A DNA stretch of 55,088 nucleotides from a virus, in the IMG/VR virus record IMGVR_UViG_3300013137_000002, positions 1 through 55,088 of that record; one strand, written 5' to 3'. Both the position numbers and the translations under genes were made by a program. Numbering within the stretch: position 1 is the first letter of the stretch; each line of letters opens with the position of its first letter. Shown here one piece after another: positions 1-55,088 of this stretch. The notes below the pieces were generated by a model, which saw only the letters and a list, made by a program, of their open reading frames with translations, was not told the origin of the DNA and made no database searches.

Positions 1-123
1 AGGCGCTCAGGAAGATACCCCTGGGGGTCAGGCGAAGATCCTTATCAAAGGGCCGTTAGCTTTCGCTCCCATATTCAAGAACTTCGTGATAAAGGCTTAA
101 GTGATGTAGAAATTGCTCGTGGC
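1..123. repeat. Terminal direct repeat, left copy
   Basis: These 123 bases are identical to 54966-55088. The reading frame of the polymerase gene runs through the right copy and continues in the left copy, so this is the overlap of a circular assembly, or a terminal redundancy, rather than two separate loci. Confidence 0.95.
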
Positions 124-2619
124 GAAGGGATAACTACAACTCAATTAAGAGCTAGAATGTCCCTTGCTAAGGCCGAACAAAGGTCTGGAGATACTACAGA
201 AGCTTTAAGATTAAAAGACAAGGGCTATTCGAATATGGAAATCGGGAGGAGAATGGGAATAAATGAATCCTCCGTCCGTTCTCTTCTCGACCCTGCCCTC
301 GCTGAAAGAGCTTCAATCACTAGGGCTACATCTAATATGCTTAAAGAAAGTGTTGATGAGAAAAGATTTATAGACATTGGTGCTGGAGTTGAGAATCATG
401 TTGGTGTAAGCCGAACAAAATTAAATACTGCCGTTGCCGAACTTCAAGAACAAGGATATAAAATTCATCGTGTAAACGTTGAACAAATTGGAATACCTGG
501 TCAATTTACAATTGTAAAAGTTTTAGGTGCTCCAGATACCACTTGGCAAGAAGTTGTAAAAGATGTAAGTAAAATTCAAAGTCTAACTGCTAAATCAGAT
601 GATTTTGGAAGAACTTATACTTCGGTTTTAGGTCTAGAACCTATACAAAGTGTTAGCTCTGATCGAATTAAAGTTAGATTTTCTGAAGAAGGTGGTAATT
701 CTAAAGATGGAGTTATTGAACTTCGTCGTGGAGTTAAAGATTTGGATCTCGGTGGTTCTCAATATGCTCAAGTTCGTATTGGAGTAGATGGTACACACTT
801 TCTGAAAGGTATGGCTATTTATAGCGATGACCTTCCAAAAGGAGTTGATATCGTCTTTAACACTAATAAATCAAAAGATGTTGGTAAAAGTGGTGCTATG
901 AAAAAAATGAAAGAAATTGCTGATGATACTGGTGAAAAAAATATTGATCCTGATAATCCTTTTGGATCTACAATTAAAAGACAAAAAGGCGCTCTTAATA
1001 TTGTAAATGAAGAAGGAGATTGGGATACATGGTCTAAAACTATCTCTTCGCAAATCCTTTCTAAACAAACAGTTCCATTAGCCAAAGCTCAACTTGATTT
1101 AGCATTTAAACAAAAACAGGAAGAGTATGATGAAATTATGTCTTTAACAAATCCTGTTGTTAAGAAACAACTTCTCCTTGCTTTTGGTGATGATTGTGAT
1201 GCTTCGGCAGTGCATCTTAAAGCTGCTGCCCTTCCAAGACAGGCATCTAAAGTAATCCTTCCTATTCCTAATATGAAGGAAACAGAGGTTTATGCTCCAA
1301 CCTATAAAGATGGAGAAAGCGTTGTTTTAATTCGACACCCACATGGTGGAACCTTTGAAATACCCCAGCTCACAGTAAACAACCGATCAAAAGCAGCTCA
1401 AGCTGTTATGAAGAATGCTCCTGATGCCATTGGAATAAATCCAAAAGTTGCGCAAAAACTTTCTGGAGCAGACTTCGATGGTGATGCTGTTATAGTAATT
1501 CCAAATAATAGAGGTTTAATAAAGACTTCTGCTTCTTTAAAAGGTCTTGAAAATTTTGATCCTATTACGGCATACAGAATTCCTGAGGGTTCAAAGATAC
1601 CGCCAATAAAACCAAAAACTAAACAGACTAAAATGGGAGAAGTTTCAAATCTAATTACCGATATGACGATTAAGGGTGCTAATGTTGATGAAATTGCTAG
1701 AGCAGTTAGACATTCAATGGTTGTTATAGATTCAGAGAAACATAATTTGGACTATAGACAATCATACATTGATCATGGAATAGCTGCTCTTAGCGAAAAG
1801 TATCAAAATACTAAACGTGGTGGTGCTTCTACTTTAGTTTCTAAAGCTTCTTCTGAAACTAGGGTCGATGCTCGTAAACCAAGAAGTACAAAAGAAGGCG
1901 GTCCTATAGATACTGAGACTGGTATGAAAGTTTATACAAAAACTGGAGAGTCTTATGTAGATTCTAAAGGTCGTACAATAACAAGGAAAATTGCTTCTAC
2001 AAAGATGGCAGAAGAAACTGATGCTTTTAAACTATCTTCTGGTAGACCTATTGAGGAAGTTTATGCAGGCTATGCAAACAACTTAAAGAATTTAGGGAAC
2101 ACAGCTAGGAAGAATGCCATTACAACAATCCCTACTCCTTATAGCCCATCAGCAAGACAGGCCTATGATAAGGAAGTTGCCACCCTCACCGCTCATTTAA
2201 ACACCGCCCTTATGAATAAACCAGTTGAAAGGCAAGCACAGATTCTTGCTAATTCGGTTGTTACAAGAAAACGTCAAGCGAATCCTAATATGGATCCTGA
2301 TGACATTAAAAAAGTCAAAAACCAAGCCCTCGCCGAAGCAAGAACTAGGACTGGCGCAAAGAAGCAACAGATAGAAATCACAGATAAAGAATGGGAAGCT
2401 ATCCAAGCTGGCGCTGTTAGTCCATCTAAATTGACACAGATACTACAAAACACAAATCTTGATAGGATAAAACAATTGGCTACACCAAGAACAACAATCA
2501 TGATGTCACCATCAAAGACAAGTCGTGCTAAATCAATGCTTGCTTCTGGGTATACTCAAGCTGAAATAGCAGATGCTCTTGGTGTTTCTACTTCAACGTT
2601 AGCAAATGCGTTGAAATGA
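1..2619 (+). CDS. YonO-like single-chain RNA polymerase with beta-prime DFDGD motif (start lies at 54933)
   Basis: Joined across the circle junction (54933-54965, then base 1 onward) the protein is 883 aa and starts MSDDLKHIGMPRRSG. The key feature is SGADFDGDAVIVIPN, with D-F-D-G-D at bases 1471-1485 (about residues 502-506). This is the Mg-binding NADFDGD signature of the RNA polymerase beta-prime double-psi barrel. An R-H-P-H segment lies upstream, roughly where beta-prime has its R-x-P-x-LH element. A lysine-bearing stretch (FLKGMAIYSDDLPKG, about residues 278-292) could be the beta-type barrel, which is inference. Helix-turn-helix-like segments lie at about residues 45-65 and 79-100 and at the extreme C-terminus (about 859-883). 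Phage SPbeta YonO is a known single-chain polymerase with this core. The gene sits directly before the packaging genes. Which promoters it reads is unknown. A DNA-binding protein with a borrowed barrel is the less likely alternative. Confidence 0.75.
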   Translation, partial: RRSGRYPWGSGEDPYQRAVSFRSHIQELRDKGLSDVEIARGEGITTTQLRARMSLAKAEQRSGDTTEALRLKDKGYSNMEIGRRMGINESSVRSLLDPALAERASITRATSNMLKESVDEKRFIDIGAGVENHVGVSRTKLNTAVAELQEQGYKIHRVNVEQIGIPGQFTIVKVLGAPDTTWQEVVKDVSKIQSLTAKSDDFGRTYTSVLGLEPIQSVSSDRIKVRFSEEGGNSKDGVIELRRGVKDLDLGGSQYAQVRIGVDGTHFLKGMAIYSDDLPKGVDIVFNTNKSKDVGKSGAMKKMKEIADDTGEKNIDPDNPFGSTIKRQKGALNIVNEEGDWDTWSKTISSQILSKQTVPLAKAQLDLAFKQKQEEYDEIMSLTNPVVKKQLLLAFGDDCDASAVHLKAAALPRQASKVILPIPNMKETEVYAPTYKDGESVVLIRHPHGGTFEIPQLTVNNRSKAAQAVMKNAPDAIGINPKVAQKLSGADFDGDAVIVIPNNRGLIKTSASLKGLENFDPITAYRIPEGSKIPPIKPKTKQTKMGEVSNLITDMTIKGANVDEIARAVRHSMVVIDSEKHNLDYRQSYIDHGIAALSEKYQNTKRGGASTLVSKASSETRVDARKPRSTKEGGPIDTETGMKVYTKTGESYVDSKGRTITRKIASTKMAEETDAFKLSSGRPIEEVYAGYANNLKNLGNTARKNAITTIPTPYSPSARQAYDKEVATLTAHLNTALMNKPVERQAQILANSVVTRKRQANPNMDPDDIKKVKNQALAEARTRTGAKKQQIEITDKEWEAIQAGAVSPSKLTQILQNTNLDRIKQLATPRTTIMMSPSKTSRAKSMLASGYTQAEIADALGVSTSTLANALK

Positions 2620-2633
2620 GAAAGGAGAGAACG

Positions 2634-2867
2634 ATGAAAGATGTAATGCTAACCACAATCGACAATCCGTTTGATCCTTTTACTCAGTTCGACGAATGGA
2701 AAGCGTTCGATGAGGAAAAAGGATACTTTTCATGCGCTTACTTGGCTAGAATAGTCAAAACAAGTGATGAACTATCGGAAGAGGATGAAGCTTTAGCGAT
2801 TGAACAAGCAATAGATGAAATCGTTAGACTTAATGTATTAGGAATCTATAGGAAGGTTGTGGCATAG
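2634..2867 (+). CDS. Conserved phage protein of unknown function, 77 aa
   Basis: A small acidic protein of 77 residues with a central FDEEKGYFSCAYLARI segment and an acidic helical C-terminal half (SDELSEEDEALAIEQAIDEI). I chose the ATG at 2634 because AAAGGAGAG lies just upstream; an ATG at 2616 overlaps the end of the polymerase gene but has no ribosome site. It resembles small hypothetical proteins that precede terminase genes in Clostridia phages, but I know no function. It is probably translated with the polymerase gene, and the structured element 2868-3060 follows at once. Confidence 0.75.
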   Translation: MKDVMLTTIDNPFDPFTQFDEWKAFDEEKGYFSCAYLARIVKTSDELSEEDEALAIEQAIDEIVRLNVLGIYRKVVA

Positions 2868-3060
2868 GGGGAGGGTCTAGCGACTAATACCCCCGTCCAC
2901 ATCGCCTGGCTCCTAAAAAATTCTCCGGGGGAAATTTTAGGGAGTGGCTAAGGTGCGGCGCCGGGCATCGATTAATATTCCGGGGTGGTGAGCCGGGACT
3001 CCTTTCAAGGGTTACTGTCGCCGCATCTTAACGACTCCCTAAAGTATGCCCAATCTACTA
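2868..3060 (+). ncRNA. GC-rich structured RNA candidate before the terminase genes
   Basis: This non-coding stretch is much richer in G and C than its surroundings. It holds several nested complementarities. A hairpin CTCCTAAAA/TTTTAGGGAG lies at about 2911-2946. An 11-bp helix joins AAGGTGCGGCG (2950-2960) and CGCCGCATCTT (3020-3030). This is extended by GGGAGT (about 2940-2945) with ACTCCC (about 3033-3039), and GGGT/ACCC with TAG/CTA close a 5' hairpin at 2873-2892. The GGGAG strand can pair with either partner, so two alternative folds exist. No reading frame or promoter motif is evident. It could be a processed RNA, a leader controlling the packaging operon, a ribozyme or a packaging RNA; I cannot assign a known family. 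Confidence 0.5.
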
Positions 3061-3079
3061 TGAAAGGGGGTCTTAAGTA

Positions 3080-3421
3080 TTGAGTACTTCTGACAAACCA
3101 AAGCAAAACTCACCAAGAACAAGACCTCCGGCAACGACACCAGAGGGAAGAGAAAATCAGTTGATAGCTTTAGCTATGGATTTGGTTGAAAAACGAATCA
3201 TTGCTGGTACAGCATCCTCCCAAGAAACTACACATTTTCTTAAACTGGGTTCGACAAAGGAACGTCTTGAAAAAGAAATTCTTGAGAAGCAGAAAGATCT
3301 CATTACAGCAAAGACGGAGTCAATTCAATCTGCTAAACGTGTTGAGGAGTTGTATGTTAATGCACTCAATGCAATGCGTAAGTATTCTGGAGATAGAAGA
3401 GGTGAAGAAGATGAGGATTAA
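3080..3421 (+). CDS. Probable terminase small subunit
   Basis: A 113-aa charged helical protein starting at TTG 3080 behind AAAGGGGG. The N-terminus is proline- and threonine-rich (RTRPPATTPEGRENQLI). Then come helices with TASSQETTHFLKLGSTKER and a long coiled-coil-like stretch rich in Glu and Lys. This pattern and its place before HNH, connector and large terminase fit the small terminase subunits of Clostridia phages. The DNA-recognition role is inferred from context; no clear helix-turn-helix is visible. The gene overlaps the start of the HNH gene, which suggests coupled translation. Confidence 0.6.
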   Translation: MSTSDKPKQNSPRTRPPATTPEGRENQLIALAMDLVEKRIIAGTASSQETTHFLKLGSTKERLEKEILEKQKDLITAKTESIQSAKRVEELYVNALNAMRKYSGDRRGEEDED

Positions 3422-3833
3422 ATCCTATAGAGAACTTTGTCGTCTCCGAACTTTCGAAGAACGATTCGACTATCTAAAGATTGGTGGAGCAGTTGGTAGA
3501 GAGACTTTCGGATTTGAGCGATATCTTAACCAAACTTTCTATCATTCAGGAGAATGGAAATACACAAGGCGTGATATTATTGTAAGAGATAATGGTTGCG
3601 ATCTTGGAATTCCCGATCGTAAAATTTTTAATCGTATAATTGTTCATCACATTAATCCGATAACGATTGAGGACATTGAACTTGGAAGAGACATTGTCTT
3701 CGATCATGACAATCTCATTTGTTGTTCGCATAACACAAGTAATGCAATCCACTATGGAGACGCATCACTGTTAATTAAACTTCCTCAAGAACGCCGGAAA
3801 GGAGATACGCAATTATGGAAAGCAGTATACTAA
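3411..3833 (+). CDS. HNH endonuclease
   Basis: A 140-aa protein. I took the ATG at 3411 because it overlaps the stop of the preceding gene and has a GGTGAAGAAG site. The HNH core is VHHINPITIEDI (H-H), followed by FDHDNLICCSHNTSNAIHYG, which supplies the conserved Asn and last His of the beta-beta-alpha metal fold. HNH proteins next to terminases are common and in HK97-type phages help the large subunit cut DNA during packaging. The position between small terminase and connector fits that role better than a free homing endonuclease, although homing cannot be excluded. Confidence 0.8.
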   Translation: MRIKSYRELCRLRTFEERFDYLKIGGAVGRETFGFERYLNQTFYHSGEWKYTRRDIIVRDNGCDLGIPDRKIFNRIIVHHINPITIEDIELGRDIVFDHDNLICCSHNTSNAIHYGDASLLIKLPQERRKGDTQLWKAVY

Positions 3834-4159
3834 CTTCTATTAAGAAACTCCTCGGTGTTGATGAGGGGTATACACATTTTGATCCTGATATAACCATACA
3901 TATCAACTCTGCATTTTTCAATCTCAATCAACTTGGTGTTGGACCGACTGTTGGTTTTAGAATTGAAGATAAAGAAGCAGAATGGTCGGAGTTCGTAGGC
4001 GAGAGATTGGATCTTGAAAGTGTTAAGTCTTACGTCTACTTAAAAACTCGTCTCGTGTTTGATCCACCGCAAACAAGTTTTCTGATTGATGCAATAAAAG
4101 ATCAAATTAAAGAACTTGAGTGGAGACTCAACGTTCAAGTGGAAGGAGGAGAAACATAA
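3815..4159 (+). CDS. Head-tail connector (gp6-like adaptor)
   Basis: A 114-aa protein that begins LTSIKKLLGVDEGYTHFDPD, the usual N-terminus of gp6-like connectors, followed by helical segments (DITIHINSAFFNLNQLGVGP) and a C-terminal helix (AIKDQIKELEWRLNV). Family members form the ring under the portal through which DNA passes. It overlaps the end of the HNH gene by 19 bases. The length and the early position in the packaging cluster match the family. Confidence 0.75.
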   Translation: MESSILTSIKKLLGVDEGYTHFDPDITIHINSAFFNLNQLGVGPTVGFRIEDKEAEWSEFVGERLDLESVKSYVYLKTRLVFDPPQTSFLIDAIKDQIKELEWRLNVQVEGGET

Positions 4160-4160
4160 T

Positions 4161-4727
4161 ATGGCGGATAAAACAAAATCAATCAAGACAGTCACAGATA
4201 AGGAACTTGATGAACTGCTTGTTCGGTTGAGGAAAGAAAACGAAGTTCAAAATTTGATCGGAGACCTTAAACGAAAGAGCACGCCTAATGGTCCTTTCGG
4301 TAATTCTATCTCTTATGATAGACCTGAGGTTAGTACAGAGGCGCCAATCGAATCCTTGTATCACAAGGCTGATGGAACTCTTGCTCACTTTGGAATTACT
4401 GGAATGAAGTGGGGTATTCGTAGAAAGACCGGTCCTGGTGGATTGGTTAACAATCGTGCTGCAACTCCAAAAGGTTCAGCCGATTACTTGAAGTCAAGAG
4501 AGATCAAATCAAAAGGGTATAAGAATCTCTCTACTAAAGAACTTCAGGATTTAACAAAGCGTATGCAGCTTGAAAAGTCACTACGTGAATTGACTGTTAG
4601 TGATTATACAAGAGGCATGGAAGCTGCTAAAGCTGTATTGGCAGTTGGCACAACAGTTGCTTCTATCTATGCTCTAAGTACAACACCAATGGGGCAGGCA
4701 GTTAAGAAAGCCTTAACTAAATCATAA
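4161..4727 (+). CDS. GMKWG-motif phage protein with C-terminal hydrophobic segment
   Basis: A 188-aa protein starting at ATG 4161 behind GGAAGGAGGAG. It has a charged helical N-terminus. At about residues 76-87 is the motif LAHFGITGMKWGIRR, which is also present in the next gene. Near the C-terminus is a 20-residue hydrophobic stretch (about 157-178) that could cross a membrane. The H-x-G-x-x-G-M-x-W-G motif is widespread in phage head-region proteins, with no function that I can state. Neighbouring connector and terminase genes suggest a virion or head-assembly role (inference). Confidence 0.65.
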   Translation: MADKTKSIKTVTDKELDELLVRLRKENEVQNLIGDLKRKSTPNGPFGNSISYDRPEVSTEAPIESLYHKADGTLAHFGITGMKWGIRRKTGPGGLVNNRAATPKGSADYLKSREIKSKGYKNLSTKELQDLTKRMQLEKSLRELTVSDYTRGMEAAKAVLAVGTTVASIYALSTTPMGQAVKKALTKS

Positions 4728-4740
4728 GGAGGATTTCAAA

Positions 4741-5211
4741 ATGGAAGAAAGAAAAGTTAACAATCAATCTTTGGCACATTTTGGAGTCCTCGGTATGAAG
4801 TGGGGGATTAGAAGATTCCAAAACAAAGATGGTTCACTAACCCCAACTGGAAAAAAGAGAGACCTGAAAGAAATTAATAAAGAAATTACCAAACGTAATA
4901 CCGATTTATTTATTAAAAGTAATAACTATGCAGCAAATCGGATTAATGGTAGATGGTTAGAAGAGTTTAACAAAAAATGGAGTACTGCTTTTGAAGGATA
5001 TGACAACTGGCAATCCTCTCCAAAGTACTCAGAGTATGAGAATGCATACATTAAAAACTTGAGTTCTTTGATGAATGAATCTCTACGCAATAATCCTAAG
5101 TCGGTTATAAAGACAAAACTTGGTTCAACGTACACCGCAAGGTATCTGGAACAATCTGGTAATATTGTATGGGCGACTTCAAAAGAATGGAACGAACATG
5201 ATAAAAAATAG
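4741..5211 (+). CDS. Second GMKWG-motif phage protein
   Basis: A 156-aa protein that opens with the same motif as its neighbour (LAHFGVLGMKWGIRRFQNKD), here at residues 11-30. The rest is charged, with several Trp and Tyr residues and no recognised domain. The ribosome site is AAGGAGG just before ATG 4741. The shared motif within otherwise different proteins suggests a common interaction tag, perhaps for one virion or packaging partner. Function unknown. Confidence 0.65.
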   Translation: MEERKVNNQSLAHFGVLGMKWGIRRFQNKDGSLTPTGKKRDLKEINKEITKRNTDLFIKSNNYAANRINGRWLEEFNKKWSTAFEGYDNWQSSPKYSEYENAYIKNLSSLMNESLRNNPKSVIKTKLGSTYTARYLEQSGNIVWATSKEWNEHDKK

Positions 5212-5227
5212 CGGAAGGAGGTAACTT

Positions 5228-6973
5228 ATGAGCTTATCGAATACAGCAACTCCTAAGTATTATGCTCAGTTTCGCGAAGAAGTTCTACGAGGGAATATTC
5301 CTGTCTGCAAAGAGATCTCTATGGAGATGAATCGTATAGATGACTTAATCGCAAACCGAGGAGTCTATTATGATGAAGATGCAGTTGAAGGTTTCATCGA
5401 ATATTGCGAATGTGAGCTAACTCTTACGGACGGCGCTGATTTGATGCTCTTAGATACTTTCAAACTTTGGGGGGAGCAAGTCTTCGGTTGGTACTATTTT
5501 GTCGAGCGAAGTGTTTACGAGCCGAATGCTGATGGACATGGTGGTCGCTATGTCCGTAAGATGATTAAGAAACGTTTGATAAACAAACAATACTTAATCG
5601 TAGCTCGTGGTGCTGCTAAATCGATGTATGGTTCTTGTATTCAAAACTACTTCCTTAATGTTGACACATCAACTACTCATCAGATTACTACTGCCCCGAC
5701 AATGAAACAGGCTGACGAAGTCATGTCGCCAATTCGAACTGCTATTACTCGTGCTCGTGGACCACTCTTTCAGTTTTTGACTGAAGGATCTTTACAAAAC
5801 ACCACCGGTTCTAAAGCTAATCGTGTGAAACTCGCCTCGACTAAGAAAGGAATTGAGAACTTCCTAACTGGTTCTATTCTTGAGATTCGTCCGATGAGCG
5901 TTGACAAGTTACAAGGTCTTAGACCGAAAGTAGCAACTGTTGATGAATGGCTGTCTGGTGACATTCGCGAAGATGTTGTTGGAGCAATCGAGCAAGGAGC
6001 CTCAAAGTTAGACGACTATCTTATCATTGCCATGAGTTCTGAAGGTACTGTCCGTAATAGTTCGGGTGATACCATCAAAATGGAACTCATGAACATACTT
6101 AAGGGCGAGTACATAAATCCCCATGTTTCAATTTGGTATTATCGGCTTGACGATATACAAGAAGTTAGTGACCCCGCAATGTGGGTAAAGGCTAATCCAA
6201 ATCTTGGAAAGACTGTTACCTACGAAACTTACCAACTTGATGTTGAGCGTGCTGAGAATGCTCCGGCTACGCGCAATGATATTCTTGCAAAAAGATTTGG
6301 AATTCCAATGGAAGGCTATACCTACTTCTTTACTTATGAAGAGACATTACCTCATCGGAAAAGGGAGTTCTGGTCATTGCCATGTGCCATGGGAGCCGAT
6401 CTTTCACAAGGAGATGACTTCTGTGCCTTTACTTTTCTCTTTCCTTTACCTGGAGAGAAGTTCGGAATTAAGACACGCTGTTATATTTCATCCCTAACAT
6501 TAATGAAACTTCCAGGAGCAATGCGGGTTAAGTACGATCAATTCATCGAAGAGGGTTCTTTGATGGTATTGGAAAGTACGGTTCTTGACATGATGGACGT
6601 CTATGATGATCTTGACAAATTTATACAAGATTGTCAATATGACGTTCGCTGTTTTGGATTCGACCCGTACAATGCTAAAGAGTTTGTAACCCGTTGGGAG
6701 ACTGAGAATGGTCCGTTTGGTATTGAGAAAGTAATTCAAGGTGTAAAGACGGAATCAGTTCCACTTGGAGAGTTAAAAACACTTTCTGAAGAACGATTAC
6801 TTATCTTTGACCAAGAATTAATGTCCTTTGCAATGGGTAATGCGATTACTCTTGAGGACACGAATGGTAATCGTAAATTACTTAAGAAGCGATATGATCA
6901 GAAGATTGATAGTGTCGCTGCTTTGATGGATGCTTGGATCGCATACAAGTTAAATAAAGAAACATTCGAATAA
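5228..6973 (+). CDS. terL: Terminase large subunit
   Basis: A 581-aa packaging motor. The ATPase part has a deviant Walker A, VARGAAKSMYG (about residues 130-140), and an acidic Walker B-like strand VATVDEWLSGD (about 235-245), followed by SSEGTVRNS near the coupling motif. The RNase H-like nuclease part shows GADLSQGDDFCAF (about 392-404) and FGFDPYNAKEF (about 477-487) with the metal-binding aspartates, plus a late acidic IDSVAALMDAW. Length and domain order fit HK97-like large terminases. The enzyme pumps DNA through the portal and cuts concatemers. AAGGAGG precedes the ATG. Confidence 0.9.
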   Translation: MSLSNTATPKYYAQFREEVLRGNIPVCKEISMEMNRIDDLIANRGVYYDEDAVEGFIEYCECELTLTDGADLMLLDTFKLWGEQVFGWYYFVERSVYEPNADGHGGRYVRKMIKKRLINKQYLIVARGAAKSMYGSCIQNYFLNVDTSTTHQITTAPTMKQADEVMSPIRTAITRARGPLFQFLTEGSLQNTTGSKANRVKLASTKKGIENFLTGSILEIRPMSVDKLQGLRPKVATVDEWLSGDIREDVVGAIEQGASKLDDYLIIAMSSEGTVRNSSGDTIKMELMNILKGEYINPHVSIWYYRLDDIQEVSDPAMWVKANPNLGKTVTYETYQLDVERAENAPATRNDILAKRFGIPMEGYTYFFTYEETLPHRKREFWSLPCAMGADLSQGDDFCAFTFLFPLPGEKFGIKTRCYISSLTLMKLPGAMRVKYDQFIEEGSLMVLESTVLDMMDVYDDLDKFIQDCQYDVRCFGFDPYNAKEFVTRWETENGPFGIEKVIQGVKTESVPLGELKTLSEERLLIFDQELMSFAMGNAITLEDTNGNRKLLKKRYDQKIDSVAALMDAWIAYKLNKETFE

Positions 6974-6993
6974 TCTGTAAAGGAGAGTCGATC

Positions 6994-8118
6994 ATGAATA
7001 ATTTAACTGCTAGAGAAATTAAGTATTTGAATGAGATCAATACTGAGACCGAAAAAATGAAGTTCGGTAACAGAGTTCAGGAGATTATTGAGGGTATTGC
7101 AGAAGGCGTAGGACCTCAGGGACCTCAAGGTGAAGCCGGTCCTCAAGGTGAAGCCGGCCCTCAGGGAGAACAGGGACTTCAGGGTATTCAGGGTGAAGTT
7201 GGACCTCAAGGGGTTCAGGGGGAACCTGGTCCTTATAGTGGTATAACTGAAGGAAGCCCTGTCAATGCTGTTAACGCAACAAAGACATTGACAATATCTG
7301 GTGTGGTTGTTGATGGAGAAACAGTTACTATTGATAACCCAAATACAGAAGGTACGGATACCTATGAGTTCTCTGCTTCTGCAGCATTAAGTGTAGCGGA
7401 AGGAAATATTGCGGTTGATATTAACGCTGCTACTGTAAAGGCAACGGATGGTTTAACCATGGATACAAATCCAACACCCGGCGACACAATGACTATAGGA
7501 ACAAAGGTATTCACTTTCGTTCCTAATGGTACAGCTAATGCTGATGGTGAGATCGATGTAGAGGCACTTCTCGCAGATACACAGGTTAATGTTATTGCTG
7601 CTATCAGAGGTACAGATCATAATGATCCTCATCCTTTGGTAACTTGCGATGAAGCTTTCTTAGCTGATGTTCTTGCGATTACAGCCCTTGTTGGTGGTGC
7701 TGCTGGTAATACTATTGCTACTACTGAAACATTCACTGCCGGAACAAATGTATTCAGCGCCATCAATCTTCAAAATGGAACCGATTGTTCAGCAGCAGAT
7801 GCGGTAACAGCTCTTGTAACTGCTATTACAGCTTCTGATACACAAGGAGTAGGTGCTGTTGATGGTGCAGGTGATACGGTAGTAATAACTGCTGATGTTG
7901 CTGGCGTTGATGCTAACACCATTGCTATCGGTGAAGATATGGATAATGGTACATTTGCTGGCGGAGCAGTTCTGCTAAGTGGTGGTATAGATGGCACTGT
8001 AGGCCAACCATGGGAAGCTAAAGCAGACTCTACATATCTGTATGTATGTAATAACGCTGCTGGTAATACCATATCTGGTAAGAACTGGCGTAGAATAGCC
8101 CTTGGTGCCGTATATTAA
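6994..8118 (+). CDS. Collagen-like capsid or surface decoration protein
   Basis: A 374-aa protein. After a short helical N-terminus comes a G-P-Q/G-E-A/G-x-y collagen-like run (about residues 39-80; bases 7108-7230). A threonine- and alanine-rich beta-type region follows, in which similar strands recur (DTMTIGTKVFTFVPNGTANA; DTVVITADVAGVDANTIAI), ending in YLYVCNNAAGNTISGKNW. Collagen repeats trimerise, so a fibre or decoration protein on the head is likely. The position between terminase and portal is unusual for a tail fibre and supports a head fibre. The repetitive part may vary in length between relatives. Confidence 0.65.
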   Translation: MNNLTAREIKYLNEINTETEKMKFGNRVQEIIEGIAEGVGPQGPQGEAGPQGEAGPQGEQGLQGIQGEVGPQGVQGEPGPYSGITEGSPVNAVNATKTLTISGVVVDGETVTIDNPNTEGTDTYEFSASAALSVAEGNIAVDINAATVKATDGLTMDTNPTPGDTMTIGTKVFTFVPNGTANADGEIDVEALLADTQVNVIAAIRGTDHNDPHPLVTCDEAFLADVLAITALVGGAAGNTIATTETFTAGTNVFSAINLQNGTDCSAADAVTALVTAITASDTQGVGAVDGAGDTVVITADVAGVDANTIAIGEDMDNGTFAGGAVLLSGGIDGTVGQPWEAKADSTYLYVCNNAAGNTISGKNWRRIALGAVY

Positions 8119-8138
8119 TCTTATAAGGAGGGGATTTG

Positions 8139-9476
8139 ATGCCGGAACTATTAGCCACAAGATTAAAACATGCCTGGAATGCGTTCAGGAATAGGGACCC
8201 AACTCAAGTTTCCTCTGAGAATAGAGGTATTGGTTATGGTTCCTATGGCCGACAAGATCGGGTTAGGATGCATGTAACCAATGAGCGGTCTGTTATTATC
8301 TCGGTTTATAACCGAATTGCTATTGATGTTTCTGCTGTAAACATTCAACATGTCCGTCTCGATCAAAATGGAAGGTTCGCAGAGACAATCGCTTCTGGGT
8401 TAAATTACATTCTTACATCTGAAGCTAACATAGATCAGACAAATCGTGCGTTTATACAAGATATTGTTATGTCGATGTTTGATGAGGGTGTAGTTGCAGT
8501 TGTGCCGGTGGATACAACAATCGATCCTAAAATTTCTGGATCTTTCGATGTTCAATCGATGCGTACAGGGCGAATTATCTCATGGTTTCCAAAGCATGTA
8601 CGTGTTCGGCTTTACAATGAGAGCAAAGGAATTCAAGAAGAACTTACACTTCCAAAGAGTATGGTCGCAATTATTGAGAATCCCTTATATTCAGTAATGA
8701 ATGAGCCGAATAGTACCTTAAAACGATTACTTAAGAAACTATCAATCCTGGACGCCATTGATGAGCAAAGCGGTGCAGGTAAACTTGACTTAATAATTCA
8801 ACTTCCTTATGTTATTAAGACAGAAGCAAGGAGAAAGCAAGCAGAAGAACGTCGTAAAGACATTGAAGTACAACTTTCTGGTTCTAAGTATGGTATTGCT
8901 TATACCGATGGAACGGAAAGAGTCACACAGTTGAATCGTCCTGCTGAAAACAATCTCATGACACAAATTCAGTATTTAACAAAGATGCTTTATAGTCAAT
9001 TGGGACTTACTGAAGAAGTGTTTAATGGAACAGCCGATGAAAAGACTATGTTAAACTACAACAATAGAACAGTTGTGCCAATTCTGTTAGCTATCATTGC
9101 TGAATTTAAGCGTAAATTCTTGACAAAAACCGCTAGAACCCAGAATCAGTCGATTGAATATTTTAGAGATGCTTTTAGTCTTGTTCCGGTAACCGAGTTG
9201 GCTAATATTGCCGATAAGTTCACTAGAAACGAGATCCTATCATCAAATGAAATTCGATCTGTTATTGGTTATAAACCTTCGAATAATCCGGCGGCTGATG
9301 AACTACGTAATAAGAACCTTAATAAATCTTCTGTTCCTGGATCCGGAGTTGGAGGTGGAGAAGTAAGTCAAAATGGGGTAACAAGTGATCAGGCTATTAA
9401 TCTCTTCGACGAGTTACTAAACGGATTGGAGGGCGATATTGACTCGATCATAGGGGGTGGTGAGGGTGCGAGTTAA
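8139..9476 (+). CDS. Portal protein
   Basis: A 445-aa portal, starting at ATG 8139 behind AAGGAGGGG; a TTG three bases earlier is too close to the site. Recognisable parts are the N-terminal RDRVRMHVTNERSVIISVYN, the wing region with the internal sequence ISWFPKHVRVRLYNESKG, and the clip/stem region YLTKMLYSQLGLTEEVFNG with ELRNKNLNKSS near the C-terminus, a pattern typical of HK97-type portals. It forms the twelve-subunit ring through which TerL packages DNA. The end overlaps the next gene, so the two are translationally coupled. Confidence 0.85.
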   Translation: MPELLATRLKHAWNAFRNRDPTQVSSENRGIGYGSYGRQDRVRMHVTNERSVIISVYNRIAIDVSAVNIQHVRLDQNGRFAETIASGLNYILTSEANIDQTNRAFIQDIVMSMFDEGVVAVVPVDTTIDPKISGSFDVQSMRTGRIISWFPKHVRVRLYNESKGIQEELTLPKSMVAIIENPLYSVMNEPNSTLKRLLKKLSILDAIDEQSGAGKLDLIIQLPYVIKTEARRKQAEERRKDIEVQLSGSKYGIAYTDGTERVTQLNRPAENNLMTQIQYLTKMLYSQLGLTEEVFNGTADEKTMLNYNNRTVVPILLAIIAEFKRKFLTKTARTQNQSIEYFRDAFSLVPVTELANIADKFTRNEILSSNEIRSVIGYKPSNNPAADELRNKNLNKSSVPGSGVGGGEVSQNGVTSDQAINLFDELLNGLEGDIDSIIGGGEGAS

Positions 9477-10305
9477 CCTTACCAAAGAGGAGTTTATGCA
9501 CGCATATTCTTCTCAATATTACGACCCTGCGAAGGCCCATGAATATTATGAACGTACTAAGAAGTTAAAAGGTCGAAGTACATCTGGTATGAGCGACGAG
9601 CAAAAGAAGACTTGGAACTATGTTAAAGAAGGTATAACAACTGAAAAGAAGCAGAAAACTGAAGAAGTTCAAAAATCTTCTAGTACTGAAATCGAAGGTT
9701 TAAGATCTGAGGCTGCTGCGACTCGTGGGAGAATCTCAGAAAAACTCAGAGCTTGGCTTGAAGACATAACTGGGCAAACCGGTTCTGAAAAACAAACACT
9801 TTCTAAGACTGCTCAACGTGAGAAAGAACAAATTCAAGCTGAGAAGCAAAGAAAGATCGATGCTCTACCAGAAATTCCGAAAACGGCATCTCTCGCCCAA
9901 AAAGAGCGTTTACGCGCATCTAATGAGCAAAAGCGTGCTAGTATAAATGCAGAAGCAAAAGAGAAAATGGCTAAAATTACTGAGATCACATCAGAGAAAC
10001 GTACTGATATTTCGGAACAAGCTTCTGACGATAAATCAGGTATACGCGAAAGCGCAAGCCAAGAAAGAAAAATCGTTGCCGAAAAACTTAAAACGGCTAT
10101 TTCATCAGTTCGTGAAAAAGTTAAGGAGATAAAAGAAGCCCTTGGCACATCAACTGAAGAAACGCTGAATAAGGAATATGAAAATATTATGGCAAACATT
10201 GCTGGGAAACCTGCCAAAGCCAAAAAAGGAAAATCTAGTAATGATTCTTCTGCAAAGGATAAGTTCATTGCAGAAAATTTGGCAAAACAAAAATCAAAAA
10301 GTTAG
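9466..10305 (+). CDS. Charged coiled-coil head-morphogenesis protein
   Basis: A 279-aa very charged protein. It starts at GTG 9466, placed about eight bases after TAGGGGG; GTG codons at 9457 and 9460 lie too near that site. The N-terminus holds FMHAYSSQYYDPAKAHEYYE and KKLKGRST, a signature common to proteins between portal and protease in related gut phages. Nearly all the rest is Lys/Glu/Ala/Gln-rich and predicted to be a long coiled coil. A scaffold or inner-head role is inferred from composition and place. No enzyme motif is visible. Confidence 0.6.
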   Translation: MRVNLTKEEFMHAYSSQYYDPAKAHEYYERTKKLKGRSTSGMSDEQKKTWNYVKEGITTEKKQKTEEVQKSSSTEIEGLRSEAAATRGRISEKLRAWLEDITGQTGSEKQTLSKTAQREKEQIQAEKQRKIDALPEIPKTASLAQKERLRASNEQKRASINAEAKEKMAKITEITSEKRTDISEQASDDKSGIRESASQERKIVAEKLKTAISSVREKVKEIKEALGTSTEETLNKEYENIMANIAGKPAKAKKGKSSNDSSAKDKFIAENLAKQKSKS

Positions 10306-10317
10306 GAGGACACACTC

Positions 10318-12153
10318 ATGTCAAAGACCACATATGATTTTAGTGGTTACGCCACTAAGAATGGTCTTAAGTGCTCTGATGGACGCACAATCCTTAAAGA
10401 TGCATTTAAACACCAGGACGGTCAGACAGTTCCGCTGGTATGGCAGCATCTTCACAATGAACCTGCCAACGTCCTTGGTCATGCCGTTCTTGAAAACCGT
10501 GAAGATGGTGTTTACTGCTATGGTAAATTCAACGATACCGAAGCAGGAAAGAATGCCAAACAGCTTGTTTCTCATGGAGATATTTCCTCGCTTTCCATCT
10601 ATGCTAATCAGCTCAAAGAGCAGGCAAAGAAGGTTATGCATGGAGCTATCCGCGAAGTAAGTTTGGTACTTTCGGGTGCCAACCCCGGTGCTTTAATTGA
10701 TAATCTCAGTTTTGCACATGGTGATGGAACGTTCGTTGAAGACGAAACCGAAGCTATCATCTATACTGGCCTCAACTTCGCAAATGATGACAATTCTGCT
10801 GCTCATAGTGAAGATTCAACAGTTGCAGAGATATTTGATACTCTTAATGAAGAGCAGAAAACGGTTGTCTATGCTATGATCGCTCATGCAGCTGGCGAGA
10901 AACCGGAAGATGGTACTGTAAATAAAACAATACAGCACGCAAAGGCTGATGCTACAGTTAAGGAAGTATTTGATACTCTTAATGAAGAGCAGAAAAAGGT
11001 AGTTTACTATCTGATCGGAGCCGCTTTAGAAGAGGTTGGTGCCGAATCCGGAGCCCTCAAACAATCAAATCTTAACGAAGAAGGAGAATCAATTATGAAA
11101 ACAAATGTGTTTGACCAGTCAACTCAGGCAGCAAACAAGAATGTTCTGACTCATGATCAGATGGTAACGATTCTTGGCGATGCAAAGCGTTTCGGCTCCC
11201 TGAAAGAAAGCTTTATAGCTCATGCCGAGGAATATGGTTTTAATCCCATCGATATTCTTTTCCCGGATGCCAAGGCGGTTGGGGAACTTCAGGTTATCAA
11301 ACGTAATGATGCCTGGGTTGATGTTGTTCTTGGAGAAACAAACCATACCCCGTTCTCAAGGATACGTACAAATATTGCTAACATAACTGCTGAAGAAGCT
11401 AGGGCTAAAGGTTATGTTACCGGTTCACTTAAGAAAGAGGAAGTTATCACACTGATGAAGCGTGTTACTACTCCTACAACCATCTACAAAAAGCAGAAAC
11501 TTGACAGGGATGACATGATCGATATAACTGATTTTGACGTTGTTGTTTGGTTGAAGAATGAAATGCGTGGAATGCTGAATGAGGAACTTGCTCGTGCTGT
11601 CCTTATTAGCGATGGACGTGGAGTTGCCGATGAAGATAAGATCAACGAATTAAATGTTCGTCCGATCGCCTTCGATGACCCCAATATCTTTATTCACAGG
11701 ACCCAGGTTGCTTTCGATACGACTGCCGATGAGCTTATTGATGAATTCATCAAAGCTAGGACAAATTATAAAGGCAGCGGTTCCCCGTCATTGTATGCTC
11801 CGACATCTGTTATTACAGAAATGCTACTTGTTAAGGACAAACAGGGTCGCAGAATCTATAATAATCTTCAGGAGTTGGCTTCAGTTCTGCTCGTTAGTAA
11901 AATCGTTGAAGTCGAACCGATGGCGAATGCTAAACGTGTTTCCGGTGATGATGAGTTCCCGATTCTTGGTATCGTTGTCAATCTGAAGGATTATACAATC
12001 GGTGCTGATAAAGGCGGACAGGTCTCCATGTTTGACGATTTCGATATCGATTACAATCAGTTTAAATACTTGATTGAGACTCGTTGTTCTGGAGCTTTAA
12101 CCAAACCGAAAGCGGCAATTGTTATAGAGAGACTGCCGGAAGTACAGCCGTAA
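10318..12153 (+). CDS. Fused prohead protease and major capsid protein
   Basis: A 611-aa fusion. Residues 1-150 are a U35/HK97-type prohead protease with VPLVWQHLHNEPANVLG (catalytic His region) and LVSHGDISSLSIYANQL (Ser region). Residues about 150-255 are an acidic linker, probably scaffold-like, that contains the duplicated segment FDTLNEEQK-(T/K)-VVY, encoded by identical 30-bp direct repeats at 10832-10861 and 10967-10996. The HK97-type capsid protein follows, with RDDMIDITDFDVVVWLKNEM and a C-terminal YLIETRCSGALTKPKA. An in-frame ATG at 11095 with AAGGAG eight bases upstream could make the 352-aa capsid protein on its own. Cleavage by the protease is expected near that point. Confidence 0.85.
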   Translation: MSKTTYDFSGYATKNGLKCSDGRTILKDAFKHQDGQTVPLVWQHLHNEPANVLGHAVLENREDGVYCYGKFNDTEAGKNAKQLVSHGDISSLSIYANQLKEQAKKVMHGAIREVSLVLSGANPGALIDNLSFAHGDGTFVEDETEAIIYTGLNFANDDNSAAHSEDSTVAEIFDTLNEEQKTVVYAMIAHAAGEKPEDGTVNKTIQHAKADATVKEVFDTLNEEQKKVVYYLIGAALEEVGAESGALKQSNLNEEGESIMKTNVFDQSTQAANKNVLTHDQMVTILGDAKRFGSLKESFIAHAEEYGFNPIDILFPDAKAVGELQVIKRNDAWVDVVLGETNHTPFSRIRTNIANITAEEARAKGYVTGSLKKEEVITLMKRVTTPTTIYKKQKLDRDDMIDITDFDVVVWLKNEMRGMLNEELARAVLISDGRGVADEDKINELNVRPIAFDDPNIFIHRTQVAFDTTADELIDEFIKARTNYKGSGSPSLYAPTSVITEMLLVKDKQGRRIYNNLQELASVLLVSKIVEVEPMANAKRVSGDDEFPILGIVVNLKDYTIGADKGGQVSMFDDFDIDYNQFKYLIETRCSGALTKPKAAIVIERLPEVQP

Positions 12154-12211
12154 TCCAATTCAATTACATAAGTCTCTAATAGAGGCTTCAAAATGGAAGT
12201 GAGGTGATGAG

Positions 12212-12553
12212 ATGGCAAAGTTCTATGGTGAAGTCGGTTATGCTGAAACATCTGAAACTGCGCCTGGTGTATGGACAGATGTCGTTACTGAACGTAATTA
12301 CTTCGGTGATGTACTCAAAAACACACGCCGTTTGGAGGCAGGAGAGGGTCTTAATGATAACCTTACGATCAATAACATGATTAGTATCGTCGCAGATCCC
12401 TTTGCCTATCAGCACTTTCATACAATGCGATATGTTAAATGGATGGGGGCTCTTTGGAAGGTTACTAATGTAGAAGTCCAAAGGCCCCGTCTTATCTTGA
12501 CTATAGGAGGTGTATACAATGGGCCAACGCCTATCGCTCCACCAGATCCTTAA
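12212..12553 (+). CDS. Head-closure or minor structural protein, 113 aa
   Basis: The protein has 113 residues and begins MAKFYGEVGYAETSETAPGV, then FGDVLKNTRRLEAGEGLND, and ends in a beta-rich part with KWMGALWKVTNVEVQRPRLI and a proline-rich tail. This profile is typical of the small protein directly after the capsid gene in Clostridia siphophages, thought to be a head-closure or neck component. The role is from context. It overlaps the next gene by 35 bases. Confidence 0.6.
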   Translation: MAKFYGEVGYAETSETAPGVWTDVVTERNYFGDVLKNTRRLEAGEGLNDNLTINNMISIVADPFAYQHFHTMRYVKWMGALWKVTNVEVQRPRLILTIGGVYNGPTPIAPPDP

Positions 12554-12824
12554 GACGATTCTTGGGAGTAATAATGTATATTTTCAACCTCCAGCAACAG
12601 TCAATTTAAACTATCCTTGTATTGTCTATAGGCGCAGTGACATTGATACTGCTTTTGCAGATGATAGTCCTTATATCACAAATAAACAGTATCAGGTTAC
12701 AATAATAGATCCAAATCCGGATAGTTTAATTCCGGATAAGGTTGGGCAACTGAGAAAGTGTGTATTTGATAGACATTTTACAGCAGCTAATCTCAACCAT
12801 GATGTTTATAATCTTTACTATTAA
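12519..12824 (+). CDS. Probable tail terminator / head-tail joining protein
   Basis: A 101-aa protein starting at ATG 12519 after TAGGAGG. The sequence LHQILKTILGSNNVYFQPPA and NLNYPCIVYRRSDIDTAFAD followed by YQVTIIDPNPDSLIPDKV is typical of tail-completion proteins lying just before the major tail protein. They cap the tail tube at the head-proximal end. Size and position agree. Confidence 0.65.
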   Translation: MGQRLSLHQILKTILGSNNVYFQPPATVNLNYPCIVYRRSDIDTAFADDSPYITNKQYQVTIIDPNPDSLIPDKVGQLRKCVFDRHFTAANLNHDVYNLYY

Positions 12825-12842
12825 GAATGGAGGTCACATACA

Positions 12843-13802
12843 ATGAAACTTGATTGGGATAAAATCGGTGAACGTTTTTATGAAACCGGTGTAAAAAAAG
12901 GAGTTCTCTACCCACAGAATTCTTCCACCGGATTGTATCCATTAGGAGTAGCTTGGAACGGTCTTACAGCCGTTACAGAGAGTCCTTCTGGGGCAGAACC
13001 AAATCCGATATATGCCGATGATATTAAGTATCTTAACTTAATATCGGCAGAAGAATTTGGAGCAACAATTGAAGCTTATACATATCCTGATGAATTCGCT
13101 CCTTGCGATGGATCAGGATCTCTTGCTACTGGTGTAAGTATCGGTCAGCAAAAGAGACAACCCTTTGGTCTTTGTTATAGAACAGCTCTTGGTAACGATA
13201 CCGATGGAGAAGATCATGGCTATAAGTTGCATCTTATTTATGGTGCTATAGCTGCTCCCTCTGAGAAGGCATATGCAACTATAAACGATACTCCTGAGGC
13301 AATCACATTCTCTTGGGAAGTGTCGACAACTCCGGTAGCTGTAACTGGTTTTAAACCGACAGCATCTTTGACGATTGATTCAACAAAAGTTAATGCCGCA
13401 ACTTTAGCTTCTCTTGAAGATATTCTGTATGGCACCGATGTTGCTGATCCTCGTCTTCCACTGCCGGATGAAGTTGCGGCTCTCTTTGCTGCTGGCGCTC
13501 CGGCTGCTTTGGCACTCTCTTCGATCGTTCCTGATGATGAAGCTATTAATATTGCTATTAATGCGAACATCGTTCTTACATTTAACAATAAGATTGCTCG
13601 CGAAGCAATTGTTGTTACTGAAGATGATGGTACGATTGTTGCTTGTACTCCGAGTTGGGATGCAGCAGGTAAAGTTCTTACTCTTAATCCCAATGCAAAC
13701 CTTTCCAATAATACTGTCTACATCGTTACCATTGGTGGCGTAGTGGATATTTATGGTCAGGCTCTTGCTGCGGTAGTTAAGAACTTTATAACTGTAGCGT
13801 AA
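12843..13802 (+). CDS. Major tail (tube) protein with C-terminal Ig-like domain
   Basis: A 319-aa tube protein. The N-terminal two thirds contain GVLYPQNSSTGLYPLGVAWNG, a YADDIKYLNLIS segment and FGLCYRTALGNDTDGEDHGY, as in major tail proteins of Clostridia phages. The C-terminal 90 residues (from about residue 225: SIVPDDEAINIAINANIVL) form a bacterial Ig-like domain of the SbsA/Big_5 type. Such domains decorate the outside of the tube and may bind carbohydrate. A strong hairpin follows the gene. Confidence 0.8.
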   Translation: MKLDWDKIGERFYETGVKKGVLYPQNSSTGLYPLGVAWNGLTAVTESPSGAEPNPIYADDIKYLNLISAEEFGATIEAYTYPDEFAPCDGSGSLATGVSIGQQKRQPFGLCYRTALGNDTDGEDHGYKLHLIYGAIAAPSEKAYATINDTPEAITFSWEVSTTPVAVTGFKPTASLTIDSTKVNAATLASLEDILYGTDVADPRLPLPDEVAALFAAGAPAALALSSIVPDDEAINIAINANIVLTFNNKIAREAIVVTEDDGTIVACTPSWDAAGKVLTLNPNANLSNNTVYIVTIGGVVDIYGQALAAVVKNFITVA

Positions 13803-13816
13803 TAAAAGTCGTTAAT

Positions 13817-13850
13817 GGAATAGGCTCTCTGAGATATGGGAGCCCATTCC
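13817..13850 (+). terminator. Hairpin after the major tail protein gene
   Basis: GGAAT-A-GGCTC pairs with GAGCC-C-ATTCC around a short loop. The following bases are A/T-rich (AATTTATATT) but not a clean U-run. It probably reduces transcription, or protects the 3' end, after the highly expressed capsid and tube genes. Confidence 0.65.
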
Positions 13851-13890
13851 AATTTATATTCCGAATAAAGAATTGAAAGGAGAAAACACT

Positions 13891-14280
13891 ATGCTTAAGA
13901 AGACTATAAAATATACCGATTATGACGGAAATCCTAGGATTGAGGATTTTTATTTTAACCTCAGCAAGGCTGAAGTTGCAGAGATGGAACTATCAGAGAC
14001 AGGTGGTCTATCCAAACTTCTGCAAAAAATCATAGCAGAAAAGAATAATAAGAAGATAATTGAAATGTTCAAGGATCTTATTCTCAGGGCTTATGGTGAG
14101 AAGTCACCAGATGGTAAAAGATTCATTAAGAATCAGGAACTTCGCGATGCATTTTGTCAGACAGAAGCATATAGCGAATTGTTTATGGAATTAGCTGGCA
14201 ATGCAGAGGCCGCTGCAGCCTTTGTAAATGGTATTACACCAGTTATTCAGTCTGTGTCCGGAGCTCAAGCATCCAGATAA
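13891..14280 (+). CDS. Tail assembly chaperone (first component)
   Basis: A 129-aa protein; ATG 13891 lies behind AAAGGAG, while a TTG at 13873 lacks a site. It begins with a beta strand (KKTIKYTDYDGNPRIEDFYF) and continues with helices (LSKAEVAEMELSETGGLSKL; LILRAYGEKSPDGKRFIKN), the usual gpG-like or GP13-like chaperone pattern, including a C-terminal AAAAFVNGI. These proteins coat the tape measure during tail assembly. I see no sign of the usual frameshift into the next gene, which has its own ribosome site. Confidence 0.75.
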   Translation: MLKKTIKYTDYDGNPRIEDFYFNLSKAEVAEMELSETGGLSKLLQKIIAEKNNKKIIEMFKDLILRAYGEKSPDGKRFIKNQELRDAFCQTEAYSELFMELAGNAEAAAAFVNGITPVIQSVSGAQASR

Positions 14281-14316
14281 AATAATTCAAAAGTATTGGA
14301 AGGAGACCAAAGAGAT

Positions 14317-14856
14317 ATGCTAAAGATCGCGATTCCAAACATCGAGCAATACGATGAAGCACGGAACGAATTCATTTCTACAAAAGCACAAGTATTGCAA
14401 CTTGAGCACTCTCTGGTCTCACTTTCAAAATGGGAGTCAAAGTGGTGCAAACCGTTCCTAGCTAAGGAAGAAAAAACGTTTGAAGAATCTGTCGACTATG
14501 TTCGCTGCATGACAATCACGCAAAATGTTGACGATAATGCTTACTTAGCTGTAAATAATAATCACATAAGAGAAGTAACTAAATACATTGAGGCACCAAT
14601 GACAGCAACTATTTTTTCAAAAGATAAAAGGCCGCCAAATAGGGAAGTTATAACAGCGGAGATTATCTATTATTGGATGGTAACATTAAACATACCTTTT
14701 GAGTGTCAAAAGTGGCATCTTAATCGATTATTAACACTCATCAATGTATGTAACATTAAGAATAATCCTCCTAAGAAGATGAATAAAAAAGAACTTATGA
14801 ACCGTAATGCAGCACTTAATGCGGCTCGTAGACAATCTTTAAACACAAAGGGGTGA
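14317..14856 (+). CDS. Gp15-like tail assembly protein
   Basis: A 179-aa protein starting at ATG 14317, seven or more bases after AAGGAGA; a TTG at 14296 overlaps the site region. Features include ESKWCKPFLAKEEKTFEESV, an Ile/Met-rich centre, NREVITAEIIYYWMVTLNIP (typical of Gp15 family proteins) and a basic C-terminal region with MNKKELMNRNAALNAARR. Its place between the chaperone and the tape measure supports a role as second chaperone component. Confidence 0.7.
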   Translation: MLKIAIPNIEQYDEARNEFISTKAQVLQLEHSLVSLSKWESKWCKPFLAKEEKTFEESVDYVRCMTITQNVDDNAYLAVNNNHIREVTKYIEAPMTATIFSKDKRPPNREVITAEIIYYWMVTLNIPFECQKWHLNRLLTLINVCNIKNNPPKKMNKKELMNRNAALNAARRQSLNTKG

Positions 14857-14860
14857 TAAA

Positions 14861-15649
14861 ATGAGTAATAGTTCGTTAATTTCATATACAAAAATTAGTC
14901 CATACAAAACTAGTCCTAGAAATCATGCTATTGATACTATTACTATACATTGTATGGCTGGTAATTTGTCAGTCGAAACTTGTGGAGACATCTTTCAAAG
15001 AGAAGGAAGAAACGCAAGTAGCAATTATGGAATTGGTTCTGATGGTCGAATTGCATTATATATTGATGAAAATGACCGTTCATGGTGTAGCTCGTCATCA
15101 TCTAATGACCATCGTGCCATAACAATTGAAGTCGCAAACAATGGAGGAGAACCTAATTGGCCGGTCTCAGGCAAAGCGTACGAATCCTTAATTTTACTTC
15201 TTACAGATATTTGTAGGAGAAATAATATAAAGCAATTACTATGGGAAGCTGATAAATCATTGATCGGGCAGGTCGATAGACAGAATATGACAGTCCATCG
15301 CTGGTTTTCAAGTAAATCTTGTCCTGGAGATTATTTATATAAACTCCATGGCGATATAGCAAAAGAAGTTAATAAAAATCTTGAGGCAAGAGTAAAGGAG
15401 GTCGAAGACGTGGACTTTTCAAAACTTACTGATGAAGAAGTTGATATCTTAATGGCTCGCATAAACAAAAGACTTGCTGAAAAACCCACCTCTGACTATG
15501 CAAAGGAGTCAAGTGAGAAGGGTATTAAGAGTGGTTTATTTGCTGACGGTGATAAGGATGGTCTTGTAGACAATCCACAGGGATATTTAAGACGTCAGGA
15601 ATTAGCTACTGTACTTAACCGGGCAGGAATGCTTGATAAAAAGTACTAA
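14861..15649 (+). CDS. N-acetylmuramoyl-L-alanine amidase (endolysin)
   Basis: A 262-aa peptidoglycan amidase of the Amidase_2/PGRP type. The zinc ligands fit TIHCMAGNLS (first His, about residue 28), TVHRWFSSKSCPGDYL (second His and the Cys of the C-P-G-D loop, about 144-158), with NYGIGSDGRIALYIDEND between. The C-terminal 75 residues contain a coiled stretch and SEKGIKSGLFADGDKDGLVD, which may be a cell-wall-binding part. It cuts the glycan-peptide bond. The odd point is its place between the tail chaperones and the tape measure instead of beside the holin. It could be the lysin or a virion-borne hydrolase. Confidence 0.85.
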   Translation: MSNSSLISYTKISPYKTSPRNHAIDTITIHCMAGNLSVETCGDIFQREGRNASSNYGIGSDGRIALYIDENDRSWCSSSSSNDHRAITIEVANNGGEPNWPVSGKAYESLILLLTDICRRNNIKQLLWEADKSLIGQVDRQNMTVHRWFSSKSCPGDYLYKLHGDIAKEVNKNLEARVKEVEDVDFSKLTDEEVDILMARINKRLAEKPTSDYAKESSEKGIKSGLFADGDKDGLVDNPQGYLRRQELATVLNRAGMLDKKY

Positions 15650-16064
15650 TTTGTTCAAACGAACATTTTTATTCATCTTTTATGCGGCTCTTCTTTCCTT
15701 TGCAGCTGGCTTTATTCTAACTATGTGGGGATTAAAAATCTTCATGATATGCGGAATAGTTGCTTTCGGCTTTTTCTTAATCTGGGTTTCATCATGGCTT
15801 AATGATAAAGGTAAGCTAGACACAAGTAAAATACTTATATTTATTCTTATTTACATAGGTGCAATTATGGCTGGCTTTTCATATTATCTCGCTTATGTCC
15901 AAAGAGAAGAGATTGCTGAAAGTTTGTCAAAAGCTGCATTAGTTGAACTTGTGGCTCCAGCCGTCATTATGTTGATTAAATCTCTGGTTGAGAATTTGTC
16001 AATGAACAATACCTGGCCAGATAAAAAAGACTGCAAAATAGAAGATGAAACTCCGCCTATTTAA
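15633..16064 (+). CDS. Membrane protein, three to four helices (holin-like)
   Basis: A 143-aa very hydrophobic protein with helices at about residues 10-30, 34-54, 66-88 and possibly 100-117, and a charged C-terminus. It overlaps the end of the amidase gene, so coupled translation from TTG 15633 is likely; no strong ribosome site is visible, so the exact start is uncertain (TTG 15651 is an alternative). Overlap with an amidase gene suggests a holin or lysis helper (inference). It lies far from the r1t-type holin at 29223. Confidence 0.6.
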   Translation: MIKSTNLFKRTFLFIFYAALLSFAAGFILTMWGLKIFMICGIVAFGFFLIWVSSWLNDKGKLDTSKILIFILIYIGAIMAGFSYYLAYVQREEIAESLSKAALVELVAPAVIMLIKSLVENLSMNNTWPDKKDCKIEDETPPI

Positions 16065-16078
16065 AGGAGGGTCAAATC

Positions 16079-16456
16079 ATGATTGCATTCAAACATCATG
16101 GAAGTTTTAAAAATACAGAAAAGTTCTTGACCCGAAATCAAAGGTTGGAGTATGTGAAAATCCTTGATAAGTACGGTCGGGAAGGTGTTGCGGCTCTTCA
16201 GACAGCTACTCCAGTTGATTCTGGAGAGACCGCAGGCGCCTGGGGTTATAAGATTCGCATTTTTAGAAATTCCTTTAACATAATGTGGACAAATTCCAAC
16301 GTTGTTGATGGAGTTCCAATTGCAATTATTCTACAGTATGGTCATGCAACAAGAACTGGCGGATATGTGCAAGGAAGAGATTATATCAATCCTGCTCTTA
16401 AGCCACTTTTTGATAGACTTGCTGAAGAAGCATGGAGGGAGGTAACGAATCTATGA
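16079..16456 (+). CDS. HK97 gp10-like neck/tail completion protein
   Basis: A 125-aa protein with EYVKILDKYGREGVAALQTA, TPVDSGETAGAWGYKI and the diagnostic AIILQYGHATRTGGYVQG, then RDYINPALKPLFDRLAEEAW. This is the usual profile of HK97 gp10-like head-tail joining proteins. It normally lies just after the capsid gene; here it lies directly before the tape measure, with overlapping ends. Confidence 0.75.
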   Translation: MIAFKHHGSFKNTEKFLTRNQRLEYVKILDKYGREGVAALQTATPVDSGETAGAWGYKIRIFRNSFNIMWTNSNVVDGVPIAIILQYGHATRTGGYVQGRDYINPALKPLFDRLAEEAWREVTNL

Positions 16457-19400
16457 GTAAATCTATCGACGAAAGAATTGTAGAGATGCAATTTAACAAT
16501 CGGCAATTCGAATCTGGTGTAAAAGAAAGTCTTGGTTCTCTTGATAAACTCAAGAAAGGTCTTGATTTAGAAGGAGCAAGTAAGAGTTTAACCGGATTAA
16601 GCGAAGCTGGAAGGAAATTTTCACTCGCTGGGATTGCAGAGGGAGTCGATACGATCGCTGGGAAATTCACCACCCTAGGTATCATAGGCGTTACCGCAAT
16701 TCAGAATATTGCTAATATGGCAGTAGAAAAGGGAAAACAAATTATTTCTGCCCTAACAATTGACCCAATATTAGCAGGATTCAGTGAATACGAACTTAAG
16801 ATGGGCTCCATCCAGACAATCATGGCTGGTACAGGAGCTTCCCTTGAACAGGTAAACAAGAAACTCAATGAATTAAATGAATACTCTGATAAAACCATAT
16901 ATTCTTTCTCTGACATGACCCGAAACATTGGTAAGTTTACTAATGCCGGTGTATCCTTGGATGGTTCAGTTAAGGCTATTCAGGGTGTTGCGAACGTTGC
17001 AGCAGTATCTGGCGCTAATGCTGAGGAAGCTTCTCGAGCAATGTACAATTTTGCTCAAGCTTTGTCATCAGGATATGTTAAACTTATCGATTGGAAGTCT
17101 ATTGAGCTTGCAAATATGGGAACGCTTGAGTTTAAACAGCAACTTATTGACGCTGCTGTTGCTGCTGGGACATTAGCTGATGCTGGAAATGGTCTTTATA
17201 AGACATATAAAGGCACCTTAGTTAATGCTACTAAAGGATTCAATGACAGTCTACAAGATGAATGGATGACAACAGAAGTTCTTGTTAAAACTCTCGGTAA
17301 TTATGCTGATGAAACCACAGCAATTGGTAAGAAAGCGTTTGCCGCAGCCCAAGATATTAAAACCCTGACTCAGATGTATGATACTTTAAAAGAATCAGCA
17401 CAATCTGGATGGGCACAAACTTGGGAAATAATCGCTGGAGATTTTAATGAAGGAAAATCCCTATATACAGAACTCGGAGCAGCTATTGGTGGAATGTTAC
17501 AAAGATCTGCTGATGCACGTAATGCCATGCTTCAGTTCTGGAAAGACAATGGAGGTCGTACAGCCCTAATCGAGTCTTTCAAGAATGCTTTTGGTGCTCT
17601 TAATCAAGTATTAAAACCTATTAGTGAAGCATTTAATCAGATCTTTCCTCCAATGACTGGAGAGAGACTTGTCGCTATGACAAATGCTCTTAAAACTTTT
17701 ACTGAGAGCCTCAAAATAGGGGAAGAAACCGCAAACAACATTAAACGGACGTTTTCTGGATTCTTTGCAATTCTTAGTATTGGTAAACAAGCAATCTCCG
17801 CACTTATCGGTGGAATAGCAAGACTCTTTGAGATACTGGCTCCTGGAGCTGGAAGTTTTCTTGGGGTTACTGCTGGAATTGGAGACTGGCTTGTTGCTCT
17901 TGATTCTGCAATTAAGAAGGGCGACATATTTAACAAAGCAATCGGGAAGGTTGTTGATGTTATTGAATGGGTTGCCGAAAAAGTTGGAATCGGTATAACG
18001 GCTATCGCTGGATTCTTTAAGTCTTTTGGAGAGATCGATTCAAGTGGTGCTGAATCCTTTGCGGATAGAGTTAGACTAAGATTTGAACCATTTTCTGCCT
18101 TATTTGAAGGCATTGGTAAGATCTTCTCTAAAACGGTCGATATTCTTAAGAAGGTTGCTCCTTTGTTCTATAACCTTGCAAGTATGATAGGTAAAGGCAT
18201 CATGAGTTTGCAAGATAGGATACTTGAAGCACTTGATAAAGGTAGTTTTAGCTCGATACTCGATATAATTAACACCGGTTTACTTGGAACTCTAATACTT
18301 GGTATCAGGAAGTTTGTCAACTCAATGTCAAAAGTAACTGGTGGTTTCGCTGGTATTCTTGATGGAGTAAAAGGCTCCCTCGAAGCATGGCAATCCTCAT
18401 TAAAGGCGGGAGTATTACTCAAGATTGCTATTTCTATTGGTATTCTTGCGGCCGCTCTTGCTGTTTTAGCATCTATTGACTCGGAAAAGCTGACAGGAGC
18501 ATTAGTTGCCATAGCAACACTCTTTGCTGAACTGTTTGGATCTATGACTATATTCTCTAAACTCATTTCGGGACCTGGCATGAAAGGCATCATGACAATG
18601 TCTGTTGCTATGATAGGTGTATCAATAGCCGTTCTTCTTTTATCCTCTGCTATGAAAAAATTAGCAGACTTGGATTGGGAAGGAATTGAGAAGGGTCTTA
18701 TTGCAGTTGGCGCCCTTATGGGTATGCTTATCGCCACCACAAAAATTCTCTCAGCTAATACTGGAGGAATGATTAAAGGAGCATCAGGTTTTATTCTATT
18801 TGCAGTAGCTATTAATATTTTAGCCTCGGCAGTTGAGAAACTTGGAGCGATTGATATCGTATCTTTAGGTAAAGGCTTACTTGCTGTTGGTGTCCTTATG
18901 ACCGAACTTGCTTTATTCATGAGAGCAACCGATCTAAACAAGATGGGCATTACCAAAGGTATAGGTATATTACTGTTAGCAACATCCATGACTATATTAG
19001 CTAGTGCAGTAAAGAAACTTGGAGAAATCGATCTTGCAGCCTTAGCTAAAGGTTTAGTTTCTATGGGTGTATTACTAACAGAGATTGCGTTGTTTATAAA
19101 TGCAACACCAGATGCAAAGCGTGTTATTTCTACGGCTACTGGTCTCGTTATTCTCGGAGCAGCAATGCTTATATTTGCAAGTGCAATTGAGAAGATGGGC
19201 AGTATGTCTCTTTCTGAGATTGGTAAGGGACTACTAACGATGGCAGGTGCTCTTGGAATTATAGCAGTAGCTCTTAATTTAATGCCTAAAAATATGATCC
19301 TAACAGGAACAGCTCTTGTTGTGATTGCTAGTGCATTGGTTATCCTATCAAAAGCGTTAGAAAACATGGGCGGAATGTCCTGGGGAGAAATCGCAAAAGG

Positions 19401-20898
19401 TTTGGTTACTCTTGCTGGTTCATTAACTATTATTGCAATTGCAATGATGTTTATGACAGGAGCCTTACCTGGGGCGGCGGCACTATTATTAGTAGCTGGT
19501 GCTCTTGTTATATTAGCACCTGTATTAAAGACGCTCGGTTCGATGTCTCTTTCTGAGATTGGCCTTGGGTTACTTGCTTTAGCAGGGGTTTTTGTTGTTA
19601 TTGGTGTTGCAGGTCTATTATTGGCACCTTTGACTCCTATTATTTTGGCATTAGCTGCAGCTATCGCTTTGTTTGGTATAGGCTGTTTAGCAGTTGGTGC
19701 AGGTATGTTAGCCTTCTCAGCAGGTCTTACTGCTTTGGCGATCGCTGGAACGGCCGGAACAGCAGCTCTCGTAGCAATTGTAACTGCTATAATTGGGTTA
19801 ATTCCTTTCCTACTCGAGCAAATTGGCTACGCCATAATCGCTTTTGCAGGAGTAATAATCGAAGGAATGCCGGTTATAATGGAGGCAATTAAAGCTCTGT
19901 TCACTGGTTTAATTAAGCTTATCGGTGAATTAGCACCGCCTCTTATTCTTACTGTTTTGAATTTCATACTTGAACTCTTAACAAAGCTTGTTGAGTACGT
20001 TCCAAAGTTTGTTGATGCTGGAATGAAGATCATAATTGGTTTTCTTAAAGGCATCGCAAAGAACATTGCTGATGTTGTAAAGGCTGGAATTGATATTGTT
20101 CTAAATTTCTTAGATGGGATTAGACAGAAGATACCTGCTATCATTGACATGGCATTTAAACTAATCATTTCCTTCATTAATGGTCTTGCCAATGCTATTC
20201 GTAATAATCATAATGCCATATATGATGCCTGTGAGAATCTTATAACCGCAATAATTGAAGCTATCACATCTTTCCTCGGACGACTTCCAAGGATTGGTGG
20301 ACAGATTGTTAGCGGATTGATTAATGGTATTGTCAACATGGGTAAATCCCTAGTTGATGCTGCTAAAGGCGTGGTGCAAAATGCTATTGATGGGGCTAAG
20401 AGACTTCTTGGTATTCATTCGCCATCTAAAGTCTTTGAAGAGATTGGTAAGAATACCGGAAAAGGTATGGTTATTGGTCTTGAAGGGATGTCAGGAAAGG
20501 TTGCTGCTGCTTCCGAAAATGTTGGTAAGTCTGCAGTTGATTCAATGAGTGATGCTTTGGGTCACGTTCAGGACGTTCTTGATAGTGATGTTGAATTACA
20601 GCCAACTATTAGACCTGTTATTGATATGACAGATGTCGAGAGTGGGATAAAATCCACTTTCAGCAAGACTCAAGGATTAAATGTATCAGGAACAAGCAGT
20701 AGAGCCACATCAATTGCTAGCAGTTTGTATAAAGCTCCAGTTGATGTTGATAAACCATCCTCCGATAGTCAAAATGGGGGAGAACAAGTCATACATAACG
20801 AATTTAAAATTGCAAGTTTAGTTGTTAGAGAAGAAGCGGATGTCAAGAGAGTAGCTCGTGAACTTCGTAATTTACAAATATCTGGAGCTAGGGGGTGA
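16453..20898 (+). CDS. Tape measure protein
   Basis: A 1481-aa protein. ATG 16453 follows GGAGGGAGG; ATG 16432 lies inside that site. The N-terminus is helical (MQFNNRQFESGVKESLGSLD). A conserved block around 110-260 includes GSIQTIMAGTGASLEQV and YSFSDMTRNIGKFTNAGV. From about residue 640 to 1120 there are many alternating hydrophobic segments of about 20 residues with related LGEIDLAALAKGL-type linkers, a repeated array likely to cross membranes. The C-terminal part has LLGIHSPSKVFEEIG, common in tape measures. It sets tail length; by the usual ratio the tail would be near 200 nm. Repeats suggest growth by duplication. Confidence 0.92.
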   Translation: MSKSIDERIVEMQFNNRQFESGVKESLGSLDKLKKGLDLEGASKSLTGLSEAGRKFSLAGIAEGVDTIAGKFTTLGIIGVTAIQNIANMAVEKGKQIISALTIDPILAGFSEYELKMGSIQTIMAGTGASLEQVNKKLNELNEYSDKTIYSFSDMTRNIGKFTNAGVSLDGSVKAIQGVANVAAVSGANAEEASRAMYNFAQALSSGYVKLIDWKSIELANMGTLEFKQQLIDAAVAAGTLADAGNGLYKTYKGTLVNATKGFNDSLQDEWMTTEVLVKTLGNYADETTAIGKKAFAAAQDIKTLTQMYDTLKESAQSGWAQTWEIIAGDFNEGKSLYTELGAAIGGMLQRSADARNAMLQFWKDNGGRTALIESFKNAFGALNQVLKPISEAFNQIFPPMTGERLVAMTNALKTFTESLKIGEETANNIKRTFSGFFAILSIGKQAISALIGGIARLFEILAPGAGSFLGVTAGIGDWLVALDSAIKKGDIFNKAIGKVVDVIEWVAEKVGIGITAIAGFFKSFGEIDSSGAESFADRVRLRFEPFSALFEGIGKIFSKTVDILKKVAPLFYNLASMIGKGIMSLQDRILEALDKGSFSSILDIINTGLLGTLILGIRKFVNSMSKVTGGFAGILDGVKGSLEAWQSSLKAGVLLKIAISIGILAAALAVLASIDSEKLTGALVAIATLFAELFGSMTIFSKLISGPGMKGIMTMSVAMIGVSIAVLLLSSAMKKLADLDWEGIEKGLIAVGALMGMLIATTKILSANTGGMIKGASGFILFAVAINILASAVEKLGAIDIVSLGKGLLAVGVLMTELALFMRATDLNKMGITKGIGILLLATSMTILASAVKKLGEIDLAALAKGLVSMGVLLTEIALFINATPDAKRVISTATGLVILGAAMLIFASAIEKMGSMSLSEIGKGLLTMAGALGIIAVALNLMPKNMILTGTALVVIASALVILSKALENMGGMSWGEIAKGLVTLAGSLTIIAIAMMFMTGALPGAAALLLVAGALVILAPVLKTLGSMSLSEIGLGLLALAGVFVVIGVAGLLLAPLTPIILALAAAIALFGIGCLAVGAGMLAFSAGLTALAIAGTAGTAALVAIVTAIIGLIPFLLEQIGYAIIAFAGVIIEGMPVIMEAIKALFTGLIKLIGELAPPLILTVLNFILELLTKLVEYVPKFVDAGMKIIIGFLKGIAKNIADVVKAGIDIVLNFLDGIRQKIPAIIDMAFKLIISFINGLANAIRNNHNAIYDACENLITAIIEAITSFLGRLPRIGGQIVSGLINGIVNMGKSLVDAAKGVVQNAIDGAKRLLGIHSPSKVFEEIGKNTGKGMVIGLEGMSGKVAAASENVGKSAVDSMSDALGHVQDVLDSDVELQPTIRPVIDMTDVESGIKSTFSKTQGLNVSGTSSRATSIASSLYKAPVDVDKPSSDSQNGGEQVIHNEFKIASLVVREEADVKRVARELRNLQISGARG

Positions 20899-20902
20899 TT
20901 GG

Positions 20903-21682
20903 ATGGGTCTTAAATTTAGGGGTCGACATAGTGATGAGTTAAGTGTTATATTTGACACGGAATCAATGCCATATATACCGTCAAAGCGTCAAACGGAAAT
21001 AGAAGTACAAGGACGTGACGGTCAATACGTATTCGAAGATAATTATAACAATATACAAATTCCAGTAAAGGGCACTATAGTCGGCGATAATATACTTGAC
21101 AGAAGGAAAAAGGCCCGTGCTGTTGCCTCCTGGCTAACTTCAACTGGCATACTCGTGTTTGACTACGAACAGGATGTCGAATATAAGGTTGTTAAAGTTA
21201 CAAACGACATATCTGCAAAGATGTTGAGTAGGGAGTATAAAGATGAATTTACAGTTATCTTCGAATGCAAACCATACCAACAACAAACCTATTACAATGA
21301 TAGTTTATCTTGGCAAGGAGGAGACTCTGCCTGGATATACACAAATATCCCATGGAGTGGTTATGATCGGGTATTCCTTGTATCTCCTGATGACGAAATA
21401 GTCGTGTATAACGCAGGCACATATAAAGCACTCCCAATCATAAAAATCACAGGAACTGCAACTAGTGTCACCATTGGAGAGTTTACGTTTACGAACCTTA
21501 CAGGGACAATTTATATTGATTGTGTAGAAAAGGTTATATACAGTCTAAATGGTAACACAAAAGTAAACAAAATAGTTGAAGGAAACTTCATAGAACTTGC
21601 ACCGGATGCCAACAATTTCACAATAACCGGAACGTTTACAACTCTAATTATAGAGTTTGACTACAAAAATACATACTTATAA
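20903..21682 (+). CDS. Distal tail protein (Dit)
   Basis: A 259-aa protein from ATG 20903 behind GGGGGTGATTGG. The N-terminal FRGRHSDELSVIFDTESMPY and GQYVFEDNYNNIQIPVKGTI, then RRKKARAVASWLTSTGILVF and EFTVIFECKPYQQ, match SPP1-type distal tail proteins. A beta-rich C-terminal half (KALPIIKITGTATSVTIGEF) is the galectin-like part. It forms the hexameric hub joining tube and tip. Confidence 0.85.
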   Translation: MGLKFRGRHSDELSVIFDTESMPYIPSKRQTEIEVQGRDGQYVFEDNYNNIQIPVKGTIVGDNILDRRKKARAVASWLTSTGILVFDYEQDVEYKVVKVTNDISAKMLSREYKDEFTVIFECKPYQQQTYYNDSLSWQGGDSAWIYTNIPWSGYDRVFLVSPDDEIVVYNAGTYKALPIIKITGTATSVTIGEFTFTNLTGTIYIDCVEKVIYSLNGNTKVNKIVEGNFIELAPDANNFTITGTFTTLIIEFDYKNTYL

Positions 21683-21697
21683 GGAAGAGGTGAATTT

Positions 21698-23461
21698 ATG
21701 GATCCAAAACTTTATAATAGTAGTGGACAACTGCAGGCAGTTTTAGATAATATTATCAAAGAAACAGCCAGTATAAAGCGTGTGGTCAACGGTGAATTCA
21801 CCTTTACCTTTGAGGCCTACGAAAAAGAGTTAAAGAGCGAGTATTTCAATGCGGATAACAATTTGGTGATAGATAATCAAACATTCGACATTAAGTATAT
21901 AGAACAGAATCACGAGATAGATGTAACATATTCTATTCAGTGTGAGCATGTTAATTACAGAATGGAGGATGGTGAAGAAAATCTTTATACGTCATATACA
22001 TACATTGGAACTCCAACCCAAATTCTAACGGATATTTTATCAGGTACTGAATTTAGTGTAGGTACTGTGGCTTTTACAGACGTAGTCACCATATCAGCAA
22101 AAAGTGAGATAACAAGAAAATCGCTAATATATCAGTTGGCAAATGCACTTGACGGAGAGATCGAATATACTAATCTCGGTTTTACAATCAATATACTCGC
22201 AACAATCGGTCAAAATAGGGGTTTTCAGGCACGCTTCGGTAAGAACCTCAAAGGAGTTAAGAAGATAATCGATAGTCGTGGTGGCCTGAAGACCTATTAC
22301 TCAATAGACATACTCATGCTTAAAAACAGTAACGAGTATATTGAGAAGCAGTTACAGGACTTGGATATAGTAGATGCTGGAGATGCTATTCAAATCATAG
22401 ATCCCATAATTGGGCTTGATGTTGAAAATAGAGTTTTATCTATTGAAAAAAATCCAATATTTGAAATCAATACCAAACTTGAGATAGCAAATACTCTTGA
22501 ACTGATAACTGATAAAATAAACCAAATCGAAACTAATTCGGTACAGCAAGATAAGCTATACAATAATGTAGCAATAAGTAAAGAATATGGTTTTAGAGTA
22601 TCAAGAAGCGACAAGCTAGCAAGAGCAACTCTTGGAGGAGGCATGATATCCCTTGATAAGGGGGATGGTAATGACGGGTATACTCCTTGTTTATATTTCG
22701 ATGTCGTAACCGGTAAGTATAAGATTATTGGTGACATAGAAATGGAAGGAGGTAGCATTAGTTGGAGTTCTGTAAACAGTCCATCAGCAGAACAGGTTGG
22801 CGCAAGACCTGATTGGTGGGTTCCAACAGCTTTTGAAGTGGGAGCCAGACCAGACAATTGGATGCCATCTGCTTCGGACGTTGGAGCAATATCTAGTACT
22901 TATATAGATGGTAATGGCGTCTTCACTCCAAATGTTTATGCTACCCATATAAGTACTCTATTGGGAAAAATAACTACGGCCCAGGTAGAAGACTTAATTG
23001 TTGGTAACAATGTAACTATGGGGTCTAACGCATACATATCCTGGAATAATGTAACAAATCAACCATCAATTCCTTCTCAATATACTGATTATCAAGCTGT
23101 TAATGCATGGGAGGCTAGTGGTTACAGTACTTATATAAATTCAAATGGCGTATATACTGGTAGGTTATATGCACAACATGCAGTAATAAACAATGGTGCT
23201 GGAACAGGTTCAATTAATATGGATATGGGAACTTCTAGCTATGTTATATTTAAGACCGCTTATACTACTGGTGGAAATACCTTAATGATAGGTAAGTCCT
23301 CTTCAGTTGGAGGTACTCCATCTACCATGGAACGAATAGATGCATTCGCCAGTTGGTTATATTTGTATGGTTCACAATATATTAGTGGAACATTATACTG
23401 TAGCGGAGATGTAGATTTTAGTGATGCTACAGTTACAGGTATAACTGCTAAATTTGGATGA
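21698..23461 (+). CDS. Tail-associated protein (Tal / prophage endopeptidase tail type)
   Basis: A 587-aa protein. The first 270 residues fit the tail-tip hub fold: VNGEFTFTFEAYEKELKSEY, SIQCEHVNYRMEDGEENLY, GLKTYYSIDILMLKNSNEY and DAGDAIQIIDPIIGLDVENR. After residue 330 it becomes a fibre-like beta region with two related segments, AEQVGARPDWWVPTAFEVGA and EVGARPDNWMPSASDVGAI. The protein plugs the tail tip. I see no endopeptidase active site, so lytic activity is unproven. Confidence 0.8.
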   Translation: MDPKLYNSSGQLQAVLDNIIKETASIKRVVNGEFTFTFEAYEKELKSEYFNADNNLVIDNQTFDIKYIEQNHEIDVTYSIQCEHVNYRMEDGEENLYTSYTYIGTPTQILTDILSGTEFSVGTVAFTDVVTISAKSEITRKSLIYQLANALDGEIEYTNLGFTINILATIGQNRGFQARFGKNLKGVKKIIDSRGGLKTYYSIDILMLKNSNEYIEKQLQDLDIVDAGDAIQIIDPIIGLDVENRVLSIEKNPIFEINTKLEIANTLELITDKINQIETNSVQQDKLYNNVAISKEYGFRVSRSDKLARATLGGGMISLDKGDGNDGYTPCLYFDVVTGKYKIIGDIEMEGGSISWSSVNSPSAEQVGARPDWWVPTAFEVGARPDNWMPSASDVGAISSTYIDGNGVFTPNVYATHISTLLGKITTAQVEDLIVGNNVTMGSNAYISWNNVTNQPSIPSQYTDYQAVNAWEASGYSTYINSNGVYTGRLYAQHAVINNGAGTGSINMDMGTSSYVIFKTAYTTGGNTLMIGKSSSVGGTPSTMERIDAFASWLYLYGSQYISGTLYCSGDVDFSDATVTGITAKFG

Positions 23462-23474
23462 GAGGTGAGAATCC

Positions 23475-24308
23475 ATGGCAACTCTATCAATAACCTCGTA
23501 TAATACGAGTTCAATTACAGTACATATTAGTGGACTTTCTAATCCAGAAGGTGAGTATGGCGGTTTCCGTTTTAGAATTGATGGTGGTGCATGGCAAAAC
23601 TCTGCTTCTACTTCCAAGACTTTTAGTGGTTTAACATCAGGTACAGATTATAGTTTTGATTCAGAGGCTCAATGGGCCGGAGTATGGTATTCTTCTGGTT
23701 CTTGTTCTGGACATACATCCGTTGTTGCTCCATCGATCACTTTTGACACAAAATCTTCCACCTGGATCCAAGTTATAACTCATAACAATGATAGTGGCGG
23801 AAATTTGGGTACTTATATTGATGGTGTCTCGGTTGCAGATTCAGGATATTCATATCAAAGAACTGGCGATTATTTATTAGTAGCTGGTTTGGAACCTGAT
23901 ACTGAATATCAATTTTATTGTACAGTATTCAAGAATGGTTATTCGGCTAGTAGTGGTACATTATATATAACAACGAATTCACCACCACGTCCGAATAATT
24001 TTTCATGGACCTATTCAAAAACCTCTGGTGGAAATTTCAATCTTACAGCATCAGAGTGGAATTCGTTTACTTCAAGAATAAACGAATTCAGGAACTATAA
24101 AGGATTAGCTGATTATTCATTTAATTCAGCCACAACAGGATTTGATTTCTCAGCACAGAATAATTTTAATCAAGCCGTTAATGCATTGAGTGCTTTATCG
24201 GCCTACTTTACTGGCGGAAATACTATCCCTTCAACTAAAAGTCAAGGAAATAATATCTTGGCAAGTTATCTTACAAATTTAGTTAGTGCAATGAATTCAA
24301 TAATATAA
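23475..24308 (+). CDS. Fibronectin-III-like tail tip protein
   Basis: A 277-aa protein with two beta-sandwich segments rich in Ser, Thr, Tyr and Gly (about residues 1-85 and 86-165). The phrasing TFSGLTSGTDYSFDSEAQWA and AGLEPDTEYQFYCTVFKNGY is characteristic of fibronectin type III domains. The C-terminal 100 residues (from SWTYSKTSGGNFNLTASEWN) are helical and probably attach it to the tail. It likely binds host surface sugars (inference from fold and place). Confidence 0.7.
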   Translation: MATLSITSYNTSSITVHISGLSNPEGEYGGFRFRIDGGAWQNSASTSKTFSGLTSGTDYSFDSEAQWAGVWYSSGSCSGHTSVVAPSITFDTKSSTWIQVITHNNDSGGNLGTYIDGVSVADSGYSYQRTGDYLLVAGLEPDTEYQFYCTVFKNGYSASSGTLYITTNSPPRPNNFSWTYSKTSGGNFNLTASEWNSFTSRINEFRNYKGLADYSFNSATTGFDFSAQNNFNQAVNALSALSAYFTGGNTIPSTKSQGNNILASYLTNLVSAMNSII

Positions 24309-24325
24309 TTAAGGAGAGTGTCGAT

Positions 24326-24577
24326 ATGGCAAAAATGACTATGTTAAACAAAAAATATACAGTAAATAATGGAAATGTAACCATTGTGGAAACTGTAGAA
24401 AAAGTGTTAAGCAGGGATGAACTGCAATCTGAGAAAATAGGTCTTATGAATAGACAGACACAAATTTTAAGGCAGATTAATGATTTAAAAAAACAGCACT
24501 CGGATTTGGAAACGGGTATTGCTGAGCTTGATGAGATGATTTCTGAGATTCCTATAGATGATTCGAATCAAGCGTAA
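24326..24577 (+). CDS. Small coiled-coil tail-region protein
   Basis: This 83-aa protein starts with a short basic beta part (MLNKKYTVNNGNVTIVETVE), followed by a coiled coil (MNRQTQILRQINDLKKQHSD) and an acidic end. Such proteins between tail fibre genes may be chaperones or linkers. I recognise no family. Confidence 0.65.
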   Translation: MAKMTMLNKKYTVNNGNVTIVETVEKVLSRDELQSEKIGLMNRQTQILRQINDLKKQHSDLETGIAELDEMISEIPIDDSNQA

Positions 24578-24607
24578 GACCAAATCACAAGAAGGGAGAG
24601 GTATAAA

Positions 24608-25624
24608 ATGCCTAATAAGTATTGTAACCTTGATGGTCCAACTAAAATTAAAGACGATTATACCAAAATCAATGATGGTTTTGCTTCCGTGGAAACCGAT
24701 ATGTCTACAGCGAATACAGAACATGATAATCATGTAACTGGGATTGCAGAGAAACATACATCGAGTCACATCGACAATGTTTCCATAGTCATTGGTCTTA
24801 CAATTACTGCAGCTTTAAACACTCTTAAGGGTTTGATTGATAATTTAGACTCTGTATTCTCGACTGATGTTGAGCGTATAAATGCTATCAATCAAGCACT
24901 TACAGATGCCTTTGGAGCGGATGAGGACTTGGAAACAAGTTTATTAGGTATAATTGCTGGAGTTCAAGCAGAACTTACTGCTCATAAAAACACAGATTCA
25001 CCAGTACATTCAAGCGATAAAATATCATTTAATAAAACTGGTAGCAATTTAGTATCTACTATAGTCGAAACAGTTATTAAAGAGTTGAATACTAAAGTAG
25101 ATGCTAATAAGACAAGTGTCGATGCTAATTTAGTTGCTCACCAAAATTCATCCTCAGCTCATGGTAGTACTGGCATAACAAACCAATCAACCGTTACGGG
25201 TAGCAAGGTTACGGACGCATTAAATGCTTTAAAGGATTCACTTGCTGCTATAGTAGCAAATGTTACCGTAGATAGTGAAGTTATTCTTGCTCGTAACAGT
25301 GGAGTTAAAACTATCGCGTATTCCACTTTGGACGACAGACTTGAAGATATTGAAAAAAATATACCAGATATTACGAATCATGCCGTTTATCATGAATTGA
25401 TGGATTCTAATGGATATATTATTACTGATAATATAGATGGTAGTCTTCTTGGAAGTAGCTTCCTTGCAGATGCGGGAGATATTATTAGTTTACGAAAGGA
25501 TATTTCCAATTTAACAATATGTATCAATAGCATTACATCTTTGTTAATTGCAAACAGGCTAACTAATGCTGAAACTATGATTTCGGAATTAAACGAACAT
25601 GCTCTATTAGACAATACATTTTAA
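24608..25624 (+). CDS. Tail fibre / baseplate fibre protein, helical
   Basis: A 338-aa protein rich in Asn, Thr, Ser and Asp. It starts MPNKYCNLDGPTKIKDDYTK and shows phage fibre phrases such as HDNHVTGIAEKHTSSHIDNV and HQNSSSAHGSTGITNQSTVT, between long helices (SLLGIIAGVQAELTAHKNTD). The design of alternating helices and His/Ser turns is typical of trimeric fibre shafts. It directly precedes the DGR-variable protein and may hold it at the tip (inference). Confidence 0.7.
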   Translation: MPNKYCNLDGPTKIKDDYTKINDGFASVETDMSTANTEHDNHVTGIAEKHTSSHIDNVSIVIGLTITAALNTLKGLIDNLDSVFSTDVERINAINQALTDAFGADEDLETSLLGIIAGVQAELTAHKNTDSPVHSSDKISFNKTGSNLVSTIVETVIKELNTKVDANKTSVDANLVAHQNSSSAHGSTGITNQSTVTGSKVTDALNALKDSLAAIVANVTVDSEVILARNSGVKTIAYSTLDDRLEDIEKNIPDITNHAVYHELMDSNGYIITDNIDGSLLGSSFLADAGDIISLRKDISNLTICINSITSLLIANRLTNAETMISELNEHALLDNTF

Positions 25625-25643
25625 TTAAGGAGGAAAATAAAAA

Positions 25644-26471
25644 ATGGGAAAACTTACTACATATCCTGCAGATACAAGATTCACTGCTGGTGATATCCTT
25701 ATTAAGGATGGAGCTGGTGGTACAAAAAAAATCTTAGCCTCAGATGCAGCAATCGAATTTGCTGGTTTGGTTTCGGCGATCAACCATAGAAATATCTACA
25801 GAGGTAAAAATTTAGGTACTGCGATTACTGCGGCGCAGCAAACGGCAATACAAACCGGAACGTTTGATGATCTTTTTATTGGTGATTATTGGACATTAAA
25901 CGGTCATGTTTATGAGATTGCTGACATGGATTATTGGTACAACTGTGGAGACACAGCGTTTACAAAGCATCATCTTGTAGTGGTGCCAAGAAACAAAATG
26001 TATGATGCCACAATGAACGCTACAAACATTACGGATGGTGGATACGTCGGATCTCTTATGTATACTGCGAATTTAAATACCGCAAAAACACAAATTACAA
26101 CAGATTTTGGCGCGCTTCTTCTCTCACACAGACAATACTTTACAAATGCAGTTACAGCTGGCGTTCCTTCTGGAGGAGCATGGTTCGATTCCACAGTCGA
26201 CCTTATGAATGAAGTAATGGTTTATGGATCGCATTTCTTTGCTCCGGCAGGAGATGGTGTGTTAATCCCAACCAGATATACAATCGATAATTCACAATTG
26301 GCGTTATTCAGACTGAATCCAAGAGCATACAAAAACAGAGAATATATGTGGCTTAGAGACGTCGTGTCTGCGGCTTATTTCGCTCGTGTGTTCTACTATG
26401 GCAATGCGGACTGCGCCAACGCGTCGTACTCTATTGGGGTTCGTCCGGCATTCGCGGTTGGGTTAGTATAA
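25644..26471 (+). CDS. DGR target protein 1 (variable tail-tip protein)
   Basis: A 275-aa protein. The N-terminal 60 residues (KLTTYPADTRFTAGDILIKD) look like a virion attachment domain. Residues about 60-275 form a DUF6273-like, C-type-lectin or formylglycine-enzyme-like fold: GDYWTLNGHVYEIADMDYWY, MWLRDVVSAAYFAR and YSIGVRPAF. The last 35 residues are encoded by variable repeat VR1 (26367-26448), which differs from the template at 27500-27581 only where the template has A. The diversified loop is the likely receptor-binding surface. A GGGGC-CTTGT-GCCCC hairpin follows the stop. Confidence 0.9.
   Translation: MGKLTTYPADTRFTAGDILIKDGAGGTKKILASDAAIEFAGLVSAINHRNIYRGKNLGTAITAAQQTAIQTGTFDDLFIGDYWTLNGHVYEIADMDYWYNCGDTAFTKHHLVVVPRNKMYDATMNATNITDGGYVGSLMYTANLNTAKTQITTDFGALLLSHRQYFTNAVTAGVPSGGAWFDSTVDLMNEVMVYGSHFFAPAGDGVLIPTRYTIDNSQLALFRLNPRAYKNREYMWLRDVVSAAYFARVFYYGNADCANASYSIGVRPAFAVGLV
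26367..26448 (+). repeat. DGR variable repeat 1 (VR1)
   Basis: An 82-bp block aligned without gaps to the template repeat at 27500-27581. It starts TCTGCGGCT and ends GGGGTTCGTCCGG in both. I count 14 differences, and every one is at a template adenine, for example AAT to TAT, AAT to CGT and AAC to TTC. Such adenine-limited change is the mark of DGR mutagenic retrohoming. The invariant 3' end is the likely initiation site. Confidence 0.95.
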
Positions 26472-26475
26472 TCTA

Positions 26476-26490
26476 GGGGCCTTGTGCCCC
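26476..26490 (+). promoter_or_regulatory. DGR target-site hairpin after VR1
   Basis: GGGGC-CTTGT-GCCCC lies 27 bases after the end of VR1. The second target has a hairpin with the same CTTGT loop at nearly the same distance (37325-37341). DGRs such as that of phage BPP-1 need a hairpin just after the variable repeat for efficient homing. The following CTATCTTTTT could also let it terminate transcription. Confidence 0.75.
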
Positions 26491-26533
26491 CCCTATCTTT
26501 TTAACATATTTTTATGAAAGGAATGTGAATTAA

Positions 26534-26842
26534 ATGGATGAAAAAATCTATAGCATAGCACTTGCTGATGGAACAGTCATTGAGAATTTAAGTCTTAATG
26601 GTAATAATTATATTTCCAATGCGCCTATTAATTCCGAGCTTTTTGTTGGTAACTGTTCTCCGGTTATTATCAGTGATGGAACTAATGACGAAATCCATGA
26701 CAACATGGAGCTTGTTCAGGTTACAGAAGTTAATGGCAAATACTGGTTTATTCTTCGCGATATTTCTTCAGAAGAACTCAAACAGATTAAGATCCGAGCC
26801 GACATCGAATATGTGGCAATGATGACAGGTGTAGAACTTTAA
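26534..26842 (+). CDS. Small beta-rich protein, 102 aa, unknown
   Basis: A 102-aa protein beginning MDEKIYSIALADGTVIENLS, followed by beta strands (FVGNCSPVIISDGTNDEIHD, YWFILRDISSEELKQIKIRA). It resembles the small proteins encoded after tail fibres in Clostridia phages, but I know no function. It lies in the DGR unit between target and XkdX-like gene, and may be a tail component. Confidence 0.6.
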   Translation: MDEKIYSIALADGTVIENLSLNGNNYISNAPINSELFVGNCSPVIISDGTNDEIHDNMELVQVTEVNGKYWFILRDISSEELKQIKIRADIEYVAMMTGVEL

Positions 26843-26857
26843 GAGAGGAGGATCACC

Positions 26858-26998
26858 ATGGAACATAGCAATAATTATACTAAAGTAAAGTCTTATTATG
26901 ACATGAAACTGTGGAATGAGACTAGAGTTCGAAATGCGGTTATAATGAATTGGATTACGGAAGCCGAATTTGAAGAGATTACTGGTACTGCTTATTAA
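26858..26998 (+). CDS. XkdX-like small tail protein
   Basis: A 46-aa protein with the XkdX pattern: a short helical part with YYDMKLWNETRVRNAVIM, followed by NWITEAEFEEITGTAY. XkdX-family proteins are tiny and sit at the end of tail operons. The ribosome site is GAGAGGAGG. The stop codon shares its final A with the start of the Avd-like gene (TAATG), so translation is coupled. Confidence 0.7.
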   Translation: MEHSNNYTKVKSYYDMKLWNETRVRNAVIMNWITEAEFEEITGTAY

Positions 26999-27489
26999 TG
27001 AGCGTTCTTGTAAGTGATCGTAAAGAGTCAAAATTTGAGGCTATAACGTATTCCATGGAGTTATATTTTATGCTCGTTGAACTCATGCAAAGAAACTTTG
27101 GTGTTAGAGACTTAAATAATCTTGCACGTATTCGTTATGCATTTGGTAAAGACGATAAAGAGGATTTTACTAAGTATTTATATTTAATGCAAAATTCTAA
27201 GATTCGTATTAATCAAATAGCATCGGTGCTTACAAGTAATGTTCGAGCAGCTAATACGCTTTATCCAACTTCTTTGCATGAGTATGAGAAGCGAAGAGAT
27301 TACCAGAATGACGCAATAACAAATTGTGAGCAACTCATTAAAGAGTTACAACAGATAGTAGAACTCTTTGAAGTTGATATCAACATCTACGGTAAGTACA
27401 TAAAAGCTATTGACCGAGAAATTGGTTTAATAAAGAAATGGCGTCAAAAAGATAATAAAATCAAAGTATATTTACAGGGTAACGTCTAA
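26998..27489 (+). CDS. avd: Avd-like accessory protein of the DGR
   Basis: A 163-aa, all-helical, charged protein between target gene and template repeat, the usual place for Avd. Helices include YSMELYFMLVELMQRNFGV, DDKEDFTKYLYLMQNSKIRI, YQNDAITNCEQLIKELQQIV and KYIKAIDREIGLIKKWRQKD, giving a four-helix bundle. Avd proteins form a basic pentamer that binds the reverse transcriptase and template RNA. Its 3' end lies ten bases before the template core. The assignment rests on position, size and helix pattern. Confidence 0.75.
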   Translation: MSVLVSDRKESKFEAITYSMELYFMLVELMQRNFGVRDLNNLARIRYAFGKDDKEDFTKYLYLMQNSKIRINQIASVLTSNVRAANTLYPTSLHEYEKRRDYQNDAITNCEQLIKELQQIVELFEVDINIYGKYIKAIDREIGLIKKWRQKDNKIKVYLQGNV

Positions 27490-27499
27490 ATCTGCGCTG

Positions 27500-27581
27500 T
27501 CTGCGGCTAATTTCGCTAATGTGAACAACAATGGCAATACGAACTACAACAACGCGTCGAACTCTAATGGGGTTCGTCCGG
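27500..27581 (+). repeat. DGR template repeat (TR)
   Basis: An 82-bp non-coding block very rich in AAC and AAT codon-like triplets, in frame with the targets. It is the source of variation: VR1 and VR2 differ from it at adenines. Its RNA, probably extending from the avd gene into the reverse transcriptase leader, is copied with errors at A and inserted in the targets. Downstream bases diverge from VR after GTCCGG. Confidence 0.95.
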
Positions 27582-27612
27582 ATTCTCTGACTAACCAACA
27601 GAGAAGGAGATG

Positions 27613-27634
27613 TTATCCTTTCCCACAAGGATAA
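27613..27634 (+). repeat. Inverted repeat downstream of TR
   Basis: TTATCCTT and AAGGATAA form a perfect 8-bp stem with a six-base loop, 31 bases after the TR core. It is not followed by a U-run on this strand. In DGRs the RNA downstream of TR is a structured part needed for cDNA priming, which this hairpin may represent. Confidence 0.55.
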
Positions 27635-27691
27635 AAAATAAAGCCAGATGCAATTTACTACGGTAAGTATTGCTATAACGGTGAATAATCT

Positions 27692-28882
27692 ATGACTTAT
27701 GAGGAAATTGTTTGCGACGCCAATAACTTGTATATGGCCTATAAGGCTTCTGTAAAAGGAAGTAAATGGAAAGAAACGACTCAAAAGTTTATGATGAATT
27801 TCTTGAGGTACATATTCTCCATACAAGAGGATCTTATTACAAGAAACTTACAAAATGGTAAAACTGATGAGTTCTCACTTTCAGAAAGAGGTCGAATTAG
27901 GCCTATTACAAGTCTTCAAACTAAAGATAGAATTATTCGTCATGTACTATGTGACGAGGTCTTGTTACCTGAGGTTAGGAAACATATTATATATGATAAT
28001 GGAGCCTCGATAAAAGGACGAGGTATATCTCATTCAAGAAAACGTTTTGAAGTACATTTACATAAGTATTACAAGATGTATGGTAATGAAGGTTATATTT
28101 TGTTTGGTGATTTTAGCAAGTTCTATGATAATATAATTCATGAGATTGCTAAGAAAGAGCTACTTAGATTATTTGACGATGATGAATTCCTTGATTGGCT
28201 ATTTACTCTTATATTTAATGATTTTAGGATTGATGTGTCCTATATGTCTGATAAAGAGTATGAGAACTGTATGACCGACATATTTAATAAGTTAGAATAT
28301 AGGCTAATACCTAAAGAACTTTTAACCGGAAATAAATGGATGGACAAATCCGTTAATATTGGAGACCAATTAAGTCAAATTATCGGTATATATTATCCAT
28401 ATCGAATAGACAACTATGTGAAATACGTAAGAAGTCAAAAATTTTACGGACGTTATATGGATGATTGGTACATTATGGGCCCAAACAAGAAGGAATTACA
28501 AGACTTATTGGATAATATTCGAGTAATAGCGAATGAATTGGGTATACATATCAATGAGAAAAAGACTCATATAGTCAAGATAAGTAGCACTTACAAATAC
28601 CTTCAAGTGAAGTATACTCTTACTAAAGATGGAAAAGTAATTAAAAGAATCAATCCAACTCGTGTTACTGCGATGCGTAGAAAACTTAAGAAGTTAGCAA
28701 ATAAAGTCGATATTAGTGATATTTGTTACGAAAATGTCGAAAATATGTTTAGAGGTTGGATGGGAAGTTTCTATAAACTTTTATCTACGCAACAAAGAAA
28801 AAGTCTTATACAACTTTACGAAAAGTTATTCAATAAAAATATTAAGGTTGCTAATAAGAAGTTAATCATATTTAATATGTAA
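27692..28882 (+). CDS. DGR reverse transcriptase
   Basis: A 396-aa reverse transcriptase. Palm motif A is LFGDFSKFYDNI (about residues 137-148), and the catalytic YMDD is in KFYGRYMDDWYIMG (about 250-263). Before it lies VNIGDQLSQIIGIYY, matching the I-G-x-x-x-S-Q motif that separates DGR enzymes from group II intron and retron enzymes. A basic thumb follows (RKLKKLANKV). It copies the TR RNA with random bases opposite A. It has only a weak ribosome site (ACGGTGAATAATCT), so expression may be low. Confidence 0.92.
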   Translation: MTYEEIVCDANNLYMAYKASVKGSKWKETTQKFMMNFLRYIFSIQEDLITRNLQNGKTDEFSLSERGRIRPITSLQTKDRIIRHVLCDEVLLPEVRKHIIYDNGASIKGRGISHSRKRFEVHLHKYYKMYGNEGYILFGDFSKFYDNIIHEIAKKELLRLFDDDEFLDWLFTLIFNDFRIDVSYMSDKEYENCMTDIFNKLEYRLIPKELLTGNKWMDKSVNIGDQLSQIIGIYYPYRIDNYVKYVRSQKFYGRYMDDWYIMGPNKKELQDLLDNIRVIANELGIHINEKKTHIVKISSTYKYLQVKYTLTKDGKVIKRINPTRVTAMRRKLKKLANKVDISDICYENVENMFRGWMGSFYKLLSTQQRKSLIQLYEKLFNKNIKVANKKLIIFNM

Positions 28883-28894
28883 GGGAGGCGTTTT

Positions 28895-29206
28895 ATGGAT
28901 CAAATTACACAAATGCTTATTACCATTGTCTGCTCAGTTATGGCATCGGCAGGATTCTGGACATTTTTGCAAAAAAGTCTTGAAAAGAAAGATGTCAAGA
29001 CGCAGATGCTCATTGGATTAGGCCATGATAGGATTGTGTATCTTGGCCTTTGCTACATTGATCGTGGGTGGGTTACTCAAGATGAATTTGAGAACCTGAA
29101 TGACTATTTGTATAAGCCCTATGAAAAAATGGGTGGAAACGGAACAGCAAAGAAAATTATACAGGAGATAAACAAGTTACCAATTCGAAAATCAAATATT
29201 AATTAA
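28895..29206 (+). CDS. Membrane-anchored phage protein, probable lysis helper
   Basis: A 103-aa protein with one N-terminal hydrophobic helix (MLITIVCSVMASAGFWTFLQ) and a soluble part with KTQMLIGLGHDRIVYLGLCY, TQDEFENLNDYLYKPYEKMG and GTAKKIIQEINKLP. This is a family often found directly before phage holins in Clostridia phages. I infer a link to lysis from the neighbouring r1t-type holin; the biochemical role is unknown. Confidence 0.65.
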   Translation: MDQITQMLITIVCSVMASAGFWTFLQKSLEKKDVKTQMLIGLGHDRIVYLGLCYIDRGWVTQDEFENLNDYLYKPYEKMGGNGTAKKIIQEINKLPIRKSNIN

Positions 29207-29222
29207 AAGGAGGAAATTCACC

Positions 29223-29570
29223 ATGTTGTTAAGTAACAGAGTCTATGACACACTCAAATGGATTGCACAGTATCTTCTTCCCGCAATAGGTACTTTGTAT
29301 ATTGCTCTTGCAACCATCTGGGGATTACCCTATGGAGAGCAGATTGTAGGATCTATTTCTGCTCTTACAATATTTATTGGGGTGATTTTGGGGATAAGCT
29401 CTAGAACGTACGTAAAATCCGGAGCGGATACGGACGGAACCTTACAAATTGATACAAGTAGCCCAGAAAAAGATATTTACCGGCTTCAATTAAATAGCGA
29501 TCTTGAGAATCTGGCTGAGAAAGCAAAAGTATCTCTCAAGGTTGATCCGAACGCCAAACTCTCTGATTAA
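29223..29570 (+). CDS. Holin, r1t-like
   Basis: A 115-aa protein. The N-terminus LLSNRVYDTLKWIAQYLLPA and GTLYIALATIWGLPYGEQIV, with a second helix SISALTIFIGVILGISSRTY, match r1t-type holins: two membrane helices and a charged C-terminal tail. Holins open the membrane to release the endolysin. The amidase is not beside it but at 14861. Confidence 0.8.
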   Translation: MLLSNRVYDTLKWIAQYLLPAIGTLYIALATIWGLPYGEQIVGSISALTIFIGVILGISSRTYVKSGADTDGTLQIDTSSPEKDIYRLQLNSDLENLAEKAKVSLKVDPNAKLSD

Positions 29571-29580
29571 TCTTTCATGA

Positions 29581-29607
29581 TTCGCAAAAAGAACAAAGCA
29601 TATAATG
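29581..29607 (+). promoter_or_regulatory. Repeated promoter-like motif, copy 1
   Basis: TTCGC begins at 29581, AC lies at 29593-29594 and TATAAT at 29601-29606 followed by G. It precedes the gene at 29645 and marks the start of the early region. Confidence 0.6.
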
Positions 29608-29644
29608 GAGGATAAAAAAAATACAGAAGGGAAAGGTGTTTAAT

Positions 29645-29929
29645 ATGGAGTTACATTTTAAGAAGAAATCAAAATTGGAAAAAGTGATTGATTCGATTTT
29701 AGACGACATGTCTAAGTTTGAAGCTAATTCCGATGAGTACAGCGATATGGCTAGTAATCTGGAAAAACTTTTGAAAGCGAAAAGCTATGAAAAACAAAAG
29801 GGAATAAGTCCAGATACAATGGTAATAGCCGCAGCAAACTTAATCGGGATAGTTTTGATACTGAAACATGAAAAAGTCGATATCATCACATCAAAAGCAT
29901 TAGGATTTGTATTAAAGGGGCGTGTATAA
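29645..29929 (+). CDS. Small helical protein with hydrophobic C-terminus
   Basis: A 94-aa protein from ATG 29645 behind GAAAGGTG. The N-terminal two thirds are charged helix (KKKSKLEKVIDSILDDMSKF), followed by a hydrophobic helix (MVIAAANLIGIVLILKHEKV). The type is common among small phage membrane-associated proteins. It has its own promoter motif and its stop lies in the loop of the terminator that follows. Function unknown. Confidence 0.65.
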   Translation: MELHFKKKSKLEKVIDSILDDMSKFEANSDEYSDMASNLEKLLKAKSYEKQKGISPDTMVIAAANLIGIVLILKHEKVDIITSKALGFVLKGRV

Positions 29930-29948
29930 CAACACGCCTTTCCCTTTT
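29914..29948 (+). terminator. Terminator overlapping the stop codon of the 29645 gene
   Basis: GGCGTGT (29919-29925) pairs with ACACGCC (29932-29938), flanked by AAAGG and TTT-CC, then CCCTTTTATT. It ends the holin/lysis transcription unit. Confidence 0.8.
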
Positions 29949-30148
29949 ATTACATATTTTAAAAATTTTTCAGACTTTCAGAAAAAACGACCTCACAGAA
30001 TCGATTTTAAACGACTTTTATAAGATAGGTAATGTAAACATACCAGAAAGGGATCTAAATTGATTGTAGGGCATTCTAGAGCGTCTGAGAGCATATCACC
30101 TATTTTTGGCATATTTTAAGGTCATTTTAGACCGAAAGGAGCATATTT
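29949..30148 (+). other. Non-coding region before the early genes
   Basis: Two hundred A/T-rich bases without a credible gene. It contains GGTAATGT-AA-ACATACC, an imperfect inverted repeat at about 30030-30046, and GGTCATTTTAGACC at about 30120-30133, another short inverted repeat just before the ribosome site. These could be operators. The repeated TCGC promoter motif is absent. Confidence 0.4.
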
Positions 30149-30670
30149 ATGATAAAAGATAGCGGAAATCGGAGAGAATTTGGTACTGGAGCGGTTCGTG
30201 ACGTTGCTGAGGGAAAAGGACGTTGTGATTTACTTCCTGTGGATGTGGTTGATAAGATATTGGGAACTTCTTGTTTAGCTCCAATAGAAGGATTCAAACG
30301 CACAAAAGATATCTCTCTTCTTGTTGGAGCCATCACAACATTCGTAAACGACCATACAGACTACAAAGATATTTACACAGCTATGTTGGAAGTTAGCAAG
30401 CACTTTGAGGAGGGATCCAAAAAATACGGGGAAAATAACTGGAAGAAGGGTATTCCGCTACATTGTTATCTTGATTCGGCCGGGAGACATTGTTTAAAGC
30501 ATTTGCGTGGGGATACGGACGAACCTCATGATAGAGCATTTATTTGGAACTTATTATGCGCAATCTGGACCTATACTCATAAACCGGAACTCGATGATGT
30601 TGAAAAAGATCTTGAGGTAGTAACAACCTTATATGCTGACAATGAAGAAATAAAGATACGTCGCGGATAA
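30149..30670 (+). CDS. dATP/dGTP diphosphohydrolase-like protein (DUF5664 type)
   Basis: A 173-aa protein with REFGTGAVRDVAEGKGRCDL at the N-terminus and HFEEGSKKYGENNWKKGIPL, then LDSAGRHCLKHLRGDTDEPH and WNLLCAIWTYTHKPE. These phrases define the phage family annotated as dATP/dGTP diphosphohydrolase N-terminal domain, a MazG-like all-alpha NTP pyrophosphatase relative with Glu/Asp metal ligands. It could adjust the nucleotide pool during phage growth. I see no PurZ partner for base-Z synthesis in this window. Confidence 0.75.
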   Translation: MIKDSGNRREFGTGAVRDVAEGKGRCDLLPVDVVDKILGTSCLAPIEGFKRTKDISLLVGAITTFVNDHTDYKDIYTAMLEVSKHFEEGSKKYGENNWKKGIPLHCYLDSAGRHCLKHLRGDTDEPHDRAFIWNLLCAIWTYTHKPELDDVEKDLEVVTTLYADNEEIKIRRG

Positions 30671-30701
30671 TACAAAGCACTTAATTTATTTCTTTTATAT
30701 T

Positions 30702-30728
30702 TTCGCATGTATAACATGGTATTTAATG
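30702..30728 (+). promoter_or_regulatory. Repeated promoter-like motif, copy 2
   Basis: TTCGC at 30702-30706, AC at 30714-30715 and TTTAAT at 30722-30727, then GAA. It drives the 34-aa membrane peptide gene at 30754. Confidence 0.6.
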
Positions 30729-30753
30729 AAGATATTCTTAAAAGGAGGATTAA

Positions 30754-30858
30754 ATGAAACAAAGAAAAATAAGTATTTTGTTCGATTTTATAATGACAAT
30801 CGTAACAGGAGGCTTTTGGTTGATCTGGGTCGTTATTCGGTATTTAAGAACACATTAA
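30754..30858 (+). CDS. 34-aa single-helix membrane peptide (copy A)
   Basis: A 34-aa peptide from ATG 30754 after AAAGGAGG. It is basic at the start, then hydrophobic (ILFDFIMTIVTGGFWLIW), with a basic end (VVIRYLRTH). A close homologue forms the C-terminal half of the protein at 45614-45826, where only a few residues differ. Conservation of so short a peptide in two contexts argues that it is a real gene. It probably sits in the membrane; its function is unknown. Confidence 0.75.
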   Translation: MKQRKISILFDFIMTIVTGGFWLIWVVIRYLRTH

Positions 30859-30890
30859 GAGGAGGGCTTAGGCTCTCTTTTTCTCTTTTC
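30859..30890 (+). terminator. Weak terminator running into promoter copy 3
   Basis: GAGGAGGGCTTAGGCTCTC can fold through AGAG/CTCT with an internal bulge, then TTTTTCTCTTTT. The U-tract flows directly into TTCGC of the next promoter motif, the arrangement seen after most small genes here. Confidence 0.5.
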
Positions 30891-30914
30891 GCGAGAGTAA
30901 CATACTCTTTAATG
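30888..30914 (+). promoter_or_regulatory. Repeated promoter-like motif, copy 3
   Basis: TTCGC at 30888-30892, AC at 30900-30901, TTTAAT at 30908-30913. It precedes the 42-aa gene at 30930. Confidence 0.6.
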
Positions 30915-30929
30915 AAAGGAGAAGAAGGT

Positions 30930-31058
30930 ATGTGGGTCATATCATGGTACGGAGGAATAGAATCATATTCAACTGCAGAAGAAGCACGTTTCGTGTATTG
31001 GTTGCTGCGTTTAAATGGTTACGAGGCCAATATCGTATACAGGCGTACATACTTATGA
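30930..31058 (+). CDS. 42-aa protein, unknown
   Basis: A 42-aa protein starting MWVISWYGGIESYSTAEEAR and ending with GYEANIVYRRTYL. ATG 30930 lies behind AAAGGAGAAG and its own promoter motif. The W-Y-G-G-I-E-S-Y pattern followed by a short helix and beta hairpin looks like a compact folded domain. It resembles small phage sequences in which aromatic residues frame an A-E-E-A helix; no function is known. Confidence 0.65.
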   Translation: MWVISWYGGIESYSTAEEARFVYWLLRLNGYEANIVYRRTYL

Positions 31059-31081
31059 TTATTCAATTAAATACATATGAT

Positions 31082-31116
31082 GAAGTTGAGGTTTTAGCCT
31101 CTTCTTTTATTCTCTT
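31082..31116 (+). terminator. Terminator before promoter copy 4
   Basis: GAAG-TT-GAGG pairs with CCTCTTC around TTTTAG, followed by TTTTATTCTCTTTT. Its U-tract touches the TTCGC of the next motif. Confidence 0.65.
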
Positions 31117-31143
31117 TTCGCAAGCATTACATGTTATATAATG
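31117..31143 (+). promoter_or_regulatory. Repeated promoter-like motif, copy 4
   Basis: TTCGC at 31117-31121, AC at 31129-31130, TATAAT at 31137-31142, then GAA. It serves the gene at 31167. Confidence 0.65.
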
Positions 31144-31166
31144 AATAAAAACGAAAGGAGGATGTT

Positions 31167-31484
31167 ATGATTAAGATAGGCGTAGGAGTAAGACTTGTTT
31201 GCGCATCGGTTTTAGGTTTTATTGGTGGTGTATTCACAATGACAAAACATCGTGAACAAGAAACACAAAAAGCGAAAGGAGAATTGATCAAAGTATTCAA
31301 GGAATTACAGAGGACCAGGGAACTTTTAGAATCTAAAGACAAAGAGATTTCAACAAAAATCGATGAAGCTTTAGAGAGTGAGAGAGAACAGACGGTCGAT
31401 AATCTGTTAAAATTCCAGAAGAAGATCAAAAATCTTGAATCGCAGATAGAAAAGAACGAAAAGAAAGACGATACAGCACCATAA
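31167..31484 (+). CDS. Membrane-anchored coiled-coil protein
   Basis: A 105-aa protein. An N-terminal hydrophobic helix (GVGVRLVCASVLGFIGGVFT) is followed by about 75 residues of charged coiled coil (ELIKVFKELQRTRELLESKD; FQKKIKNLESQIEKNEKK). The layout suggests a type of membrane-tethered spacer. It stands in its own promoter-terminator cassette. Function unknown. Confidence 0.7.
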   Translation: MIKIGVGVRLVCASVLGFIGGVFTMTKHREQETQKAKGELIKVFKELQRTRELLESKDKEISTKIDEALESEREQTVDNLLKFQKKIKNLESQIEKNEKKDDTAP

Positions 31485-31525
31485 AACAAGAAATAGAATG
31501 TGTAAATAACTAATTTGAGTTTATT

Positions 31526-31552
31526 TTGAGAGTGAATAGCTCTTTTCTTTTA
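31526..31552 (+). terminator. Terminator before promoter copy 5
   Basis: AGAG-TGAATAG-CTCT followed by TTTCTTTTATTT, which runs into the next TTCGC block. Confidence 0.55.
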
Positions 31553-31553
31553 T

Positions 31554-31580
31554 TTCGCGATTATAACATATCCTATAGTG
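31554..31580 (+). promoter_or_regulatory. Repeated promoter-like motif, copy 5
   Basis: TTCGC at 31554-31558, AC at 31566-31567, TATAGT at 31574-31579, then GAA. Confidence 0.55.
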
Positions 31581-31609
31581 AAATATAATAATTTGAAGGG
31601 AGAGATTAT

Positions 31610-31879
31610 GTGAGCACTATGGGAAAGAAGTCAAGAGATTTCGTAGAAGATCATGGAACAGAATTAATAATCAGTGGATTTATAATTGCTTTCGGAGCAA
31701 TTTTTAAAGTTGCACACATTTATCATAAGAATAAGTGTGCAGACTGGGGATTGCGAGGATTAGTGATGGGATTTCATGGAGCTATTAATTGGTTTGATGA
31801 GGAATTTACGGAATTAAACTTGAACGAACTCTATAATGAATGGGCAAGAGCTCATCCAGAAGAAATACTATATATTTAA
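31610..31879 (+). CDS. Small membrane protein, 89 aa
   Basis: An 89-aa protein starting at GTG 31610 behind GAAGGGAGAG. It has a hydrophobic helix near residues 18-36 (ELIISGFIIAFGAIFKVAH) and an amphipathic part with GLRGLVMGFHGAINWFDEEF, ending in an acidic-aromatic tail. It is a stand-alone cassette with a perfect terminator. Function unknown. Confidence 0.65.
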   Translation: MSTMGKKSRDFVEDHGTELIISGFIIAFGAIFKVAHIYHKNKCADWGLRGLVMGFHGAINWFDEEFTELNLNELYNEWARAHPEEILYI

Positions 31880-31888
31880 CATAAGATT

Positions 31889-31914
31889 AAAGAGGATATA
31901 ATCCTCTTGTTTTC
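31889..31914 (+). terminator. Terminator running into promoter copy 6
   Basis: AAGAGGAT-ATA-ATCCTCTT is a perfect stem followed by GTTTT. The U-tract overlaps the start of TTCGC. Confidence 0.8.
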
Positions 31915-31938
31915 GCGTAGAAAACTCACCCTTTAATG
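31912..31938 (+). promoter_or_regulatory. Repeated promoter-like motif, copy 6
   Basis: TTCGC at 31912-31916, AC at 31924-31925, TTTAAT at 31932-31937, then GAA. Confidence 0.6.
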
Positions 31939-31958
31939 AAACTATATTTGAGAGGAGT

Positions 31959-32150
31959 ATGATGTATATGAAAACATCAATTAGTGATATGATTATATCC
32001 TACCTTGTAAAAGGTGGAGTTTTATTGGAAACAAAAGGGGATTTTGAAACGGAAATCACGGTCCCATTTACAAACAATGAAGGAAAGGAAAAACAGGTAG
32101 GTATAAAGATTAAATGCAGAGATTTATCAATACGCACAATCAAAGAGTAA
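31959..32150 (+). CDS. Small protein, 63 aa, unknown
   Basis: A protein of up to 63 residues. Three in-frame ATGs (31959, 31962, 31968) follow AGAGGAG; the last has the best spacing. It starts with a helix (SISDMIISYLVKGGVLLE) and continues as beta strands (DFETEITVPFTNNEGKEKQV), ending in IKCRDLSIRTIKE. I recognise no family. Confidence 0.6.
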   Translation: MMYMKTSISDMIISYLVKGGVLLETKGDFETEITVPFTNNEGKEKQVGIKIKCRDLSIRTIKE

Positions 32151-32153
32151 TAA

Positions 32154-32178
32154 GAAGAGCTTAGGCTCTTTCTTTTTG
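32154..32178 (+). terminator. Terminator or attenuator between two small genes
   Basis: AAGAGC-TTAG-GCTCTT with TTCTTTTT. No copy of the promoter motif follows, so the gene at 32195 would depend on read-through. Confidence 0.7.
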
Positions 32179-32194
32179 AAAGGAGATTATATTT

Positions 32195-32389
32195 ATGGCT
32201 GATAAAATAAAGTGTGTGAAATGTGGTACTGAACTTAAATGGGGAGGCTTTGCTCATAATCAGAATACTTGTTGGTCATGTTTCAAAGATATTATTCTTA
32301 AGACTTTAGAAAATTTGCATGGCGAAGAAAGAGAAGCTGTGGTCTGGATGATGAAGATAGTTGCTGAGAAGTACGGTGAAGAATGGTGA
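32195..32389 (+). CDS. Zinc-ribbon protein, 64 aa
   Basis: A 64-aa protein with CVKCGTELKW and NTCWSCF: two C-x-x-C pairs about 15 residues apart that can bind one zinc ion. A helical C-terminal part follows (LENLHGEEREAVVWMMKIVA). It could bind nucleic acid or a host protein. It shares a transcription unit with the gene at 31959. Confidence 0.65.
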   Translation: MADKIKCVKCGTELKWGGFAHNQNTCWSCFKDIILKTLENLHGEEREAVVWMMKIVAEKYGEEW

Positions 32390-32390
32390 A

Positions 32391-32417
32391 TTCGCGTGGA
32401 AAACTCGTCCTCTAATG
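32391..32417 (+). promoter_or_regulatory. Repeated promoter-like motif, copy 7
   Basis: TTCGC at 32391-32395 overlaps the stop region of the zinc-ribbon gene; AC at 32403-32404, TCTAAT at 32411-32416, then GAA. Confidence 0.55.
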
Positions 32418-32450
32418 AATAACTAATAAAAAATTTAGGAGGATTTTATA

Positions 32451-32678
32451 ATGAAAAAGGATAATGATCTTGTAACATTAGCAGCGATTGTTATATTAGT
32501 ACCAGTGGTAATAGGAATTGGTATTAGTGTGATAAACCTGGGAATTATGGGGATCAATGGAATTAAACAGGCAAGATTCAACAAAAAGATGGAAAAAGGA
32601 ATAAAAGATGGAAGCATCGTTGTGATTGACGGACAGTACTATGAAGTACAAAAGGGAGAAACCGTTGAGGAGGCATGA
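32451..32678 (+). CDS. Single-helix membrane protein, 75 aa
   Basis: A 75-aa protein with one long hydrophobic helix (about residues 7-33: VTLAAIVILVPVVIGIGI) and a soluble C-terminal part with FNKKMEKGIKDGSIVVIDG and YYEVQKGETVEEA, which looks like a small beta domain. The layout of helix plus short tail recurs in several neighbours. Function unknown. Confidence 0.65.
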   Translation: MKKDNDLVTLAAIVILVPVVIGIGISVINLGIMGINGIKQARFNKKMEKGIKDGSIVVIDGQYYEVQKGETVEEA

Positions 32679-32691
32679 GCTTCTTCTTTTT
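32666..32691 (+). terminator. Terminator overlapping the stop codon of the 32451 gene
   Basis: GAGGAGGC-ATGA-GCTTCTTC (eight pairs, two G-U) followed by TTTTTT, which leads into TTCGC. Confidence 0.7.
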
Positions 32692-32717
32692 TCGCGACCA
32701 TTACAAAGACTCTAATA
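32691..32717 (+). promoter_or_regulatory. Repeated promoter-like motif, copy 8
   Basis: TTCGC at 32691-32695, AC at 32703-32704, TCTAAT at 32711-32716. Confidence 0.6.
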
Positions 32718-32744
32718 GAAATCTATTTTGAAAGGAGTAAAATT

Positions 32745-32900
32745 ATGTTTACAACAAGTGATAAGGTAGTATTAGGAATCTGTGGAGTAATAACAATAGC
32801 AGGTATCTTAATGATACGTTCAGGCTTAAAAGGACTTAAAGCACTTCAGGAAAGAGAAGAAATCTATAAAAATAAAGAAACAGAGATTGAAGCTGAATAA
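32745..32900 (+). CDS. 51-aa membrane peptide
   Basis: A 51-aa protein: a short polar start, one hydrophobic helix (VVLGICGVITIAGILMIR), then a charged amphipathic helix (LKGLKALQEREEIYKNKETE). The ribosome site is AAAGGAG. It is flanked by a promoter motif and a terminator that overlaps its stop codon. Function unknown. Confidence 0.65.
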   Translation: MFTTSDKVVLGICGVITIAGILMIRSGLKGLKALQEREEIYKNKETEIEAE

Positions 32901-32912
32901 GCTTCTTTCTTT
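32886..32912 (+). terminator. Terminator overlapping the 32745 gene end
   Basis: GAAGC-TGAATAA-GCTTC then TTTCTTTT; the U-tract runs into TTCGC. Confidence 0.7.
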
Positions 32913-32938
32913 TCGCATAAATAACTATGCCTTTAATG
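32912..32938 (+). promoter_or_regulatory. Repeated promoter-like motif, copy 9
   Basis: TTCGC at 32912-32916, AC at 32924-32925, TTTAAT at 32932-32937, then GAA. Confidence 0.6.
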
Positions 32939-32967
32939 AAACTAATAAATGAAAGGAAGAGAATAAA

Positions 32968-33225
32968 ATGAATATTTTAGAAAAGAGTAATTTTATCAGT
33001 CAGGTGTTTATGGGTGGAGCAAAGGCACAATTGAAACAGGAATGGACTTGGGCAGCTGCGGCAGCTATCGGATTAACTCAAGGTTTGAAATACAAAGGAA
33101 GTATTAGAACTGGATTATCCGGTGGTGTGGCGGTAGTCACGGTTCTTGCTGCGGCCTATGGCATTTACTACATCGCAGCACATTGGGACAAGATTAAAGA
33201 GGCTTTAAAAGCAAAAGAGGAGTAA
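32968..33225 (+). CDS. Small membrane protein, 85 aa
   Basis: An 85-aa protein with two hydrophobic stretches (about residues 28-42: WTWAAAAAIGLTQGL; and 50-71: LSGGVAVVTVLAAAYGIYYI) and a lysine-rich tail. Small Ala/Gly-rich two-helix proteins of this kind recur in the region. Own promoter and terminator. Function unknown. Confidence 0.65.
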   Translation: MNILEKSNFISQVFMGGAKAQLKQEWTWAAAAAIGLTQGLKYKGSIRTGLSGGVAVVTVLAAAYGIYYIAAHWDKIKEALKAKEE

Positions 33226-33240
33226 CATCCTCTTCCTTTT
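33216..33240 (+). terminator. Terminator overlapping the 32968 gene end
   Basis: AAGAGGA-GTAACA-TCCTCTT then CCTTTT, leading into TTCGC. Confidence 0.75.
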
Positions 33241-33265
33241 CGCAGCTATTACATAGACTATAATG
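33239..33265 (+). promoter_or_regulatory. Repeated promoter-like motif, copy 10
   Basis: TTCGC at 33239-33243, AC at 33251-33252 within TTACAT, TATAAT at 33259-33264. Confidence 0.65.
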
Positions 33266-33292
33266 ATAAGAAAAAATTAAAGGAGAATTATT

Positions 33293-33388
33293 ATGATAAA
33301 TAGTTTAAATTGCTTATTAGCACAAATATCATTATGGATATCTAGTTCTAGCATAGCAAAGGTACTTATATTAATAATAACAACTTAA
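33293..33388 (+). CDS. 31-aa hydrophobic peptide
   Basis: A 31-aa peptide starting at ATG 33293 behind AAAGGAG, mostly hydrophobic (NCLLAQISLWISSSSIAKV and a final LILIITT). It has a clean promoter motif, ribosome site and terminator, which is the evidence that so short a frame is translated. It may be a membrane peptide or a toxin-like peptide. Confidence 0.5.
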   Translation: MINSLNCLLAQISLWISSSSIAKVLILIITT

Positions 33389-33396
33389 AAACAAAA

Positions 33397-33427
33397 GATA
33401 AGAACTTAATAGGTTCTTATTCTTTTA
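33397..33427 (+). terminator. Terminator before promoter copy 11
   Basis: ATAAGAAC-TTAATAG-GTTCTTAT, eight pairs, followed by TCTTTT. Confidence 0.8.
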
Positions 33428-33429
33428 CC

Positions 33430-33456
33430 CTCGCGAAAATTACATAGAGTATAATG
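33430..33456 (+). promoter_or_regulatory. Repeated promoter-like motif, copy 11
   Basis: CTCGC at 33430-33434, AC at 33442-33443, TATAAT at 33450-33455. No coding gene follows directly; instead the structured RNA 33456-33563 begins here. Confidence 0.65.
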
Positions 33457-33563
33457 AAGAGAAAACGACGTAGTGATACGAATGTAGGTACTTGAGAGAA
33501 GGTCCCCGCGTCGTTTGGTAATAAGAAGCAGTTCGACACTCGCTGACATCTCTTTATATTTTT
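33456..33563 (+). ncRNA. Small structured RNA 1
   Basis: A non-coding stretch directly after a promoter motif and ended by TTTATATTTTT. GAAGAG (33456-33461) pairs with CTCTTT (33550-33555). AAACGACG (33463-33470) pairs perfectly with CGTCGTTT (33509-33516). Smaller hairpins are possible inside and in 33520-33548. No ribosome site or reading frame is seen. The outer stem and 3' end closely match RNA 2 at 35544. It is probably a regulatory or decoy RNA; its target is unknown. Confidence 0.6.
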
Positions 33564-33617
33564 GTCTCGAGTAGAAAGGAAAAGGCCATGTGAATTTATC
33601 ATGTCGCTTCGTACTAT

Positions 33618-33645
33618 CTCGCTAGAATTACATTTTAGTATAAAA
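33618..33645 (+). promoter_or_regulatory. Repeated promoter-like motif, copy 12 (spacing 21)
   Basis: CTCGC at 33618-33622, TTACAT in the middle, TATAAA at 33639-33644. The spacing is one base longer than in the other copies. It drives the GGDEF gene. Confidence 0.5.
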
Positions 33646-33667
33646 TTTTTGGAAAGGAGGCTTGGTA

Positions 33668-34129
33668 ATGATAGTTAAGAATCTAATTGAAAATGTGATT
33701 TCCAAGGATAAGTCAAAGGAGGAACTATGTTATTTAGCCTTCGTTGATAGTCTAACGAAAACATATAATCGTAACATGTTAGAGGAGTTTCGTAAGGAAT
33801 TTGACTCTATGGATATTTTTGTTACGATAATTGACATAGATAATCTCAAAATGATTAATGACACAAAAGGTCATGAAGAAGGCGACATATTCATCAAAAG
33901 CTTTGCAGAAGAAATTAAGAAATATTCAGAATGGGTATTTAGACTTGGTGGTGATGAGTTTCTTGTTCTTAACAAATCTCATATCACTTTTAATGTACTT
34001 GGTATATCATATGGAACTATATTTAAGCTGTCAAATATGTCTTTAAATGAGGCAATGCGTATGGCTGATTTCTTAATGTACAAAAACAAAAGGGAAAGGA
34101 GTATTTCTAATGAAAAAAGAGATACTTGA
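33668..34129 (+). CDS. GGDEF-domain protein (diguanylate cyclase-like)
   Basis: A 153-aa protein from ATG 33668 behind GGAAAGGAGG. It is almost entirely one GGDEF domain: FVDSLTKTYNRNMLEEF, then VTIIDIDNLKMINDTKGHEE, and the signature WVFRLGGDEFLVLN (about residues 90-103). The metal-binding Asp and the GGDEF loop are intact, but the C-terminal part is shorter than in full cyclases. It could make cyclic di-GMP or bind GTP or a cyclic nucleotide. No sensor domain or allosteric R-x-x-D site is clear. It is unusual in a phage and may manipulate host signalling or nucleotide-based defence (inference). Confidence 0.8.
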   Translation: MIVKNLIENVISKDKSKEELCYLAFVDSLTKTYNRNMLEEFRKEFDSMDIFVTIIDIDNLKMINDTKGHEEGDIFIKSFAEEIKKYSEWVFRLGGDEFLVLNKSHITFNVLGISYGTIFKLSNMSLNEAMRMADFLMYKNKRERSISNEKRDT

Positions 34130-34235
34130 TAAATTTGTTACGATTGCAGTATTGATATTTGGTGTAATTATTATACTATCTATTGCGGCTTGTGTTGTGG
34201 CATTAGCAATTAGATTCATATTTTGGTTATTCTAA
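34110..34235 (+). CDS. 41-aa membrane peptide
   Basis: A 41-aa peptide overlapping the end of the GGDEF gene, from ATG 34110 behind GGGAAAGGAG. After a short charged start it is one long hydrophobic segment (FVTIAVLIFGVIIILSIA and beyond). Coupled translation suggests it acts together with the GGDEF protein, perhaps as a membrane partner (inference). Confidence 0.6.
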   Translation: MKKEILDKFVTIAVLIFGVIIILSIAACVVALAIRFIFWLF

Positions 34236-34251
34236 GAAAGGAGGAAGTTAA

Positions 34252-35517
34252 ATGATTACTGAATTCACCAAGGAAGCACGTATGGCTGATTTAATTGATA
34301 TTCTAAATGACGTTGCACGTAAGTATTATACGCCTAATAATTATGACGACGAGTCGCCAATAAGTGATGCTCAGTACGACAGATATTTAAGCGAGTTAAT
34401 ACATCTTGAGGCTGAAACGGGTATAAGATTAGAAGGCTCTCCAACAATGAAAGTTGGATTTACAGAACCAGAAGAAGGAAAGATTAAGCATTACTCACCA
34501 ATTCTTTCACTTAAAGATACAAAAAATATTGATGAGCTGTTACGTTTTCTTGGTGAGAAGGAAGGACTCTTATCCTGGAAGCTTGATGGGGTAAGTATTG
34601 TTTTATATTACTCATTTGGTACTCTACAGCAAGCTGTTAGTCGAGGAGACGGACATTATGGTAAAGATATTACTAAAAACGTTGTGATGATGCGTCATGT
34701 CCCTATGACTATTCCGATTAAAAATAACGTCATTGTCCGCGGAGAAGGATGCATGTCTCTTAAAGACTTCGAACAGATTAAAAAGACAAGAGAAGGAGAG
34801 AAGTATAGTAATCCACGTAACATGACAAGCGGGCTTATTAATGCTACAAGGACAACGAATGTTTTGTTACGACATATGAACTTCATAGCCCATTCGGTTA
34901 TCTTACTCGAAGGGCACGGACGTGATATCTCAACAAGACACAAACAACTTGGACATCTTAAGACTCTTGGATTTAGAATTGTACCACATACAAAAGTGCT
35001 TAACTTCGAACTTAATGCTGAGATTGATAAGTACACTAGAGAAGTTGAGAATTTTGAGTTCCCAGTTGATGGTCTTGTGTTAACACTGAATGATATTCAC
35101 TATGGGGATTCATTAGGTGCCACAGCAAAGTTTCCTAAGCACAGTATGGCGTTCAAATGGCCCGATGAGAAAGCGACAACGACAGTAACAGGAATGAAAT
35201 GGAGTGTAAGTACGACTGGATTAATAACGCCAGTTGTCTTATTTACACCTGTTTGGCTTGAGGGAACAGAAGTTAAGCAAGCAAATCTCCATACCTTAAA
35301 GATATTTGAGGGGTTGGTTATAGGCGTAGGTGATACAATCGAGATATTTAAGGCCAACAAAATTATTCCTGAGGTATCGGAGAATTTAACCCGAAGTGGT
35401 ACTGAGGAAATTCCAAGGACTTGTCCTGTATGTGGTTCACCAACACATATTATCGTAACAGACAAGACACGTAAATTATATTGTTATCCTTGTGGTGGAA
35501 AAGAAGACTTTAAGTAG
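34252..35517 (+). CDS. ligA: NAD-dependent DNA ligase, short form
   Basis: A 421-aa ligase. It starts with the NAD-binding Ia-type part (YDDESPISDAQYDRYLSELI), has the adenylation motif LLSWKLDGVSIVLYY with the active-site Lys (about residue 110), and contains NPRNMTSGLINATRT, then FPVDGLVLTLNDIHYG, MAFKWPDEKATTTV and an OB-fold part with TPVVLFTPVWLEGTEVKQAN. It ends with a four-Cys zinc finger (CPVCGSP and CYPCGG). The helix-hairpin-helix and BRCT domains of bacterial LigA are absent, so it is a minimal phage enzyme. It would seal nicks in phage DNA. Confidence 0.9.
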   Translation: MITEFTKEARMADLIDILNDVARKYYTPNNYDDESPISDAQYDRYLSELIHLEAETGIRLEGSPTMKVGFTEPEEGKIKHYSPILSLKDTKNIDELLRFLGEKEGLLSWKLDGVSIVLYYSFGTLQQAVSRGDGHYGKDITKNVVMMRHVPMTIPIKNNVIVRGEGCMSLKDFEQIKKTREGEKYSNPRNMTSGLINATRTTNVLLRHMNFIAHSVILLEGHGRDISTRHKQLGHLKTLGFRIVPHTKVLNFELNAEIDKYTREVENFEFPVDGLVLTLNDIHYGDSLGATAKFPKHSMAFKWPDEKATTTVTGMKWSVSTTGLITPVVLFTPVWLEGTEVKQANLHTLKIFEGLVIGVGDTIEIFKANKIIPEVSENLTRSGTEEIPRTCPVCGSPTHIIVTDKTRKLYCYPCGGKEDFK

Positions 35518-35544
35518 GTCGCAGAAATTACACAGAGTTTAATG
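35518..35544 (+). promoter_or_regulatory. Repeated promoter-like motif, copy 13
   Basis: GTCGC at 35518-35522 directly after the ligase stop, AC at 35530-35531, TTTAAT at 35538-35543. It precedes structured RNA 2. Confidence 0.6.
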
Positions 35545-35639
35545 AAGAGATGTAGACTTAATAGGTCGAGCACTAATTAAAAAGATTAGTGACATAACGA
35601 TGCGTGCGTTATGGTAATACATCTCTTCTTTATATTTTT
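35544..35639 (+). ncRNA. Small cloverleaf-like structured RNA 2
   Basis: GAAGAGATGTA (35544-35554) pairs perfectly with TACATCTCTTC (35618-35628), closing a multi-branch fold. Inside are GAC-TTAATAG-GTC, a seven-pair hairpin CACTAAT/ATTAGTG with a seven-base loop, and a seven-pair hairpin CATAACG/CGTTATG with a seven-base loop. TTTATATTTTT follows as a U-tract. The layout recalls a tRNA cloverleaf, but the TTCGA loop and D-loop bases are missing. No reading frame fits. A regulatory or tRNA-mimic RNA is possible. Confidence 0.65.
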
Positions 35640-35662
35640 AAAAACGAAAGGAGAAAGATTGT

Positions 35663-36508
35663 ATGAACGGAAGAGGTCTCACAGAAATAACAAAAAACCT
35701 CGGGGGAATAATTTCTAAAAATAGTCCTACTATTCTAACTGGAGTAGCAGTGGCTGGACTCGTAACAACAACGATAATGGGAATTAGAGCAACCCCCAAA
35801 GCACTTTCGATCATCGACGACTTTGTATGGAGTAAATATGAGGAGGAAGTCGATAATCCGGAAGAAATGTCATTCGCCGAATGGCTTGGCGTAGACACTG
35901 ATGGATATTCTTGGAGGGATAAGGCTAATTACTTATCTAAGAGAGAAACCATTAAACTTACATGGAAGACGTATTTACCAACAATTGCCGTTGGAGCGGT
36001 TACAATCGCTTGTATCATTGGTGCAAATCATATTTCTTTAAGGCGTAATGCTGCCCTGGCTAGTATCTATGGCCTTACAGAAGCAGCATTCAAGGAATAT
36101 CAGACAAAAGTTGTTGAGACTCTTGGTAAGAATAAGGAACTCAAGATACGAGATGAGATTTCGGCAGATCGTGTTAAGAGAAATCCTCCCGGTATGAATG
36201 AGGTTATTCTAACAGGTAGAGGACCAGTGTTATGTTTTGACAGTCTAAGTGGAAGATATTTCAGAAGTGACATCGAACAGATTCGCAGAGTTGTCAATGA
36301 GTTAAATCGTAATATGCTCAGTGATATGTTCCTGACACTCAATGAGTTATATTATGGTCTTGGATTAGCTGGGATAGCTCTTGGGGACCAGATGGGCTGG
36401 GATATTGATAAAGGAATGGTTGAGATAAGTTTCAGTACTCAACTCACAGAAGAAGGGGAACCTTGTTTAGTGCTTAATTATAGCATCGAACCAAAATATA
36501 TAAAATAA
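35663..36508 (+). CDS. DUF6353-like phage membrane protein, copy 1
   Basis: A 281-aa protein paralogous to the one at 43711. It opens with KNLGGIISKNSPTILTGVAV and a hydrophobic helix, then a charged loop, a second membrane segment (LPTIAVGAVTIACIIGANHI) followed by SLRRNAALASIYGLTEAAFK, and ends with a long soluble part containing LSDMFLTLNELYYGLGLAGI and GDQMGWDIDKGMVEISF. The two helices followed by a cytoplasmic domain are the family pattern. Function unknown; two versions in one genome suggest a dosage or partner need. Confidence 0.7.
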   Translation: MNGRGLTEITKNLGGIISKNSPTILTGVAVAGLVTTTIMGIRATPKALSIIDDFVWSKYEEEVDNPEEMSFAEWLGVDTDGYSWRDKANYLSKRETIKLTWKTYLPTIAVGAVTIACIIGANHISLRRNAALASIYGLTEAAFKEYQTKVVETLGKNKELKIRDEISADRVKRNPPGMNEVILTGRGPVLCFDSLSGRYFRSDIEQIRRVVNELNRNMLSDMFLTLNELYYGLGLAGIALGDQMGWDIDKGMVEISFSTQLTEEGEPCLVLNYSIEPKYIK

Positions 36509-36531
36509 TCTTTTGAAAGGAGATTATCACT

Positions 36532-36708
36532 ATGAGAAAAATACTGAGGTCTATTGCTAAGGCTAATTTGAAGAGGGCCGAGTACACAAGAACTAATAAG
36601 AAGGGTTCGGATGGAAAGAGCTTCTTTTCAAAACATTGGAGAGAATGGGCTGCTAAGAAGATTAGAATACCGAAGAAGTATAAGACACCTAAGAAGCGCT
36701 CTGCATAA
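36532..36708 (+). CDS. Very basic 58-aa protein
   Basis: A 58-aa protein with about one third Lys and Arg (KANLKRAEYTRTNKKGSD, WREWAAKKIRIPKKYKTPKK). Start ATG 36532 after GAAAGGAG. The composition suggests nucleic acid binding. A terminator-like hairpin overlaps its end. No family recognised. Confidence 0.65.
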   Translation: MRKILRSIAKANLKRAEYTRTNKKGSDGKSFFSKHWREWAAKKIRIPKKYKTPKKRSA

Positions 36709-36725
36709 GGGCGTCTTCTATTTAT
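36690..36725 (+). terminator. Terminator overlapping the basic-protein gene end
   Basis: AAGAAGCGC with GGGCGTCTTCT around CTCTGCATAA, followed by ATTTATATATTT. Confidence 0.55.
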
Positions 36726-36768
36726 ATATTTAACCTACTAAAATATTAAATTGTAAAGGAGAATTACC

Positions 36769-37320
36769 ATGAAAGTATTAAGAAAAAGAGAATTGGAAGT
36801 TAAGAACGTTAGAGTTGGTGACCAAATTGTCATTCAGTTGACTGGATTTGGAGAATTTACAGCGACTGCACAGAAAATTACTGAAAAGGGAACGCTGTTT
36901 TTGTTCGATGATTGTGTTACGGAGCGGCCTATGAACGAGAAAAACACCAACGAAGGTGGTTATAAGAAATCAGATCTTTGTAAGTGGATTAACACTGTGT
37001 TATTGAAGGCGTTCCCTAAAGACATGATAAAAAGAATTAGCGACCTCAGTATTCCTACATACGGTCAGATGTTCGGCCATGATGATTGGTATAACCGTGT
37101 AATGGAGCCTGATAATGACGAGCAACTTCCTCTTATGAAAAAGAGAAAGAATCGCATTGCTGATTTCAATGATACCTACGAATGGTACTGGATGCAAAAC
37201 GCAACTAAAAAAGAAGTATCTGCGGCTCATTTCGCTCGTGTGGCCAACTATGGCGATACGAGCTGCAACGGCGCGTCGTACTCGATTGGGGTTCGTCCGG
37301 CATTCGTGTTGGTTAATTAA
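36769..37320 (+). CDS. DGR target protein 2 (non-tail, DUF6273-like)
   Basis: A 183-aa protein. The N-terminal half is a beta-rich DUF6273-like fold (VGDQIVIQLTGFGEFTATAQ, KKSDLCKWINTVLLKAF), then IPTYGQMFGHDDWY, and the last third reads WYWMQNATKKEVSAAHFA and YSIGVRPAF. Bases 37219-37300 are VR2, which aligns without gaps to the template at 27500-27581. The gene lies among the early accessory genes, with no virion-attachment domain, so it is probably made inside the cell. The hairpin that marks DGR targets follows the stop. A binding or decoy protein with a diversified pocket is likely. Confidence 0.88.
   Translation: MKVLRKRELEVKNVRVGDQIVIQLTGFGEFTATAQKITEKGTLFLFDDCVTERPMNEKNTNEGGYKKSDLCKWINTVLLKAFPKDMIKRISDLSIPTYGQMFGHDDWYNRVMEPDNDEQLPLMKKRKNRIADFNDTYEWYWMQNATKKEVSAAHFARVANYGDTSCNGASYSIGVRPAFVLVN
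37219..37300 (+). repeat. DGR variable repeat 2 (VR2)
   Basis: An 82-bp block from TCTGCGGCT to GGGGTTCGTCCGG. Compared with TR it has changes at adenines (for example AAT to CAT, AAC to GCC, AAC to AGC) and a single non-adenine change, TCT to TCG. It shares CGT, TGC, TAC and ATT replacements with VR1 at some codons but differs at others, so it has its own mutagenesis history. Confidence 0.93.
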
Positions 37321-37324
37321 ATCT

Positions 37325-37341
37325 CCGCCCCTTGTGGGCGG
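37325..37341 (+). promoter_or_regulatory. DGR target-site hairpin after VR2
   Basis: CCGCCC-CTTGT-GGGCGG lies 24 bases after VR2. The loop is identical to that after VR1, the stem sequence is different, as expected for a structure-dependent homing signal. Confidence 0.75.
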
Positions 37342-37378
37342 CTACATAAACTTAAAAATTGAAAGGAGATTCATCACT

Positions 37379-38896
37379 ATGCCAAATAAACATGCTGTAA
37401 AGATTATTGCGCTAGATTTCGACGGAACGCTTGTTCAGAACAAATATCCTGAAGTAGGCGAACCCATTATGAAAAATGTCAAGAAAATCAAAGAGGAAAT
37501 CGCCAAAGGTGCCAGGGTTATTCTCTGGACAAATCGCGTTGACGAATATTTACAGGCGGCTGTCGATTTCTGCAATGATCAAGGTATTCGCCTGGAAGCT
37601 GTTAACGAGAATTTACCGGAGGTAATTGCTGAGTTTGGTGGCAATCCAAGAAAGATATCCGCCAATGAGTACTGGGACGACAGAGCTGTAAATATGTCTG
37701 AGAAGGATATTGGCGAGTTCTCAGATGGGTATCATACGTTCAACGACCTATACAAGCAGCGGTTATATTTATCGGCAGCTTTATTTAATTCCTATAAAGG
37801 TCGAGCATGGAAATCCAGAAAGCATTCGGACGGACAGCCTTGTTTTTGTGGAGAGTACTTTATTGTCGGTATTGACACTCCTTTGGGACCATATACATAT
37901 CACTACGAGAATTGTCATTGGGATATGTTCAACTGCAAGGAACTGGATATAGCTCCTGAATGGGATGGTCACACTGATAAGGATGTACATCGGCTTGATT
38001 CCTTATGTAGAGAAGGACATTCTCCAAAGGATCCTGAAATAGCCTGTGAGTGTAAAAGACCGCAAAAGCGTAAGCTATTTTCCCAGGTAATGTACTATAT
38101 TTGTAGGTTCTTCCGACAAATAAGAAATCGTATAATGTATATTTTCAGACCGAGAACAGGTATGACAGGCTGGGCGTATAAAGAGGTTGAGTTGGCCTGT
38201 AAGAGTGAAAGGGAAGATAGTAAAACTCCCGATGGCGATTGGGATTATGGATGCGCTTGTTATGGAAGTGCCCTAAAGGCTTTCCGAAGTCTTACTAAAG
38301 ACGGTCATAGTGGAATGAGTATTGGTTTTACTCAGAATATTCTGAACCGACTTATTGATGGAAGACCGTTAACACCTATTGGTGACACATCTGATATTTG
38401 GAATGATATTTCAGACATAAGTGGTCTTAAGGGCGAGGAGGTTAACTATCAATGCAAGCGTATGAGCGCTTTGTTCAAGTATGTATATGCGGACGGTAGT
38501 GTGAAATATAAGAACATTGATTCACATTACTGCATCAACATCCACAATCAAAGCACATATCATAGTGGTCTTGTGCAGAGAATTATGGACGAGATGTATC
38601 CGATTACAATGCCTTATATGCCCGGAGAACCTATCAAGGTTTATTGTGATGATATTCTTACTGATAAGAAGAATGGTGATTTTGATACTGTTGCTGTATT
38701 CTATGCAATAAAACCTGATGGCGAGAAGGTCGAAATTAATCGCTTCTTTAAAGAATCCAAATCCGATACCGGCTGGGATGAAATAACGAAAGAGGAATAT
38801 TCTGAACGGAAAGTTATTGCGGAGGACCTTGTAACTCGGATTAAGAAAGAGGTGGATGAGGCCTTTAAGGTACCTCCACATTTAATGACTGAATAA
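37379..38896 (+). CDS. HAD-type phosphatase fused to two phage domains
   Basis: A 505-aa fusion from ATG 37379 (GAAAGGAGATT upstream). Residues 1-110 are a HAD-superfamily hydrolase: IIALDFDGTLV (nucleophile Asp), VILWTNRVDEYL and EYWDDRAVNM. Residues about 125-200 are a phage domain with YKQRLYLSAALFNSYKGRAW and DTPLGPYTYHYE. Residues about 255-505 contain MTGWAYKEVELACKSERED, DGHSGMSIGFTQNILNRLID and CINIHNQSTYHSGLVQRIMD, otherwise seen as a separate small phage protein. It may act on nucleotides or a phosphorylated host product. The fusion of three modules is unusual. Confidence 0.75.
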   Translation: MPNKHAVKIIALDFDGTLVQNKYPEVGEPIMKNVKKIKEEIAKGARVILWTNRVDEYLQAAVDFCNDQGIRLEAVNENLPEVIAEFGGNPRKISANEYWDDRAVNMSEKDIGEFSDGYHTFNDLYKQRLYLSAALFNSYKGRAWKSRKHSDGQPCFCGEYFIVGIDTPLGPYTYHYENCHWDMFNCKELDIAPEWDGHTDKDVHRLDSLCREGHSPKDPEIACECKRPQKRKLFSQVMYYICRFFRQIRNRIMYIFRPRTGMTGWAYKEVELACKSEREDSKTPDGDWDYGCACYGSALKAFRSLTKDGHSGMSIGFTQNILNRLIDGRPLTPIGDTSDIWNDISDISGLKGEEVNYQCKRMSALFKYVYADGSVKYKNIDSHYCINIHNQSTYHSGLVQRIMDEMYPITMPYMPGEPIKVYCDDILTDKKNGDFDTVAVFYAIKPDGEKVEINRFFKESKSDTGWDEITKEEYSERKVIAEDLVTRIKKEVDEAFKVPPHLMTE

Positions 38897-38897
38897 G

Positions 38898-38924
38898 GTC
38901 GCAGGAAATACACAGGGTATAATG
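38898..38924 (+). promoter_or_regulatory. Repeated promoter-like motif, copy 14
   Basis: GTCGC at 38898-38902, AC at 38910-38911, TATAAT at 38918-38923, then GAAGA. It drives the gene at 38964. Confidence 0.6.
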
Positions 38925-38963
38925 AAGATAATACTTAATTAAAATATTGAGAGGAGAATCATC

Positions 38964-39188
38964 ATGGAAAAGAAAAGAACATTGGGTGAATTCATAAAGG
39001 AAAATAAAGGTAAGATCATCAAAGGAACAATCATCGTAGTAGGTGTGGTAGCAGGAATAGTAGTAATAAGACTGTTAACAAACCGTTGCGAGGAACAGTT
39101 ACTTGGAGCGGTCGAGAACTTGAATCCGGAAGAATTAACGGCATTGGAGGGTTTCAAAGCCATTGGCGAGACTGCAGCAAATATATGA
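38964..39188 (+). CDS. Small membrane protein, 74 aa
   Basis: A 74-aa protein: a basic N-terminus (KKRTLGEFIKENKGKIIK), one hydrophobic helix (GTIIVVGVVAGIVVIRLL) and an acidic tail (AVENLNPEELTALEGFKAIG). Own promoter and terminator. Function unknown. Confidence 0.65.
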   Translation: MEKKRTLGEFIKENKGKIIKGTIIVVGVVAGIVVIRLLTNRCEEQLLGAVENLNPEELTALEGFKAIGETAANI

Positions 39189-39210
39189 GCAGTATAAAAT
39201 CAGAAAGCGA

Positions 39211-39250
39211 GATGCTTAAGGAAAACTTAGGCATCTTTGCTTTTATTTTT
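39211..39250 (+). terminator. Terminator after the 38964 gene
   Basis: GATGCTTAAG-GAAAA-CTTAGGCATC, ten pairs with one G-U, followed by TTTGCTTTTATTTTT. Confidence 0.85.
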
Positions 39251-39269
39251 ATTGGGAGGTTACAAACTT

Positions 39270-39881
39270 ATGAATAAATTAGATAGAAACAAAAGAAAAT
39301 GGAAGGTTAAACCACGCTTTTATGTTATTTGTACATTGATAGTGGCGATTATTACATCTCTGGTTATATTTAACCTGTCAAATGGTGTTGAAAACGAAGA
39401 GACATTTAATGACACAACTGTATTATCTGTAATAGAAACTATAAAAGATATTCCAATTCCGACCACGCCAGCTCCAATAAAAGAGATTAAACTTCATTAT
39501 GGGTTTACGGACGAAGATGTTTACCTTCTTGCACAGGTATTAAGTGGTGGAGGAAATGTTGATGGCGATGGGGAATATGATATAGATTTTCAGGAAGAAA
39601 TAAATTACTATGAAGTAGGTAAAGTTCTTAATGTAATAATGAATCGTGTACGCTCAGAGGACTTTCCGGATACTGTTAAGGACGTTGTATTACAAAAAGG
39701 ACAATTCAGTGTTATTCCACGTAATCTTACTAGGGAACCATCCGATATTGCACTACAAACAGTGCGTGAATGGTGTACGGCCTATGATAATTACATAAAT
39801 CTCGTACAAGTTGTACCTACAAATCATTTATTTTTTACCGGTAATGGCACTATAAATATAACAAGAGCAAAATATAAATGA
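39270..39881 (+). CDS. SleB/CwlJ-like cell wall hydrolase, possibly inactive
   Basis: A 203-aa protein with a basic start, a membrane anchor (FYVICTLIVAIITSLVIFNL) and a Pro/Thr-rich linker. From about residue 85 is a SleB-like (Hydrolase_2) fold: DVYLLAQVLSGGG, then EVGKVLNVIMNRVRSEDFP, VVLQKGQFSVI and NHLFFTGNGTIN. In active family members the first motif has a catalytic Glu (G-E-A); here SGGG stands in its place, so it may lack lytic activity. It could bind the wall or act in entry or exclusion. Confidence 0.65.
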   Translation: MNKLDRNKRKWKVKPRFYVICTLIVAIITSLVIFNLSNGVENEETFNDTTVLSVIETIKDIPIPTTPAPIKEIKLHYGFTDEDVYLLAQVLSGGGNVDGDGEYDIDFQEEINYYEVGKVLNVIMNRVRSEDFPDTVKDVVLQKGQFSVIPRNLTREPSDIALQTVREWCTAYDNYINLVQVVPTNHLFFTGNGTINITRAKYK

Positions 39882-39883
39882 AT

Positions 39884-39910
39884 CTCGCTGGAATTACATA
39901 GTCTATAATG
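39884..39910 (+). promoter_or_regulatory. Repeated promoter-like motif, copy 15
   Basis: CTCGC at 39884-39888, AC within TTACAT at 39896-39897, TATAAT at 39904-39909, then GAA. Confidence 0.65.
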
Positions 39911-39937
39911 AAACTATATTTTGAAAGGAGAATCATT

Positions 39938-40231
39938 ATGGAAAAATTTAAAACAGCATTAACGGTAGTTAAGATGGTTGGAGGATTAGTAATTTCAATA
40001 GGAGTTGGCGCGGTTGCGGCGAACTTGATAAAAGCGACAACCCCCGAAGATATAAAAAAGGTGACAAAAATATGTATCGGAGTGGGAAGTTTCTTTGTAG
40101 CAGGAATAGCAGCATCAGCAGCTAGCAATAAATTTGAAGGGACTATGGATTCAGTCATAAACACAATAGTGAAGTTTACGGAAGGAGATAATGACAATGA
40201 GACACCAGAAGTAGTAATAGAGGAGACTTAA
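39938..40231 (+). CDS. Two-helix membrane protein, 97 aa
   Basis: A 97-aa protein with two hydrophobic helices (about residues 10-30: VVKMVGGLVISIGVGAVAAN; and 45-62: ICIGVGSFFVAGIAASAA) and an acidic tail. Own promoter motif and a terminator overlapping the stop. Function unknown. Confidence 0.65.
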   Translation: MEKFKTALTVVKMVGGLVISIGVGAVAANLIKATTPEDIKKVTKICIGVGSFFVAGIAASAASNKFEGTMDSVINTIVKFTEGDNDNETPEVVIEET

Positions 40232-40248
40232 ATAAGTCTCTTTCTTTT
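40223..40248 (+). terminator. Terminator overlapping the 39938 gene end
   Basis: GAGACTT-AAAT-AAGTCTC then TTTCTTTT. Confidence 0.85.
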
Positions 40249-40282
40249 CACCTTATATTTTAAATTTGAAAGGGGAGTCACT

Positions 40283-40402
40283 ATGTATTATTCGAATTGG
40301 GAATATCATCCACTTTATGGTTGTTATTCAAGATTTGTCTTTAAAGAAACGAAAGATGGATATAAAATGGTAGAAAGAGAATATAGATATTTAAATACTT
40401 AA
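40283..40402 (+). CDS. 39-aa aromatic-rich protein
   Basis: A 39-aa protein from ATG 40283 behind GAAAGGGGAG, with eight Tyr residues (MYYSNWEYHPLYGCYSRF, YKMVEREYRYLNT). It is likely a small beta hairpin protein. Nothing known; support is the ribosome site and the tight packing with neighbours. Confidence 0.5.
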   Translation: MYYSNWEYHPLYGCYSRFVFKETKDGYKMVEREYRYLNT

Positions 40403-40425
40403 GAATTCGAAAGGAGAAAACCACT

Positions 40426-40587
40426 ATGGATGCAATAATCACTCGTAACTGTAAGGAAAAGATTTGTAAGAAGTCCTTCACAATCTCCGCGGAGGAGGCG
40501 AAGTGGCTAAAAGATAAAGGCTTGGAACTCTATAAGAGATGTCCCGATTGTCGGAAGAGAAGGAGAGAAGAAGCTAATGGAAAATAA
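40426..40587 (+). CDS. Zinc-finger protein, 53 aa
   Basis: A 53-aa protein with C-x4-C (NCKEKICKKSF) near the start and C-x-x-C (RCPDCRKRRR) near the end. This is the known small phage zinc-binding pattern in which the last pair is followed by basic residues. It probably binds nucleic acid. It overlaps the start of the next gene. Confidence 0.65.
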   Translation: MDAIITRNCKEKICKKSFTISAEEAKWLKDKGLELYKRCPDCRKRRREEANGK

Positions 40588-41260
40588 CGATAATAAGGAA
40601 CAATTGAAAAATGTATTTCCCTCTAACTCAAAAATAAAGAGGGATCCTCAACAGCCGCCTAAAGTTGAAGATAGAAAACTTGAGAAGGTTGTTACTGGTA
40701 CGGTAAAAAAACAAAAGAGGGGTTTCGGTAAAAAGCTTGCTGAGACCTTTCTTGAAGATAACACAAGGAGTGTTGGTAGTTATATTTTCCACGACGTTCT
40801 TATTCCCGCAGCTAAATCTATGATTTGTGATATGGTTGGATGGGGAGGCTTTGCCGAGATATTGCTGTTTGGTGATAAACGCGGTGGAGCAAGAGCTCGT
40901 GGTGGCAGATCAGACGGACGTTCATTCACAAGTTACAATTCATGTTATCGCTCAACGGATCGTGACCGGGATACAAGAGACCGTGACAGACGTGATATTT
41001 CAAGAACAAGTAGGGCTCGTCATGATTTTGATGAGATTATTCTTGAAACTCGTGGTGAAGCAGAAGAAGTATTATCTCATCTCGTTGACTTAACTATCGA
41101 TTACAATCAAGCAACCGTTGCTGATTTGTATGACTTGGTTGGAATCAGCAGCAACTTCACCGATAATAAGTATGGCTGGACAGATTTACGTAATGCCAGT
41201 GTGACTAGGGTAAGAGACGGATATTTACTGAATTTGCCTCGAACTCAGATACTGGATTAG
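40577..41260 (+). CDS. Phage protein with arginine-rich linker, 227 aa
   Basis: A 227-aa protein. The N-terminal half is basic, with SYIFHDVLIPAAKSMICDMV and GWGGFAEILLFGDKR. The centre is an Arg/Asp/Ser linker (STDRDRDTRDRDRRDISRTS). The C-terminal 80 residues form a compact domain (RHDFDEIILETRGEAEEVLS; DLYDLVGISSNFTDNKYGWT). The layout is known from many Clostridia phage early regions, but its role is not known to me. DNA or RNA contact through the linker is plausible. Confidence 0.65.
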   Translation: MENNDNKEQLKNVFPSNSKIKRDPQQPPKVEDRKLEKVVTGTVKKQKRGFGKKLAETFLEDNTRSVGSYIFHDVLIPAAKSMICDMVGWGGFAEILLFGDKRGGARARGGRSDGRSFTSYNSCYRSTDRDRDTRDRDRRDISRTSRARHDFDEIILETRGEAEEVLSHLVDLTIDYNQATVADLYDLVGISSNFTDNKYGWTDLRNASVTRVRDGYLLNLPRTQILD

Positions 41261-41270
41261 GAGGAATAAA

Positions 41271-41936
41271 ATGAATATCTTTGATTTATTAGCTCAAGGT
41301 ATTGAGGCTCAGATGTCTAATGAAGAGAACTTTGTTCAGGATGCAATAACCTTTCGGTTCCGCAAAGGTGATAGATATTATCAGCGTGTTATTCCTCGTA
41401 AAGAAATTATCCTATTCAATGGGGGAGCAGTGAGCTCCTCTTTGTTTGAGGATATGATTTGCAGGGAGGTAATGGAATATTTTAAGAATCCAAAAGGTTC
41501 TGAGAAAACAGAAAATACTTTGCAGCTTGGTGATTGGGTTATTTGCTCTGAAAGCGGAGTTGTCGGACGCATCATAAATTTCTATACACCAACTGCTTGT
41601 GAGGAGCAGATAATGGTAAAAACACGTAATGGAAGACGTTATCATGCACCAAAAAGATTGTGGAAACATTATCAATTTGGCGTTGAAGCAACGACCGTAA
41701 TTACGGATGAGTTATCTACTACAATGGGTGGTATTAAAGCTTCAGAATATGATGGGGATATGCTTAATGAGCATGGCAAATATGCCATTAAGTTTGCTCA
41801 GAATCACGGTATAAGTATCAATGAAGCGCTTGAACATCCTACTGTTAAAGCCCATGCAGAGGTTATAAATTCCTTGAATGAGCAGGTTCTTAAGGAGATA
41901 TATCCGAAGCAGAACTTTCTAAAAAATGGAGGATAA
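41271..41936 (+). CDS. Phage protein of unknown function, 221 aa
   Basis: A 221-aa protein. It has ITFRFRKGDRYYQRVIPRKE, a small beta-barrel-like centre (LQLGDWVICSESGVVGRIIN, KTRNGRRYHAPKRLW) and a helical C-terminus (HGISINEALEHPTVKAHAEV). The LGDWV-x-G-x-V-x-R stretch looks like a KOW/SH3-type barrel. It follows the 40577 gene by ten bases and shares its operon. Confidence 0.6.
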   Translation: MNIFDLLAQGIEAQMSNEENFVQDAITFRFRKGDRYYQRVIPRKEIILFNGGAVSSSLFEDMICREVMEYFKNPKGSEKTENTLQLGDWVICSESGVVGRIINFYTPTACEEQIMVKTRNGRRYHAPKRLWKHYQFGVEATTVITDELSTTMGGIKASEYDGDMLNEHGKYAIKFAQNHGISINEALEHPTVKAHAEVINSLNEQVLKEIYPKQNFLKNGG

Positions 41937-41970
41937 ACTTTAATCTGTTTTAAAATAAGGAGGGTCAAAT

Positions 41971-42237
41971 ATGTCTAAACTGTTTTGGCATTGTGAAAAA
42001 TGTGGTGGAAACTTCGACCATGGAGAATCTTGTGATTGCAAAAAAGAAGAGTCAAAATTATTGGTAAGTGAGACTCTTATCTTAGGTGTCGATATCTCTG
42101 GAGGTAAAGATATTTCCTGTATACAAATAGTGAGGGTAATAGGAAATACTCGTAAGGTTATTAACACCATATATGGAGAAGAAGCTGAGAAAACCTATGA
42201 CATCCTTATGAATAGAGGTGGAGTAGTTAAGGTTTAG
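41971..42237 (+). CDS. Zinc-ribbon protein, 88 aa
   Basis: An 88-aa protein. The N-terminus carries WHCEKCGGNFDHGESCDCKK, a four-Cys ribbon, and the C-terminal part has LILGVDISGGKDISCIQIVR, a beta strand set reminiscent of an actin-like or RNase H-like strand, though too short to be an enzyme. Ribosome site AAGGAGG. Confidence 0.6.
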   Translation: MSKLFWHCEKCGGNFDHGESCDCKKEESKLLVSETLILGVDISGGKDISCIQIVRVIGNTRKVINTIYGEEAEKTYDILMNRGGVVKV

Positions 42238-42253
42238 GAAGGAGAATGATTTA

Positions 42254-42706
42254 ATGATAAAACTTGTTAAAGATCCAAATGCCGATAGTCGTGCGGTTAA
42301 TGGAAAAATTCCATTAATGAAGTTACAGCTAGCTACGGCTAATCATATTGAACATGTGTCAGAAGGGCTTGGATATTTTGCCGACTTACTTAAAGCTGCT
42401 GGAATAAATCATGACCATACAAAGTCAGAAAATATGGAGGAATTCCATAAAGCACTTGAGACTGGAATGGTTAAAAAGAGCCGGTGGTATAAGATGCATA
42501 TTTCAGAAGAGCGTCATCATCTGATAGCGAAGGCTCCGGACGATGTTAACCTTATTGATGTGTTTGAGCATCTTGTCGATTGTGTGATGGCGGGTACAGC
42601 TAGGTCTGGAGAGATATTTGACATTGATTTGTCGAATGAGCTCTTGCAGAAGGCACATAAGAATACGGTCGAGATGTTGAAGAAGCAGATTAAGGTGGAG
42701 GGATAA
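42254..42706 (+). CDS. DUF5662-like protein
   Basis: A 150-aa helical protein with HIEHVSEGLGYFADLLKAAG, NHDHTKSENMEEF, KKSRWYKMHISEERHHLIAK and LIDVFEHLVDCVMAGTARSG. The spaced His-Asp and E-E-R-H-H residues are typical of the DUF5662 family, whose arrangement recalls HD-type metal sites. No activity is known. It may be a metal-dependent hydrolase (inference). Confidence 0.65.
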   Translation: MIKLVKDPNADSRAVNGKIPLMKLQLATANHIEHVSEGLGYFADLLKAAGINHDHTKSENMEEFHKALETGMVKKSRWYKMHISEERHHLIAKAPDDVNLIDVFEHLVDCVMAGTARSGEIFDIDLSNELLQKAHKNTVEMLKKQIKVEG

Positions 42707-42707
42707 T

Positions 42708-43034
42708 ATGGACATCTTATATTTATGTGATCGTAAAGCATGCGAACAATGTAATCCGGAATGCCAACATACAAAAGATATTTATCATGCTATAAATTTC
42801 GAAAAATATGAGGGCGGTGGTTATTGGGAAAAAGAGGCAAAACCATTACTTGTTCTCAAGACGGATCGTCTTCTTAAAAAGGACATTGTTGATCTAATTC
42901 GAAATGATATTAAGAGACAAATGGAAGAAGGTTTAGTCTTGGTTGATGGCTCTATAACTGAGATTAAATTTAAAAATGATGTATATGGCGTTATGCTTAT
43001 TTGTCAGGCGGAAAAAATAAAAGAAGAACCATAA
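42708..43034 (+). CDS. Cys-cluster phage protein, 108 aa
   Basis: A 108-aa protein starting MDILYLCDRKACEQCNPECQ followed by HTKDIYHAINFEKYEGG. The Cys and His residues can bind zinc; this start is common among phage early proteins. The C-terminal two thirds are mixed alpha/beta. Starts one base after the preceding stop. Confidence 0.6.
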   Translation: MDILYLCDRKACEQCNPECQHTKDIYHAINFEKYEGGGYWEKEAKPLLVLKTDRLLKKDIVDLIRNDIKRQMEEGLVLVDGSITEIKFKNDVYGVMLICQAEKIKEEP

Positions 43035-43035
43035 A

Positions 43036-43062
43036 CTCGTAATAAAAACATCTCCTTTAATG
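43036..43062 (+). promoter_or_regulatory. Repeated promoter-like motif, copy 16
   Basis: CTCGT at 43036-43040 (T instead of C at the fifth base), AC at 43048-43049, TTTAAT at 43056-43061, then GAAAGGAG, so the ribosome site begins almost at the motif. Confidence 0.55.
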
Positions 43063-43075
43063 AAAGGAGAATAAA

Positions 43076-43546
43076 ATGGATATTGAACAGTTGAAACAAA
43101 TTTATAATGAAATAGGAGGAGGATTTAATATGAAAATCATATTAATATTAATCATTACAACACTAATAAGTGTTTCTCAAGGTTCTACTACCCATGTTAT
43201 AACAAAAGATGGAGTTAAAGAAATCGAACTGGTTGGCAGTAAGATAATTAACGCGGAAGGCGAGATCAAGGAAATCAAAAAAGATGACGTAATTTATGTT
43301 GTCGGTGCGGATGGTAAAGTTGTAAAATATAACAAAGGAGCTGAAAAGGGTATGACAACAAAAGAGCCGGAGCTTCGTGATGAAGTTAAAAGCAAAGTTG
43401 CACCGGATATAGCAGGTACCGTAATCGCAAAATATCCTGGAACGATTGAACAAGGAAATCTTATCGATGTACGTTTGTTTGACGAGAAGATATATTACGG
43501 AACACCGGCCAAGAACTGGGAAGTTGTTAAAGAAAACGACGAATAA
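43076..43546 (+). CDS. Probable secreted or membrane-associated protein
   Basis: A protein of 156 aa from ATG 43076, or 138 aa from ATG 43130, which has the stronger site GGAGGAGG and then begins with a signal-peptide-like MKIILILIITTLISVSQ. Both starts are in frame. The mature part is beta-rich with DGVKEIELVGSKIINAEGEI and KKDDVIYVVGADGKVVKYNK. The two starts could give an intracellular and an exported form. Function unknown. Confidence 0.6.
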   Translation: MDIEQLKQIYNEIGGGFNMKIILILIITTLISVSQGSTTHVITKDGVKEIELVGSKIINAEGEIKEIKKDDVIYVVGADGKVVKYNKGAEKGMTTKEPELRDEVKSKVAPDIAGTVIAKYPGTIEQGNLIDVRLFDEKIYYGTPAKNWEVVKENDE

Positions 43547-43553
43547 AGTTATA

Positions 43554-43580
43554 TTCGCGAAAACTACAAGGACTATAATG
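43554..43580 (+). promoter_or_regulatory. Repeated promoter-like motif, copy 17
   Basis: TTCGC at 43554-43558, AC at 43566-43567, TATAAT at 43574-43579, then GAAGAG. It drives the tRNA-like gene. Confidence 0.65.
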
Positions 43581-43583
43581 AAG

Positions 43584-43654
43584 AGGTAGTTAGCTCAGTT
43601 GGTTAGAGCGCTAGTATTGACTAGATGTCATCGGTTCGAATCCGATACTAACTC
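43584..43654 (+). tRNA. Aberrant tRNA-like gene with shortened anticodon arm
   Basis: The D arm (GCTC-AGTTGGTTA-GAGC), variable loop (ATGTC) and T arm (ATCGG-TTCGAAT-CCGAT) are canonical. The acceptor AGGTAGT/ACTAACT has one G-A mismatch at position 3-70. The anticodon arm is only 14 bases, CTAGT-ATTG-ACTAG, instead of 17, so a normal seven-base loop and a defined anticodon are missing. No CCA is encoded. CTTTCTTTTTT follows. It has its own promoter motif. It is either a degenerate tRNA or a tRNA-shaped decoy/regulatory RNA. Confidence 0.7.
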
Positions 43655-43710
43655 TTTCTTTTTTCAATGTAACTATAAACCAAATATTAAATTGTAAAGG
43701 AGAAATTACC

Positions 43711-44664
43711 ATGAAATTAGAAAAAATTACAACCGGTCTGTCGAAATTGACCGGAAAGAGCGGGTTGGTGCTTAAGGCGCATTCCCCTGAAATCTTATTA
43801 GGAATAGGTATTGTTGGTACTGTAGCTTCTACAGTATTAGCTTGCCGCGCAACAATGAAAGTTGAGGGCGTCCTCGACAACCACAAAGAAAAGGTTGACA
43901 AGATAAATTTCGCTTGGCAGAAGGTTCAGGACGGAGAAATTCCTTTGGAAGAGTATTCTGAAAAAGACAAACAGAAGGATCTTGTTGTGACATATTCCCA
44001 GACGGCTGTAGATTTCATCAAACTGTATGGTCCGGCTATAACACTCGGCGTAGCTTCACTCGCATGTATCGTGGCTGGTCATGGAATTATGAAAAAGAGG
44101 AATCTTGCTCTTATGGCTGCATATAAAGCTGTTGAAGAAGGATTTATGGCTTATCGTAAGAGAGTCATTGAGGAGCATGGAGAAGAAGCTGACTACATGT
44201 ACAAAAATGGTCTGCGCAAGCAGGAAATAACCGAAATGGCTTACACGGATGCAGAAGGCGTCAAGCATAAAGCTCAGAAGAAGCAGGTACTTGTTGAGGA
44301 TCCAAACGGCTTAAGCGTATACGCACGGTTCTTTGACGAAAGCTGTGAACAGTGGTCAAAGAATCCGGAATACAATCTGATGTTCCTGCGTAGTCAGCAG
44401 AATTACTATAATGATATGCTCAAAGCCCGTGGTCATGTTTTCTTAAATGAAGTATATGATGCGCTTGGTATTCCGAGAACACAGGCTGGTGCCGTTGTTG
44501 GTTGGGTACTTGGTGAAAGTGGAGATAACTGCATCGACTTCGGTATATTTGATGGAGACAGACCGAGAGCCAGAGACTTCGTCAATGGTTATGAACGTTC
44601 AATTCTCCTTGACTTCAATGTTGACGGGGTAATCTATGACCTTTTTACGAAAAAGAAGGACTAA
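43711..44664 (+). CDS. DUF6353-like phage membrane protein, copy 2
   Basis: A 317-aa paralogue of the protein at 35663. Parts in order: KITTGLSKLTGKSGLVLKAH, membrane helix 1 (ILLGIGIVGTVASTVLACRA), charged loop, helix 2 (YGPAITLGVASLACIVAGHG) with KKRNLALMAAYKAVEEGFMA, a basic linker, then YNLMFLRSQQNYYNDMLKAR, VFLNEVYDALGIPRTQAGAV and FDGDRPRARDFVNGYERSIL. It is the fuller family form. Its leader (AAATATTAAATTGTAAAGG) is nearly the same as that before the DGR target 2 gene. Function unknown. Confidence 0.75.
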   Translation: MKLEKITTGLSKLTGKSGLVLKAHSPEILLGIGIVGTVASTVLACRATMKVEGVLDNHKEKVDKINFAWQKVQDGEIPLEEYSEKDKQKDLVVTYSQTAVDFIKLYGPAITLGVASLACIVAGHGIMKKRNLALMAAYKAVEEGFMAYRKRVIEEHGEEADYMYKNGLRKQEITEMAYTDAEGVKHKAQKKQVLVEDPNGLSVYARFFDESCEQWSKNPEYNLMFLRSQQNYYNDMLKARGHVFLNEVYDALGIPRTQAGAVVGWVLGESGDNCIDFGIFDGDRPRARDFVNGYERSILLDFNVDGVIYDLFTKKKD

Positions 44665-44819
44665 ATGCTGTAGGATGCGGCATATTCTACAGAGACATTC
44701 TCGACTATCCTCATTTATATTTGTATGACCATGGTATCACACATGATGAGGATGAAGGATGTTATTTAGACCTTTATTCTACGTTATCAAGAGTTGGGGG
44801 TGAGTACTTTGGAAGATGA
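44640..44819 (+). pseudogene. Open frame without start, possible remnant or frameshift extension
   Basis: Between 44640 and 44819 a frame encodes a protein-like sequence (AVGCGIFYRDILDYPHLYLY, DHGITHDEDEGCYLDLYS) but has no ATG or GTG start and no ribosome site. It overlaps the last 25 bases of the 43711 gene in the -1 frame, near a run CGAAAAAGAAG. It may be the relic of another small acidic-aromatic gene like those that follow, or an extension reached by ribosomal frameshift. I cannot tell which. Confidence 0.4.
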
Positions 44820-45039
44820 TCAACTTCTCTACCAGATTGGCTGGGATGGTATCTTGCAATTCTTCTATGATTCCGAAGAGAACACATTTTATGATCAATG
44901 CGGAATTAGGGTTGCAAACATCTTCGAAGTGCTAACCCCCAATGATATTTTCTTGTTTAAACAAGATCCTGGTTATAATGTCTTCCGTCATAGAGACGAT
45001 TCTCGCATTATGTGTGAGATATTAACAGACTATAAGTAA
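44800..45039 (+). CDS. Acidic-aromatic tandem family protein A
   Basis: A protein of about 79 aa starting at GTG 44800 or TTG 44809; TTG 44794 is also possible. It contains LLYQIGWDGILQFFYDSEEN, IFEVLTPNDIFLFKQDPGYN and VFRHRDDSRIMCEIL. The same order of blocks (a Y/F-rich strand, I-F-E-V/M-x-T/S-P-N-D-x-x-L-F-x, then an R/N-H strand and E-I/L-x-Y) is seen in the next two genes. Function unknown. The family looks like a small beta-rich domain. Confidence 0.6.
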   Translation: MSTLEDDQLLYQIGWDGILQFFYDSEENTFYDQCGIRVANIFEVLTPNDIFLFKQDPGYNVFRHRDDSRIMCEILTDYK

Positions 45040-45053
45040 GGAGGTGATTGATA

Positions 45054-45347
45054 ATGTATATTTCGGATAATATGGCTTTGTACTATCTTAAAGATGATAA
45101 CGTATTTATGGATGGGGAGGGCGAGATTGTTTTTGAGATTTTTGAAGTGATTAGTCCTAACGACTTATATTTGTTCAAACGCAACAAAGAGTATGCAATA
45201 GTCAATCACCATACTTTACCTGGAAAATTCGTTGAATTATATTGGCCTGATGACGAGGAAGAAGAATACTTCTTTGATGCCGGAGATGATTACGAAAGGA
45301 TTGCTCGCTATGAAAAAGCAAGATTGTCCGGGTGTTTTGTCTATTGA
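45054..45347 (+). CDS. Acidic-aromatic tandem family protein B
   Basis: A 97-aa protein from ATG 45054 behind AAGGAGGTG. The blocks are NMALYYLKDDNVFMDGEGEI, IFEVISPNDLYLFKRNKEYA, IVNHHTLPGKFVELYWPDDE and EEYFFDAGDDYE. It is about 35-40 per cent similar by eye to the proteins before and after it. Tandem copies probably arose by duplication. Overlaps protein C. Confidence 0.65.
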   Translation: MYISDNMALYYLKDDNVFMDGEGEIVFEIFEVISPNDLYLFKRNKEYAIVNHHTLPGKFVELYWPDDEEEEYFFDAGDDYERIARYEKARLSGCFVY

Positions 45348-45600
45348 TCCAGCAGACGGATGCGATTCGATATGTTTATACTACAATAAAGAAGATAACG
45401 TGTTTGTTGATGAAGATGGAGACTTTATTGATAATGTTTTCGAAATGATTACTCCTAATGATTTACGATTGTTTCGTGAATATAAAGGATACATGGTTGT
45501 AAGGCATCGAACGTTTCATGAAGTTATTTGTGAATTGCATTATCCGAGCATCGAGGATGAAAACTATTACTTCAGAGATGTTTGTCGTGATTATACTTAA
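45310..45600 (+). CDS. Acidic-aromatic tandem family protein C
   Basis: A 96-aa protein from ATG 45310 (site AAAGGATTG) overlapping the end of B. It begins KKQDCPGVLSIDPADGCDSI and continues with the family blocks CLYYNKEDNVFVDEDGDFID, VFEMITPNDLRLFREYKGYM, VVRHRTFHEVICELHYPS and NYYFRDVCRDYT. Function unknown. Confidence 0.65.
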   Translation: MKKQDCPGVLSIDPADGCDSICLYYNKEDNVFVDEDGDFIDNVFEMITPNDLRLFREYKGYMVVRHRTFHEVICELHYPSIEDENYYFRDVCRDYT

Positions 45601-45613
45601 GGAGGTATTAGCC

Positions 45614-45826
45614 ATGGTTAAAAACATATCAAGAGATGATAGCTGCGTTTGTTGTGGCGAGTACGTTCCTGAGGGTCGTCAGGTATGTCGCTCTTGTGAA
45701 GAAGGGAGGACAAATGTTATGAAAAAACAGGGTTGTTTTGGTATTCTATTTGATTTTATTATGACCATTCTCACCGGTGGTTTTTGGTTAATCTGGGTAC
45801 TCATAAGATATTTGAGGACGCATTAA
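45614..45826 (+). CDS. Zinc ribbon fused to 34-aa membrane peptide (copy B)
   Basis: A 70-aa protein from ATG 45614 behind AAGGAGG. Residues 11-30 are a zinc ribbon, CVCCGEYVPEGRQVCRSC, a common small phage protein. From residue 36 the sequence equals the peptide at 30754 (ILFDFIMTILTGGFWLIW, VLIRYLRTH). The join lies at an in-frame ATG (45719) preceded by GGGAGGAC, so the peptide could also be made alone. This suggests that two once separate genes were joined. Confidence 0.7.
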   Translation: MVKNISRDDSCVCCGEYVPEGRQVCRSCEEGRTNVMKKQGCFGILFDFIMTILTGGFWLIWVLIRYLRTH

Positions 45827-45848
45827 AAAATGAAAGGAGAATTTCACT

Positions 45849-45959
45849 ATGAAACTTAATTTGTTTGGTCTTATAGTTGTGGATTTAGATTGGAAAGCTG
45901 TAGCTGCTGTATCTCTTGGCGTAACAGCTATAACGGTCTTAAAAATTAAACTTAAATAA
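45849..45959 (+). CDS. 36-aa membrane peptide
   Basis: A 36-aa peptide from ATG 45849 behind GAAAGGAG: LNLFGLIVVDLDWKAVAAVS and a hydrophobic, then basic, end (VTAITVLKIKLK). Compact packing and ribosome site support translation. Function unknown. Confidence 0.55.
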   Translation: MKLNLFGLIVVDLDWKAVAAVSLGVTAITVLKIKLK

Positions 45960-45975
45960 TTGGAAGGGGATTGAC

Positions 45976-46245
45976 ATGTTAAAAGCAGAATCTATATTTA
46001 ATCTCTTTTCTGAATTGAAACCAGGACAGTATATAACTTGGCCGGTATACGATGGAACTGATATATTAGAAGCAAAAAGTATGGAAGAGTACGTAAATAC
46101 ATTCTTTAAAACTGGAACATTAATGCCCATTCCGGTTCTTAATTTGGGGTTGGATATTTATTCAGTTCAGGCCGAGTATGATGACGGACATGCTACTCAC
46201 AAAGTAGTAATTGAAGGGTTTATAACAAAACCCAGAAAAAAGTGA
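45976..46245 (+). CDS. Unknown protein, 89 aa
   Basis: An 89-aa protein with LFSELKPGQYITWPVYDGTD, an EYVNTFFKTGTLMPIPVLN segment and a C-terminal beta hairpin (YSVQAEYDDGHATHKVVIEG). Ribosome site GGAAGGGGA. Alternative function cannot be given; the gene is tightly packed with its neighbours. Confidence 0.55.
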   Translation: MLKAESIFNLFSELKPGQYITWPVYDGTDILEAKSMEEYVNTFFKTGTLMPIPVLNLGLDIYSVQAEYDDGHATHKVVIEGFITKPRKK

Positions 46246-46252
46246 GGTTATC

Positions 46253-46459
46253 ATGAATATTAAAGATTTAATCTCAAAAGTTGACATGAGAGATTTGTGT
46301 TGCGATAATGACGTGGTATTGGAGTTTTATTTCAAGGGCGTTATTCCTGTTTGGGCAATGCCACCTCATGTTATGTTTGAAAATTCAATGATGAAAGCTG
46401 TATGTAAGAAGTTACCTATGTTTGGCCTTCTATATGATATGATGCCTAGATATTGGTAA
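46253..46459 (+). CDS. Unknown protein, 68 aa
   Basis: A 68-aa protein with KDLISKVDMRDLCCDNDVVL, EFYFKGVIPVWAMPPHVMFE and a hydrophobic-Met-rich end (MFGLLYDMMPRYW). Starts seven bases after the previous stop with GAGGTTATC as weak site. No family recognised. Confidence 0.5.
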   Translation: MNIKDLISKVDMRDLCCDNDVVLEFYFKGVIPVWAMPPHVMFENSMMKAVCKKLPMFGLLYDMMPRYW

Positions 46460-46487
46460 ACTATTATCTTGAAAGGGGATAAACACC

Positions 46488-46709
46488 ATGGAACAAAACA
46501 AAATCCCTGTAACTATAAACTGTAATCAGAATGAAGTTGTTGGTGCGATGATTATATTCACTGAGGACTTCGAGAAGACTCTAGTTAATAGTTTTAAAAA
46601 CCACATACCACTTAGACTTGGTGGTATTATTAATTTAAATAATGACAAAATAATTTCTTTATCCATTGGTTTGGATATGAATAATGAGGTAGAAAGGAGA
46701 CAACCATAA
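46488..46709 (+). CDS. Unknown beta-rich protein, 73 aa
   Basis: A 73-aa protein: EQNKIPVTINCNQNEVVGAM, IIFTEDFEKTLVNSFKNHIP and LGGIINLNNDKIISLSIGLD. The alternating pattern suggests a small alpha/beta fold. The stop codon overlaps the start of the next gene. Function unknown. Confidence 0.55.
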   Translation: MEQNKIPVTINCNQNEVVGAMIIFTEDFEKTLVNSFKNHIPLRLGGIINLNNDKIISLSIGLDMNNEVERRQP

Positions 46710-47497
46710 TGTATTACAAATCAGTACTTATTAAACTCGCGATATTTGCAATAGGAGCCGCAACTGGTTTCTTTGCAGCGAAGAAGATATATGAGGAGTA
46801 TTATGCTGCTATTGCTCAGGAGGAAATCGATAGCGTGAAAGAAGCTTTTGAGCATAGGCAAGATATTCGACTCAGAACGCCTTATTCTGAAGACAACGGT
46901 ATGTCTGATGAGGAATATGAAGAAAAAAACATAACAGGAGAAGAATGTTCTGCTTCTGTTAATGAGCGTACAAACCGTAATGCTCTCACTCGTTCGTCGC
47001 TGGATGGTAACCTAAACGAGCAAGCAAAGAGAAACTATAATCTGGTTGGCGCCAAGCACGAAGAGCCTGATGAGAATGAGGTAGTAGAGGAAGGGCCTTT
47101 GACGGACGCTGCTGGCAAAACTGAACAGGAAATGGACTTGACTCAGGTTGATAGAACATTGCCGTATATTATTGATGACAGAGAGTTTACGGAGGAATTT
47201 GACCATCATGATAAGATATCCTTATACTATTACAGAGTAGACGATGTCTTGTGTGATGAGCATGAGGAAGTAATTGAGGATGTTGAAGATAAAGTTGGTT
47301 ATGATGCCCTCGCACAGCTGGATACACAGACCACTGTATGGGTGCGTAATGAGCCTCTCTGCATTGATTACGAGATCATATCTATCAACAAGTCGTTTGC
47401 AGAAGCAGTACACGGGGTAGGTATTGCTGAAAAGAATCTTAGTCCCCGTGAAAGGTATTTAAGGAATCAGAGACGGAGGGAGAATAATGAAGAATAG
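46709..47497 (+). CDS. Membrane-anchored acidic protein, 262 aa
   Basis: A 262-aa protein with one N-terminal membrane helix (VLIKLAIFAIGAATGFFAAK), a charged linker of about 130 residues, and a C-terminal domain with DKISLYYYRVDDVLCDEHEE, VGYDALAQLDTQTTVWVRN and EPLCIDYEIISINKSFAEAV. The SLYYYRVDDVLCDEHEEVI block resembles the family of 44800-45600 (Y-Y-x-x-D-x-V), which hints at a shared fold. This layout is widespread in Clostridia phages. Function unknown. Confidence 0.65.
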   Translation: MYYKSVLIKLAIFAIGAATGFFAAKKIYEEYYAAIAQEEIDSVKEAFEHRQDIRLRTPYSEDNGMSDEEYEEKNITGEECSASVNERTNRNALTRSSLDGNLNEQAKRNYNLVGAKHEEPDENEVVEEGPLTDAAGKTEQEMDLTQVDRTLPYIIDDREFTEEFDHHDKISLYYYRVDDVLCDEHEEVIEDVEDKVGYDALAQLDTQTTVWVRNEPLCIDYEIISINKSFAEAVHGVGIAEKNLSPRERYLRNQRRRENNEE

Positions 47498-48017
47498 ATA
47501 TTTTTCCTTCCTTTGTAATATTGTCGATGCGGACGGTTCTGGCGAGTATGATAAATTAGTCGGCGAATTACATGGGATAGAATTCTATTCGTTGATTCCG
47601 AACGACGATAACAGAGGAGAAGATGGTAAACAACTAAGGCAGAAATTTGTAGATGAGGAGGGGCAACATGCCCTTTCTCAATGCGAAATTGGTGAATGTA
47701 CAGTTCTCGAAATGCTAATTGGGCTATCTTATAGACTTGAATTTGAAACTATGAGCAGTCGTTGGGAAAAAACGCCGGAGGAATGGTTTTGGATATTATT
47801 AGATAATCTGGGTCTCGGTTGGTGTGACAATGAAAGATTCAATCAACTGAGAAATACGGATGAAATACACCAAAAAGTTGGAGTTTTCTTAGATAGGCAT
47901 TATAAAAGTGATGGAAATGGTGGTCTATTTCCGCTAAAAAACCCACGAAAAGACCAAAGAAGAGTCGAAATTTGGTATCAAATGAGTGCTTATATTTTAG
48001 AAAATTATCCGATTTAG
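47487..48017 (+). CDS. Unknown helical protein, 176 aa
   Basis: A 176-aa protein. It starts with FSFLCNIVDADGSGEYDKLV, then LHGIEFYSLIPNDDNRGEDG, VLEMLIGLSYRLEFETMSSR, PEEWFWILLDNLGLGWCDNE and a basic end with RRVEIWYQMSAYILENYPI. This is a recurrent phage protein encoded just before replication genes; I do not know what it does. It overlaps the preceding gene and ends at the iteron region. Confidence 0.65.
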   Translation: MKNRYFSFLCNIVDADGSGEYDKLVGELHGIEFYSLIPNDDNRGEDGKQLRQKFVDEEGQHALSQCEIGECTVLEMLIGLSYRLEFETMSSRWEKTPEEWFWILLDNLGLGWCDNERFNQLRNTDEIHQKVGVFLDRHYKSDGNGGLFPLKNPRKDQRRVEIWYQMSAYILENYPI

Positions 48018-48217
48018 GGCCTTTTGTTACACTTTACTGTAACAACTGTTACACTTTTGTTACACTTTTAAAAATCCGAAAAGCCTTGATATGACTGGGT
48101 TTGAGGTGGTTTTGTTACACTTGTTACACTTTTTTCTTTAAGACTTTATAAAAAAATAATAAAATATAAAAAGTTTTAAAAGTGGAGTGTAACATGTAAC
48201 AAGTGTAACAGATCAAA
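48018..48217. other. Iteron region, likely replication origin
   Basis: The motif TGTTACACTT occurs in direct orientation at about 48025, 48047, 48058, 48113 and 48122, and its complement (TGTAACA or AAGTGTAACA) at about 48038, 48187, 48195 and 48201. An A/T-only stretch of about 40 bases (48145-48180) lies between. Clustered iterons plus an A/T-rich unwinding element just before a helicase-polymerase gene are typical of phage origins. The last copies may also act as operators for that gene. Confidence 0.75.
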
Positions 48218-48241
48218 ATGTATTTTGAGAGGAGGGCGCCC

Positions 48242-51200
48242 GTGGATTTCTATCAAATTTCTACAGAACTAACTAAAAATGGTATGAAAATATATCCCGA
48301 CTTCAAAGCTTGTCGTTCGAAAGACTTGATGATTCGCGGGAGATCATTCTATGCAATATGGGACGATGATAAACAGATGTGGTCGACCGACGAATATGAT
48401 GTTCAAAGATTAGTTGACCAAGAGCTTGAAGAATATAGAAAAGAAATACAAAATAAATTTCCAGATAGGATAATCGACGTCAAACGAATGTTAAATTTTT
48501 CTTCTAATATGTGGAAAAACTATAGAGCGTTCGTTAAAGAAATGTCTGATAATTCACGTCAATTGGATAACCATCTTACTTTTTCAAACAGTGATGTTAA
48601 AAAAACAGACTATGTCAGTAGAAGATTACCTTATCCTCTTGAAGAAGGGTCTATTGCTGCTTATAATGAACTTATGAGTATTCTCTATGAGCCTGATGAA
48701 AGAGCGAAACTTGAATGGGCGATTGGAGCCATTGTTGCTGGAGATGCAAAAAATATTCAAAAATTTATTGTATTATATGGTGAGGCTGGCTCTGGTAAAT
48801 CCACATTTCTTAATATTGTGCAAAAATTATTTGAAGGATATTATACCACGTTCGAAGCGAAGGCCTTAACAAGCACGAGTAATTCTTTTGCGACGGAAGT
48901 CTTTCGTTCTAATCCTTTAATAGCCATCCAACATGATGGAGACCTTTCTAAAATTGAGGATAATACAAAGTTGAACTCAATAATATCCCATGAGGAGATG
49001 ACGATGAATGAGAAGTATAAAGCGTCGTATATGGCGCGTTCAAACGCATTTCTTTTTATGGGAACAAATCGCCCAGTTAAGATAACAGATGCTAAGTCCG
49101 GAATTATTAGGAGACTAATTGACGTAAGACCAAGTGGTAATAAAATACCTAGCAAAAGATATCACACATTAATGAGTCAGATAGAGTTTGAGTTAGGAGC
49201 CATAGCATGGCATTGCTTACAACTTTATCATGAGATGGGTAAGAATTACTATGCGAGTTACCGTCCGTTAGAGATGATATTTCAGACCGATGTATTCTTT
49301 AACTTCATTGAGGCGCAGTATCATATTTTTAAAGAGCAAGATGGAGTTAGCCTTTCACAAGCATATGAAATGTATAAGACATATTGTGACGAAGCCCTAG
49401 TTGACTTCAAATTACCTCGTCATAAATTTAGGGAGGAGATGAAATCATATTTTAAGACGTTCTATGACGTAACTCGAATTGATGGTAAGCAAGTTCGTAG
49501 TTATTATGGTGGATTTCTTTCTGATAAGTTTAGCATAATTGAAAATAAAAAAGAGGAAGCACCATATTCCCTCGTGTTAGACGATTCTGTTTCTATTCTT
49601 GATGAGATGTTAGCAGATTGTCCTGCACAATATACTAATGATGAAGAAACACCAGAGAAGAAATGGGATGAAGTAACAACAAAGCTATCAGATATTAATA
49701 CACATGAGCTCCATTATGTTAAAACCCCATTAAATCATATTGTTATTGACTTCGACTTAAAGGATGAAGCCGGTAACAAATCAATGGAAAAGAACCTTGA
49801 AGAAGCAAGTAAATGGCCTACCACTTATGCCGAATTTAGCAAGAGCGGAGCAGGTATTCATCTTCATTATATTTATGATGGGGACGTTCAGAAGCTTAGT
49901 CGCGTTTATGCCGACGGTATTGAAGTTAAGGTATTTACAGGAAAAGCCTCACTAAGAAGAAAACTATCTAAATGCAACAACTCACCAGTTGCTACAATTA
50001 ACAGTGGCCTTCCCTTGAAAGGAGAAAAAATGATTAATTTTGATGTGGTTCAAAGTGAAAAAGGGTTAAGAGCCCTAATTACTAGAAATCTTAACAAAGA
50101 GATTCATCCTGGAACGAAACCTAGCATTGACTTTATCCATAAAATATTAGAAGATGCGTATAAGTCTGGGATGAGTTATGATGTAACAGATTTGCGCCCG
50201 AAGATTTTAGCTTTTGCAAATAATTCGTCACATCAAGCAGATTACTGTATTAAATTGGTTCAAAAGATGAAGTTTGCATCAGAAGAACCAAGCGATGTTC
50301 CTGGGGAGTATCAAAGTGATGATCTTATATTCTATGATGTCGAAGTATTTCCAAATTTATTTATAATTGTTTGGAAAAGAGAAGGCGGCATTAAAGTTAA
50401 GATGATTAACCCGGCACCAAAAGATGTTGAAGAATTGATGAAATTTAAACTTGTTGGTTTTAATTGCCGTAGGTATGATAATCATATCTTATATGCTCGT
50501 TATGTAGGATATGATAACAAACAACTCTTTGATCTAAGCCAAAAAATTATAGGTGAAAGCAGAAATTGTCTATTTGGAGAAGCTTATAATATATCCTATA
50601 CAGATGTTTATGATTTCTCTTCGAAGAAGCAAAGTCTTAAGAAGTTTGAGATTGAGCTCGGAATTCACCATCAAGAACTTGGTCTTCCCTGGGAACAACC
50701 AGTTCCAGAAGAATTATGGGATAAAGTTGCGGACTATTGCGGAAATGATGTTGATGCAACAGAGGCGGTATTCCATGATAGAAAGCAAGACTTTATAGCA
50801 AGACTCATATTAGCAGATTTAAGTGGTCTCACTCCAAATGACACAACGCAGATGCACACAGCCAAGATTATCTTTGGAAACGACAAGAGGCCACAAGATA
50901 AGTTTATTTATACTGATTTGTCGAAAGAGTTTCCTGGATATGCATTTGAGAACGGAAAGAGTACTTATTGGGGCGAAGAGACAGGAGAAGGTGGATATGT
51001 TTATGCTGAACCCGGTATGTATTCTAATGTGGCTGTTCTTGACGTCGCATCAATGCACCCAACAAGTGCGATTGAGATGAACATATTTGGCCCATATACT
51101 AAGAATTACAAGGAACTTCTTGATGCTCGTATTGCTATTAAACATAAAGATTATGATAGAGCTAGAGGAATGCTTGGTGGAATACTATCTAATTATTTAA

Positions 51201-52174
51201 CAAGTGATGGTGATTCGGGAGCATTATCTTATGCCTTGAAGATTGTTATCAATATTGTTTATGGCTTGACATCGGCGAAGTTTGAGAACAAATTCAAAGA
51301 TCCACGTAATAAAGATAACATTGTTGCAAAGCGTGGGGCATTGTTTATGATTTCATTGAAACACGCCGTCGAAGAACAAGGATTTAGTGTTATTCATATT
51401 AAAACAGACTCGATTAAAATACCAAATGCAACAAATGAAATTATAGGTTTTGTTATGGAGTTTGGTAAACAGTATGGATATACATTTGAACATGAATCCA
51501 CATATGATAGAATGTGTCTTGTAAACGATGCTGTATATATTGCCCGATATTCAACATCAGAGAAATGTGAAGAACTTTATGGATATGTTCCAAGTGAGGT
51601 TAAGAAACATCCTGGTGAGTGGACAGCAACCGGAGCACAGTTTGCTCAACCATATGTATTTAAGTCTTTGTTCTCTCATGAAACAATAACGTTTGAAGAC
51701 ATGTTCGAGACGAAGACAGTTACCGTTGGAGCATTATATTTAGATATGAATGAATCGCTTTCAGAAGACGAACATGATTATCATTTTGTTGGAAAGGCAG
51801 GGGCATTCTGTCCCGTTCGTTCTGGTTGTAGTGGTGGAATGTTACTTCGGGTAAGTGATGATAAGTATTATGCGGCAACTGGTAGTAAAGGTTATCGTTG
51901 GCTTGAAGCGGAAATGATTAAGGCATTAGGAAGACAAAATGATATAGACCGCGATTATTACAACGCTTTAGTTGACGCTGCAGTAGACAGCATTTCAAAA
52001 TTTGGAGATGTGGAATGGTTTATGTCTAACTCTGAAAAACCAAAACCACAAAGGGATGTTCCTCCATGGCAAATGGAGTGTGGTAAGGATGATTGTTATA
52101 ATTGTCCTAATTGGATAACAAATACCGGGACCGAAAATAAATGCAAATTGGGCTATGAAGCTCAACCATTTTGA
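48242..52174 (+). CDS. Helicase-primase-family B DNA polymerase fusion
   Basis: A 1310-aa replication protein from GTG 48242, behind GAGAGGAGGG; an ATG at 48218 lies before that site. Order of domains: an SF3/D5-like helicase with Walker A YGEAGSGKSTF (about 179-189), IAIQHDGDLSKI and a sensor-like LFMGTNRPVKITDA; a primase-like domain with VIDFDLKDE (about 499), SKSGAGIHLHYIYDGD and SGLPLKGEK, as in archaeo-eukaryotic primase relatives; then a 3'-5' exonuclease (LIFYDVEVFPN, VADYCGNDVDAT) and a family B polymerase with motif A VLDVASMHPTS (about 932), motif B YALKIVINIVYGLTSAKF (about 999) and motif C IKTDSIKI (about 1053). A Cys-rich tail closes it. Three replication activities in one chain are very unusual. 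Confidence 0.85.
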   Translation: MDFYQISTELTKNGMKIYPDFKACRSKDLMIRGRSFYAIWDDDKQMWSTDEYDVQRLVDQELEEYRKEIQNKFPDRIIDVKRMLNFSSNMWKNYRAFVKEMSDNSRQLDNHLTFSNSDVKKTDYVSRRLPYPLEEGSIAAYNELMSILYEPDERAKLEWAIGAIVAGDAKNIQKFIVLYGEAGSGKSTFLNIVQKLFEGYYTTFEAKALTSTSNSFATEVFRSNPLIAIQHDGDLSKIEDNTKLNSIISHEEMTMNEKYKASYMARSNAFLFMGTNRPVKITDAKSGIIRRLIDVRPSGNKIPSKRYHTLMSQIEFELGAIAWHCLQLYHEMGKNYYASYRPLEMIFQTDVFFNFIEAQYHIFKEQDGVSLSQAYEMYKTYCDEALVDFKLPRHKFREEMKSYFKTFYDVTRIDGKQVRSYYGGFLSDKFSIIENKKEEAPYSLVLDDSVSILDEMLADCPAQYTNDEETPEKKWDEVTTKLSDINTHELHYVKTPLNHIVIDFDLKDEAGNKSMEKNLEEASKWPTTYAEFSKSGAGIHLHYIYDGDVQKLSRVYADGIEVKVFTGKASLRRKLSKCNNSPVATINSGLPLKGEKMINFDVVQSEKGLRALITRNLNKEIHPGTKPSIDFIHKILEDAYKSGMSYDVTDLRPKILAFANNSSHQADYCIKLVQKMKFASEEPSDVPGEYQSDDLIFYDVEVFPNLFIIVWKREGGIKVKMINPAPKDVEELMKFKLVGFNCRRYDNHILYARYVGYDNKQLFDLSQKIIGESRNCLFGEAYNISYTDVYDFSSKKQSLKKFEIELGIHHQELGLPWEQPVPEELWDKVADYCGNDVDATEAVFHDRKQDFIARLILADLSGLTPNDTTQMHTAKIIFGNDKRPQDKFIYTDLSKEFPGYAFENGKSTYWGEETGEGGYVYAEPGMYSNVAVLDVASMHPTSAIEMNIFGPYTKNYKELLDARIAIKHKDYDRARGMLGGILSNYLTSDGDSGALSYALKIVINIVYGLTSAKFENKFKDPRNKDNIVAKRGALFMISLKHAVEEQGFSVIHIKTDSIKIPNATNEIIGFVMEFGKQYGYTFEHESTYDRMCLVNDAVYIARYSTSEKCEELYGYVPSEVKKHPGEWTATGAQFAQPYVFKSLFSHETITFEDMFETKTVTVGALYLDMNESLSEDEHDYHFVGKAGAFCPVRSGCSGGMLLRVSDDKYYAATGSKGYRWLEAEMIKALGRQNDIDRDYYNALVDAAVDSISKFGDVEWFMSNSEKPKPQRDVPPWQMECGKDDCYNCPNWITNTGTENKCKLGYEAQPF

Positions 52175-52188
52175 AAGGAGAAAAGATT

Positions 52189-52731
52189 ATGATAAAAAGT
52201 AATATTGCAATTGAAAACGCCAGAATAGGTTTTCGTAATTTTAGCGGGAAAGCAGGTAAGTTCAATCCAGAAGGGAGACGTAACTTCTGCGTCTTCCTCG
52301 AAGAGGACTTAGCAAAAACTTTAGAGATGGATGGATGGAATGTTCGTTGGCTTCAACCACGTGATGAGAACGAAGCGCCACAAGGATATTTGCAGGTAGC
52401 GGTCAGTTATGATAATATTCCTCCAAAAATTATCATGATCTCAAGTAAAGGTAAGACAGTCATGGATGACGAGTCTATTGGTATTATGGATTGGGCAGAA
52501 ATTGCAGAAATCGATCTTATTATCCGTCCGTATAATTGGACACTTCATGAAGGAACAAAGAATCAAAAGAGTGGAGTAAAGGCCTATGTAAAATCGATGT
52601 ATGTTACCATTGCTGAAGATGAGTTTGAAAAGAAATATTATGATGTTCCTGATAGTGCTTCTGATGCAATTGGTGGTTGTGGTAATTGTGAAGCTTGTGA
52701 TGGAAGCTGTAAAGAACATCATCACGAGTAA
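52189..52731 (+). CDS. Probable single-stranded DNA-binding protein
   Basis: A 180-aa protein from ATG 52189 behind GAAAGGAG. Features: FRNFSGKAGKFNPEGRRNFC, WNVRWLQPRDENEAPQGYLQ, a beta-rich centre (PPKIIMISSKGKTVMDDESI) and IDLIIRPYNWTLHEGTK, consistent with an OB-fold. This family follows replicative polymerases in many phages and is taken to bind ssDNA. The end is a Cys/His/Glu tail (GGCGNCEACDGSCKEHHHE), likely to bind zinc or a partner. Confidence 0.7.
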   Translation: MIKSNIAIENARIGFRNFSGKAGKFNPEGRRNFCVFLEEDLAKTLEMDGWNVRWLQPRDENEAPQGYLQVAVSYDNIPPKIIMISSKGKTVMDDESIGIMDWAEIAEIDLIIRPYNWTLHEGTKNQKSGVKAYVKSMYVTIAEDEFEKKYYDVPDSASDAIGGCGNCEACDGSCKEHHHE

Positions 52732-52797
52732 AACAAAAAGCTGTGCTATCGGCTTAACGGGCAATTCTCTTTTGAAAGGAGGCGACATAATTCACCA

Positions 52798-54021
52798 ATG
52801 GCTATAAATTTATATGAACATCAACGTGATGCAGTTGAAAAACTTAAGAATGGGAATATTTTGGTTGGAGGAGTCGGCTCTGGAAAATCTATAACGGCTC
52901 TTGCTTATTACTATATAAAAGAATGTGAAGGTAAGATCAAAACAAATGGCGAGAGCGGATATTCTCCAATGAAAAAACCAAAAGATTTATACATTATAAC
53001 AACTGCTCGAAAAAGGGATACTCTTGAATGGGAAAAAGAATGTGCTCCGTTTTTACTATTTACAAAAAAAGAGAAAAGTATAAATGGTGTCAGCGTAGTT
53101 ATCGATTCGTGGAACAATATTAGTAAGTATGCTAATGTTAAAAATGCTTTCTTCATATTTGACGAGCAAAGAGTTATAGGTAATGGTACTTGGGTTAAAT
53201 CATTTCTCAAGATTACAAAAAATAATGGATGGATTTTATTAAGTGCAACACCTGGAGACACTTGGATGGATTATATTCCAGTATTCATAGCAAATGGATG
53301 GTATAAAAATAGAACAGAATTCATTCGTCGACATGTCGTTTATAGTAACTTTACAAAGTATCCAAAAATAGATCATTTCATCGAAGTTACAAGACTGGCT
53401 AAACTTCGTGAAGCGGTTATCGTTAATATGCATTATAAAAAGCGTACCACAGCTTACGACAAATCAATTCAAGTAGGATTTGATAGAGAATTATTTAATA
53501 CAGTCATGATTAAACGCTGGAATGTTTATGAACAACGCCCAATCAAAGATGTTAGTGAACTCTGTTATCTTATGAGAAAAGTTGTTAATAGTGACCAGAG
53601 AAGAGTAGACACCGTAAGTCAACTTCTCGAGAAACATCCGAAAGTAATAGTTTTCTACAATTTTAATTATGAAAGAGATCTACTTCTTCAACTCGGAGAA
53701 AAATTAAAGATTCCGACTGCACAATGGAATGGACATAAACATGAACCAATACCAAATACTGAAAACTGGTTATATATTGTTCAGTATACAGCAGGAGCAG
53801 AAGGATGGAATTGTATCGAAACAGATACCATCATATTCTACTCTCAAAATTACTCATACAAAGCAACTATTCAAGCCGCTGGTCGAATTGATAGATTGAA
53901 CACGCCATTCACTAATCTCTATTATTACTATTTGCGTTCAAATTCTATTATTGATCTAGCTATTCAAAAAGCTTTTAATAATAAACGGGATTTCAATGAA
54001 CATAGATTTATGGCTGCTTAA
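52798..54021 (+). CDS. SF2 (DEAD/SNF2-like) helicase
   Basis: A 407-aa helicase. Q-like NLYEHQRDAVEKLKN, motif I GGVGSGKSITAL (about residues 23-34), motif Ia ITTARKRD, motif II with FIFDEQRVIG (D-E-Q-R), motif III LLSATPGDTW, and the second RecA domain with VIVFYNFNYERD and QAAGRIDRLNTPF (motif VI). Closest in layout to phage DEAD/SNF2-like helicases encoded with polymerase and nucleases. It probably aids replication or recombination. The ribosome site AAAGGAGG is 14 bases away, an unusually long distance. Confidence 0.85.
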   Translation: MAINLYEHQRDAVEKLKNGNILVGGVGSGKSITALAYYYIKECEGKIKTNGESGYSPMKKPKDLYIITTARKRDTLEWEKECAPFLLFTKKEKSINGVSVVIDSWNNISKYANVKNAFFIFDEQRVIGNGTWVKSFLKITKNNGWILLSATPGDTWMDYIPVFIANGWYKNRTEFIRRHVVYSNFTKYPKIDHFIEVTRLAKLREAVIVNMHYKKRTTAYDKSIQVGFDRELFNTVMIKRWNVYEQRPIKDVSELCYLMRKVVNSDQRRVDTVSQLLEKHPKVIVFYNFNYERDLLLQLGEKLKIPTAQWNGHKHEPIPNTENWLYIVQYTAGAEGWNCIETDTIIFYSQNYSYKATIQAAGRIDRLNTPFTNLYYYYLRSNSIIDLAIQKAFNNKRDFNEHRFMAA

Positions 54022-54027
54022 TTTTTT

Positions 54028-54054
54028 ATCGCGTCAAAAACATAGCCTCTAATA
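54028..54054 (+). promoter_or_regulatory. Repeated promoter-like motif, copy 18
   Basis: ATCGC at 54028-54032, AC at 54040-54041, TCTAAT at 54048-54053. It is the only copy found within the replication module and lies before the nuclease-polymerase gene group. Confidence 0.55.
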
Positions 54055-54087
54055 GAAGAGGAGTAGAAAATCGCTCTTCTATTTTTT
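54054..54087 (+). terminator. Terminator directly after promoter copy 18
   Basis: AGAAGAG (54054-54060) pairs with CTCTTCT (54074-54080), followed by ATTTTTT. The hairpin begins at the base following the promoter hexamer. If transcription starts inside the loop the new RNA lacks the left arm and escapes, while read-through from the helicase gene is stopped. Confidence 0.75.
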
Positions 54088-54105
54088 GGAAAGGAGGCCG
54101 TTCAG

Positions 54106-54426
54106 ATGGCTAGAGAGTCTAAATTTCAATCAGAGTTAATTGAAGATCTTAAAGATCTTTTTCCTGGTTGTATGGTTCTCAAAAATGATGCGAACTATAT
54201 TCAAGGAATCCCCGACCTTTTGATTTTATATCAAAATACCTGGGCGGCTTTAGAATGTAAAAGAAGTCTTTATGAACCATATCAACCAAATCAGGAATAT
54301 TATCTTGAGATTATGGATGACATGTCTTTTGCTTCTATGATTTGTCCAGAAAACAGAGAGGCGGTTTTATATGAACTTCAACAATCATTCTCGGTTAGAA
54401 GGCTTGCACGCTTTTCTAAGCGCTAG
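54106..54426 (+). CDS. VRR-NUC-type nuclease
   Basis: A 106-aa protein. The PD-(D/E)XK core is GIPDLLILYQNTWAALECKR: Asp at about residue 37 and Glu-Cys-Lys at about 50-52, preceded by FQSELIEDLKDLFPG. VRR-NUC proteins are small phage and repair nucleases that cut branched DNA. AAAGGAGG precedes the ATG. The 3' end overlaps the next nuclease gene by 56 bases. Confidence 0.85.
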   Translation: MARESKFQSELIEDLKDLFPGCMVLKNDANYIQGIPDLLILYQNTWAALECKRSLYEPYQPNQEYYLEIMDDMSFASMICPENREAVLYELQQSFSVRRLARFSKR

Positions 54427-54928
54427 TAAGTATCATTGGATTAATTATGATGAAGATAAGTTAGTTGCTACATTTACAAAATGGCAAGCTGCACAAAGAG
54501 GAACAGAACTTCATGCTCTTGCTTCCCAATGTATTAATCTTGGAGTAAAACTTCCTAAAACAAGGAATGCTTTGAATCTCTATGTTAACGATGCAATTGG
54601 TTTTAAAATGCAGACAGAACAAATCCTTTATTTTTCGGATAATTGTTTTGGTACTGCTGATACTATTTCATTTCGTAAAAATTTTCTTAGAATTCATGAT
54701 TTAAAAACAGGCGAAACTCCAGCTTCAATAAAACAATTATTGGTTTATAATGCTCTGTTCTGTTTAGAGTATAATATAAAACCTGTTGAAATTGAAACGG
54801 AACTTCGTTTGTATCAATCCGATGAAGTTTTGGTACATATTCCTGAACCTGAAGAAGTTTACAACATTATGGATAAAATTGTAGCATTCGATAAAAGGAT
54901 TGATCAATTAAAAATAATAGGAGGGTAA
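54371..54928 (+). CDS. RecB/Cas4-like PD-(D/E)XK nuclease
   Basis: A 185-aa protein overlapping the VRR-NUC gene. The motif order is RGTELHALASQCI (His), then FGTADTISFRKNFLRIHDLK (Asp-Lys core with HDLKTGETPAS) and LLVYNALFCLEYNI, as in RecB-family exonucleases, but without the Cys cluster of Cas4. It probably processes phage DNA ends or recombination intermediates. Followed closely by the polymerase gene. Confidence 0.8.
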   Translation: MNFNNHSRLEGLHAFLSASKYHWINYDEDKLVATFTKWQAAQRGTELHALASQCINLGVKLPKTRNALNLYVNDAIGFKMQTEQILYFSDNCFGTADTISFRKNFLRIHDLKTGETPASIKQLLVYNALFCLEYNIKPVEIETELRLYQSDEVLVHIPEPEEVYNIMDKIVAFDKRIDQLKIIGG

Positions 54929-54932
54929 CTTT

Positions 54933-55088
54933 ATGAGTGATGATTTAAAACATATTGGAATGCCAAGGCGCTCAGGAAGATACCCCTGGGGGTCAGGCGA
55001 AGATCCTTATCAAAGGGCCGTTAGCTTTCGCTCCCATATTCAAGAACTTCGTGATAAAGGCTTAAGTGATGTAGAAATTGCTCGTGGC
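54933..55088 (+). CDS. 5' part of the YonO-like RNA polymerase gene
   Basis: ATG 54933, behind GGAGGG, opens the 883-aa polymerase that continues at base 1. The first residues (MSDDLKHIGMPRRSG and RYPWGSGEDPYQR) resemble N-termini of phage proteins with a P-W-G-S-G motif. Residues about 45-63 (GLSDVEIARGEGITT) begin the first helix-turn-helix. It follows the nuclease gene by only four bases, so replication and polymerase genes may be co-transcribed. Confidence 0.85.
   Translation, partial: MSDDLKHIGMPRRSGRYPWGSGEDPYQRAVSFRSHIQELRDKGLSDVEIARG
54966..55088. repeat. Terminal direct repeat, right copy
   Basis: Identical to bases 1-123; the redundant end of the circular map. Confidence 0.95.

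Follow-up and report, generated by a model that had tools for sequence, protein, structure and literature searches.

VR2 is confirmed as a true second variable repeat of the DGR that lies at 25.6-28.9 kb in the window, the whole 55,088-nucleotide stretch of phage DNA analysed here. At the level of sequence it is settled that, in its family, T2 (target 2), the protein that carries VR2, is a genuine second target, functional and under active diversification. T2 is read as a DGR-diversified, early-region and probably non-virion protein that binds a changing conflict partner inside the cell, and this reading is given a probability of about 0.6.

One DGR and two target genes

A repeat search finds one repeat family in the window, with three members, VR1, the template repeat (TR) and VR2. 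The phage is of a gut type, and a perfect 123-bp terminal direct repeat (1-123 and 54966-55088) is consistent with a circular or complete assembly. The features of the DGR and of its two targets are as follows.

25644-26471, + strand: T1 (target 1), 275 aa, with VR1 at the C terminus (profile searches and position)
26367-26448, + strand: VR1, changed relative to TR at 14/24 A sites and 0/58 other sites
26476-26490, + strand: hairpin GGGGC-CTTGT-GCCCC after VR1, GC stem and CYYGT loop
26998-27489, + strand: Avd-like accessory protein (phrog_3206, 'Avd protein of DGR', E=2.5e-10)
27500-27581, + strand: TR (repeat alignment)
27692-28882, + strand: DGR reverse transcriptase (RT; RVT_1 E=2.5e-15, phrog_1423 E=5e-57)
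36769-37320, + strand: T2, 183 aa, single-domain DUF6273 protein with VR2 at the C terminus (Pfam, PHROG)
37219-37300, + strand: VR2, aligned with TR over 82 bp without gaps and changed at 13/24 A sites and 1/58 other sites
37325-37341, + strand: hairpin CCGCCC-CTTGT-GGGCGG just 3' of the T2 stop codon, GC stem and CYYGT loop

The DGR cassette is complete, with T1, the Avd-like protein, TR and RT, and the features of DGR membership are present: an RT near TR, TR/VR differences confined to adenines, and Avd. A YMDD box and an IGDQLSQ motif are read in the RT translation. The T1 gene is situated between tail genes and the holin gene, and T1 also carries DUF6273. The adenine bias of the changes is strong in both repeats (Fisher p = 7e-8 for VR2 and p = 9e-10 for VR1). 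Realignment reproduces exactly the original prediction of a gap-free 82-bp match whose sole non-adenine change is TCT to TCG, and the predicted distance of 10 kb between template and VR2 holds for the layout of the window. T2 is ~50 kb away from RT on the contig in two sister prophages that are integrated. The range first given for the T2 gene, 36769-37341, has the right start, but the gene stops at 37320 and the additional nucleotides hold the GC hairpin.

A GC stem with a CYYGT loop is found only at these two places in 55 kb. In relatives, the hairpin follows 29/29 T1 VRs and 12/14 T2 VRs; of the two exceptions, one is truncated where the locus ends. Its stem has two different sequences in relatives, both of which preserve the pairing, and TR lacks the hairpin. 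The hairpin at 37325-37341 is a putative part of the T2 target site. In BPP-1, a 3' hairpin is required for homing, and both stem pairing and loop sequence matter (PMC3240598). The window hairpins resemble that element in being GC stem loops just 3' of a VR, with free stem sequence, conserved pairing and a constant loop. They differ in having a 5-6 bp stem and a 5-nt CYYGT loop, as opposed to a 7-10 bp stem and a 4-nt GRNA loop. Because the BPP-1 loop is GRNA, the loop in the window is considered a variant of the BPP-1 element.

Taken together, one DGR (RT, Avd and one TR) would serve both T1 and T2. TR RNA would be reverse-transcribed into cDNA that carries errors at adenines and homes independently into VR1 and VR2, both sites apparently being marked by VR identity and by the CYYGT-loop GC hairpin just 3' of the stop codon. 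Homing itself is proposed by analogy with the known DGR mechanism.

Active diversification of T2 in related phages

Relatives were fetched from IMG/VR, ten by T2 and 45 by RT, and complete records were scanned for T2 and for motifs of the VR. A near-identical record of the window phage was not found in the phage collection. A scan of bacterial genomes added 30 further loci, mostly from Lachnospiraceae. Comparison of VRs with the TR of their own genome covers 14 T2 VRs from 12 phage records (L016 and L027 are left out, as the automatic TR assignment was wrong). Differences from the own TR fall at 209/330 template-A sites as against 9/790 other sites. These 9 non-A mismatches compare with a permuted mean of 56 and a minimum of 24 over 20,000 permutations. 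T2 VRs therefore follow their own TR at non-A sites, as would result from continued copying of each genome's TR into its T2.

The prophages of Clostridium sp. 1001271st1 and [Clostridium] citroniae have an identical TR. These sister prophages show 4 differences outside VR2 in the 13.5 kb around T2, and 13 differences within the 80 bp of VR2, all of them at TR adenines. VR2 thus varies between near-identical prophages, and an absence of population variation does not hold among close relatives. The original claim that T2 is a second DGR target is borne out for its family by own-TR tracking and by the A-only differences between sister prophages. Co-variation of VR1 and VR2 within genomes, proposed as a check, does not appear, and changes are shared no more within genomes than between them (p = 0.22). 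This argues that the two repeats are rewritten independently, and with no within-genome correlation, gene conversion between VR1 and VR2 is ruled out as the source of VR2 variation.

The single non-A difference in the VR2 of the window might suggest a passive or relic copy without function, maintained through recombination with VR1 or left over from earlier homing. This is very improbable. Purifying selection acts on the T2 body outside the VR, where the pairs with more divergence give dN/dS 0.06-0.13, and dN/dS in the VR is >1. The own-TR tracking, the fresh A-only differences between near-identical prophages, the conserved hairpin and the lack of correlation between VR1 and VR2 likewise speak against a relic, and for the T2 family this explanation is rejected on the tracking, the sister prophages and dN/dS.

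The T2 protein and its early-region setting

T2 matches Pfam DUF6273 (E=2.6e-11) and, over residues 1-182, phrog_21980 (E=3.7e-76). VR2 encodes the last ~30 residues, which are C-terminal in DUF6273. Hydropathy predicts no TM segment, Pfam and PHROG give no further domain, and no signal peptide is evident. The earlier view that T2 is without a tail-attachment domain agrees with this single-domain protein in which DUF6273 alone is matched; the suggestion that it may be secreted is unsupported. An anti-defence assignment was not obtained for T2 from PADLOC or Pfam, and a search of PDB sequences gave no match. AlphaFold gives a medium-quality model (pLDDT 71, pTM 0.74). Its best structural matches are viral DUF6273 models (E 2e-6) and one PDB entry, an IgA peptidase (E=1.7e-3). 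The C-lectin fold of DUF6273 targets is taken from the literature (PMC10743442).

The surroundings of T2 in the window include the following.

29582-54029, + strand: TTTCGCGnnnATnACAnAGnCTnTAATGAA copies, e.g. at 30703, 30889, 33240, 33431, 35519, 38899, 39885, 43555 and 54029 (PWM scan)
35517-35550, + strand: TTTCGCGnnnATnACAnAGnCTnTAATGAA copy ahead of the DUF6353-T2-Tad3 gene cluster, which is bounded by the next copy at ~38899
35663-36508, + strand: DUF6353 protein upstream of T2, two TM segments predicted by hydropathy (Pfam E=3.6e-78)
37382-38896, + strand: WDGH and Tad3 (type I Thoeris inhibitor) protein, the downstream neighbour of T2 (Pfam WDGH 6e-38, Tad3 1.6e-28)

The motif TTTCGCGnnnATnACAnAGnCTnTAATGAA is present in 17 copies, all on the + strand and all within 29.5-54 kb (p = 2e-6). 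It is absent from the late genes, T1, TR and RT of the window. It recurs in relatives, where it brackets T2-DUF6353 units. Because of its TATAAT-like end, the motif is a possible early promoter, perhaps for the host RNA polymerase or for one of phage origin. An 820-aa protein encoded at 157-2619 matches phrog_4291, annotated as RNA-dependent RNA polymerase, and has a weak Pfam RdRP match. It is a candidate QDE-1-like phage RNA polymerase and might read TTTCGCGnnnATnACAnAGnCTnTAATGAA.

The gene order in the window is NAD-dependent ligase, DUF6353, T2 and WDGH/Tad3. Among the relatives compared, T2 is situated ahead of the DNA polymerase/primase gene, or of its lead-up genes where the locus ends early, in 16/16, and DUF6353 genes surround T2 in these 16 loci. 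By the motif and by this pre-polymerase synteny, T2 is non-late in context, in agreement with its original placement among early genes. The further description of the locus as an accessory region stands in so far as the region is early-type; it is not a variable accessory island, the locus being conserved in relatives. Two further genes of the window encode a GGDEF (diguanylate cyclase) domain protein (33662-34129, Pfam E=8e-18) with an intact RLGGDEF motif and, in the early region, a membrane-anchored cell-wall hydrolase (39237-39881, Hydrolase_2, E=5e-11), with similar genes in some relatives.

The T2-DUF6353 association is common, and for the DUF6353 proteins of the window two TM segments are predicted. 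A DUF6353 gene starts <=200 bp downstream of T2 in 41 of the ~60 copies (62 rows, two of which, in L092 and L097, are T1 genes). A longer T2 form of ~290 aa (L108:10001-10879, L110:10001-10852, L119, L121 and L124) overlaps the DUF6353 start and runs ~110 residues beyond the VR and hairpin; no Pfam domain was found in this extension. The most distant T2 homologues have no DUF6353 link, and a literature search found no paper that names DUF6353 among those listed. Several prophages carry two T2 genes (L095 at 5927-6481 and 7870-8418; L092, L107, L111-L114, L117, L120, L122, L123 and L132). Where the DGR is in view, one TR thus serves three VRs. The Tad3 neighbour is a 504-aa, fusion-like product with a HAD-like N terminus. 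As a general clue to T2, linkage to Tad3 is rejected, since none of the 16 compared loci has a Tad3 gene close to T2.

A gene of the early region may still code for a virion decoration. T2 might be a second receptor binder, or a decoration of the virion, whose gene lies apart from the late genes and which is assembled onto the particle via a partner. DUF6273 C-lectin domains do occur in tail-type targets, in T1 and, by a weak match, in a JCL1032 tail fibre protein, and pairs of DUF6273 targets in gut phages have been assumed to be receptor binders (PMC10743442). Nevertheless, a virion role is unlikely. The features of tail-fibre-type targets, an attachment region and a location in the late tail module, are absent from the single-domain T2. 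The early motif, the pre-polymerase synteny, the pairing with a membrane protein gene and the location of the homologue of phage Fontainebleau among replication genes all stand against it. In addition, residue use differs from that of T1 at one VR position, with Gly in 11/19 T2 as against 3/34 T1 sequences (p = 2e-4). It is by regulation, synteny and architecture that T2 is argued not to be a tail protein.

The preferred reading is that T2 is a soluble, single-domain binder of C-lectin type (DUF6273), encoded in an early-type region and usually together with the two-TM DUF6353 protein. It most likely remains outside the virion and would act inside the infected or lysogenic cell, probably near the membrane. 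Its partner may be a fast-changing host or competitor protein, either a defence factor or an exclusion component, with which the DGR would let T2 keep pace. The membrane-protein partner and the precedents of conflict type make an intracellular, membrane-near conflict binder the best guess.

A special form of this explanation has T2 and DUF6353 acting in membrane exclusion by the lysogen, with diversification directed against injected or tail components of superinfecting phages. The two-TM partner, a neighbourhood rich in TM proteins together with a cell-wall hydrolase, and the fact that many relatives are prophages are in its favour, as is a tyrosine integrase situated a few kb upstream of T2 in a sister prophage. 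T2 itself has neither signal peptide nor TM segment, however, and an integrase or resolvase was not recognised in the window, where two integrase families were sought. This form is therefore regarded as doubtful.

Meaning and comparison with known systems

Phage DGRs are usually read as host-range switches that act on tail proteins. The T2 family is conserved, under purifying selection outside the VR, actively rewritten, and outside the late module by regulation and synteny. Its members are found in many phages and prophages of Lachnospiraceae, and one cultured phage that is unrelated to these has it as well. That the second target is actively diversified in sister phages suggests that phage evolution extends to binding proteins with a function inside the cell. 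If T2 does act there, phages run targeted hypermutation on a conflict protein. More tentatively, the membrane-linked T2-DUF6353 cassettes, with their early promoter-like motif and tandem copies, might be a family of intracellular adaptive counter-defence or exclusion receptors of Lachnospiraceae phages, apart from host-range switching. The question is testable now, since relatives are present, for example, in the isolates [Ruminococcus] torques ATCC 27756 and [Clostridium] citroniae WAL-17108, and in the inducible Acutalibacter muris phage Fontainebleau.

Fontainebleau (ON453893) has a T2 homologue with 41% identity, encoded between DNA polymerase I and helicase. The homologue and a tail-side gene match a TR beside the phage's RT, the former over 88 bp, and hairpins follow both VRs. 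The arrangement of a TR, a tail-side target and a T2 homologue with VR and hairpin is as in the window, but the phage genome is distinct and the homologue has no DUF6353 neighbour. The published description of Fontainebleau does not mention a DGR (PMC10197239).

Quimbyviruses have a distal second DGR target near defence or counter-defence genes (Benler et al. 2021, PMC8008677). As in the window, one DGR has a tail-side target and, at a distance from the structural module, a second target of C-lectin type, a fold that T2 would share. Quimbyviruses differ in being Bacteroides phages. Their distal target is encoded on the opposite strand, with methyltransferases and a MutY-like gene around it, and they are not reported to have tandem copies or an early cassette that is linked to DUF6353 and controlled by a motif. 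In the sections drawn on here, a further study describes a second VR distal from the RT and near counter-defence genes, e.g. a methyltransferase, in four species of inducible gut prophages, and there, unlike in the window phage, the DGRs are mostly in Bacteroidota phages (Nature 2025, PMC12629997). Bacuni phages also have a distant second target (PMC8143477), and in tentaclin phages a single DGR serves two targets, of which one contains a DUF6273 domain (PMC10743442). In the parts of the source used, Faecalibacterium phages Lelie and CP11 are described as having two DUF6273 targets, one large and one small, for a single DGR, with the VR at the DUF6273 C terminus, and both VRs of CP11 vary among cognate genomes (PMC11792537). 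Lelie and CP11 were not returned by the T2 search of the phage collection.

For a few gut phages, second targets remote from the DGR and close to counter-defence genes are thus already on record, and T2 is a conserved variant of these. New, as far as the literature was compared, are a conserved early-region target family in Lachnospiraceae phages with its DUF6353 and motif context, the tandem T2 copies, the CYYGT hairpin and the proof, at the level of sequence, that diversification is ongoing.
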